From Castor canadensis (Eukaryota; Chordata; Mammalia; Rodentia; Castoridae), in assembly GCF_047511655.1 (NCBI RefSeq), contig NC_133389.1, forward strand, positions 41,275,295-41,339,294: DNA of 64,000 nt, given 5' to 3'. Of this stretch, positions 1 through 64,000 are shown piece after piece; position 1 is the first letter of the stretch; the number at the start of each line of letters is the position of its first letter. The translations under genes and the position numbers were made by a program. The notes beneath the pieces were generated by a model. That model searched no databases and was not told the DNA's origin. It worked only from the letters and a program-made list of their open reading frames with translations.

Positions 1-389
1 CAGGACTGTATTTGATTTATCTTTGGATCCTCTTCTTCTTTCCTATGTCTCCTCTCCTAAATGTCTGTTGAAATTATTTTATGCATGCCACTTCTCAAAA
101 TCTGACAAATTTTTGATGGGGATATTTGGTTTCAGAAAATAGTCATCCAGATTGTACACCATGATCCCCTTCAGCTGAGTTTGCCAGTATTTCCTCCTGG
201 AGATGGTTCCCATTACATGAAACGACATCTACTGGAGCATATAAGCAATTAGTCTTTGCAAATGCCTTGCCCTCCCTCTGTAAAATTCTGTTTCCTTTGG
301 ATCTACTTAAGAAATATTTGCTAGTCCTTCCACATTCAATTTTAACATTCCCTCCTTCATAAACTCTTCTCTAATACTACATTCAGGTT

Positions 390-675
390 ACATTCCTTCA
401 TTTTCTGTCCTTTGAGTTGACTTTATTTATATTTATATTTCTGTTTTGACATTTATGTGACTCTGCCTCATCTTATACTAAAATTGGGGTAGACCTATCT
501 ACTTATTAAACTTCTTTCCTAGTAGTAAGCAAATTGCCTTGTATTTCAGGATGTGGTTACCTTTCTCCTCTGTCTGTTATTCCTTCCCAAGATTCATTCT
601 TGTATTCTCTGTACTTAGCAAAGCAAATAGCACTCAATACATGCTTCTGTAAATATTTCTTGAATAAATAAATAA
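390..675 (+). mobile_element. L2-like LINE 3' end
   Basis: The sequence ends with cactcaatacatgcttctgtaaatatttcttgaataaataaataa-like bases, the signature 3' end of L2 (cut here only as a description of position 630-675). Start is approximate. Confidence 0.5.
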
Positions 676-1334
676 TTTCCCAAGGGACTAAGTGTTATTT
701 GAGGATGGGTATTATACCTTATTGATTTATATTTCTCACAGCAGCTAGAAAAAACTAAGTAACAGAAACCGCTTGAATAAAATATTAGGTTTTGATTTTG
801 TCTCTAGAGTTACTGAATGTTTGCCTAACCCTAGGAAAATTTGTCATTTCTTCACTCCAAAAATATCTGATCATTTTATATATGCCAAAATGTATTACAT
901 GAGTTGGAGACAGAATTGTAAACAAGATAAATTACACATATGTTAAAGTGGGGGGAAAGCTGCATATACTAATAAATCAATCCCCTCTCCAAGTTTTTAC
1001 TAACACCTGAACAGTTAACTATTCTCAAGCAAGCTTATAAACAGAGAGGCATTATGGCTTCTCTCTATCCCTTGCTTCAGGGGTTATGTGACAAAATGTA
1101 AAACTACTACCACTAATTTTCATATTGTGAAAATTTCTAACAAAAGGAAAATATAGAAAAATGGAATTTATACCAAAAAATCCATAACTATTTAAAGAAC
1201 TATTTAATTAAAAAAAAAGAACCAGTCTATGGATACATTATGATAACCATGTGTGATGTTTTTCTGACTCCAAATTTCAAATTATATAAAGGAAAAAGGC
1301 AGAAATTCTAATGATGCTTATATTGTAGCTTTAA

Positions 1335-1420
1335 TTCTTTCTTCTTCTTCTTCTTTCTTCTCCTCCTCCTCCGCCTCCTCCTCCTCCCCCACCCCTCTCC
1401 CACTTCTTCTTCTTTTTTTT
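1335..1420. repeat. Pyrimidine-rich microsatellite (CTT/CTC type)
   Basis: The plus strand is almost all C and T: CTT repeats, then CTCCTC repeats with one CpG, then CTT again. It probably grew from the A-rich tail of the adjacent ID element. Confidence 0.85.
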
Positions 1421-1492
1421 GTGTGTCAGAATTTTAACCCAAGGCTTTACATACAGGATAGAAAACACTCCATTACTGAGCTATACCCTCAA
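1412..1492 (-). mobile_element. ID-type SINE
   Basis: The minus strand reads gggtatagctcagtaatggag, then ttgggttaaaattctga and an A-rich end. This is the tRNA-derived ID core with a degraded A box; its tail merges with the purine repeat at 1335-1411. Confidence 0.6.
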
Positions 1493-3259
1493 ATTTTATT
1501 TAAAAAAAAAAGGAACTGGGGAAAGATGATGATGACAATGATGTTTGCATTTTCCTCCTTCTCTTTAATTCTAATACTATCCCCTCAGTCCTTTTTATGC
1601 CTCCTTTGGGAACAACTAAAATTGCTCACTAAGTATTCTTTCCACTTTCATGTTTCCCTTCTCCAACATTGCCTTTCAGTACTGACAAAATACTTTCCTT
1701 ACAAAGCATCATCTTTTACATTACAGCACTGCTCACAATCTTTGCATGGCAGATAGTGCCTTTGTATGGCAGCCACAGGGGAATATTATTCAAACTCTTT
1801 AGCTTCATACACAAGGAACCTTCCAAAATCTATTTCCAATATCTTTCCACAGTTAATTGCACTTTCTTCCTATAATCCAGACTTCCACCAAATTAGCTTT
1901 TGATTTTATACCTTTGGACCTCTCTCTTGGTACTTTTCCATTTTATTCAATTTCTACCTGTATCTCAAGGCTTGATTCAAGGACCCTGAATTTATCTGTA
2001 ATATTTCTTCTTGCCTATAAAAGTACAATTTTCTTTGTACTTTTTTGTCCTCTAAGCTTACCTTCATATTTTGGTTATTTACCAAAAAAGTGTATGTATC
2101 CAACTACAGTATACAATCATTCATTCCATAAGCATTTATTAAGCATTTATTGTCTTTCCATTATACTGAAGCATCTAAAACCTAGCATATTCATAGTAAA
2201 TGTTAAGTAATTTTTTCTTGAATGAAGGCAAATTATCAGTCAAATGAAAATGCATCTGAAATCAAAACAATCTTTTTCAAAATATGACCAAATATCAGTA
2301 CTCAAAAAGACAACAGGAATTGTAGCAAAGTACTGCTTATGAAACTTAAGTATTTATGACAGAAAATGGGTAAGGTAGTTGAAAACAGATCAAATAAAAA
2401 GCTAAGAAAACTTAAACTAATATAGAAATATTGATTCAGTCTTGCCTACTTCAATTCCTTGATGTACCTGTCATTTCAAGATATAAATTCATAAATGTAC
2501 ATGTATTCATTAAGTCCATCAATTGGGAATAATATCACTGTCAGAATTTACAGAAATAAGAATCATAGAAAAATGTTCCTAAGATATCACCTAATAATTT
2601 TTGTGAAATTTAATAAAATTTTTTGTAGTGAAATTTTTTTCCTTTTCATTCCTAAGGAAACAGCTTGAGAAGATGATTGATGTCTGCTATTATGGGTCTA
2701 TATTTGTATTTCCTTATTTTAGAAGCTTTTCAAAAGTATATTTAAAACATTTCCAGTTATTCAAAAAAGAAAGGTAAAAGGTGATTATTTATAGACAATC
2801 ATATTCATGATGATAGACTCTCAGAAAGCAAATGCAAACATAAATTTTAAGTGCCTTTTCGAAAGAGGTGGAAATAAAAACATTTACATAATTTCTTAGA
2901 AACCTTGGCTTTTTATTACTGAATTTCAATATTCCCTCAGGGCAAAGGAGCAGCTACTTCAAAGATTCATTTGATAGTAGAAAGTTTGATTTCTTTGTTT
3001 TCCCTTTCCAATATGAGAATTCTACACATTTCACTCTACCACAGTGTATTATGTTTTAAATTCTGAATTATCGCACTATGGAGAATTTAAAAATTGGTTC
3101 TGTTTTGGCAGACTAAACAAATAAATCAATGATAGCAATAAATACATAGACATAAAAACATTTTATGAATATATACATTATTACACAATAGTCCATTCTG
3201 ATATTGGTCATCTTCAATAACAGTTCTGCCACTTTAAATATAACTACCAACTGATATCA

Positions 3260-3472
<213 letters not shown>

Positions 3473-4975
3473 TTACCACAGATTGAGAAAAACACACATG
3501 CACACACATGTAAATGCACATACTGAATATACATATTCAATAATATGCTTGATTCTATTCCTTTGACTTTCAGAAAAAGTCATCCACAATGCCTCTTTAA
3601 TAAGATTTGTGTCTGGTCTAAGTTATATTTCATTTAACATCTTAAATTTTTTCAACTCAAAGTAGCACCAGGTCCCAATAAAGAAGCATTTTAATTATGT
3701 ACTTCTAATTGATCAAAAATTTACAAACTAAAGAAGTGTAAACAGTAACAACTATAATTTATATAAGTTCTATAAGCCTTAGGTTTGATATGCTGCTTTG
3801 GAGATATATATTTAAAATAAAAATCACATAGGCAGGTAAAATTAGGAGATAAACTATCAAATACTGACCAGAGATTCAAACAATAAAAAAATCAATAACA
3901 CAATATTAACATGATTAACAAATGCAGAAAACATTATTGGGATGAAAATTATCAATTCTTACAACTATAAGAAATAATTATCTGGAAATATACAGTGACC
4001 TTGAACCTCCATCCATGTAAACAGTACAGTTTCAAAAGATATAAAATTGAGAGAACTAAAAAAAAATAAGTAAAATGCTAACATCATAATGGAAGGAGGA
4101 AGTCTTAATGTGTGTTCCCAACATTGATAAATAAGATTAAAAATTTACTGTAAGAATACAGAGGACTTTGACTACCCAGAATTCACTTTTGATCAAGTGA
4201 ATTTAACATTGGGCACTGCTCTGTGCTCTTAGACAAAACAACTGCTCTTCCCAGCACTCAAGGTACAATAAGAAAAAATGTCACAATTGACTTAGTGATT
4301 CTCAACAAATACTGAAGAATTCGGATAAAACTTCATCTCTGTGTCCATAAAGAAATAAAGCTAGGCAAAACACAAAGACAGCAACTCTTCAATACCCTGC
4401 AAATTCACTATTTATTTAGACATTCATAGGCACACTGAATACTTCATGAGTCAGAGAAAAAAATTATAATGGAAATTTAAGAGTTAATGCCAAAACTTAT
4501 AAGATGCTGCTCAACTGCTTTTCAAAGTAAATTATATATATGAGGAGGTAGATTTAAAAATAAGATTGAAAATTCAAGGGCAAAGTATTCAAATAATGAA
4601 GTTAATAAATCAACCAAAGAATAAAACCTCAAGAAAGAAGGAAAGATTATAAGAATAAGGGTGAACATACATGCAAAAGAAAAGAATAATGAATACCATC
4701 AATAATAAAAAGGTTGACTTTTTAAAAAATTAAACAAAAAAAATAGAAATCTCTTGTCAGAGATGGCACAAAATTTAATAGGAATTAAAAGTAAGGACAT
4801 TATACTAGATATAGAGCAGTTTTAAAAGGCAGATATAATTACAAAAGATAGATTTAAAAGATAATAATGTAGTATGATGCCTTTTATCAATATCTTCGAA
4901 GACAGACAAACTATTTTAAGGCTATAAACTTCCAAATTTAACTTAAAAACAGAAAACACAGATATACTTTTAAAA

Positions 4976-5098
4976 ACTTTTTTTGTTGTTTTTTGAGAGA
5001 GGGTCTCACTAGGTAGCCCAGGATGGCCTTGAACTTTCAATCCTCCTGCCTCTGCCTCTGAAGTATTAGGATTACAGTCACAGAAATCACTATGTGCG
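4976..5098 (-). mobile_element. B1 SINE
   Basis: The plus strand shows the complement of B1: gggtctcactaggtagccc, aggatggccttgaacttt and aggattacagtcacag, preceded by a T-rich tail. Confidence 0.82.
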
Positions 5099-5334
5099 GC
5101 AAATTTATTTTAAAAGTCAATCAGTAGGCAATCCTCACCATATATACTCAAAACCCAAATTATAAGTAGTTCTTAAGATGAATTTAATATAGGATGGAGG
5201 ATTTTTATCTTTTCTTAGAATTCTCCCCCTTCTTTATTTTATACAGGTTCCAGAAAAGAGGTCTATAACGGAAGCTCCTTAATTCATTTTATGAATTTAC
5301 TATAACCTTTATTCCCAAGAACAAATAAGGAGAA

Positions 5335-5428
5335 CTGGAGGTGAGACTTAAGTGGTAGAGAACCTGCTTTGCAATCAGTTGTGAAGCCTTAAATACAAAC
5401 CCCAGTCCCACCAAAAAAAAAAAAAAGA
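5335..5428 (+). mobile_element. ID-type SINE
   Basis: gaggtgagacttaagtggta, gagaacctgctttgcaatca and aaaccccagtcccacc are followed by an A run (5412-5427): a tRNA-derived SINE with its tail. Confidence 0.7.
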
Positions 5429-5508
5429 AAGGACAGTATTAGAAAATGAAAATGATTGGCCAATCTTACTTATAAATACTCAAAAAGTAAACAAGTTACA
5501 TTCATTTT

Positions 5509-5526
5509 TAAAAGTCTACCATTCTG
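5509..5526 (+). repeat. Target-site duplication, left copy, of the L1
   Basis: taaaagtctaccattctg directly before the first L1 base; it matches 8043-8060 with one difference (a/g). It is preceded by a T run, giving the T-rich/A-rich boundary preferred by the L1 endonuclease. Confidence 0.88.
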
Positions 5527-6907
5527 GAGAAAAACTGAAACCATTTCCCCTAAAATCAGGAGTGAGACAAGGGTGCCCACTCTCCCCACTCCTACTCAAC
5601 ATAGTCCTAGAATTCCTAGCTAGAGCAATAAGGCAAGAAGAAATAAAAGGAATACAAATAGGTAAAGAAACTGTCAGACTATCCCTATTTGCAGACGACA
5701 TGATCCTATACCTCAAAGACCCAAAAAATTCTACCCAAAAACACCTAGACACCATAAACAGCTTCAGCAATGTGGCAGAATACAATATCAACTAACAAAA
5801 ATCATGAGCTTTTCTGTACAATAACTATGAACAAAATGAGAAAGAATATATGAAAACAATTCCATTCACAATAGCCTCAAAAAAATTAAATAGCTAGGAG
5901 TAAACTTAACAAAGGATGTGAATGAACTCTACAAGGAGAACTACAAACCCCTGAAGAAAGAGACTGAGGAAGACTACAGAAGGTGGAAAGATCTCCTGTG
6001 TTCATGGATTGGTAGAATCAACATAGTAAAAATGGCTGTACTACCAAAAGCAATCTACATGTTCCATGGAATTCCCATCAAAATCCCAATGACATTCATC
6101 ACAGATATTGAAAAATTACCCTAAAGTTCATTTGGAAATACAAGAGACCACAAATAGCAAAGGCAATACTCAGCAAAAAGAGCAATGCCGGAGATATCAC
6201 AATACCTGACTTCAAACTATATTTCAAAGCAATAGCAATAAAAACAGTATAGTACTAGCACAAAAACAGATATGAAGACCAGTGAAACAGTATAGAGGAC
6301 CTGGATAAGAATCCACACAGCTATGTCCACTTTCTTTTTGACAAAGTTGCCAAAAACATATGATGGAAAATAACCTCTTCAGCAAATATTGCTGGAAAAA
6401 GTGGTTATCTGCTTTCAGAAAACTGAAACTAGATCCATGTTTATCACCCCGTACTAGTATCAACTCAAAATGGATTAAGGACCTTAATATCAGACCTGAA
6501 ACTCTGAAGTTAGTACAGGAAAGAGCAGGGAATACTCCAGAAGCAATAGGTAAGGCAAGGAATTCCTCAATAGAACCCCAGCAGCCCAGCAACTAAGAGA
6601 AAGGATGGACAAATGGGACTACATGAAATTAAAAAGCTTCTGTACAACAAAAGACATGGTCTCTAAACTAAAGGGACCACCCACAGAGTGTGAGAAAATA
6701 TTTTCTGGCTATACATCAGACAAAGGACTGATAACCAGAATATACAAGGAACTTAAAAAGCTAAACTCCCCCCAAATCAATGAACCAATAAAGAAATGGG
6801 CAACTGAACTAAAAAGAACTTTTTCAAGGAAGAAATCCAAATGGCCAAAAACACATGAAAAAATGCTCACCATCTCTGGCCATTAAGAAAATGCAAATCA
6901 AAACAAG

Positions 6908-7230
6908 TGTTGTAACACATGTGTATATGGAAGCAATGCTAGGAATATTTCTGTATAGCTATCCTTAACTCAAGTAGCAAAAATGCTTTGTCTTCCTTAT
7001 AATGCTTATGTCTTTTCTTCAACAAAATTAGAGATAAGGGCAGAACAGATTCTGCCTGGAAGTGAGGGAGGAGGGGGAGAAAGGGTAGAGGAGGGGCAGG
7101 GGGGAGAAATGAACCAAACAATATATGCACATGTGAATAAATGAATAATTTTAAAAAAGCACCTCTAAAAAAGCACTAAATGAACCAAACAATATATGCA
7201 CATGTGAATAAATGAATAATTTTAAAAAAG
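6908..7230 (+). mobile_element. Second L1 3' tail nested inside the L1 ORF2
   Basis: The ORF2 sequence stops at about 6907 and resumes at about 7232 (acctcacccctgtcag). Between them lies a diverged copy of the 3' UTR end seen at 7770-8020: ggaagcaatgctagg, an agctatcctta stretch, a G/A-rich tract and a gaataaatgaataa tail. It is a short same-strand L1 insertion, later enlarged by a duplication of its last 59 bases. Confidence 0.75.
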
Positions 7231-7236
7231 CACCTC
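7107..7236 (+). repeat. Perfect 59-bp direct duplication, 71-bp period
   Basis: 7107-7165 and 7178-7236 are identical over 59 bases (start aaatgaaccaaac, end agcacctc), separated by 12 bases that themselves resemble the repeat end. Complete identity inside an otherwise mutated element implies a recent event, or an assembly artefact. Confidence 0.9.
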
Positions 7237-7296
7237 ACCCCTGTCAGAACAGCTATCATCACGAACACCAACAATAAATGTTGGCGAAGACGTGGA

Positions 7297-7350
7297 GAAT
7301 CTAAGCTAGTACACTACTGGTGGGAATCTAAGCTAGTACACTACTGGTGG
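7297..7350 (+). repeat. Two perfect 27-bp tandem copies in L1 ORF2 relic
   Basis: 7297-7323 and 7324-7350 are identical (start gaatctaagctag, end ctactggtgg). A degenerate third copy starts at 7351 with gaatgtaaactag, which is the original L1 sequence. Confidence 0.9.
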
Positions 7351-8042
7351 GAATGTAAACTAGTACGGCCACTTTGGAAACGTGACTCAGGTTATTCCAT
7401 AGACCTACACACCCATGTTTATTGTAGCGCTATTCACAATAGCCAAGTTATGGAAACAGCCAAAATTCCCCACTACAGACGAATGGATTAAGAAAATGTG
7501 TAATTTATACACAATGGAATTTTACTCAGCCATGAAGAAGAATGAAATCTTGTCATTTGCAAGTAAATGTATGGAACTGGAGAACATCATTCTGAGCGAG
7601 GTTAGCCAGGCTCAGATTCAGAAGGAATAGGGAAAGGTAGGGAACCCAAAGCTTGAAAGTGTTTGATGTGTCCACTGTAGAGGAGTTAATTAAGTAATCT
7701 TAAACTGACAGAGGTCACTATGGGAAGGTGACTGGGAAGTAGTGAAAAGGTCAGATAGAGATGAATCAATTTGGGTTGTAATACACTTGTGCATGGAAGC
7801 AATGCTAGGAAACCCTCTGTATAGCTATCCTTATCTCAAACTAGCGAAAAAGCTATGTCTTTCTTATTATTGCTTGTCTTCTCTTCAACAAAACTGGAGA
7901 AGTGGGCAGAACACGTTCTGCCTGGAAGCAAGTGGGATGGGCGGGGACAGGGATGGGGCGGAGGTCAGTGGGGAGAGATGGTCCAAACAATGTATGCACA
8001 TATGAATAAATGAATAAATAAACCAAAAAAAGGAAAAGAAAA

Positions 8043-8060
8043 TAAAAGTCTGCCATTCTG
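8043..8060 (+). repeat. Target-site duplication, right copy, of the L1
   Basis: taaaagtctgccattctg directly after the A-rich tail; it pairs with 5509-5526 over 18 bp with one mismatch. This fixes both ends of the insertion. Confidence 0.88.
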
Positions 8061-10949
8061 AGTCATGTTGATCGGTATATTTGTGTCTCTTTTATTAGTA
8101 TCAGCATTTTTTGTATGTTTGAAGTATTTCACACACACAAAAAAACTGTAAGAAGAGAAGAAATAGAAGAAGTCTCTTTTCTCAGCAATAGAAACAGATG
8201 CAAAATCTACAGAATTCTGGGAAATATAAAAGGGAATTTGCTTCATTCTTCTGTGGGCTAAATATTGTCTTACAAAGGTATTGAGGTGATTTCTTGAGAG
8301 CAACTATGATTTGAGAGGAATTCTGAGAAGTTGAAAGTAGAGTTTTGGAAATGTGAGGAGGACCAACACTGCTACTATTTAGAATGGTTTAAAGTCTTTA
8401 AGAATGTCATAGAAAAAAAGTACCAAAGTGCATGGTCTTTTAAGACAAAGCCTACAGAAGATCTATTTCCAACATGTCCACCTAAGCAGAAATATGTGTT
8501 ATAATTTTGGAACAAAGAGCAGATGAACTAAATTTGTTGCTACAGAGGATGATTAATTCCATTTTAATTATCCTTACACATGTACTCTTAATTGGCTTAA
8601 GAACAATCCAATTATATATGATTGTCTTATCTCATTAAAGCTGGTACTTCAAATCTCCCTATAGTCTGAGAGAAGGAAAAAGATGCAGTCATTTTAGTGT
8701 CTTAATTCCCAGACACTTAGCCTAGAGGGTCTGCAGTAGCTGAAGCAGGGCAAAGGAGTCAGGAAAGCAACAATTATGGAACTGCCACACTAAGAGTCTA
8801 TGGTCTACAACAGACTTTATGGTAATAGTGTGGGGAATGAGTCCAGTAGGGTCAGAGCAAGTCCCTGTTATTTTGGACAGAGGGAGTTTTGAAACCACCC
8901 ATCATTAAAGACTGTGGAGTACCTGTTGATCTAGGGTAGTCTGACAGCTTCAAGACTTATATGTCCAGAAGGAACAAGCATAGGAATTATGCATAAAATG
9001 TGTACAAGTAGAGACATGAACACTCACAGACGGATGAAGCACACACAGGACGCAGACCAGGCAGAAAAGAGGAACTGCCCAAACAGTTCCTCATTGTCTC
9101 AAAGAAACTGGAGAGGGGTAATTCTGAAACAGTTCAGATGAAATAAGCAGGTTTTCAAAGAGGAAATTCTAAGAGGCAAATGTATCAACAGACAAAAATC
9201 TGCAAATTTAACATAAACAATAGGAATCAACATACCTTCACAAATGAAGAAATTGTATAAAAGTAACAGAGCACCGAATCCATTAAAATATGGAACTCGA
9301 GTTAAAGGACTACAAGCATTATGATTAAGCAAACAGAATATAAATGTTATCAATCTTGATGTCTAAAAGCTAACATAACAAAAACATGGAGATACAGGAG
9401 ACTGGAAGGATAATTACTTCTTTTTCTTTTATAATATATCATCCAAAGTTGAAATGAATAGCTAAAAAGATAATCAGTTATACTTCAGTTATATATTTTT
9501 AATATCTTTGAAGAGATATGAATAGATCTTGGGGCAATGTTTAACAATTTTGGTTTCTGGTTTTACTTCAGTTTCTTATTTAGTCTAAAATTAATTAAAT
9601 TTAGTTATTTTAATTAAAATGAATGGTGAAAGATAATCTCTGGCTATAAATAAGCATTAAGAAATGTCAAATAATGTTTATAAAACACTGAGGATAATTA
9701 TTTTGGATGTGAGGATATTGGTTATTCAATTTTTATTCTTTCTTTGCTGCATGGGTTTATTTAAAGAGTATGGAACAGTTTTAAAAACTAGTGAAGTTAT
9801 AATTCTTTACTACAGAAAGATTAAACCAAAAAAAAAATGTTGGAATAAATCCCAGAAGCTGGGTTCAGTGAGAACATTATTAAAAATCCCTCAAAGACAT
9901 CCATTAGAAGCTTAGATTTGTTTAGGAGGCACTTTCTAACTCCTACTCTATGACTGGGTATAAAAGCATAATTAAAAACTGGTTTAGGTCAAAGACACCA
10001 AATTCAAGAACCTTACATTTTACTTAAGGAAACGTGAGAAAACAAGGAAAATGAAATAAGAGAAATTAATAAGCAGATGATAGTTAGGGCAGTGAAAGTA
10101 TTCTATTTGGTTCTACAATGGTAGATACATTTTATATTTGTGAGAACCAAAAGAATATACAACACAAGAGTAAACCCCAAGTAAACTATCTATGTGATAA
10201 GGATGTATGTTAATGTTACTAATTATTAGTAACAATGGACCACTTTGGTGCAGGATGGCACTAATAGAGAAATTTGTCCTTTGGGGGGAGGGGACATAAG
10301 GAAACTGTATTTCTGTCCTCAATTCTGTAGTGATTTCTTGACTGCAAAGTTCTCAGGAAAATACACAGGGTCCACTGTGTCTTTGGCTAACCCATTAGAT
10401 CTCAGGCAAAACCTACACCTTTAGCAGGATGACTATCCTGCAATTTGGCAAGTTAAGTAATTTCTAGAGATGGAGATGAAACACTTGAGGAATAATTATA
10501 GATGTGATTTTCATACTGTTAGGGAAATCTCACAATGAGAATGAAAATTTAAAGCTTACACCATACAGTATAATTTTTCCTAGATTTTATTTCAGAATTA
10601 TCAGAACAGACTTATAGCATTGGTTTTAATTCAGAATGGTTTCAACAGGTGAGGACTTGTATACACAGCTATCCCTACCAAGAGAAAGCAATGAAAGTTA
10701 AAAACACAACTCTGAAACTGTATCAATTTGACATCTGACTCAAGTGAGAGAAACAGAGGAAGAAGAGTCAGTTCTCACCATCTGGCTGGCAGAGGGCTGT
10801 GGGGTGGTGTCATTCATAGCTACAAGTTCTGTTGCTACACATAGGTTCACAAAGAATGTCCTTGCCCAAACACAGAGATCATTTTCATACAAGGCATAAG
10901 TAGCTGAATTCATCCAGACTGACTTACTAGCTCACTCAGGTAATTACAA

Positions 10950-11090
10950 CCATTCATTCATTCAGTACTTACTCAGCACCTACTAAACAAGAGGAATATA
11001 ATGGGTACAGTTGGAACCACAAGTAGACATGAAGACCACTGTTCCCAAGAAGCCAACAATTTATTGGCAAAGAGGGAGAGCAGATGTACA
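10950..11090 (-). mobile_element. L2-like LINE 3' end fragment
   Basis: The plus strand begins ttcattcattcagtacttac and continues with cagcacctactaaacaagag, the complement of the L2 3' terminus. Sense is minus. Confidence 0.5.
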
Positions 11091-11734
11091 GAGTTCTAAA
11101 TATCCAAAATTCATAATGAAATCCATTTAAAAATGCAAGAAAGATGTTTTAAAGGCATGCGGGTGGGAGGTAAGGATAGGAAAGAGTTATTATAGAGGGC
11201 GTGAATATGATCACAGTATATTACATGCGTGAATGAAATATCCCACTGGACTCCCCTATCTTACACAATAGGCACTAATAAAAATGTTATGAAAAATAAC
11301 CATCTAAAAGAGACATGGGCTGGGTAGTTAGGTTTAAGGATCTTTTCAGCTTTCACATTTTATACTGCCAGGCATATATTGGAAGTTTAACAAGTACTAC
11401 TGACTTCATTTGCACAAAATAAGCCATCTCATTTAGCTGCTTGCTAGGTTAGTGAGTCACAGTTCCTTCCCAGTAATCACTAGTAGTTTACTCTTCTCAG
11501 GTTTCTACCTTAATTGATTTACTTTACATCCCACCATTTTCTTCCTCCTGTTCAATACAGGATTGTCCAGGAAATATTACAGCTGTCAGCTCTCCTTCCC
11601 TATGTAACTAGTACCTGAACTTTTAACACTCGTGACAGTCTCGTCATGCCGTATAGTGCTAAGATGTGCCGCAGTACTACCTACAAGTATGGAATAGGGA
11701 TAGATGGTTTGACATTAAGATCTATCCAAGATCA

Positions 11735-11848
11735 AAGGCTCCAACTGTGAAGGCCAGATGTGCCTTGCTTCTGTCTTTGCTGTGTCACTGATAAGCAACC
11801 TCCGTCACCTCTCTGGACCTCAATTTCTTTAGCTGTAAAATGAAGAGT
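11735..11848 (+). mobile_element. MIR SINE (3' part lost)
   Basis: Carries the MIR core: gctgtgtcactgataagcaa, cctctctggacctcaatttc and a ctgtaaaatg motif. It is cut off where a B1 begins at about 11849. Confidence 0.7.
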
Positions 11849-11968
11849 TTTGTTTTTGTTTTTGAAACGGGGTTTTGCTATGAAGCTCAGGCTGGCCTCA
11901 ATCTCATGATACCCTTACCTCAGCCTCCCAAGTGCCGGAATTAAAGTATGTGCCACTGCATCTGGCTT
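11849..11968 (-). mobile_element. B1 SINE
   Basis: Complement of B1: ggggttttgctatgaagctc, aggctggcctcaatctc and cctcagcctcccaagtgcc. The tail has become a TTTTG repeat (11849-11866). It inserted into or beside a MIR. Confidence 0.85.
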
Positions 11969-12042
11969 AGCAGAGTATTTTTAACTACTAAAGGTCACTG
12001 ACCTATAAATCAATTTGTAATGGTAACATGGTTCTGTTTTAG

Positions 12043-12058
12043 ACACACACACACACAC
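12043..12058. repeat. Short CA repeat
   Basis: Eight AC units directly following an AT-rich stretch. Confidence 0.85.
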
Positions 12059-13197
12059 CACATTCTATATATGTCATTCTCTCACTGTAGTATTCTACTT
12101 CTGGAGCTACTTACAACCCAAAGTACTAGGAAAAAAACCAGTATATATGTACATGTACACATGACACAAAGAGATACATTTAGGGTTAGACAATAATTAT
12201 AAAATTAGACAGTCTTAGAAATAATGTAAAATATTTAATTATACTGTATTGAAGAATCTAAATTTTTTAAAAAATCTGTTTTCCCAGAAATCTCTTAACT
12301 AAATACATAATAAATCCTATTCAAAGGCTTTTTATTGGAAGTATGGTCCCAGAATTTAGCAAAATGACTGGCATAGAGTAGGCAATCAAAAAATTTTACC
12401 AAAAAAAATGAATCTGGTTTAAACTTTATAAGAAGATACGCTCTGTAAATAAAAATGATACTAAATTTACTAGAAAGTAAGTAGCAGAATCAGTAATATA
12501 GTGCAGGTCAATAAATTTGTAGTTTCTAGGACCATCTACCTACCCCTACTCACACATAAAATAACTAAAAGATAGACATGAAGTCATTAGGTCCAGGTCA
12601 TTCAACAAGACAAAGGTCAACAATTATAATGTTCAGTCCAAGAAGCATTTATTTTTGTCTTTTTAATTCTCATTTTTATTCTCAAATACTGTGCTTGGGT
12701 TCCCACTGAAGTTACTAGGAAGGAGCTGTTTAGAAGAAAACTTGGTTTTAACTGATGAGACCCACAGACTGTGAATCCCATACTTCTTAGCAGTTCTATA
12801 CCTTTTATCAGATAGGTGCTAAGAGACAAAACGCAAGGCAGGGCAGTTTACTGTAGTGGACCCAGTGATGACGTACTCCTCTTAGGAAGGATGTTTAAGG
12901 CATCTTTCCCTGATACGGTACATTCCAAATAAGCACATTCTGTCTAGCTTCACAGACAAAACGCTGTACATTAAACAAATCATAACTAGGCAGGTTATAC
13001 TTTGAATACATATTTTTCAAGTCTGTTATCTTTACTTTCTGCTTCATCCAATATTATTGTTTACAAATACAAAGCTTAAGCCTATTCAATTGTAACTACA
13101 AGGTTTCTTTACTTCGCATCCTTTTTGGTTTAGATAAATGGACAGATATTTTGATTTCATTGTTCAAACACTAAAAAAATGTTCTGGAACTAGTCTA

Positions 13198-14445
<1,248 letters not shown>

Positions 14446-14799
14446 CTATAAAATATGATAATAAAATGTAAAAATGTAGCCACAATGATTTCTCATAATT
14501 GAATTAAATGATCCACTTGCCTGTCATTAGCTAGAACCTCTTAAGAGACTTAAATTCCACAGAGCTCCTCATCTGTCAGATTTCTAATAGTTACCTCCAT
14601 GTCATTTTCCCTCAAAAGCAGAAAATCTGGCTTTGGCAAAGGGTATAAGCCTGAGACCATTTTTGGTATAATTCTGACAAAAAAGCAGCTCTTAACAGTT
14701 TACCTTAGAAGTGTGGCTTGAGAGCCCATGGAATTTGAAGCCTTAACTCCAAAGAAAAATAAATGTAAAATAAATGTTTCGAAACCAGGATAAAAATAT

Positions 14800-15360
14800 A
14801 TGTGTCTGCACTTCTCTTGCAGGTGCGTCGTCTCCAGTGCACTGCTCAGTCAATCAGTTAACACCGGGTGTCATCAGTATGTACAGCGTGTAAGAACTAC
14901 TGTATTGATGCATTCACTCAGCCGTGGGGAGCGCTGCACAAAATCACTGAACATGGCAGGAATCATTTATTTCTGTGAAGGGAATCAGTCCTAATCTTGG
15001 AAACCTTGCAGCACTTGGCTTCTGTCTGCTTGACTTTGGGCATTAACCTTCAGAACACGAACAAGACGGGGTTCGGGTAAATCCAACAAAAAATAGATAC
15101 GGGAATAAATCTATCCAAATGGGATTGCTTTGTGTTTCATAAATGAATCGACCATGGTGATGATAATGTAATAAAAGGCATTTAAAAGTTTTGAAATACA
15201 GCTTTATCTAGCTGATCGCTTAATGCAGAAAATTACCTGTAATAAAAAAGGTCTTAAGCACACTAAACGTAGAGCCATTAAATCCACTCACAGGAATGCT
15301 GAAACTCCCCGAAAGGTTAAAAGGCTGGCCGCGGACAGCCTTTATATTTCTGGTTTCTGT
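14800..15360. promoter_or_regulatory. CpG-rich non-repetitive intronic block, candidate conserved element/enhancer
   Basis: I count 16 CpG dinucleotides in 14821-15360, while 42001-43260 in the same window has none. The block matches no SINE or LINE I know and has no long open frame. It carries several homeodomain-type cores, including ttaatg, a taataaaa at about 15168-15176 and, just past the block, cttgattaatg. Retained CpGs in an otherwise CpG-depleted, AT-rich intron suggest low methylation or purifying selection. The regulatory role is inference; it could also be a cryptic or poison exon region, since it contains a tattacag|gtaatt junction. Confidence 0.45.
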
Positions 15361-15689
15361 GCAATTTCTACCAATTTTACAACATCTCAGTTACTTGATT
15401 AATGTTCTTTGACTAACAGTTGTTGGGATCCCCTGAAATACTACCTTGACTCCATACTCTCATGCTGTCAAAAACAATGTCATTTTATTTGCACAGGATA
15501 TCAGCTGAATGGTCAACATGTTGGCCATAAGATTTAGCAATCAAATGATTACAGAACTGAAAAATTAAATAGCACTTAAATGAGAGAAGGCAAATTCAGC
15601 TGAGATTGAAAGCTGTATGAGAAATGAAAATGTTGGGAAATCTATTCTAAATGATATGGTCGCTAATGATAACACTAGACAGCTCCCTT

Positions 15690-15780
15690 TGATTCCTACA
15701 CTTAGAGAGCTCTTATAAAGTACCAGGCACTGTGGGGGAAAAAAGATACAAAGATTAACACAATACTGTCCTTCTCACCT
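15690..15780 (-). mobile_element. L2-like LINE fragment
   Basis: Contains taaagtaccaggcactgtgg, the complement of the common L2 3' sequence, followed by degraded sequence. Confidence 0.45.
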
Positions 15781-17284
15781 TTAGCCTGCCATCAATAATA
15801 TATTTAATGAGAGCATATGTGCTCTAAAATACTTAAGATGTGTTTTTTTTTCTTCCAGGCATATATGCGACTGCAAACAAACTATGCACATACTTGCATA
15901 AATCTCTCTTATGTTGTAATAAGAACTACAAGCACTTTGTAGACATTAACCTAATGATCCAATAAAACAGAAGACACAACACAGTACTTTAGATAACAGT
16001 TAAGTTCACGTTGCCCACTATGTAAAACTTCACAAAAGAATGAAGCCTATATATAAAACAGTGAATTTTCAGAGTCTATGTTAAACAGATTTTAACTTCT
16101 TGTCTTAGAAAAATATAAAGACATCCTAAAAATATTCAGTGTGTGTACATATAAAGTTAGAGAATTTATTTTAGAAAACATTGGCTAAGAAAAAAGATGA
16201 CATAACTAGTGGCCTAGAATCTGGAATTGGAAGTCAAAGATGACATGCTTTTTGAGAGCATTTGAGCTAAATAATAATTTAAGACACAAAAATGTGGTCT
16301 TCCATTTCTAGAGCCGAGAGGAATCTACAATAGAAAAATCAGCAACCAGAAAGAAACCACAATAGAATTAATTTAAGAATAAAAACCCATAGCCATTTTC
16401 AATTTTAAAGAGTAAGGCAGTGATAAAGAATGCTAACAAATATTGAGCCTACTTTAATAATTTTTTGGACTAGCATTTCCTGTTCAGAAAAATCAAACAA
16501 TATTTGTCAACACAATATTTTTTAAATACTCACATATACCATATGGGCCTGGAGATGACCAAAATTAAGGACCCATCATGTCAGAAAAATAGCTTTTAAG
16601 TATATTAAAAATATACACTTTTTTATTTTTGTTCCCAAATACCTCTAGAGGAAGATAAGCAAAACTTGGGAAGTATATATTTACTATGACAATAATGCTA
16701 GAGGTAAGGTAGTAGGTGGTGAGTCCAACTCAGGCACACCAGGATTCAGTTACCAGCACAGCAAACGAGCATCTGGATTTCACAGTCTATATGCTGTTAT
16801 TTTAAACTGAGTCTGTGCTGGTCTTGAGGTATCCTACTCACTTTCTAGGAAGCAGGATTTGTTTGACACCAGAGACTAGGGTACCTTCCATGCATATCAG
16901 AATGATGTCAAAAGGAGAAAAAACAATACTGCCCCTGTAGAGATGCTGGGGAGAGCCTGGGTGATACTAACCTACTGCACCTAGACAATGCTCCTGTCCA
17001 CATGGCTCCTGGTCCTTGCACTCTGCAAGGAAAGAGGGCTAGCAGGTTTTCTTGGGGGCTGGGGGGGTAATGTAAATATTTCTGCAATTATAAGCATATC
17101 AACCACTCAAATACAGGCTGCCATGTCCTTTTCCCAATACTCTACAAAGCATGAAATGCGTTTTGGGTCAGGGCAACCTGGGGGGCGGGTAAGACAGAAC
17201 AGAAAGAGATAGTACAGTGAGCAGGAACACTCATTTCCCATCAGAAGGACCATTGTTGCTACTCAAAAAAAGTATCAAATCTAG

Positions 17285-17505
17285 ATTTTGTTTTTCACTA
17301 CTGGATCCTAACAGGAGGGCTCTTCACATGCTAGGCAAGCATTGTACCACTGACCCACACCCCAGTATTTTGTAATTTCAAGACAGAGTCTTGTCGAGTT
17401 ACCCAGCCTGTCCTCAAACTTGCTATATAGCCCCAGCTGGTTTTATAATTATGAGCTTCCTGTCTCAGTTTCTTGAGAATGTGTCAACCATGCCCAGATC
17501 AAATC
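17285..17505 (-). mobile_element. Dimeric B1-ID SINE, diverged
   Basis: On the minus strand a degraded B1 (gatctgggcatggttgaca to tctgtcttgaaa) is followed by an ID half (ggggtgtgggtcagtggtac, gcttgcctagcatgtgaag). The order B1 then ID is the same as at 46699-46912, supporting one dimer family. Confidence 0.7.
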
Positions 17506-18107
17506 TAGATTTTTAGTTGCGTTTTCCTATTTTTAAATTATGAGTCAGAACAAATGAAGATGCAGTTGGGCCAAATGCAGTCCTCGGGCAGAAATCTTTG
17601 ATATCTACTAACCACCATTCTGCCCACAATATGGATATTAAAGTGCTTCTCCTCTGAGTTGCTATCTGCTGAGGAACTGGGCTTTCTGCAGAGCTATTTG
17701 AATGGCTGTGTAATGCAAATGCAATGGTCACAAGGCTTTACAGCAAGTGAAAGATTTAACTATATCTGTGTAATGGTGGGCAAGTTACTTGGGTAAATGT
17801 CCCTGTTAAACAGAGACACTGATGAGGGCAAGATGCTTTAAATAGGAAGTCTACAGAACAGTATTTTTCACAAAATATTCAATAAATGCTATTTTTTACT
17901 ATTCATATGATGTATCAATTCTGCAACAATGCATTTGCTGAAGACTTACATACTACAGTGTAAACTCTGCTAATTCATAGCAGTGAACATGACTAAAGTT
18001 TTAATTATTTTACATTTTGGCTAGGACTAAGAATGAGAATGAACAGTAAGAATTTGTCTTAACCAGAACTGTCATTGTCATGGTATCAGACAAGCATCCA
18101 ACTGCTA

Positions 18108-18235
18108 CAGTTTTGTTTTTTGGCTTGAGACAAGGTCTCATCTATGTAGTCCAGGTTAAGCTCAAACTTGTATTCCTCCTGCCTCAGCCTGCAGAGTGCT
18201 GACATTACAGGCATGCACCACCATGCATGGCCAAC
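18108..18235 (-). mobile_element. B1 SINE
   Basis: Complement of B1: gagacaaggtctcatctatg, gtccaggttaagctcaaact and ttacaggcatgcaccaccat. Confidence 0.85.
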
Positions 18236-20589
18236 AGCTAGATTTTTGTAGGCTGCATTAGTGAATACTTTAGAGACTTTGTGGGGAGCATTTGATCCTA
18301 CATTCTACCCTGATGTGGACCATGCCACTGTTGATGGCCACATTCCAGGATACACCTAAGCATAAGATCTATCCATTCTACTTCTACCTAGCCAGGCAGC
18401 CTTCCTGAGCATGGTCTTTACAAATCCTCCATGCTTGGCTAAATGTTTACCACCTTCTCAAGCCACAAGTACAGTCTGCAGTCTTGTTCCACCACACACA
18501 GTGTAGCTTGATTCATTCCTTCTGCCCAGCCATTACAATCAGCCTTAAGAATTCTCTTCAGGTCTCATAATCCTTCAAATTGCAGGAATACAAGGTGTGG
18601 AGTACACTGTGCATATATGCTGTCTGTGTATGATGAATCTGGAGCCAGTTTTTTAAAGATCTACTGGGGAATGATTAGTAGGCCATCTAGCCTCCCCTCA
18701 GTAAGTCCTCTGGGGCTGTGTCTAGCACCTCTCTTCAAAATGGAGAATACTGACACCATGTTATTTTCACCTTTTAGTTTTTGCTAAAATTCCAAGAAAA
18801 CAAAAAAGATTGCTTTATTATATGTTACAAAAATAATAGATGTTATCTTCAATTTAACATAATTAGCTAAATATGAATACCCCATGCCTAAAAAATAAGT
18901 TCATGTAATATATAGAGTAAGAAAATAGGATTAGGAGAGCTACTTTAGGACTGTGGATAGTGTACCCTGTACAAGAGTACCTTAAAAGGGGTTCATTCTT
19001 GCTATGATGCCTTGGATGTGTGTGGGGGAAGTCTTTTCCTACTCCATACCTGGCTAGTGGTGGCCCTGTTGAGTTTTGGCATCAATATTATTTAATCAGT
19101 CTTACTATTTACCATGCATTCATTTTATGGGTATGATTATCACTGGATACTTCCAATTGCTCTATGTTGGAATGCTAATAGTTTATCTTAATGAGCAACT
19201 GAAATCCTATCATTGTAAATCCAGAAAGAAGCAATGTCAGAACTTAAATAAGCAAGTAGATGGTAAGTGTAAATTCAGTCTACTATGAAGGAATGTACCT
19301 TCAAGCTGGTCACATGTCTAATGTGCTACTGCTTAAACTACTGAGAGTGAAATGTCAATACCTATGATGTTCAAGAGTACAATTAGACTTACCAAGTTTG
19401 ATACATGTAGTTCCTATTTAATAAGAAAGAAATTTATAGGCTTAAATCTAAAAGCAATCTTACTTTTTAATGGAAACAAACCTAAGAGAACTAAATCACT
19501 CTAGGCAATGTGAAATGACTCAGAGCCACATCAATTTAATTCTGGCTTTAAGTGAAAGGAAAGAAATCAAAAGATGCTGACTGAACATGCTTCTCTCTCT
19601 CCAGATACAGTGCAATATTTTCTTAAAAAAGAGCAGGAAAATACCTTTAGATAAACATTTCATTTTGTAGAAAGAAAACTTGTCAGATACTTCTAAAAAT
19701 AAGGGAAGAGTTCTTATGTCTACCTTAATGGAAAAAATAAAGTAGAAAAACTGAAAATCAGAAGCTTCTGTGTAGTTTGGAATTTTAAACCACAAATGAC
19801 TGCTTTATTTTAATAGGATACACCACCAACAAATGCAACTGAATGTAATAAGCCCTTCAGTAAAATTCTGAAAACATCACATGCTGTGAATGCTAAAATT
19901 AAATAACTACAAATACACACAGGAAACAGCTGCCTGTGTCAGGCACCAACAACTTATATTGTTGCTAGTATGTGAAATGTCAACACTCATGTTCAGAAAC
20001 AGTTATCATGCACCATAACCTTTGGAATTTCACAGAACTGGACAAACACATAACGCTAAAGCAAAACACCAAGAATATCTCTGCCCTGCAATATCAAAAG
20101 GGAAGAGGATCTGCAACTTTATAAATAAATTCTACTACCCTAAATAAATGATGATGGAAGTCAAATAAACCAACAGAACCAACATAGAAAGGTCATGTTT
20201 ACCACCATTTATTTGCCCTAACACAACTCATCCTTACTCTATCTTTCATTTTCTTCTGATGTTTAAAAACTTCCAAAATTTAATCTTTCCTAATTATCCT
20301 TCTTTAAAATTCAAAATCTAATCATTTCACATTTTTTATGATCATAACATCTAAAACACCAAGGCAAAAAATAAGGCAGGAACAAGGGAATAAACAATAA
20401 TCGCCTCTCAGCATAGATTTCTGAATATGCTTATCTAGAACAGAAATCTGCTGAAATAATATAATGTTCATGCAATTATGTCTAACACATGATGTTAATA
20501 ATATTTTGATGAATAGAAGGTAAAAGGGACCCAAACATTTGAAAAGAATGAAAATATTCTTTTGTTTGTTGGCTGATAACTTTTGTTCC

Positions 20590-20672
20590 TGTTTGTGGTA
20601 CTAGGCATGGAACCGAGGGCCTCAGACATGCTAGGCAAGTACTCTACAACTGAGCTATATTCCCAGCCTGAG
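20590..20672 (-). mobile_element. ID-type SINE
   Basis: The plus strand complement reads gtggtactaggcatggaacc, catgctaggcaagtactct and actgagctatattcccagc. Confidence 0.78.
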
Positions 20673-21204
20673 ATAAATTAAAATACTCTGTGTTGATAGT
20701 CAAGGGGCATTATAGCTTTCATACAGTCCAGCTATAATTACACACAACCAACAGTTGCTGTGAAAGTCAAGAAGCCCACTTACTATAGCAACATTCTTTA
20801 GGTGGGTGAACTGTGAGGACCTCCTATGTAGGAAATTGTGTCTGGGCTTATTTTGCAAGGGTATTTCTTTTATCTTATTATCTCCACTATACTTGAAATT
20901 ATAAAGGACCTTGGGAATTTGTTTTTTGTTTTCTTTCACCTATATCCTTCTAAGAATCTATATTGGCCCTAATGAATCAGAATATATTTGTAATGAAATA
21001 ACATCAGCTTCTGTATTTGAGTGTGAGCTATTAAGACGTACTGGTACTAAAATAAGCAGCCTGTGTTTGAAAGTGGTGTTCCTAATGACTATGTATTGCT
21101 TTTCTTATGCTACACAAAAACTCAAGTATATAAATTTCCATGCATAGTGTCAAAACTTGTTATGTCCAATTACATGTTACATTACTGAAAGGCAGTATTA
21201 GTAA

Positions 21205-21415
21205 AGAGGTTAGAATCTCGAGCTATGATTCTAAATACAAATGTCATCTCCAAGATTTATTTGATGGGTGATTTTAGACAAGTAATCTAACTTCTCTGGG
21301 CCTTAGTTTCTGTATTTGAAAAACAGGGGTATGAGCATATATCAAATGATTTGTAAAAGGATTAAATGAACACGCAACATGAAGGCATAATGTAAATATC
21401 AGCTACTATAATCAT
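21205..21415 (+). mobile_element. MIR SINE
   Basis: Near full-length ancient MIR with the degraded core gtaatctaacttctctgggc, cttagtttctgtatttg and ggattaaatgaac. Confidence 0.75.
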
Positions 21416-22934
21416 TTTTAAGGTTGTTCAGCTGGTCTTAGGTTTGTATGATTTTGACTTGTACTTATACACATCTACATAAAACATATTCACAAACACA
21501 GAGAACATGAAAGTGGACATATATATATACACACATATTTACATAATACTCTTAACAAAAAATATCTATTCAACTATTGAAAAGAAAAGAAAGCTGCATA
21601 TTTGTGCAGTTATTGTAATTTAAAATACTGTATGTTCAGTCAATTTTTGAATTGCTGTCTTAAGAAAGTCAACAATTACAGGGAACGTGGGAAAAATTTT
21701 GCAAAGACAACTTTTCTTCTAACTGTATTTCCAATATGAATTTTGTTATCAACCAAACAGCATATCGGATATATATTGAACCTACCCTTTTGGTAACTAA
21801 TTTGCTACTTGGTAGTAAAATAGAAGTTGCAATAATACACAACTCTTTCAGGACATTAAGATAAGATTACAGAACAAGGTTCGTAAAACAAGGCTTAAAT
21901 CATAAAGTGTCAAGTGGCACTTCTTATGCACACATGCTCCACAACAAAAAACAAAACAACACCGCATAATACTTGAGTAATTTAAAAAAAGTTTCAAATG
22001 ACATGAAACCAAAGTACAAAATAATGTCACATAACAATACAGAGAACTGAATCTTTATCTTCTCACCCATACAGAGGAAGATTCCACAGTTTGCACATTT
22101 TTCAAATCATTGCACTTTAGAAGAATATGTTTCATTTATGACCCCATTTATGTTTCTTAAATGTCATGGCCACAGGTGTCCAGTTTTGTGTCCTTTGTGG
22201 CATCCTGGTTAGTACTTTATTACCTACATCCTATTCACCACCCAAATGAACCTTTGTCTAGGCTCCCCTACTACTCCATTTTTTATTTTCCCAATTGAAA
22301 AGGTATCTCAACTCTGATTGCAGTTTTGTTCTTTGGAATCTAACATGTTTCACAAAATCCCATTATATAAGTGGCAAAATTCCCATGGTTATTTGACCTA
22401 TGCAGGAAGAAATACTTTTATTGCCCTAAATATATTACCAATGGGTAGAAATGCTGCAATTTCAATAATATGGAATAGAAAAGTAATACAACTCAGTAAA
22501 AAATTCAGTTTCTTTCCAATGTTTTCTTGTTTGAGGAAGAGGAGGAGATGGATAGACACATTTCAGGCCTAGAAGACTGGATACAAATATTTAGAAGCTT
22601 TAGAGGTTGGTGGGACTTTTTAAAATTAACTTTGTTTTAGAAAACATGGTTTCTCTTTTCCTATTTATATCACAAGAATGATACCCCTATTTCTGGAGCG
22701 GAAGTGGAGGTGGTTTGGGACAGAAGGGCAAAATGAGACTGCCAAGAAGAATGTAGCTAAACAAGGGAAAACTAGGAATTCAGGCTAAAGGATGTGTGCC
22801 TTCCATTTACTAACACAATTACTAGTGTAACCATCCATAACAGTCTCACCCACCACAATACCTCTTCCTTTTCTTCAGACCATTCAGCTTGCTGGTATGA
22901 GAGAAGTGGCTAATGTTTGTTGAGAAAATATTAT

Positions 22935-23130
22935 GATCCAGACACTAGGTACCATGTGCTTCAGATGTATCACCTCAGTTAATTCTCAGGTCAGTCCATG
23001 TGGAAGGTACTATTACTTCCCACACTTTCAAGGGAAGGAATTTGAGATTCAGAGCCTAGGTTCACAGAGTAATGATTCAAACCAGGCTATGTCAGCACTC
23101 AGACTTCAACCTTATAACCATCACCTCTCA
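22935..23130 (-). mobile_element. MIR SINE
   Basis: The plus strand shows the complement of MIR: ggtactattacttcccacac, tttgagattcagagcc and a gattcaaaccaggc motif. Confidence 0.7.
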
Positions 23131-23628
23131 CTACCATCTCAGCACAAGATCAAGACAGCTTATGTAATATCAGGATATTATAACTTCCATTCAACATCAA
23201 ACAACATACACTGACGAACATTCTATATATAAGTAAGTAAGCAATGTTACCATTTTTTATTTATAATTTTAATACATCTCAATAAAAGAAATTATCATTA
23301 TGCCAACTATCACATAAACATAATGGCATCATAAATAGAAACATTTTCTTCAAATTACTCAATGCATTTATGAATCCAACCGATTTACTATAAATCACAT
23401 ACATGTGAAAATGTAATGCTTTTATGTATTTCCAAGCACATGTTCTAACATCTATTTCACAAGATTCTCATCCCAGTCTCTCCTACATTTCCATGTAGAC
23501 TACAATTCTATACACAACAGTATACTGGAGGCTCTATTCAGGATGTCTCTAATGCATTCTGATTGCCAGGTTCTTATTTACTTGATTAGCAGACATCAAT
23601 TACTTTATGTGGGCAGAACTGAAAGTCA

Positions 23629-23799
<171 letters not shown>

Positions 23800-23951
23800 T
23801 TACTAATTTAAATTCCTTTTTTTACATCCACAGTAATTAACTCTCTTAGAACCTTTCTCCATTTGAAAATGGATACTTAAAATAAAGCAGAAGAGTATCT
23901 AGATCAGAAGAGACAGGTCATTTAATAACTGTGTCTAGACCTCCCCGTTTC

Positions 23952-23991
23952 CTTACCCACTGATACCATTTCTACTGTATCAGTGGGTAAG
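23952..23991. repeat. 15-bp perfect inverted repeat near exon 5
   Basis: Arms 23952-23966 (cttacccactgatac) and 23977-23991 (gtatcagtgggtaag) are exact complements with a 10-nt loop. A third copy of the arm core, tacccactgatc, follows at 23994-24005. It sits about 180 nt upstream of the exon 5 acceptor on the gene strand. Confidence 0.92.
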
Positions 23992-24881
23992 ATACCCACT
24001 GATCTATAGATCTATAGTATCTGTAGAGCTATTGTATGGACATAAAAAATACCAAAGTATCTGCCTCAAGAGTTAGGATCAGTACACACTGTTAGACTCT
24101 GAATAATGGAGTTTGGGCAATGCAGAAACCATTTAAATGAATGAAATTCTTTAAAATCTACTCATTCACAGACATTATGGTTCTTATACTTAAGATCCTT
24201 CTCTCTGTAGACTCTATGACTTTTTGGGCTATGTTTCTCTTACAATGGGATGAGGCATGTGTTAACAAGAAGGAAAAATGAAATCTGAAATTTTTTAAAA
24301 AATGGTGCTCTCTGCAGATTGCAATATAAACTTACTATTTTCACAAGTCAGGTTTTCTTTTGGCCTATTCTACAGAAGACATTTCCTTCTAACAGGTAGC
24401 TTTTTAATACACTGACATCTCCCTGACATGAGTGGCCAAAGAGTCTACAGTTAGACACCGTCTGTTCTATGAAACCAAGGTGCAAGCTATAGCTCTTCAT
24501 TCAGCCCTAGGTTTAACACTACAGTGATCTTGGCAGGAGCACACAGGCTGGCCCTTCTCTGTGTATACTAGAGAAGAAGGAGTGATTTGGAGATTCAAAG
24601 TGAGGAAGCACTAGGATTAGTAGCAGAATAGAATCATATGTAAAAGGCAGGAGGCAAGAGGAAGTTAGATGGAAGAAAATAACTTGAGAACATATTGTAA
24701 AAGTCTAAAACATGATTTTTTAAGGGCATCAGGGTGAATGCTAAGTCTAAAATTTCCCAAGTAATGGTAACTGGGGGGGGGGCAGGGAATAGTGACCAGA
24801 CTTTTAAAGATAAGTAGAAGAGTAAAAATCATTATAGCTTTCACCCCTAGAACCCCCAAAATATTATAGTAAAAAATAGAA

Positions 24882-24935
24882 GTATATATATACATATATA
24901 TATATATGTGTGTATGTGTATATATATATATACAC
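24882..24935. repeat. TA-rich microsatellite
   Basis: Alternating TA with TG interruptions; self-complementary, so a cruciform is possible. A run of ten G lies nearby at 24773-24782. Confidence 0.9.
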
Positions 24936-25089
24936 AATGTTAAGAGCACTCAAGTTGCTTTTGATTAACTTAAGTACTTCTTGCCTAGAAATGAACATGG
25001 GCTCATGAGAAGAGGATTTAGGGAAAACAGTTAATCAAGGTTTGTTTTAAACCAGGAAATATTCAGGAACATATTTAAGAAAATAACTG

Positions 25090-25285
25090 CTAATCTAGGC
25101 ACTTTACATATGTTAACTAGTTTTGTCCTTGTATTTTTTTTACAAGACACAAAGTAGTATCTCCATATTTTAGAGTGCAGAAAGGCTCAATTAGTTGCCC
25201 ATGGTTACATAAGCAATAAAACAGCAGAGCTGGGATCCAAGGGCATCCCAGTCTAGTTCTGGAACCCAGGGTTTTTCTAACTAAA
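25090..25285 (-). mobile_element. MIR SINE
   Basis: Complement of MIR with cactttacatatgttaac, aaggctcaattagttgcc and agagctgggatccaaggg. Confidence 0.75.
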
Positions 25286-26772
25286 ATATTTGGCCTCGAA
25301 AGTCAAAATGTGATACACATGTCTAAAGAAGTATAATTTATTGTGTGATGTCAGAGGTACTAAAACAGGAAATTAATATGGTTGAGGGAAGCAAGTTATT
25401 CAGCTCTTGACATGAAAAGTTAAGAACTGTAGGTGAGTGAAAGGACCAGAAAGTACTACGGTGAAAAAAGATTTGCACATACAGTGATAGAAGTCCTTTA
25501 ATTAAACATCTGGTGATTCCTTTTCTACTTGATACAATATGAATGGTCTACTTGAGAAACATTTTTAATACTGCCTCATAAACTATGGTTCCTAGACTTC
25601 ACTTCTTGAAATGATACTAGAGTAATTTGTAACGCTTCACTAAATCTTACTTTATAAAGACAAATTTATTTTGTGCACTGATTATATAGATGACCTCTTC
25701 AATGTTCTGAAGTCTCTAGGAAGTGTGACAAACGAGGAAGGTAACAGAAAGGTGGCCAAGGTACATAATCCCAAATGAACAAATTGAAATGGATATATTG
25801 TAGATGCAGCCAAAATGAAAGCATACATTTGCAAATGTTTTATTACTTTCACATTCTTAGTAGAACTTAAGCCCAGAAAACTGAAAACTTACTGGCTGGC
25901 TAAGAAGCATAACCAAATGCAATCAACGGGTATTAGGGAATTTATGGGAAATAGGTGACTGCTTTTGCATACTGGATATCAAAATTCAAATTTACTACCA
26001 ATTTGCTTAGGAAATGCTTTAAGTCTTAAGTCTTTCAAAGGTAAACTTCAATAAAGCAGGATCAAATAACAACAAATTCTGATTGAGTATCCATAATTAA
26101 GCCTTTGGGTGCTTTTTATTTTTTGACTTCTCTAAGAAGCAGTGCAGTCAGCTGCCTTTCGTGTGGATAACAGCTGTCTGCTCAGCATTTGCTCTATTTC
26201 TCCCTGAACTAGAAAGCCATCAATATGGGGAAACCTACTGAAGCATCAGTATCCGTGGTTTAAATTTATTATTTCACTGTGTTCATAGTGATTCACATAC
26301 ATTTACATATGTTCTTTTCCAAAGAAAGATTCTGTTCAATTTAGAGCCTAGAACTTCAGAGGGAAGGCAGGCGAATAGAGTTCAGGTGCCATCAAGGAAC
26401 ATCATAAAGTTGATTCTCAAAATCAGCCTTTCTTGATCTCCTTCTACTTGCTTTTGTCTTACATTTTATCCCAGACTCAATGAAGCAACACATATGTTTC
26501 TGTACTAGTTAGCCATTCTCCTCCTCCAGCCTTCCTTTTGGAACTTGGTACTGACATACTTGTCTGAGTCAAACCATTTTTATGTATTTACTCCTGATAA
26601 CATAATTATAAAACTTTAAAGACAAGTGAAATGTATTTAAAAAATAAAATCTCTATGTAGTTACTCCTTTGGAGTAAAAATGTTTATTTCTAGGGGAAAA
26701 ATGTCAAGAAAGAAAAATAAGGATAGGTATACATATAATTCACGTATAGGCTCTAAGCAGTGTATGTATGAG

Positions 26773-26795
26773 CTGTGTGTGTGTGCGTGTGTGTA
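26773..26795. repeat. GT microsatellite
   Basis: About 11 GT units with one GC interruption. Confidence 0.9.
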
Positions 26796-27269
26796 TTTTT
26801 AAAGTACTGACAAATATAGACCCTTAACATGAACATAGGAGTTGTTTTATTTAATTTTTGGCTGAACCAAAAAAAAATTCATTCAGTGAGTAACTGGTTT
26901 GTGCTGGATCATGCAGACTTGTACCTGTGACAAAGTACAAGGTTTTCACCTTTTTAACTTACTCTTGCAGATTTCTAAATAATAGATATGATAAATAAGT
27001 AATTAGGGGCATATTTTAAACAGGTGTCTGGATATTTATCTAAAGGACTGAGTTGAGTCTGGCCTCTGAAATACAAACCACAGAAAAATTAACATTAAAG
27101 GGAGGACCAGGGGAAATCCCTTATAAGTAAAATTACAACAGGAGCCAGGAAAAGTGAAGAATTAGGACAGATGATTTATCCAATAAATATCAAACCCTGA
27201 CATGCAGCTTAGAAACTGATATCTTTTTGGTATTCAGGACAGAATGGGAGCTATTTTTTTCTGACTGTA

Positions 27270-27300
27270 CCCTGGCATGGTCATAGAACTAATGCCAGGG
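27270..27300. repeat. 9-bp inverted repeat
   Basis: ccctggcat (27270-27278) and atgccaggg (27292-27300), 13-nt spacer; perfect. Confidence 0.85.
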
Positions 27301-27704
27301 CTTTATCCTCCAAACCCCACAAGGCAGCTTGCCTTTCTCAGAGGTGGACAAACTGAAGATGAGGAAACAAAAAGAAGAAGAGTTTTCCCTGGAACCATTA
27401 TAATTCATCATTTAAGTAACATTTAATTTAACATTTTCCTTGCCTCCCAAAAGTAGGCTAGTCAAAAATCAAGTTAAAACTATCCTTTACTTTGCCTACC
27501 TCTACTCTCACTCAAGATCCCAGGCCCCACCCTCAAAACATCCTATGTAGAAGGGCTGGGAGCAGAGGCCAGTGGAAGATTACAGGTAACTGTGAAGCAG
27601 CCTTGAAGGCCAGAAAAACTGGTGACTGTGTTCCAGCAAAATCATGAATTTGGGCTTTAGTTCTTGGTGTCTCAAAGTTGTCCCCCTCTGGCCTCTTATT
27701 CTTT

Positions 27705-29095
27705 CTTTTTTTGTTTGTTCGACTTCTTTATTTTACTTTTTTATTGCTGTGCTAAGTAAGCATACACTGTGGCATCCACAAAAGTTCTTACAATATAACA
27801 AATACATATCATAGTTGAATTCATCCCCTCCATCATTCTTCTTTATCCTCCCTCCCTCCATGCTAGAACAGTTATAATAGGCCTCATTTTTTCATTTATG
27901 TACAGGTGTACACAATATTTGCTTTATATTCACCCTCCTACACCCTTTCTCCACATCCTTCCTCCCCCAAGGTACCAACACTCACAAGCAGGACGTGTTT
28001 TGCCCTCCTGTTCTCTGATTTTATAAAAAAAATTAATAAATGATATTTTTACTTAAGATAGCTATGCAGAGAGTTTCCTTGTATATATGTATTATAACCT
28101 CAATTGGTTCATCTCCTCTATTTTTCTCTTTCTACTTTAGTCCTCTCCTTATGGTGGTTTCAATAGGTTCAAAAAATTCTAGGGTACTAGTGGGAGGGGG
28201 GAAGATGAAGGAAGAAAATTAAGGTAATAGTATATGGTTAATGGACTTCATATACCTACATGAAACAGAACTAAAAAAACTCTTGCAATTGCTTTGGGTG
28301 AGGTGGGGAGGGGGCTGAGGGGGAAAAACAATGGGGGAAATGTAAATAATGTATGACATAAGCCTGATTGGAATCGTCACTTCGAATCCACCCATATAAT
28401 GAATATATCCTAATAAAAATTTTATAATAAAAAAATGAAAACAGATAGATACTATTACAAGGTAGGTACTAGTGGGAGGAAGGTGGGTAAATGGAGAGGG
28501 TAAGGGAGGAGGAATATGGTTTATATCCTTGTATGAAAATAGAATAATGAAACCTGTTGAAATTATTTTTAAGAAGGCAGGAGGGAGAAGAAAGATTGAT
28601 GGAGGGGATAAAAAAATAAAAAATAAAGAAAATTCTGTATTCATTCTTGTATAGAAAGTACATCAACCATACTCACTTTCTTAACTTCCCTTTTCTACCC
28701 TCCCCCTCTCGAATGTGACCTCCCCTTAGCATGACCTGTTTTCATAATATTGCTGTATTTGTGTTAGGTCTATATTCCATATATGAGAGGAAAACACGAG
28801 GCTATTGGCCTTCTGAACCTGGTTAACTTCACTTAAGATGGTTCTTCAGTTCTATCCATTTACCTGCACACAACAAAATTTCATTATTCTTTGTGGCTGA
28901 ATAAAATTCCATTGCATATAATTACCACATTTTCTTAACCCACTCATCAGTAGTGGGGCATCTTGGCTATTTCCATACCTTAGCTATTGTGAATAGTGCT
29001 GCAATTATCATGGGTGTACAGGTGCCTTTATTGTAACCTGATTTACATTCCTTTGGGTATATCCCTGGAAGTGGTACTGCTGCTTCTTTTTCACT
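27705..29095 (-). mobile_element. L1 3' end in sense with ASXL3, interrupted by an opposite-strand insert
   Basis: The minus strand carries the end of L1 ORF2 (28720-29095, the complement of the usual 'ggcttattcagccacaaag' region) and a 3' UTR running to a T-rich boundary at about 27705. The stretch at 28181-28628 is of opposite orientation and interrupts it. Old and non-coding. I could not define a clean target-site duplication for the outer element. Confidence 0.75.
28181..28628 (+). mobile_element. Opposite-strand L1 tail insert, two related units
   Basis: G/A-rich sequence made of two units that both open with tactagtgggagg (28185 and 28469) and both end in A-rich sequence (about 28410-28440 and 28608-28628). 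It is flanked by the 8-bp direct repeat aaaattct (28173-28180 and 28629-28636), and the surrounding L1 continues on both sides. It looks like an L1 3' UTR fragment inserted head-to-head; twin priming is an alternative. Confidence 0.6.
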
Positions 29096-30489
29096 CACCA
29101 CTCAACTTGAACTAGAAAATGCTACTAAGCTAGAAAATGTACATAAGAACTCATACATCTGAAGCTGATACTAGAGAAGAATGATTATCAGTGGAATTCC
29201 TTCGTAAAATATTTACTAATATATTGATGGGTTTATAAGAGTACACCCACATTCTAACTCTGACCTTAATTCAAGACAAAAACAAGGGAGAAATCAAAAC
29301 GTAAACTTGATCTTGCCAACCTCCTGAACTACCCCCATCTCTGATCCAGTCAATTGACACTGGTGATGTTTCCTAAACACATGTATCTTTTGTGTTTGTC
29401 CCACTTGCTCTGACTGTCCCCCTTTCAAACTCTCTTCCCCATCATTCATTTTGGCAGATCAAATTCAGTTTCCACCAAACTTCCCTGTCCTTTGGGTAGA
29501 CTTGCTTCTCTTACTTACAAGTCTTTAGAACTTACTAGATGAATTTGTGACAGCTCCTGCATACTGGAACCTGTGGCTCAGCAGCCACAGACTTTCAACT
29601 CAGGTATGTACTTATACACAAAGATGGGCTCAAAGTGGTTTACTAAAGTTTTGAATTTGATTTTCATTACATTTATTTAAAGCATTTATTATTGAAGTTA
29701 ACTTTCAAGTAGTGTTTTTAATAAAAATTCTTAGAAGGGGAGGAAAGCAAAGCTAGTTTTTATCAAGGAAAAAGCAATGCAAAAATGGTAATTATTAAAA
29801 TTTGAAAATGTAAGTATTTTTTGAAAAATTATGCAAATTATCCTTAAGTGAATTAGGGAAAATATGAAAGCCAAACCACAGAGCTTTTTATGCAAGTTGG
29901 TCAGAAGTTGCAAGACTTGTCACTAATTATAGCTATAGTTCCCTCTGCCATCCTGACTCATTATCTTATTTTTAAGACAAAAGTCTCAGTTTTGTGGTTT
30001 TACATAGGGAAATATAAATACAATTTGAAAGTCAAAATTAGAAATCATTATGCCACATAAAATGTCAGGAGTTGTATGAGTACAGAACCACAGCACACAC
30101 CAGGAGATCTGGACACTATACATCCACCGCAACACAGACATTCTGTACCTTGATTGCTATGTGTCCCACTAAGCCACTGCATAAGCAATAGGCTATTGGA
30201 GGGCTCTGGTGTTCAACATCTAATAAAAGCAAGGAGGGGTGAATCTTTGGCCATTTTCATTTTTATCAGGGATCCACCTAATTCTCCCTTTCAGTTTTCT
30301 GAACATTCAAACTAGGTGCTCTCAAATCCCAACAGTTTTCTGCACAGATGATAATCTTATACACTATAGACTTAATAAAGTTTTAATGAACAAAAATTAA
30401 ATAAAAATATGTATCATACACTGGGGATAACACTGGCAACCAGTCAGAATTCAATAACATTTTAAAAGTTGGTCTCAGAAGTTTGTTAA

Positions 30490-30600
30490 TTATTAATTCA
30501 ATCATATAATATTTATCAAGCAATTTTCTTTAGGTAAAGCACTATATAAGATGCAGGAAGGAAAACGATGAATAAGAAATATGGTGTAATTTTGAAGGCA
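30490..30600 (-). mobile_element. L2-like LINE fragment
   Basis: Sequence around atatttatcaagcaatttt and gcactatataagatgcagg resembles the complement of the L2 3' end. Diverged. Confidence 0.4.
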
Positions 30601-31511
30601 TAGATTTTTAAAAATATTTTAGAACCATTAATTCTATCTAATGAAAACTGTGCCTATGAAATCACAGTGGTGATGACTATAATTTATTTTGAAAGATTAA
30701 TAATAAGCTGATAAATCAAAAGTATTCCCAAATAGTAAATAATTAGAATGACTTAGTTTGGATTATAATGTATAGTACTTACATGTGAAATTGTGTACAT
30801 CAGATACCCTAGATAGATTCAGCAGAAAAATGCATGCCAAAACTTGTAAAAACAAATTGATTTTTAAAAGAACAGGAAACCCATTTGATCCCAATTAAAT
30901 TTTTCTTGGACTACATTTCTTTTGGATGAAGATAATTCCTTAATCCTGTTTTGGATTCATCCTATGAAGAGCTGTCCACTCTAGTAAAATTCTTTGTTCC
31001 ACAACAGGTACAGGCATTTGAGCTTAAACAATTTTTCTTGCTACATTAAGAGACATTTAAAGAATGAGATGCCTTTGAATGAAAACTAGTTGAAGAAAAA
31101 CTAGCAACAGAGCAAAATTAGCAACAAAGTAACACATAGATTTCCCCCTAAGAAACTCTGAAAGGACAAGGTAACTACTGTTGTTCTTGAAAACATTTCA
31201 GACCATTTCTTCTATGAATGAAATATACGTAATATAACTGAAATTTTTACTATATTTTACAGTATTGGCTTCATTACCCTATGAAGTTCTCTTACTATTC
31301 AGGAGAGATTTTCAGAAAAATAGAGTCAAATAAACCAAAAGGAATAGTGAAAAAGAAGATTATTATATCAGTAATATTAAGTAATAAAAGCATACTTCTA
31401 CAAGACACAATCATGGAGGACATCTGATCTCAATGCTGCAAATGATGCTCACCCGTCACAGAACAGGATATATGACACCTTCATTACAATGTCCACTAGT
31501 GGTTCACAATG

Positions 31512-31537
31512 ATTCAATGCAATGATTTGCATTGAAT
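31512..31537. repeat. 11-bp inverted repeat with 4-nt loop
   Basis: attcaatgcaa (31512-31522) and ttgcattgaat (31527-31537) around tgat. Confidence 0.9.
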
Positions 31538-34500
31538 AGGACCTCCTACAAACACACAATTTATCAGCAGAGCCAATCTAGATATAGTGGTATCTATGGA
31601 CATTCATAAAAATATTCCTTCAAACACAGACTAGTAAAGGAGGAAACTAATCCAAAACAAAAATATTTAATAAGAAAAGTATATCCAGTAGGTGCCAGTC
31701 TTTTGCCACCTAATCCCCTCCTACCATAGAACCAGTAAGGATGTCTTTCTCAGTGTAATGGAGAGTAATAACACCATATGCTGATAAAGCTAGGTGAAAA
31801 AATATACTAGAGGCTATTTCTTTTATGCTGGCACAACACCTGTGATCTTACATACTATATCATTTTCCTGAAGCAGGTGCACAGAAATAAAACAATCAAC
31901 TTAGAAAATGAGAAACAGAAAAGAGTGACCAGAAAGGATATGAAGCAAAAGGTTAGCAGGGTTAAGGGTAAGTGCTTCACTCATGGGCATCATTACTAAT
32001 TACTTTATACTTTAACATACAACATATCAGCTCCAGTGTACAATAAAGGTGAGAAAGGTAAGGTATCCAAGTTGCTAACTGTTTGAAAAATGTTTATTTA
32101 CAGTCACTTTAAAGACAGGAGAGAACATGAATTATCTAGCATCATTGAAAAAATACTTTTTTAAAGAGCATGGGTGCTTTATTCTTATATTCAAATCACA
32201 GATAATATAAATCCAATAGAACATTGGCTAGTTAAGATGAACTGGGGGATACCATTAACTTTGTTTTTATTTGAGAGTTTTTGTTTTTATTATGAGATCA
32301 TACTTTCATTCCAATCTTTATCTGTATCTTAAGAAACAGTTCTCTTGTAACACAAAAAAGATGGGAAAGTACACTTAAATGGGTCACTTTATGTGCACTT
32401 AAAAAGAAATTTTTCTTTTCCTCCATGATTCTGAACTGTTAAAACTGACTAAAATCCACTTATATAAGAACAAAGTTCACAGTTTGAGAGGAAAAATGTA
32501 AGAAAAAGAGGCTTCTAGTGGATAAAACAAATGGAAAATAGTATCTATAAATAATGTCTGAAATAGTTGAAGTAAATCTTTTGGAAAAGCTGAAGGGGGT
32601 AGGCACTAGATGGTGACCAGCTGTTCTTCATCAGAGGGGGGGGAGGAGGAAATTAGTTTAATTAAAAGCATAAAAGATTTCAACACAGGGAAAATTCTTC
32701 ACTATCAATGTTATCCAAAACACAAAGGGACAAATGCAAGGCAACTGTGAGATTTCGATCCCTCTGGACATCTGTTATTAGAATAATGTCTAATTCAATC
32801 GACTGGTTTAAGAAAACACTAGCATGAGAGAGAATCCAGGACTGCATGATCTTTTGAAATACCTTGTCGTTCTTGTGAACTATGAAATCTGTGGGCAGGG
32901 AGGAAAAATGGGAGAATGAGAAAGAGTGGGCAGACAAAGTTTCACATCCTGCCAGTGGTCATATATCTGGAGAGTATTCATCCTTCCTCTGTACTTTCAT
33001 CCCATGTGTAGCTAAAACAGCACAACTTTCACATAGTTTAGTTTCTTTAGGCCACCAACGTAGAGCAGGTGTCTCTACAAGCTAACAAAACTATTAACTA
33101 AAAGGAAGAGATTTGAAATGAAAGACAAATTGGCTTAACCCAAGAAAATCAGGGTCCTGGTATAGAAACTGAAGGACTTTCCTTCCTATACCTATCAGGT
33201 TCTTAGGAAAGACTGCCAGGCAGAAATTAACCATGCTGTCCCTTCTTCCTCCATGAAGTGTGCCCACGCCTCCCTGCACCACTTCCCCAAACACAGGAAT
33301 GCAGAAACACAGCATCCTGTATAAACTCACACTGGGGCATTTACAGGTAAGCAACAAAACAAGACCATTAGGAAAGAGACACCAACTAGGCGAATGACAT
33401 CTAAAGTTACTCCAACATTCTCTGCCACCCTCCCTTTCCTATGTGAGAATGCTCTGTGAGCTCTCGGTAGGACTGCACTCCCAGGCATTTTAATTAGAAC
33501 ATCCCTCATTTTCCCCACAAAACTCATCTGTGTGTAATTGATGTCTTAATAGACATTCTAGCCACACACTTCAGGCCACCTTAAAGCACTTTCCACTTTT
33601 GATAAAAGACCCTCAAGCTGGTCTCTGAGCCAATGAAAACAAAGAGTGAGATGAATAATGTTTCATTAAGTTAACATAGCTCTGCCAAGAATCACACAAT
33701 CAGAAACCCACTTATAAAACTGGCCATAAAGAATAATGAAAAGGGGCCATATAAACTTCTTGAAATGTTGGAATCATTATTTTCCCTGGGATCTAAGGTC
33801 TAAAGCATAAGGATACATCTCCCCTCCCCCACCCTTCTCTTTCTCTCCTAAATGGAGACTTTGAAAATACTAATTCCCTTGCTTGAGTGCTGCTTCCTCC
33901 ATGAAAGTCACTAGGGTTAATAGCAAGCAGAACCTTTTTTTTAATCTCTGTGGATGAAAATTGTACAATCTCCAGTTTCTTCATTTAAAAAAATAAATAG
34001 ATGGATACTGTTGATTTTAAACATAAAATACATTACAGCCAAAAAAGAGAAACTCATTTTTCTTGTTAATAACAATTTCCAAGTAAAGGATGAAGAGGTA
34101 AGAATTGTCTACTGATGGTATCATTTCACATAAAATATGTATGGGTTCTTCAAACCAACAAATGTATTGTAAGTCAACTTAATATGTGAGGAAACTCAGG
34201 ATATATCAATGTGTTATGCTTAGAAAACAACTCACACACAAACACACCCATAAATCTCTGACTAAAATAGACCATAAAATTCATAATATTTTCTTTGGGC
34301 GACAAAGATCTATACTTATATAGGCATAACTGGTCATGGGTTGTCAACACAGATATATCAAGTGATTCACCTAAATCACTCTTCAATCTCTAGAGTTTAG
34401 TTTATAAAATTTCAACAGTTTACTTTCTCAAGTCTGTATGTCCAATACTTATTAACTTGAAAGACTGTTCAGAAGATAAAGAAACATACACATAACCATA

Positions 34501-35304
34501 GTTCTGACTCATAAATTATATAATCAATAATATGCCACTTTTCCCACATTGTAAAATTTTTCAACAAAACTTTTAAAAAGCGTCTTGGAAAAGCATGTTT
34601 CCCCAACTGACTGATGCCAAGAAGAGGACTAAAACACCACTGCCATTATATAAACTCCACTAAGGGACTCCTGTGTTAATGACTGGCATTAAGCTGCTAG
34701 GATTTCTTTCTTGTCACCAGTTTTTGTAAATCACTTTCTTCTTAAATACCTCTCTGCTTACCCCTGTAATGGTACAGCAAATGTCAACTACACTTTATAA
34801 ATTTGAAATAACTCTATGGTAGTAAAGGCTTATTCTTTTAGTTGGATCAGGGTACCTCTTTCACCCCAAAGGAAGACTAAGAAATGGGAGGGAAATATAG
34901 ACAGAAAAACAGATAGTCGTCCCCTCTTCTCTTTCCTCTCTCCCTACATTTCTCTCCCTCACACCCACTTCCACGTACATATTCAACCTTCTCTTTCTGA
35001 TCAGAGAGATTTTCCAAATACATTTGTATAGTTGTAAGAAGTATGGCAAGTATACTCATTTTAACATCTGGTTCAAATATATATTTGAAAGTAATCAAAG
35101 AAATCACCTAAAGCAGTTCTCCTTTCTTCAGTTTATTACTGATTTGTAAGCAGCCATGTAGTATCCTACTCCTTTATTTGAGTAAGTCAGTGGCTCCTCT
35201 TTGTCAAAGTCTCAAATTCAGGATCAGAATGGACTTGGGCTAATGTGTTATCAACACAAAGTGTAACTGTGACCACTGACTGATATCTATTCCCTATCAT
35301 TGCA

Positions 35305-35525
35305 GGCAGAATAGTAGAGTGGTTAGGGCTTGTCCTTTGTGTCACACAGCTAGGCTTATGACTTAGATAAGACATTTAACCTCTCTCGGACTGTTGCCTC
35401 AATTGTAATGAAATAACAGAACCGATAAATATTGCCTATGTCACAAGAATGTTGTAAAGATTAAAGAATAGGCAGGTAAACATCTACAAATGCTGACCAT
35501 TGTTAGCACTCAATAGATTTTCAAT
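35305..35525 (+). mobile_element. MIR SINE
   Basis: Near full-length MIR: agtagagtggttagggct, catttaacctctctcgg, aaagattaaagaataggc and ttagcactcaatag. Confidence 0.8.
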
Positions 35526-36599
35526 ATCTAGGTTTGAAAATGTATCCTGAGGCTTGACTAATGGGCTATACACAGAGGCACATGGGATTTACATGAGTAG
35601 AAAATATGCTTGTCCTACAAGAATCAATTGTAGTTTGAAATAAGATACAAAGGTGGACAAGTCAAGGAATACTCAAGGAAGTAAGCTATTTACTGCTCTT
35701 TCAGTGATTTTCCCAAAGCAATTTCTCTAATGCAACTTCAAAGGACAAACCATGGAATCTAATTTTGGTCACATTCACTGGATATATGTGGGTATGAGTT
35801 ATTCTGTGAAATACCAATTCACATGTCAAATTAGGGGAGTTTGCTTATCCCTGTTTTGGTTTAATTATTGGATGAGTGCTCTCACCCTATGTCCAGCCCC
35901 TGCACAACTATTAAAACCCTCCCTCAGTCTCCTCTGGAATTGATAATTAGTCATTAGCAAAATTTCCTACAGCCTCTATGTTTTCTCTGAACACTCCCTT
36001 CCACCTCCTGATCCACAAAACCTGACTTTCCAGTATGCATACCAATTTCCCAAAACACTCTCAGGTGGTTGCCTTTGACTTGTCTATATGTCTGTATCAT
36101 TGAACCTATAATTTCCTCATCATTCCTTCAAACCATTTTCCCTCCCTTCTCCTTAGATGTGCCCAGCATTGTATCTCAGGACATCAGAATATATACACCA
36201 ACTACTCCTCTTTACTGTACTTATCTGCCAACTCCTGGCTTACTCTCCTTCAATGTTTGAACAATTTAACTCTTAGATGATATATTCTGCCAATACTATT
36301 TCTATCAGATTTCTGTCATAATTAGAATTACCTGGGCAGTGATTCTCCAATGTCATATGCTAAGGCCACCATCAGTTTTTACAACATCTTTGTTCAAATA
36401 AAAAAAGCAACTGTTCCTTCACAAAACCCTGCCATATCCCATGGCACAGGGCTGAGAAAGTGGAGAAGTACTGATTTCCTGCCACTGATGACCCCTGATC
36501 TAGGCTACTATGAAGAGTATACACACTGCTTGTCTCTTCTTGTCTCAGACACATATTCTCTATCATTGTCCTAAATTCAAAATCGTGCACTTGCACATC

Positions 36600-38500
36600 C
36601 CTGAGCATCTAACCCCTGCTCTCTAGAATACCAAATTAAATAATCCTTTCCCCGTCCTTCCCAGGTGGGTTTCCAACCATCTCCATATCCAGATTAAATT
36701 CTATGGATGTTAACCTCTACTTCTCCATTTCATACACCTTCAGTTCCTTTGTCCCTTTCTTGTTTCATCAATCACATTTAGCAAGACTTCAACTCTAGTC
36801 AAATTGAACTGTGCCCCTACTCTACACTTGTACAGTTCCTGAATATAACCAGAGAAGAATGCACAAGAGTGCTGACTTCTCTCATATTAAATTCAGGATT
36901 AATAACCTTATAAGTGTCCTTAATGCTTTATCTCTCTTAAAAACAAATATTTTACATTTTCTACTTAAATCTACAGAACTACCACCCATATCTTCACAAT
37001 CAACTAGTGAGCTGATTTCCTGTATAATAGAGAAACATGAATCAATAAGAAGCAAACTTCCATAAGCCCCTTCCATATATACTTACCTACCTTCAATTCT
37101 ACTGACTTTCTGGCACCTGTCTACATCCTTTACTAAAGCCAAACTTCTCATCTGAAAAGGTCCCATTCACTCTTATCTTATGAAGCACATGACAACACAT
37201 TATCAATTTCCTCTTCCATATTATCAATTTCTCCTTAACTAGAATTTTCTTATCAGTAAATAATTATTCTAATTAATATTTATTTTCCATTAAATAAAAC
37301 AAATTTCTCTTTGGCTTCCACTTTCCCTTCCAGTCATTTTCCCACTGTACTCCTTTTCTTTATCTCAAAAACAACTGTGCTCTCTGATTTCTTACCTCCT
37401 ATTATTTTGAACTCTTTCCATTCTTGTGGTCTTACCAGTCCTGAAAAAAACTGTCAAGTTCATCAATACCCTCACAAAACTAAATTCAGATGAAATTTCT
37501 TAATCATGATAAGTTGACATATCAACAGCACTGACACACTTGAAAGTGTTTCTTCGGAAACACTTTCTTCACTTGGTTTCCAAGACAGAAAAATCTGTTT
37601 TCTACAATCTCTCCAGCCTCTTGAAATTCAAGTGCCTGTGAGCTCAGTCTTTGAGCCACTTCTCTTTGCAATTTACTTTCAGTTCCTTGGTGAACTCATC
37701 CACTATAAATAACACTGATAAACTGACCACTTTCAACTGTAAATCTCCAGCAATGTCTTTTCCTTGAATTTCAAACAGATAAGCCCAATTACTTAACACA
37801 TCCACTTAGATGTGTTAATGGAGTCTCACACTCCATGTCCAAAACTGAGCTCCTGATCAACAACTCTCCTGCCCAAACTACTTCTCTTTGAAATTCTTCC
37901 ATCTTAGCTAAAGATAATGCTATTCTGCTACTTGCTCACACTCCAACTCTGGAGTCAGTCACAACTCCTTTATCTCCTATCTATTTGTCAGCAGCTACCA
38001 TTGCATCTACCTCCAAATATATCCAGCATCCTGTCACTTTTCATCACACCCACTGCAGTTCCTTTCATTCACATCACCTCTCCTCTAGACTATGGCCACA
38101 ACTTTCTAGTTGGTCTTTGTGCTGTTGTTCTTGTCCCCATATTTTCTTATACTTGTTAAAGTATAGATGACCTTGCTAAAATGTGAGATCATTGTCTTTC
38201 TAGCTCAAAACCCTATAATGGTTTAACATTTCACTCAAAACAAAAGCCAATATCAAGCTGTTATATAATCTGGCCTCATAACTTCTCTGGCTTTATATCT
38301 TACCATATTCTCACTTAATCACTCTGGCCTCCCAATCACACCAACTTCTGTTTCTGGAACACTACAGGAACTGAGCTGTCTCAAAACCATTGTAATTACT
38401 GTTCTCTCTACCTATAATTCACTATTCTTAAATACCTGCTCTCTCACTCCACTCTTGTGGGCATCATGACACTGCAGTGACCTCAGTCACACTCTCCTTC
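36600..38500 (+). mobile_element. Old L2 LINE, ORF2 C-terminal and 3' regions
   Basis: Pyrimidine-rich plus-strand sequence with a short relic PLDYGHNFLVGL at about 38084-38120, resembling the R-L-D-Y-C-N-S-L-L-T-G-L block near the C terminus of L2/CR1 ORF2. It is followed by the typical 'aaaaccctataatggtttaacatttcactc' type region, as I recall for L2. Boundaries are approximate and there are many stops. Confidence 0.6.
37542..37567. repeat. 11-bp hairpin closing a TTCG loop
   Basis: Arms 37542-37552 (gaaagtgtttc) and 37557-37567 (gaaacactttc) are exact complements around ttcg, giving C(TTCG)G on the plus strand. In ASXL3 pre-mRNA the loop would be CGAA. It lies within the old L2 sequence. 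Confidence 0.92.
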
Positions 38501-39698
38501 ATTTGACTGAAAGGGAAGAATATGCTTCATTCACAAGCCAGTGCAGAATGCCAGAAACTGTGCCTCTCTGCCTGTCCTGTCCTCAAGTACCTACCAAGGT
38601 TCAAAGAATTACCTCAATGATGGGAGAGAGGTTCAAAAAGGATAGGAATAGGGACTTCAAGTCTAGGACAAGTTGGTTAAAACAGCCTGTGGCCATTGTA
38701 GTAAGACAAGAATCTGTATTTCCTTTGTTAAATTTACAATCTCAGTTGCAGATCAGATAGGAATGAAGCAACGTCAGTCTTATGGGGCCTATCAGAAAGC
38801 ACACCAGTCTAAAGGGCAGGAGTGTTCAGTCAGCATGTAGACAGTATTCAAAGCTCCTACAGCTAATAGCCATTCATTAACAAAATGAATGACTTGGGAT
38901 TATTACTGAAAAATGATATGTTTGCAAGGATACTTTCGGGTTTGTTTTCTTAAAGATAATTTACTGGTTCCTATGAATCCCTTGATGGAGACTTTAATTA
39001 CATAGTCTCCCTCCCAAACCCATGATCTATGACCATCTGTGGGACCAGTTGGTCAGGTGGAAGAAAGTATATCAGCTTCTATGGCACAAAACTGCAGTAT
39101 AGAGTCACATACACCACAGAACAATAATGTCACTGTCTTGCAGGATCCAAATGAAACAACACAGATGAAATTCAGAGGTGGAAAAATGCCCCCTTAGAAT
39201 TCTGGGAGAGTCTCTCAGTTGTCAAAAACGTTTAATAAGAAAATATCTTATCGGTACTTGTTTCTGTGAGGAATGGTAACACTAAGATTATTTTATAAAC
39301 CAAGAAACAAATCCACTATAAAAATACTAGGAACACAGGAAATAGCACAATCTGTAATAAAATACTAGTATTCTTAGTCCATCCATATGAATAAAACCAC
39401 TCGATATTTCCTGGAGCCCTCTTAACTTTACAGTAAATACATACTGATATTGGTAACATTTTAGAAAGTTCAGGAAAATATACATGCTATTAAAAGGAAA
39501 AGCAAACAAAAATGAAGAACTATATAGTTTTCTTAGGTGCTAACCTTCTTAAATCAAAACCAATAATAAATCTTACTAAGCAACAAAAAGTAGAAGAAAA
39601 TTGTATCTATAAAGGTGGAGAACTGAATTAGTGAATTATTAGAATTCTACATAACTTTTAAGAGAACAAGAGTTTTTATTTGGGTTAACCACACTTAC

Positions 39699-39807
39699 CT
39701 CCATTCTCCTCTCCATTGGCGCTGGCCTCAGCCATCTCTGTCCCATCCAGCTCAGACTCACAGACTAGATCCAGTGCTCCATCTGTTTGGCATGATGACT
39801 CTTCTTT
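39699..39807 (-). CDS. ASXL3: ASXL3 coding exon 4 (acidic linker)
   Basis: Linker exon after the HARE-HTH domain, 109 nt: 36 codons plus the first base of the next codon. It starts [10 protein letters not shown], runs through [15 protein letters not shown] and ends NGEENG, roughly residues 83-118. It is rich in Asp and Glu and shows no folded-domain signature. The acceptor is the rather weak T-rich gttaatatag|A and the donor is GGAG|gtaagt. It joins exon 3 in phase 0 and exon 5 in phase 1 without breaking the frame. Several residues differ from the human protein as I remember it, which fits a fast-evolving linker. Intron 3, separating it from exon 3, is only 1,275 nt. Confidence 0.95.
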
Positions 39808-41265
<1,458 letters not shown>

Positions 41266-43850
41266 TTAAAAAAAAAAAAAAAAGGCCTTCTTGCATGCCT
41301 TTTTAAAATATCCTTCCATCCTTAAAAACATCTACATTACAATAACGGGCCAGTCTAGTTTCACCAAAGTTAATCAGATGCATCTGTTTTACAGGCTTCA
41401 GGCAAAAAACTCTCCTAAATTGAAATTATGCTTTTATTCATAAAGCAAGCAACACTGTATTTTAAAGAAACCAAAGCCCAAACCTTTATGTGGTGGTATT
41501 TTGTAAAATAACACTATGAAGCTTCAGTTTTAAAACATTACAGACAATTTTATGGTTGCAGTTGAATGATCAAAAAAAAAAAAAAAACAAGTTCAAGGGC
41601 AGCTCCAGCTCATAGGCTGAAAAGCAACAAAAGAATAATAAGAAACCAGGGAAGAACTGATTTGAAATTATAAGTATTTAGGCTACTCACAGGACTGCAT
41701 TTCTCACATGGCAAAATAAGAATCTACATCTGTGTTCACATCTCTGACACAGTTTCTACAATGACATCCTTTTCTCAGACATGTTGAATAAAGAAATGTG
41801 TTTAGGAATTTTGCTTAGTTAATAATTATGTTCTGCAGTAAAGATGCTAGTGACTGAACTATGAAATTAGTTTTTTAAAGAAATCAAACAGTATTAAATA
41901 ATGTACAAACATTTGGGATAAATTCATATGCTTACAAAATGTTTATGAAATGTATAACACATATACATTTCTTGAAGTAAATTTTAAATCATTTTTTGTA
42001 TTTTACCTGAAAACTAAGGTTTCTGCTAACTGGAATGTAAAGCTACAATTATTGCTTTCATTTAATTGTTTCAATCACTCCCAAATATGCTCAAAGATTG
42101 GTATTTGGTCAAGCCAATATTTATTAGAAACCCTGCTTCTACTCCACAGGCCTCTGAGAATTAAAGGTATTTAACTCAAAATATTCTGGGATAAGAAAGC
42201 TTTTAAATACTGAGCTTTCAAACTTTGAGTTTCTGGGGAAAAAACAATTTTATTTTAATAAATTAAATTTTTTCTAAAGACAAAGATTATCAAAGTTCTT
42301 AAATGCTGTGAAAATTTACCATGAAAATGAAAATTGGCTGAGTTGCCAAATACACTTAAGCACAAGTCAGCATATGTAAGTACCATAGTCATAAAGGTTT
42401 AGAGGAATTATAATAAAATGAGTGCTCTTTATTGTTTTAGGAAGCATCTTCTCTGTGCCAATGCATAAATATGATTCCATTGGGTTTGACAGGAAACACA
42501 GTTTTAATATAAATTTGGCCATAAAACAATACAGCTGTACCACTGAAGTACACACAGTAATAATGTTGTATGTTTATGTAATGTCTTTCCTCATGAAGAT
42601 CCTACAAGCTTACAGACTTCATTTCAGTATTTTCCTTCACAAAAGATGTTTGCACATATTTTAGTGGGCAAAGGCATACCTATAAAGTAAATATATTCAT
42701 CTCTCAAGAAATGTCACTGTATGAATGAATTCCAGATAAATAATACAATACATGTTATACTGAACACCACAAAATATATTTTTTATGCAATACTCTTGAG
42801 ACAAAAGCAGAGAAAATTTTAAGCTCTGAATGATTATGCCAGATTTTTGGAGTTTTAATTTAGTGAAACTGTCAGAAATATTAGCCTTCCATAGGAACTT
42901 GGCAAGAAGACATTAATATGATCAGTAAAATAGAGTCCAACACATAAAAATGACACAATGTAGATTTTTAAAAATATAACAGCAAAATTGCACAACCAAC
43001 CTGAAGCCTCACAATATTCTTCCAGCTCCTGATTACTAAATTCCTATATGCACTCATACTTAGAACATTAAAGAATAATTAAGAAATATTAAACAAATAT
43101 AACACCATAATAATTTACATTTTAGTTTAATGCTGTGCTTGTTGTCAACATAGTGTGAAGTACCCAGTCTCATGCAAATAATAAGCCATATTGAGCATCA
43201 ACATATTACTAAATTACACTGCTTATTAATTCAGTTAACTCAAGATTTACTATGAAAAAAACTTTAAAATATGAATTAATAATTACAGGACGATCCATCT
43301 CCAAAAGTCCCAAGACTAGCATAATTTCACCAAATATTTCCTAAAACACACATGAAATAAATTTGTGTTTTAGAATAATTCATCTAGTGTAATATATAAC
43401 AGAAAAATGTATTTTAAAAATCTTTCATACCATTTTTAGTTATTGCTATTATTTTCATCAATTACATAATGTCTAGAAAACTTGATGTCCTTTTATTGAA
43501 AAAGGTGTGGTCTTAATTAACTACTATTGACAAGAATAAATAAAAGCCTTATTTGTATAATTCTATTATTTTTATATTCAGGAAAAATAGAATTAGCAAA
43601 TACACTCTATATTTAAAAAGCACAAAGATTAATTGTGGGTATGAAACAAGATGACACAAATGTGCTTTCAAAGACTGTATTCTTATTTTTAATTTATTCA
43701 CAAAATATTTTCATTACAGTTAATCATAAGGTTAAATTACCCCAGTCAGAATTAAGGTTAAAATCCTGTAACAAAATATATATATACATCAAGTGTATGA
43801 AACAATAAAACATCAACTTTTTAATAAAATGTCTCTAAAATTTCAGAAGT

Positions 43851-43939
43851 TACTTACTTTCTAACAGGATGAATTGGTGGAATCGTGATTTCCAATTTAT
43901 AAAAGGAAAAAAGAAAAAGAAAGGAAGAAAAAAGTTAGT
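43851..43939 (-). promoter_or_regulatory. Unusually strong splice-signal array around the microexon candidate
   Basis: Read on the gene strand: an aactaac branch-point match with its branch A at 43935; an uninterrupted run of 34 pyrimidines (43934-43901); a further 39 bases ending at the AG (43862-43861); three bases; then gtaagta (43857-43851). No AG dinucleotide occurs in the 74 nt between branch A and the acceptor. Such a long AG-free zone with a distant branch point is known for tiny or tightly regulated exons. The order and strength of the elements are unlikely by chance in intronic sequence. Confidence 0.6.
43858..43860 (-). other. ASXL3: Candidate 3-nt microexon of ASXL3 (AAA)
   Basis: On the gene strand the bases are gttag|AAA|gtaagta, a 3-nt unit between a valid acceptor and a strong donor. 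It lies in intron 2, 2,666 nt upstream of exon 3. Exon 3 begins in phase 2, so a 3-nt exon would keep the frame and add one residue. If exon 2 ends in AG, as the Ser codon at the junction suggests, a Ser codon would become Arg-Asn. ASXL1 and ASXL2 carry an extra Arg at the same place (E-M-R-S-G-T-S or E-I-R-S-G-T-S, against E-T-S-G-T-S in ASXL3, from memory). I recall that ASXL1 makes this residue with a 3-nt exon. The splice signals are seen; use as an exon is inferred. Confidence 0.5.
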
Positions 43940-45430
43940 TTTCTAACATAAAACACAATTCTTTATTTTACCATTTCAGTATATAGGACAATGTTCAGAA
44001 CTAGGCCAGTCTTGGATTTGGCTGACTATGGGGAGGTCAAGAGGAAAAATGAGCCTTGGGCTATAAAGTGACTTGGAATTTCCTCCTTAATACTTCTACA
44101 GTGTGTCCACTTTGTTCACAATGCACATGTATTTCCATATTACAAATATTACAAGAAAAAATAAGCAGGACAATATTTGTCCCCAGTTCTTTTCTTTCTT
44201 CCATTTCCTATAACGGGCCCTTTCCTATACACCTGCCAGGGTAGATATACAGCTTATTCTATTTATTTGTTTTTCCCCCTGGACTATAGGGTTGTGGAAC
44301 CCTTCTGGTTTGTTTTCATTTCCCACAACCCCTGAAGCAGAAAAGGGGTGGAATTTGGAGGCAGGAGAGCAGGCATAATTTAAAACTGTCTAGACATCAA
44401 AGAACCCCCAGAGACACTTTGCAGAGCCCCAGTGCTGTGTGAAATACAGAAAAAACATTGCTTTATATCATCAAATCACTGGTGGTACACATAAAAATTT
44501 CCTAATGCTGAATATTTTGTGAAGGGAAGTATAGCCCATCTACTTAAATAATTATAAAAAACAGGACAAATACTTGGGGAATGTTATTGAAAGGCTATTT
44601 ATGGACACGACAAAGAAATATCATAACCACAGGCTCCATTCCTTTACACATAAAAAATGCTTTATAAGGTAATAGTTAAGTATTCCAAATCTTAAGCTAT
44701 TTTATTATATCAATGTAGCTCATATTTAGTAAAAAATTTAGATGGAAATGATTTCTTATAAATGTTTTAAAACCTTTTTTCAAATATGGGAAAACAAAAA
44801 AGTAATCCTATACAATATAAATCTAAAATTTCAACAAATTCAATAAGCAATTATAAAGCACCATTATTAGACAGTTACTATGTTAAATGCTATTAATATA
44901 AATAATTATATGCTCATTTTCCTTTCAGAAAATCAATAATAGCTTCTTTTAAGTATTCCCCCAGTTAGCGTTGAGAAGATATCTTAATCATAAGGGATAT
45001 GTTTTTAAGAGTAAATTATGTGATCCTCTCCGGCACAGATGAGACTTTAATTGTTGTTAGAGGATCTTTATGCTCACTTTGTGAAAATTAAATTGTTTAT
45101 ACTTCAGATTTGTGTACTTGGCTGTATGCATGTGATACTTCACAAAAATGTTTCTAGCATGTTAAAAATGAATAATACACCCTGGGATTTATTTGGGTAT
45201 AAATAAATTCACCAGTAAATGATATGCCTTCAAAACATACTTACTGACACTGTGTACATCAGAGGATAAACAGGTAACCTAGATGATCAAAAACTACTCT
45301 AGAAAAATCAAGACCAAATTAAATTCCTACTCTTAAAAAATATTATTGCTACTGAGGAACTCTCTAAAATGAATGAAAATAAAACACATTAAAATTATTT
45401 AAAATGAAGGCATATATGTTATCTGAGTAA

Positions 45431-45461
45431 TATATGTATGTATGTATGTATGTAAAGTATG
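45431..45461. repeat. TATG tetranucleotide repeat
   Basis: About five TATG units with a short interrupted continuation. Confidence 0.85.
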
Positions 45462-46294
45462 TAGGAAATTATATGTCATCTGAATAATCCCAGCACAAAA
45501 TGGGCACACATAGAAATGACCTACAATAACCCTGAAATTTGATTCTGGAAAAGTGTACCAAACCTCATGGTCCCTTTTCAGAAAACTACTAATGAGAGTT
45601 TTTAATAAACACTGACATATAAAGAATAAAAATGATTAGACTTCAGAATACAGAATAAAATAGGAACAAGCTATCAACTCAAATAAGAGATGGGTCATAT
45701 TTAAAAAGTAGCTATTTTGCAAATTTCTATGTGCAGGCATCTACCTAATTTTTCAGTACTCCTATGTCTAAGATGAAGCATGAAACACAGTCTTAGTGTT
45801 CCTTTTATCAGATAGGTACTCTGAGGCAGGAAATATCAAATTGTCAAGTCTCTGACTGACTTGAATAATATAAAAAGTATAAAAAGATACTCTCTTGGAA
45901 TAGCGACAGACATTTGAACTTAGACATTTTTCCTACTTTATAGAGACTACCATGCTACTACTGTAGTATAATTCATACAGATGTACTCACTAAAGTGACC
46001 TTTTGCTTTAGGAGGCAAAAAAATTCCAAAACACTAGTGGAAGAACAAGAATTTAATTAGTATTATTTTAAAGTACAATCTACATGGGCATATAGCCCCC
46101 ATGTAAGTGTAAACAAAGCTTATGATCTATATTATAATTTTCAGAGATTCCCTACTAAAACAGCAGGTGAGGTGGTCATCTTTAATTGCAGACATCTACT
46201 AGACTAAATGATACTTATAGAACTCACTATTGGCAATTGTTCCTCTACAACCATGCACTGCTATGCAAGCCACGTGACCCTGCTCACTAGAGAA

Positions 46295-46515
46295 GAGCAT
46301 CGCACAGTGAGCAAGACTGTGGGCTCTGGAACCAACTTGAATTCAACCGAGACTGGATCATTTACTGTATGTACCACACCTGACTTAGCCTTTCTAGGAC
46401 TCAGTTTCCTCAACTGCAAAATGTGAATTATAAAAGTCACTGTGTTAGAGAGAACTATTATGAAGATTACAGAAGTTAAAATAAGTAAAGCATTTAGAAT
46501 GATGTTTGTTTTAAG
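46295..46515 (+). mobile_element. MIR SINE
   Basis: MIR with gtgggctctggaaccaactt, actcagtttcctcaactgc, aaaatgtgaattataaaag and a gaagattacag motif. Confidence 0.8.
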
Positions 46516-46698
46516 CATTCCAAGACTATAAGCTATTATTATAAACAATGCCACTACTACTCAAAGTCACTAACATGTAGAGATTCAAAGAATGGCAAAT
46601 GGGAAGAAAGTATTTCAAAACTTGTTAAAAGTGTTGGCTCTCATACAGTTTTGTTTAAATTCTAATTTCATTTCCACCTAATTACCAAAAATAAGTGA

Positions 46699-46912
46699 GA
46701 CTGGGAGCAGTGTCTCATGCCTATAATCCTAGCTACTTAGGAGACAGATAGGAGGACTGTAGTCAAAGGCCAATGCAAACAAGAGAGCAATACCCTATCT
46801 GAAAAATAACTATAGCAAAAAAAGCTGGGAGCATGGCTCAAATGGTAGGGTACTTGCACAGCAAGCACTAAACCCTGAGTTCAAAAAAATCCCAGGACCT
46901 CCAAAAATAAAT
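46699..46912 (+). mobile_element. Dimeric B1-ID SINE with target-site duplications
   Basis: The left half is a 7SL-derived B1 (cctataatcctagctactta, 46730 on), joined by an A-rich linker to an ID-type tRNA half (ggctcaaatggtagggta, cctgagttcaaaaa) and an A-rich tail. Identical 10-bp repeats, aaataagtga, flank it (46689-46698 and 46913-46922). Such dimers are known from squirrels, dormice and beavers rather than mouse or rat. Confidence 0.82.
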
Positions 46913-47059
46913 AAATAAGTGAAGGCATGGACATGTGGACCACTCCTATAGTTTTTCACTTGAATAATATTGAAAAAAAGAGAGAAGAAAGCAAGCAACA
47001 AATATCTATTATTATATTCACCATTTGCTAAAATCATCTATGATGTGTCTGAACTCTTG

Positions 47060-47250
47060 CAGTTATGATCTCGTATTCCTTACCACCACTATAAAATGTA
47101 AGCATGAATCCCAGTTTCACGGATATGAATGAGATTCAAACATTAAGAAATTTATTGAAGTTCAATCACCATTAAGTGATGTAGTGAAATCCAAACTCTA
47201 ATCTGTTTTCAAAGCCCATTTTCTTTCCATTGTCCTATATTCTCTCTCCA
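47060..47250 (-). mobile_element. MIR SINE
   Basis: Complement of MIR with cccagtttcacggatatgaa, tgaagttcaatcaccatt and tttcaaagcccattttctt. Confidence 0.65.
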
Positions 47251-47828
47251 TTAAATTGCCTTCACCATTTATTTAATCTACCCTGACTGTTAAAAGAATA
47301 TTAGCACTTAAAGGAAACACACACAGAAAAGCTGGAAGCTGCTAACTGGTATGGTGGTTAGGTCCATTTTCACTCAGCTCTACATGTGACAATAACTTCC
47401 CCAGTGTAAATTTCAAATATTATATAGACCTAGACTATAGAAGATGACCATGTTGGTTATCTTCCTCGGGAATGCTGTCCATGAAACTTAAGAAAGAAAG
47501 AACTTGGAGAAAATATGGCAGAGAATTCAGGCTTGTAACTAAGATGCCTATGTAGAAATAGATCATTATAGAAAAATAATCAATTCATTGAATAAATATT
47601 TATTCAAATACTATATAGGTCAAGTTAATTTTGAAATAAATTTGCACTTCGTACTTTGCACGTAACAAAAGTATATGCTGAGCTGAACTGAATTTTCTGA
47701 AAATATGTGAAAGTACAGGGGACTCAACAGAAAAACAGCCTTAAGGCATGTTACAAACAAGAGGAAAAATCACTTGGAATTTAAACATTTTCCTTAGGTT
47801 TATTCCAAGGCAATGACTGAGATGTGAT

Positions 47829-47880
47829 CACGTGTGGACTTATGTTATCAGACTACAAATGCAGCAATAGCCAACACGTG
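47829..47880. promoter_or_regulatory. Pair of palindromic CACGTG E-boxes
   Basis: CACGTG occurs at 47829-47834 and 47875-47880, 46 bp apart, in non-repetitive sequence. This hexamer is bound by bHLH-zip factors such as MYC/MAX, USF and CLOCK-type proteins. Two CpG-bearing copies so close in a CpG-poor intron are unusual; function is inferred only. Confidence 0.35.
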
Positions 47881-48639
47881 GCCATTAGTGGCTCTTTATG
47901 ACTTTATAATATTTCACCACCCATGCAAGCCCAACAAAAATATCTCCAACTAGGTAGGAAATATGACTTCCAAAATGAAGTAACAAATTTCATATATGAA
48001 AGAAAATAACAGATACCATAATTATATTTGGTATGATAAATTAGTATCATATCTTCCACTTGTAGCTACTCATCTTTACCCATGGTGTTAACAGCAATAG
48101 TTAATAGTATACCAGTCCCCAAATTTGTTCTATGGGATGTTAGTCCTAAGTGATACTCCAAAAATATCGTCAAATGAGTCTGGGAAATAAAGATGCTATA
48201 TGTTTATCTCCAAACCTGACAAATAAATTAGCAATACATATTAAAATCTCCTAAAAATCCTTCTTAACTCCATGTCTCCTATCCACAGATCATAAAAGAA
48301 TCATCCACATCATAATATTTAGCCAGGTTTTCTTATTGTGGTATGCTAAAGTTACCCATGAGGAAATGCTATTCTATATTAAAAGGGTTAGGGTCACTAG
48401 GGAAAAAGTGCCTCATAGCAATTACTCCAAAGAATGTCTAATTTTCTTAGCTAAATCTTAAAAGATTATTCTCAAAACATACAAAATACCTACTTTTTAT
48501 ACCATGAGAATACAATGCAATTGATGATTTTCCCTTTGTAAATTTATAAAATTGAAAAATATAGCCAAGAACTTTAAATAGAATTGAAAAATTTATAAAG
48601 TTTCCATGTTGAATATTTTCAGACGTATATTAACTAACA

Positions 48640-49480
48640 GATGAATAAGAAGAGCATCTCACTCATCTCCTCAGTACAGGCCTTCCTCCTGATTCCTGAT
48701 TCACTCACTCAGTCATGGGTACTACCCTCCTCATCACCCACCACTGAAATATTTTTCAGACTATTCCAATTACTTTGCCTTCACAAGCCTCAACAAAGTT
48801 CATCTTAAATTTACATGATTACTTTCTCATATCCAAATTCAGTATTTGCCTCACTCACAAGAGCCCCCAACTGCTCTTCCTGCCTTATCTCCCTGCTCCA
48901 ACTTGTCTTACACACTGGTGTCAAATAATTTTTTATTTAAAAACAAACACAAAATACACTTCTCAGACTACTTCTTAGGCTATGCCATTCACTTTTTTTT
49001 TCAATCTATGGTTTTCACTGCTTACCAAAGGAAGTACAAACTCCTCATGGTAAACATCAAGTCCTCAACCACACTCTTGGTATCTACCTCATCTTCATCT
49101 GCTCCAGCTCTTATACAGTCCCCTATAATCTGACCCAACTCAGTAAATCACTGTGCCTCTATGGTCTCCCATCTCTGCTTTGGCACATGTGAAGACCTGT
49201 GTAAGGAATCATTATCCCCCCCAGTCATGCCCCATTTTGTCACTCAAAATACAGTTTTAAAGAGAACTTTTAACTACAACCATTATGCTGAAAACTTTCG
49301 TGATCCAAGCATATCCTCCTTCCACTAGAATACTTTGCATTATGTTTTGTTTTCAAACACTATTTACACCTCTAACTTTCATGCCCTTACTATGTTTGCA
49401 AATTCATACAGGAGATACACATTTTTATCTTTGCATGGCCTGACAAGCTATCACAATGTACTCAAAAGATATTTGTTGCA
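48640..49480 (+). mobile_element. Old L2-like LINE fragment
   Basis: Pyrimidine-rich sequence resembling the 3' part of mammalian L2, including a block near 49025-49140 (aagtacaaactcctcatgg onward and the tataatctgacccaac stretch). Diverged, no open frame of note, edges uncertain. Confidence 0.5.
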
Positions 49481-51639
49481 ATAAGTTTAATTACCACTCT
49501 AAAGCTGTTGTAATCATGGATATGTAGACATTAAACACCTACAACGGTTATCACCAATACTCTTTTTAAACTCATGGCTATAATCAATCATGTTTGTAAA
49601 GACTCTATATATCAAGCAGTCTTACATTTGCAAGCAATGAAGTCTTTTCTTTTAGGAAGTCTACTTCATTAATAATGTGATTCCAGTATTGCCATCATGA
49701 AATGCTCTTATTTCTCCATGGGAAAGGCTGGTGATATTAAATAATCTCTCTGATAATAATGATTAGTCAATTAGTGTGAATTTAAGTATTTTTGAAGCAT
49801 TACTATAGAAATTAAGAAAAAGAACATAAGTTATTTTCAGTAGGAACATCAGCTGTGAGGACACATGAAAGATTGGCTAGTGCATATCTGGGCCTCCACA
49901 AGGACAGAGCCTGCTGAAAATAAAACTAACCAGAGGAAAGCAGAATCAAACGTGGACATAAAAGAAGGAGAAAAATGATATCCCTTGATCTAATGCATTA
50001 TGTTACAATTACAATCAGGTCAAAGATCAACCCATTGGATGCCTAAGTTAAGTAAACCAATAAATGCCTTGCTGATTTTATTTTTGACATCTGGTTAACA
50101 GAAAACCTAAGTGATTTATGGAAGCTTACTTTATTTTTCAAAGCCTGATTTCATTATCTGTAAAATGATGACTTTAAAGTAGGTGCATTTTAAGCTAATA
50201 ATCCTTTTCTGGTTTTGGTTTTAAGGGCAATTAGTAATAGTTTGACTATTAACTTTCTAAAGTTCATTTCAATTAGGCTGCCAGTCTGTATGTTTCCCTC
50301 ATCCTCAATGCCTTTTCCTCCTGAAAACTACCAATTGCCTTTCCAGTCCATAAGGCTCCTCCCTATGCCTCTCCAAGCATTATGACTATGCTACCATCAT
50401 ACAGCCCAGTCTAACACCACGCTGGTTGTGGCAACTTGGTCCTGGAGACTGCTTTCTCTATTAATGATTGTTTTGTGTTCCTGTCATAGGGCCGTGCCTA
50501 CCTTGAACACTCAGAAAACATTCAGGAACTTTCTGATAAATTAACATTTCACAATTTACAGAGTAGAACAAAATGTGAAGCATGACAATTCTAAATATTG
50601 GCTGAAGTTGTCCAGACATAAGAATGATGAAATACTCCAGTAAAAATATAGACAGGTATAAACAATTTGGAAAGACGTTTGGCAATAGCTAGTGAAAAAC
50701 AAAACTGCACTTGCTCTAGAGATCAGCACAATCCACCTTTGGGGATAAACTCTAGAAAAATTCACATTCTTACAGACAGACATTATTTGGTATAGGAAAA
50801 AATTATAAATAACCTAAATGTTCAATAGAGTATAGCTATAGACATAAAGACATAAACTTTTACTTAGATACTCATAGTAAAAGTGTGGAATTCTAAACTA
50901 TAATAATAAATAGAAAATCTATGATGCTGGTTGCCTCTAAGAAGAAAGAGAGGGAGTTGAAGTTATTTCAGCTCTGTTAGGCTTCATTTAAAATAAATAG
51001 GAAGCAACTATGACAGTGTGTCCACAGTTGTTAATTCCAGCCGGTTTCTGTGGGTATAAGGGTTCTCCAAATAGAAAAAAATGATTATTGCTATTTTACC
51101 CACAATTTGGCTCATAATTCTATCCTATTTTGCCTTTTTATAATTTGGCTAATGATTAATAATTTTGTGCAGGCAAATATTGATTTACATGGAAAGTATA
51201 AAGGTACATCATTATACCCAGGTAAAGGTAAAAGTCCCTTTCAATCACCCTCAATCCCACACACTGCTTCAGAGGCAGGCTACTGAAGAGCCACCATGCT
51301 TTCTTTCCAAGCTTTCTGTATTTGCATTACTATAGATTCATATATTCAATTCTGTTGTTTTGGTAATTTTGTTTCCAATACAGTGAGGACATTTATTACA
51401 TAATGTTAGGTATGCTTTTATACTTAACAAGATTAGGAGATTTTTCCACAGAACACTTTTTTGCTCTTTATATTCTATAGAATTTTAGATGCTTTTAATA
51501 TTCACATAATGCTCTTAAAAGCCTATAGAATAGACATACTGCAACATGACTTAACTATTTCCTTGTTAAAGAACACTTAGTTTGCTTACAACTACCCATT
51601 TATATAGTGCAGAGATAGAAAAACTAGTATGTACTTCCC

Positions 51640-52020
51640 ATTATATGTATAACCATCTCTCCAGAATGATTCCAAAAGCTGAGTTTTCAGTTTGAAGGGT
51701 GCTGTGGCAATGTTGATAGCCACTTTCCAATGAGTATCTAATCAATGATGGACAGAATTCATCTTTACACTTTTGCTAATCCAGTTGAGTGAAAGTGGAG
51801 AGACCATTCCAAATAGAGGGAACAGCACAAAAGAGGCCTGGACAAAACAGATACCCTAATTATGACGAGTTGACATTTCCAGAGCAGCATGTATGAGGAA
51901 GGGTAGAGCAGGGAGCTGCATGGTATTTAATACTACCTTTTAAATGCAAGAGCAAACAGCTTATACTTCATGGAAGAGATGGTGCGAGCCCCAGGGGGTT
52001 TTAACAAGAAAAGCATGAGG
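51640..52020 (-). mobile_element. Old L2-like LINE fragment
   Basis: The plus strand shows the reverse of the L2 3' region: gggaacagcacaaaagaggc near 51819 and a stretch on size of effect 'gcatgaggacagattta' near 52010. Sense is minus. Boundaries are approximate. Confidence 0.45.
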
Positions 52021-52038
52021 ACAGATTTAAACCAAGGT

Positions 52039-52132
52039 ACACCTACAAGACATACCAGCCAACAAGGCATCTCAATACTGGCCTGACACCTACAAGACAT
52101 ACTGACCAACAAGGGATCTCAGTACTGGCCTG
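52039..52132. repeat. 47-bp tandem duplication
   Basis: 52039-52085 and 52086-52132 both begin acacctacaagacatac and end tactggcctg; I count five differences between the copies. It lies just before the ID/AAGG region. Confidence 0.9.
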
Positions 52133-52224
52133 CAGGGAAGACGGCAAGAGTTTCATCAAACAATAATGGTAGCGTAGATTAGTTTTAGGGGAGATGTGGA
52201 GAGTCAAGAACTACATGGGGTAGG

Positions 52225-52290
52225 GGGATGTTTAGCTCAGTGGTAGAGCAACTTGATTTAATCCCCAGAACAGAAACAAAACAGGAGGAG
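52225..52290 (+). mobile_element. ID-type SINE with expanded purine tail
   Basis: gatgtttagctcagtggtag followed by agcaacttgatttaatccc: an ID core missing part of its middle. Its A-rich tail runs into the GGA/AAGG repeat beginning at 52281. Confidence 0.72.
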
Positions 52291-52374
52291 GGAGGCAGGG
52301 AGGGAGGAAGAGAGGAAGGAAGGAAGGAAGGAAGGAAGGAAGGAAGGAAGGAAGGAAGGAAGGAAGGAAGAAGG
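52281..52374. repeat. Purine microsatellite with long AAGG array
   Basis: All-purine tract: GGA-type repeats, then about 14 uninterrupted AAGG units (about 52314-52371). Open frames across it on both strands are repeat artefacts. Probably length-variable. Confidence 0.95.
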
Positions 52375-55300
52375 ATCATCAGTAGGACAAAGACACTGAC
52401 TAGAGGTATGAGATAAAAAGGAAGAAGTTTAGGACTGGTTCAGGAAGTAGGGGGTAAATGGTGGTATAATTAAGATGGGCAATATAAAAGAGATAGGTGT
52501 AGAAACAATTTGGTGAATTTAGTCATGGAGTCAGTAATTTAAAGGTATGTATCCAAAATGTGAATGCATACACACATCACAGAGTCAATGTTTGGGTTGG
52601 AGATAAACACTGGGAACCATCAACACATAGGTGGTATTTGGAGTGGTGACAACTGACAGTTGCAGTTCTAGAGTAATAAGAGAAAAATTACTCACTTGAG
52701 CATACAATATTCTAAACTTCAAAAACTATGTAAGAAAATTTCCTGAGATTAAAGGAAGGACAAAATCCCATGAAGAGTTCATCATAATTGTGTAAGGTCT
52801 AATATTCTAACATTGTTTTAGGATTATTTTAAAGCCAGAATAGATTTCTGTGTTAATTGGTAGAAATAACCAATAAATAGGAAGTTAACCAGAGAATCTT
52901 GCCACAGGAATCTTTCTTTTAATATAATTATCTTTTTAAAGTAATATCAGAACATAACTAAACATCTGCATATTGAATAGATAAGAAAAATCATCCAAAA
53001 CGCCCCTGCATGAAACTACTTTGAGCATTTTATAAATAATCTTCTGGATTATTTTTCTGAATTTTGTCCTATTTTAATGTTATAACTTACCTAAATATTA
53101 CATACTAATATTTTATTTCATGTTATGCTGTTTTCCATACTACCATAAAATCATCATAAATGTCATACTGAATTGTTAAATAAAACCATTCTATCAACTT
53201 GTTTCAATTCAGTGGTGCTAATATCAAGATCAACTCCACACATCTTAAACTAAAATCTCTGGGTGGGACTCATGCCTTTACATTCTCTTAAATCTTTCCA
53301 AATGATTCTAACACACAGCCAAGCGTGAGAACCCACTCATAGTATCAGTGAACATTTAAATTATGTTCTTGATATACAGTTGAAACAGCACTGATAGGAA
53401 TCTCTTAGTCCACATAATATCTTTTTCTTATAATCAGGAATACCTTCTTAAGATACATTTGCACATTAATTTGGCACAATAATTTGGCATTATTAATTCA
53501 CAAGATACAGGTTATTTAAAGGTCTTTTGTGAAGAATGCCAACTGGGTTTTCCATGAGCTGTTTTGGTTCACATTCTCACCTGCATATAAGCTGGAAACA
53601 TCATTTGGAATTAGGGCAAAGTGGAAGGTCTGATTAGTTCACTAGATAAACTAAAACCTAATTGCAAAGGATTGGATTAACTTTCATTTTTATGATTATC
53701 AGTTAAGAACAAATGCTTATCTATATACTTGTTTATTCCTTCGTTTTATGCATCGGAGCACTTTTGCTTATGTTCTTGGATCATGATGTTTTGAGCTAAT
53801 TCTTTTTCTTATATTTTAGTAATTACTTTATGTAACACATCTAGTATATCCATTAAAATATTTTCTTTATGATTTGACTGTCATGTAATTTTGACATGTA
53901 GGCATATTATAAGCTAATTATGTCCATCTTTTCCTTTGTGTTTTATTTAGAGCTGTGAAAAGATATTTTCCTATCAAAGATGGATTTAATTTTTTTCTTT
54001 TTTTCCCAATGATATGAACTTTTTATATTTGAATTTTCTATCTGGTCTATATCCTTCTCAACATAAAACACAACTAGCATATTACATGTTCAAGAAAAAT
54101 TTACCATTTACAGTGGCTTTCTACTGTTCAGAAAGAAAAAGAATGGAATTCCCTTGGTTATTACTTCATTTCTGATTCATCCTCCCACTTTCTCAGCAAG
54201 AGATTCTGGTACTACTCATCTGAAATTCCTTCATCAGCAGAATGTCAAGAGAATTCAGCTCAGAATTTTGCTGGCTGTAGGGAAAATATTACCTTTAAAT
54301 GTTTGATAAAGGAAATGCCTAAAAATAACTATACTGGCCACTACTGTTAAGACTGGCATTCATGCCACAAGACAAATGCCAATTTAATTTAGCTTTTGTC
54401 TTTCTTCGTCTACTTTGTCTCAAGGTACTTTGTTCAGTGGTTGTCGTGTACTTGATGAGAAGTGTTAATTAACATACAAATGCATTTAATAAACATAGCC
54501 TTCTAGAATAAACTGTAACTTTCTGCTATAACATATTTTGGAAAATTCAAACACCATAATTATTTAGGATGGGATAAGAGATTATCTTGCAAATTTTGGA
54601 TAGAATTAAAAAGTAAAAATGAACTTTCTTTTACAAAAAGCCTAATGTCAAGGTAAGACTTCTCATGGAAACAGTATGCTTTAGAAAGGAAATAGAAATA
54701 CAAAGAGCAGTGAATTGGAGTATCCTTACTTTCCTCAAATTTAGTATGCAACACTTAAAACACATCTTTAGAACCAGTAGTAGGTCTTAAGGAAATGTAA
54801 CACACCTAGTTCTTACTTAAATCTCACCCTCAGAGAAATACAATTCACGAAAGATATAAATTGGAAGCAGGGATTACAGAAATGCTTATGTTTGCTCAAA
54901 GCCTATAGTAATACTCTTCCATGTAGAAAAAGAAAAAAACCCATAAAATAAAAGGTCAGTATAGATACAACCAAAGCAAATATTTAAAGAGAGCAATTGT
55001 TTCAGGCTCTCAGTTTTGAAAACTATAAAGTTATACAAACATACATATTAATAAGTTCCCAAACTAATGCTACTAATAGTTTATATATGTGTTACAACAA
55101 CAAATATATTCCTTAGGAAAAATGCGCATTTTGATGACCCATGAGAAGAGATGTATGTTTAGACAAAACCAATTTTCCCATTCATTATTTGAAAGCAATA
55201 TCAATGTTCCAAACAGGTCCACAGAGATTCCCCAGAGAGCAACTCCAGTAATGGAAAGGGAGAACAGTATGTAAATGAAACTGGGGTGGAAAGAAAGAAA

Positions 55301-55410
55301 ACTGGTAAGGGAAGGTAATAGTTCAAGAAAATTACATTAAATATGTGGTCCTATTCAGTCGACTAACCAAATAAGAAGTGATTAAGCAGTTGTTAAAAAT
55401 GTAGAAAATA

Positions 55411-55490
55411 GGGCTGGAGGTGTGGCTCAAGCAGTAGACTGCCTGCCTAGCAAGCACAAAGTCCTGAGTTCAAACTGCAGTACCACCAAA
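55411..55490 (+). mobile_element. ID-type SINE
   Basis: gggctggaggtgtggctcaa, gcctgcctagcaagcacaaa, gtcctgagttcaaactgc and an A-rich end. The least diverged ID copy in the window. Confidence 0.82.
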
Positions 55491-56754
55491 AACAATTTAT
55501 ATATACAGACACACATTTATATTTAACATGTATACCTAAAAACTACATTCACATAACAATAAGAGAAATGTTCTTCTGCCTTCCTTCATTTTTTAATCTT
55601 TCTAAAACATGACTTTGGAAATCATAACTTCTGGCCATTTGTCAAACATCTTATTTAACTAAGTACAAATCCAATCCTCTCATTTAAGTTGAATTAATAT
55701 TCCAGAGGCTTTATATTAACACTTACTTAAGGCTTTCAGGAAATAGTTCCTTCATGTATCTACTACCTAGTTCCATGAAATCAATACTTCACTTAAGCTA
55801 AATCAGAAAATCTTAAGGTGCTAAATTCAGCTATGAATGTTATTTCATGAACTGTTAAGACAGCACAATATTGAATATCAGTAAAACGATTTACCCTCTT
55901 TTCTTGAGGGACAGTTGTTTCCTAAGGTATCAGAAATACAATTAGTACCAGCACATTGTGCTGGGCTAACATAACAGATTTAATATATGATATAGTACTT
56001 TCCTTTTGCCAAATTCAGTGTATGAGCACAGAAACAACATTCTGGCTATACCTAAAATAAGTGTATTACTATAGTGAGAGAAAAATCCATCAATCTAAAT
56101 AGAAAAATTACAAATATGGATCCAAACTCCATTCAAAATGGAAACAACCATTTACTGAAAACCAGACAAATGACTCTTTAAGTAGAACACCAGAATTAAT
56201 TATACCTCCCACCAGATGCACCATGTTTTTATGTGAAAGCAGTGCAGAGGTTCCACATAGAAAAATTCTGTAAACAAGTTTGTTTTTTTTTAAAGAAAGC
56301 CCTTACAAACTGTAAACTTGTGGAGTTTGCCTTTAAATGCTGTCTGTCCTCAAATAATTACTATCTGACTGATATCAAGCATTGATCCTTAAAGCAGTTT
56401 CCTAGGATGCAATATCATTACTTCATTTACAGGCATGAACAGTGGGTAAATGTCAGAACAAGGATATGAAGTCCAAATTCTAAACCTGTTCATCTCTTAA
56501 ATGGTAAACATTTGCTGACCCTAAAACCATTCCTTTTGTCACTTGGCTTGTCAAAAGTAGTTTTAAGCAAACTCTGGAAGTTTTCAAAATAAACATTAAA
56601 CTAGCACATTCCTGAGTCTACTATTTCCTCCTTGGTTTGTTCATGTCTACTAATAGGCATGTTTTTCTTTCTTTTTTCTTTTTTTCTTCTTTTCTCTGGG
56701 GATTCCCATTTAAAGTCTAACATTTGCCTGTGGCCAATTGTGATGGCAAGGCTG

Positions 56755-56950
56755 AATTTTGGAATCAGCCAGCCTAGGCTCAAATACCATATATTCCATT
56801 ATAATTGTGTGAAATTAGGCAACATACCCAATTTCTCTCAACTTCAATTTCCTCATCTGTAAAATGAAGAAACAGCACCCACTTCTCAATGTTACTGTGA
56901 GGACTAAAATGAGCTAAAAAAAGAAAACACTTGGCTCAGTTCCTGACACT
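56755..56950 (+). mobile_element. MIR SINE
   Basis: MIR with gtgtgaaattaggcaac, caatttcctcatctgtaaaa and gtgaggactaaaatgagc. Confidence 0.8.
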
Positions 56951-57779
56951 GATCATTTACTGCACAAATGTTAGTTTCCTGCCCTTTTGCCAAAACGACA
57001 TTCAACAGACAGTCCTAGTGATATTTACAGACACATTTATCTGTGTTTCTTTTCAGTTCTTTACCTGTCTTTTATTATTAGGCCTAATAAACTTCCTCTA
57101 TGTTCAACATTCGACGAGCTTTTCATCACTCTAAGGAAAAATAACTGAAATTAAATTATGTAAATAAGTAATGACTAAGAGATACCAAATATCTAAGGAA
57201 TATGTCCAAAACCAAAGAAACTCTACCATATTACTTTTAAAAACTTAAAATGCTTGAGCAATTTAAGGAAAAGAAGAGGCGGTATTTGTGCTGTAAAATT
57301 CCTTCAAAGTAGAACCTCATTTGATTCTCAGTAAAGCAGAGTCAGAATAATGAAGTGCTTTCAGTGAAGATAAAACACTCACTGGGAAAAATCAGCCATC
57401 AGCCTTGAGGATACTAAAAATACAGTTAGGTTACTTTTACTCAAGCAGCCCCAAGCAAATTGGTGAACAAGTAGACTACAACTTCCACAACAAAGATTAT
57501 GGAGATGTAGCCAACATTTGCAGGGAAGAAAGCTCTGGATAGGTGCCAGAAAGGAAAAATCAAATATTTCTGTCTAATATTATAATAGGATTTTTATTAT
57601 TAAGTAAATTTGTGCTTAAAATATGGCCACAGTTTACACAGTGATTCAGAGAAATTAGAAACCACACCAGAGCCACCCACAGTTTCACTTTCCAACAGGT
57701 CTCACTTTCTCAGTTTCCATTCTAATCTGCACTGTCACACTGGCAAAACAGAAATAACGTAGGTGAGTGACATCAATCA

Positions 57780-58200
57780 GGGAGTCGCTCATAAACTTCC
57801 ACCCAATCATTCAGTTCACACTGCCTGACCTTTGGGTGTCCTGTTGTCTTCTCATGTCCACTGAACATCAATCGGGGAATGAGTGACTGCTATGGGGCTC
57901 CATATGGGAAGACCCTCAATGTCCATTTCACCCATGTCACTAGCTGGTACCTACCCGGAAGGAATGAACGGAACCACTCCAATGCAATCCCAGCCACTCC
58001 TGCTAGTTCAAGCATTCGGTTCAGCATCACCTCATGACCAACACGAAAGCAGCTGAGGCTCTAATATAATCATCATGGAAAGTTGTCCCAAATCCTTCAT
58101 TCGAGGAAGATCCTTCATACACACCAACGCTGTCTCCAAGCCATGCCGGGGTCTGAAACCAGACTGGAAAATATTATATATGTGTATATATAGTAAAACT
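57780..58200 (-). mobile_element. Ancient LINE (L2/CR1 clade) reverse-transcriptase fragment
   Basis: The minus strand keeps recognisable reverse-transcriptase coding relics. At 58169-58122 it reads FQSGFRPRHGLETALV, and at 58039-57938 it has 34 uninterrupted codons including LAGVAGIALEWFRSFLPGR. Both are typical of the palm/fingers region of L2/CR1-type non-LTR retrotransposons. The two segments are out of frame by one base, so the protein is broken. A degraded continuation runs down to about 57780; further upstream sequence to about 58400 may belong too. It lies in sense orientation with ASXL3. Nine CpGs survive in 57781-58200, unusual for so old an insertion. Confidence 0.75.
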
Positions 58201-61200
58201 CCCACAAACCACTCTTCTACTTTGTCATATTTATTTACAGCTACTAAACCCATCCTCTATTTATCTCCTTCTCAAGGTGAAAATATGTACACTCAAGGAA
58301 AGATCCTTTCCATGGTAGAAGGTAAGCTTAAGCATATGAAGACCTGGTGCTGCCTGGTAAGGTAGTTGAGGCGATCCCAAATGGAACATACTTTGTCCTG
58401 AAGGGAAGAGAGAAAACACAATATTGGTATCTAAGGCTAATCTTCTAAACTTGGTGGATAGGATCAAACTATTCTTGTATTTAAAAAAAAGCCTTGGCTT
58501 TTTCTGTAGATACACTAGATTAGTTCTTGAAGCTCTATATTTGGTATTAACAAATGTGTCAGGATGCCTGAATTCCACTGTATGGACTCCTCTTTCATAA
58601 TCCTAGCTATCATCGCCTTGACTACATTAGCAGACTCTACTGATAAACTGCTCTAGACTGACTACATTTGCTTTTCATGAACACAGGGCTCAGAACCTTA
58701 GGACAAGCAACAACTTCAAATGGAAGAAAAATATAAAATGATGAGCGGAACCCCAGGATCTATTATACCTTTAAAAATAAAAAGAACTCAAACCAACTAA
58801 AAACATCAATTTTTCTTTTCTGTCCTTAATAAGTAGACTTTTAGAAATGAAATGATAGACATTACATAGAGTATCCAAAGTTTAACCATAGAACTCACTC
58901 TTCTTAATTTCTTAAGGAGAAATTAAGAATTTCTTCCTTTTTACTTGCCCCTTTCGCCTTAAATAACATAGTATTGACAACTATAACTTTCAGTCCCACT
59001 GCAAAATTTTTACGAAGCCTCTCTATTTCCAGAATGTGTTCAAAATAAAGTTAAATGTAACTCATTACATTGTAGCATTATTTTCTATGTAATTACCTTA
59101 AATTATTTTACTTAAAGCAAACAGCTATCTATAAAACTGCCCATCATCCACAATTCCATTTAAATTAATAGAATTCTGTCTTCTCATCTCCATTTTGCTT
59201 CCTCTGCTAGCCCAGCCCATTCCATATTTGTCAGTAATATTTACTTTATATGAAAATGAAAGAGTTGTAAATGTCCATCTGCTATGCTGCCTCCCTGTCC
59301 ACAGGGTGCACACCCCTGCTCCCAACTCAATTATCCTGTGGATGTCAAATATCAAAAAAATCTTTTCAACAGATCTGAACCTGAGATTTCTACCAAATAT
59401 AATATTTATTATGTTTCTTTGAATAGTCTCCTCTGACTTCACTACATCTTATAAAAAGTGCTGCGTCTCTCACTAAGGATCATGCAAAAAAATGAATGAC
59501 TCACTTAGGCAAAAATAAACTCAGAAAATATTATGTTTTAAAGAAAAGGGATATAAAAATTATAGGGTAGTCCACATGGTTGCTTAGTTCAAACTTAAAG
59601 TCTTCTTGGTGCTTTGTATTATACAGTATTTTTCCTCTTAAAAATCTTAAGTCCTCATGTTTGACATATTGGCCCCCTGTTGCATAACCTAAGGTTCTTA
59701 CCATAGCACAGTAAACATGTCAGTATTCTCAAATCATCTCTTATGCTGATATTGGTTAAAGATATCTGTAATATGTGTTTGTTCAAATAAACATTTGGTA
59801 TGATGCTCACTGTGATTGAAAAACCATACTAAATATGCAAACATAAGCAAAGCCTGTCTGCAGCTATCTAGCAATTCACAGTTTAGTTAGGAGAAAGACA
59901 TGTAAACCAAACAACTATGATAATAACACAGTAAAAACTTCCCATGGAATACAAAAGAAGGAGCTATATTTCTGCATACATATTATGGTGAAAATTTCCC
60001 AAGTGAGATAACAAACTGTATCTTAAATGACAAATATGCATTAGAGTGACAGTGATGGTAATATCCAACAGAAACTAAGGCATTAGCATGTATGTAATTT
60101 GTCAGAATCTTGAAAGTCAGTTCATTACTTACAACTAAAATATTTTCTATGGTATATTTAAATAGGCAGAAAACTAGCATACTATGAATGTTTAATAAAT
60201 ACTAAACTATTAATAAGTCTTAACAAACATGATACTATTCAATAAATATTAACTGTATTAAACTCAAGGACATGGTACAAATAGTAACATAGATTTCCCA
60301 AGGAATTAATCATTTCCTATATGTGTAAATGTAGACATCATAAGCGATAGTGAAGTGGCTTTGTTCAGTCTACTTTTCAAAATTTCATTTTTTATATTTA
60401 AAACTTTAATAGAATTTCAAACAAAATTTGGATGACAGTATTAGTACATAAGACTTTAAGTCACACCTTTTCCCAAACAACATGCCAATTAGTTAATTAG
60501 CAGGAGTACTGTCAGAATACTACAGGTTAACATATATTGAGTTTAGAGGGTCCTAGAGCAGTGAAATTCTAAATCAAGATCATTCGTTCAGAAGACTGAA
60601 GTGACTGAAGTGTTGTAATTAGCTGGAGAAATACACTCACTAACAATTTTTAAAAGGCATATCATTTCATGAAGAATAATTTATTTATTTGTATACTGTA
60701 CACAATAATAAGTATGCTATTACTTATTCATATGCAAAAACCCCTTATCCTAGAATCCCAAGATTAGTCACTAGTATATGTCATACTGAAAGAAACTTGG
60801 GCTCTGCTCCATTAAGAAACAGTAGTTTAAATCTTGTCATGGAATCTGAATTAAGAACATAAACTAACTAGAGGCTCTTTTCTAACTTTTGATGAAATTT
60901 AATATTAAAACTTAGTAGATGTGTATTTTATTGCAATGTGAAACATTTGGCACCAATTTACCAAAATATTACTGTAAAATATCTTAGAATAGAGATTCAA
61001 CTTCATTCCTTCATGATTAACTGTCTTCAGATTGATGACACAGCAGCCAACAGCAAAATCTCCTACATCGAATATCTTACAATTGGCAGCATGTTTTCTT
61101 AGCTTTTCCAAATTATTTTACAATAGCCTTATGATGCAAAAAAGTTATAATTTCCCCTATTTTAATGAAAAGACAAAAAATGACTGAATGACTTATCCAG

Positions 61201-61264
61201 AATAACACATTATGTTAGAAGCAGAAACAGAGTTAGTTTCAAATTTCCATTTACTCCATCAGAA

Positions 61265-61600
61265 AATATCATCAGCCTATTATATGAAGGGCACCATTGG
61301 GATGAGAAAGATCAATGAGACATGAACTCTACCATTAAGAAAATTGCAGTCCTATTACAACAAAAGAAAATTTGGAAGCGTTTATTAGATTCTACAGCAA
61401 AGGAATACACACATTATATTATAATGGAACAGTAAGGATAAAATGATGAATTGAAGCAAAGGAGTTAAAGAATTCCTCATGGAGGAAGTACTATGTGACG
61501 TTTGAATTGGACCCTGAAGGTGGGGATAGGAGGCAAGAAATGGTGATGCTCATTATGGGCTTAGTAGAATCAGAAAGACCCGAAAATAATGTAAAATGTG
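61265..61600 (-). mobile_element. Old L2-like LINE fragment
   Basis: The plus strand contains degraded complements of the L2 3' region, such as tcctcatggaggaagtacta (61476) and gaattggaccctgaaggtgg (61504). Sense is minus. Confidence 0.5.
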
Positions 61601-64000
61601 TTTATGAAGCATCCAGGTAGTACTCTTTCAAATATAAAAGTGATAATACATATTTAACAAAAATTAAGCCCAAACATGACAATTGTTGAAAAACAGATAT
61701 GGAAGAGACTGGTATTTGTTCCCCAATAAGCATTCTTCCCTGCACTTAAGGACACACACACACGTTTTAGCTGGAAACATGCCTCCCGCAATAACTACTG
61801 CCTTCCCTTTCAGTTCATGGCCACTATGCTTTGAGGAGAACTGATGCACTCAACTTCCAGAATAAGTCTTTAAAGGAATTACCTGTGTTACTCCTTCTAG
61901 CTACAAGCCCTCTCAGACCACTGTGATGAGAACAGAATCACAGAGATGGGAAAGCAATGAGATAGAAGAACCTGTCTCCTTGGATATCCTGGTAGAGCAA
62001 AGTTAACTTATCAGTCCTCTCTCTGCAGATGCTAACATGGGAAATGAATTTGATTAAGCCACTCATTTTAGGACTATCAATAACCAAGCAAACTTCTACT
62101 TAGCTTATAATAATAAGTTATGGTATAAAGTAAATAGCAATCAAAAAAATTTATTTGGCCTCAATTCTCAAAACCTAAGCAAAACAACCTGAAAATACTC
62201 AAATTGCAAAGGGTTTAATAAAGTTAAAAACATTTAGTTGTATTATGATTTCAAGTTTATTTTTAAATTTTAATCCATATAACCCTATACAGTAGAAAGG
62301 TTAGCAATTAATGTTATTTCATAAGTGAGGAATAAAACATACAATGAATTAATTACAAAGAGGATTTGATAGCCACAAAAATTATAGTGAAGTTAACCTC
62401 ATTTAGTCAGTTAAAATAATCATTACATATATTCTATACTACATTGATGTTTAAAATCCATTCATTAAAAAAAGTCAAATGAGTTACTAACACCAGAAAA
62501 AAGAATCAATAAATGAAGACTTGATTTTTCCTATAGGTTCATATTAGTTGACAATGTTTTCATTTACTCATTGAACTTTTCATATCTCTCTACATTTAAA
62601 TACAATTTCACTATGATTGTATTTAAATATTTAATTGCTGTACATTATTTCTATAGAGAACAGAATGAAAATTTAATAAGTAAACATAAAATGTTCTCAT
62701 AATATTTATGAATAGGAATATAAAAGGAAACACAGTGGGGGTTGCAATCCACTGGAAAAAAATCTGAAAACAAGAAAATCATGGGTGCTACATGACCCTT
62801 TGGGTTCAAACTGTTTGCAAGCAAATCTATTGGCCCTTGTCCCACATATCTTATCCTTATATACATTCCAAAGAATGTATGATCTATTCCATTTTTATTG
62901 AATAACTGAGTTGAGCTAAACTTACTGGCTCTATCAGCCCACAGCAAGAATGTAAGGCAGCCAGCCTGTTCTCTTAACCCTCCTTTGGGCCATATCATGA
63001 TGGAAAAAGGAGTCAATGAGACCATGATCAAGAAATTTAGATTAATATTTAAAGTATAAATTATAGTATAATGTCTCTTGCACTTGTAACTCCTGTAAAC
63101 TGTTTTGCAAATATGTACTACTAGAAGCAAATAAAATCAGGTAATAGAAGATGACTGGATCAATGTTAACCTATTACTTCAGAAAAAAGAACTGAAAGAC
63201 ATGTTCATTCTAATATAATCTTAGAACAAGACATGTATCTTTTTCTTTATATAGTCTAGCCTTCACTGCTCAAATTCTAAATGATCACTCTCATCCAAGT
63301 TGAAAGATGAGTCAAATATTCACTGGCTCTATTAATATAGACAACTCACTTTTTAGTTTAATTTAGTTTTTTAGTTTATTATGTATAAAAAAAGAGTCCA
63401 AGACTATATGATCTTCAGAGACCCTATCAGAAACAAAATATGACAATTCCAAATTATTCACTCATATCTTAGAGTCCTAGTGTGGCAGTGTGGCTGCTCT
63501 GAAGGATCTGCTTTCAAAGGGAGCTTGCACTCAGAAAAATTCTCAATAGCATGGTTTAAAGTTAGGATAATAATGGCCACGGTCAATGGGATTTTGGGAA
63601 ATCCAGTACTGGCCTTCTCTTTACCAAAGAAGACAACTCCCAACTCTTGGTAATTACTGAGCTTCCCCAGCATCTCTCACCATAAAAGCACACTTCTTAA
63701 ATAAAGGCTAGAAACTGTTTGGGAGAGTAAGCAGTTGGAAGATGGGTAATGGGAAGACCACATTTTAAATGTGAGATATGAGCTGCTCCAAGTTGTTCAA
63801 AATGCCTCAGAGACTATTTCAAGCTCCTCATCTCTGTCCTACAAGAAAAGGAAAGAACACTGTGCCACTGTACCTGGTATGCAAAGTAATTTATAAAACT
63901 CTGAAAATTATATGTTGTAACAGTTTCTTTGGTAATGCAACAAAATAACAATGCTTAAAAATAACACAAATGCTAATCTTAAAAAACCAAGTTAAAATGT

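Follow-up and report, generated by a model that had tools for sequence, protein, structure and literature searches.

A candidate 3-nt exon in intron 2 of ASXL3 from Castor canadensis and matching sites in ASXL1 and ASXL2

The window analysed here, a stretch of 64,000 nt of Castor canadensis DNA, harbours part of a gene which we take to be ASXL3 from its protein sequence, a name that is backed by its exon 3, which matches ASXL1 in the PDB. The coding strand is the minus strand of the window. Exon 3, exon 4 and later exons of the gene lie within the window (Table 1), whereas exon 2 lies outside of it and was found in the same genome beyond the window. The last visible bases of exon 2 are TTA AAA GAA ACA AG, followed by GTCAGT, the boundary being our own reading of the genomic DNA. 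The coding part of exon 1 spans 54 nt in this genome. For exon 2 we assume a length of 83 nt and a peptide the end of which is supported by the genomic letters. Intron 2 is approximately 33 kb long. Within this intron, 2,666 nt (about 2.67 kb) upstream of exon 3, we found a candidate 3-nt exon, AAA.

A first-pass annotation of this DNA had described a branch-like AACTAAC, a run of 34 pyrimidines and the sequence ttag/AAA/gtaagta (slashes mark exon borders), all of which were confirmed on the minus strand. The stretch lacking AG, given there as 74 nt, was measured as 80 nt, and the distance from the branch-type A to the G of the AG is 74 nt. Of the 10811 AGs that the gene strand carries over 164 kb of the ASXL3 region, 85 have an AG-free zone of at least 80 nt. 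Splice sites were scored with approximate matrices, which do not give MaxEnt scores. The 5′ splice-site score of the candidate is the same as that of ASXL3 exon 3, which likewise ends in AAA/gtaagt. The five genuine exons of the window have 3′ splice-site scores of 2.45, 4.51, 8.68, 9.53 and 11.69, compared to 5.11 for the candidate. Without filtering, and by the approximate matrix, the candidate ranks third among the 232 AG/NNN/GT sites on the minus strand of the window, and the two sites that outrank it have an AG-free zone of just 2 nt each. Within intron 2 of ASXL3 it is the best of 111 AG/NNN/GT sites. Prokaryote and viral contigs contained no exact match to 22 bases spanning the candidate, a search that is uninformative on mammals.

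Table 1. Positions in the window of the ASXL3 exons and of the signals around the candidate 3-nt exon
Feature	Position	Strand	Remarks
Candidate 3-nt exon AAA	43858-43860	minus	read from sequence
5′ splice site gtaagta	43851-43857	minus	approximate-matrix score 7.72
3′ splice site ttag	43861-43864 (AG = 43862-43861)	minus	approximate-matrix score 5.11
AG-free zone, 80 nt, upstream of 3′ splice site	43863-43942	minus	
Pyrimidine tract, 34 nt, uninterrupted	43901-43934	minus	38 nt from AG
Branch-site-like AACTAAC, branch-type A at 43935	43934-43940	minus	inferred from consensus
ASXL3 exon 3, 109 nt, HARE-HTH part	41191-41083	minus	phase 2 entry, begins TGG
ASXL3 exon 4	39807-39699	minus	
ASXL3 later exons	23774-23653, 14445-14328, 3444-3281	minus	

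We searched the same genome with the protein (E up to 10; the five best candidates were scored) and obtained three matches, ASXL1 (C5), ASXL2 (C12) and ASXL3 (C4). Retrocopies with or without the triplet were not found among these five best-scoring candidates. ASXL1 was named by its match to the PDB sequence, and C12 we take to be ASXL2. The comparison covered 30 kb of sequence preceding the ASXL1 exon, 70 kb in the case of ASXL2 and, for ASXL3, a further 100 kb outside the window. Intron 2 has a visible or almost visible start in ASXL3 and ASXL1, and its start in ASXL2 was placed tentatively from splice-like letters. In ASXL1 intron 2, the top of 9 AG/NNN/GT sites reads ctatag/AAG/gtaaatt, and in ASXL2 intron 2, the top of 126 such sites reads ctccag/AAG/gtaagaa. 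The counterpart in ASXL3 is gttag/AAA/gtaagta, with the triplet AAA instead of AAG. When the whole regions were ranked by summed score, the ASXL1 site was third of 126 (30 kb) and the ASXL2 site second of 245 (70 kb).

The AG-free zones at the matching sites span 85 nt in ASXL1, 81 nt in ASXL2 and 80 nt in ASXL3. The 5′ splice-site scores are 7.53, 10.41 and 7.72, and the 3′ splice-site scores are 5.36, 6.03 and 5.11, respectively. In all three genes the exon after the triplet begins with TGG. The ASXL3 site shares its position with exon 3 of the ASXL family, between an exon 2 that ends in AG in phase 2 and the 109-nt HARE-HTH exon. Since signals that match stand in the corresponding intron of ASXL1 and ASXL2 in this genome, the ASXL3 site is probably real, and at the level of sequence the two paralogs lend good support to reading it as a genuine 3-nt exon of the ASXL family. 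The earlier annotation had named a 3-nt exon of ASXL1 before the 109-nt exon. This statement agrees with the AAG signals found in intron 2 of both ASXL1 and ASXL2, and a 3-nt exon 3 has been published for the ASXL family (PMC5644247, in the part of the text available).

The sequences flanking the sites were compared as well, using sites with an AG-free zone of at least 60 nt and a pyrimidine run of at least 12, on both strands. The ASXL2 and ASXL3 flanks aligned with a score of 39, which was reached by none of 82 other sites of the ASXL3 region but by 2 of 35 sites of the ASXL2 region, and in about 1 of 300 random pairs. Since this score is also met by ASXL2-region sites and random pairs, common descent of the flanks is not proven. 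The best match between the ASXL1 and ASXL3 flanks was out of register. The flanks of L002 and L003 contain repeat-like stretches (GGGTTTGAACTCAGGG and GGGTTTGCACTCAGAG, respectively) that resemble rodent-type SINEs, whereas in the window itself exact SINE probes had no informative match. The ASXL1 exon (L003, about 1501-1611) is 106 nt long here, compared to 109 nt in ASXL2 and ASXL3, and encodes NSRGEG where ASXL1 in the PDB has NSRGGEG, a deletion of one Gly. The AG-free spacing is nearly constant at the three ASXL sites (80-85 nt), which may be a splicing requirement for so small an exon.

Insertion of AAA between exon 2, ending in AG, and exon 3, beginning with TGG, is predicted to change Ser-Gly to Arg-Asn-Gly. 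Since ASXL3 exon 2 does end in AG, the predicted change from Ser to Arg-Asn holds. Both the phase 2 entry of the 109-nt exon and this exchange, as proposed in the first-pass annotation, are borne out by the two exon ends. The triplet AAG predicts AGA AGT, hence Arg-Ser, provided that exon 2 of ASXL1 and ASXL2 likewise ends in AG. We assume that the ASXL2 protein has the extra Arg. In the PDB entries 8h1t and 8svf, ASXL1 has Arg-Ser at residues 47-48 (KEM-R-SGTSP). Arg47 is one Arg more than is encoded by ASXL3 exon 2 joined directly to exon 3, so that the extra Arg claimed for ASXL1 is present in both entries. The candidate insertion in ASXL3 would supply Arg as in ASXL1, followed by Asn instead of Ser. 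The changed residue had been placed inside or at the edge of the HARE-HTH domain. It lies inside the Pfam HARE-HTH match (10-80, or 10-81 with the insertion; 80.4 versus 79.4 bits) and not at its edge. Going by the likely placement of the helices, we take the insertion point to be the turn between two HARE-HTH helices.

Published exon counts for human ASXL3 are inconsistent. In the available parts of the sources, each human ASXL transcript is described as having 13 exons, of which exon 3 measures 3 nt (Dinan et al. 2017, PMC5644247), and 13 exons for ASXL genes are repeated in a review (PMC9450349). In contrast, ASXL3 is given 12 exons in the clinical papers PMC7282141 and PMC6579994, and PMC13393785 agrees with the lower count: the NM_030632.3 variant c.138-1G>A is there called intron 2, and codons 1-84 are assigned to exons 1-4. 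Exon arithmetic places codon 84 in exon 4 only without the 3-nt exon. With a coding exon 1 of 54 nt and the assumed 83-nt exon 2, intron 2 would end at c.138-1. As the clinical numbering, in the excerpts available, has c.138-1 in intron 2 and codon 84 in exon 4, it cannot accommodate a 3-nt exon, and the clinical ASXL3 reference transcript appears to skip it. The 3-nt exon is likely to be the difference between the 12- and 13-exon descriptions of ASXL3, as far as these partial texts go.

From the genomic letters, we consider it likely that the site is the ASXL3 counterpart of the ASXL-family 3-nt exon 3, still usable and used in part of the transcripts. Alternatively, ASXL3 might have inherited the 3-nt exon and stopped using it, so that its signals would now be decaying. 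This would be consistent with the 12 exons of the clinical ASXL3 reference (PMC7282141, PMC6579994 and PMC13393785, as far as available), with the triplet AAA where ASXL1 and ASXL2 have AAG, and with the UGC elements within 60 nt upstream of the 3′ splice site, of which there are 3 in ASXL1, 1 in ASXL2 and 0 in ASXL3. However, the CTAAC, the GTAAGTA and the 80-nt AG-free zone, of a kind found at only the 85 AGs counted above, are all intact, and an unused site would not be expected to keep such a zone for long. Moreover, a microexon has been reported in mouse Asxl3, although the available text does not give its place (PMC8355340). We therefore regard such a relic as rather improbable.

To define comparable sites we used a filter (3′ splice-site score at least 4, 5′ splice-site score at least 7, AG-free zone at least 60 nt) with thresholds that were chosen post hoc, after the three sites were known. 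Over 263,706 bases and both strands, three sites passed it, and each of the three genes contributes a single one, located in intron 2 and on the gene strand; on the opposite strands of these bases, we found none. The same filter gave a mean of 0.067 sites and a maximum of 1 on 30 first-order Markov sets. A fairer control is provided by 15 other exon lengths (30 length-strand sets), for which 9 sites were found, 7 on the gene strand and 2 on the opposite strand. This amounts to about 0.3 sites per set, whereas a length of 3 nt yields three sites on the gene strand. That these other lengths give sites at all is what would be expected if the ASXL3 site were a chance splice-like sequence unrelated to ASXL1 and ASXL2, and an intron of 33 kb together with post hoc thresholds raises the odds of one match. 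Nevertheless, we think this very unlikely, as the top site lies in the one intron where ASXL1 and ASXL2 predict a 3-nt exon, has a similar AG-free zone, and the opposite strands are empty. Hardly credible is a poison exon of 168 nt (43858-44025, minus strand) with an in-frame stop that would use the 5′ splice site gtaagta, because its upstream AG, despite a 3′ splice-site score of 8.40, is unremarkable (in the ASXL3 region, an AG as good as this one precedes 104 of 372 strong GT sites at a distance of 50-300 nt), and because it would explain neither the AG-free zone nor the match to ASXL1 and ASXL2.

If the site is a usable counterpart of the family exon, as we prefer, the branch point would lie some 75 nt upstream, next to the long pyrimidine tract, and scanning without an intervening AG could reach the distant ttag. 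The remote branch point and tract may hold the U2 side at a distance from U1, and the long spacing would leave U1 room at gtaagta despite the exon of 3 nt. This suggests a candidate rule, by which the spliceosome gains room at 3-nt exons from an AG-free zone of around 80 nt. Partial inclusion might result from a pyrimidine tract that is far from the AG and may attract repressors, for instance PTBP1, and from the absence in ASXL3 of the UGC elements that ASXL1 and ASXL2 possess. Skipping would lead to the usual Ser form and inclusion to Arg-Asn in the HARE-HTH turn.

We also considered that skipping stems from a weaker 5′ splice site caused by the final A of the triplet. This was dropped, as the score of ASXL3 (7.72) is not below that of ASXL1 (7.53) and as ASXL3 exon 3 ends in AAA/gtaagt too. 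With 5′ and 3′ scores of 7.72 and 5.11, ASXL3 is hardly weaker than ASXL1 (7.53 and 5.36), and the splice-site scores therefore do not explain skipping. A tentative and rather doubtful extension of the preferred reading is that, of the three ASXL genes, only ASXL3 has come to use as a regulated switch what was a constitutive 3-nt exon. The long CU-rich tract would repress AAA outside neurons, and neuronal release would insert Arg (Ser to Arg-Asn) in the HARE-HTH helix-turn. Neuronal ASXL3 would then resemble ASXL1 and ASXL2 at this loop, while other cells would have the shorter loop.

Truncations of ASXL3, a brain gene, lead to Bainbridge-Ropers syndrome. Should AAA be included in brain, the clinical ASXL3 reference would miss a coding exon in the HARE-HTH domain, and nearby splice variants would be invisible to the current clinical annotation of the gene. 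ASXL3 would have a second protein form with one added amino acid, and the three ASXL paralogs would lend themselves to comparing a single residue at this loop. Already known, from the parts of the sources available, are the 3-nt exon 3 of the ASXL family (PMC5644247) and a microexon in mouse Asxl3 (PMC8355340).

The latter was described in mouse brain, where the microexon is preferentially found in circular RNA (Rahimi et al. 2021, PMC8355340, partial text). Rat Asxl3 is among the genes with splicing changes in the spinal cord after nerve injury, the event being unspecified in the available text (PMC13240960). In the open-access literature naming both, as far as its texts were available, ASXL3 and microexon are otherwise mentioned apart. 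No paper naming ASXL1 together with microexon or micro-exon was found in the open-access literature searched, and Asxl or ASXL is absent from PMC7821500 and PMC7697094. Mouse circ-017054 of Asxl3 is listed with 422 nt and its exons unstated, and human hsa_circ_0108271 with coordinates only, in the excerpts available. In the available part of their paper, Li et al. (2015, PMC4317164) describe a lower T content next to alternatively spliced micro-exons and a higher one farther than 20 nt upstream. The ASXL3 candidate site shows the same layout.

Among the known systems, SRRM4-type (eMIC) microexons are characterised, in the part of PMC8797185 available, by a long AG-free zone, a long pyrimidine tract, a CUAAY branch site and UGC in the vicinity of the 3′ splice site. 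The ASXL3 site shares the first three of these features but lacks a UGC within 60 nt upstream, and owing to this missing element we rejected its membership in the SRRM4 type. The 3-nt micro-exon of TLN1 (PMC4317164, partial text) indicates that this size is possible in mammals, although the gene is unrelated. The microexon of mouse brain Asxl3 (PMC8355340) belongs to the same gene and is shorter than 30 nt, but its place and length are absent from the available text, so that identity with our candidate is unproven. Compared to the AAG (Arg-Ser) of ASXL1 and ASXL2 in this genome, ASXL3 differs in having AAA (Arg-Asn). The candidate resembles the exon 3 of 3 nt in human ASXL transcripts (PMC5644247, as available) in its place, as judged via the ASXL1 and ASXL2 sites of this genome, and in its length, its phase 2 and the predicted addition of Arg plus one residue.
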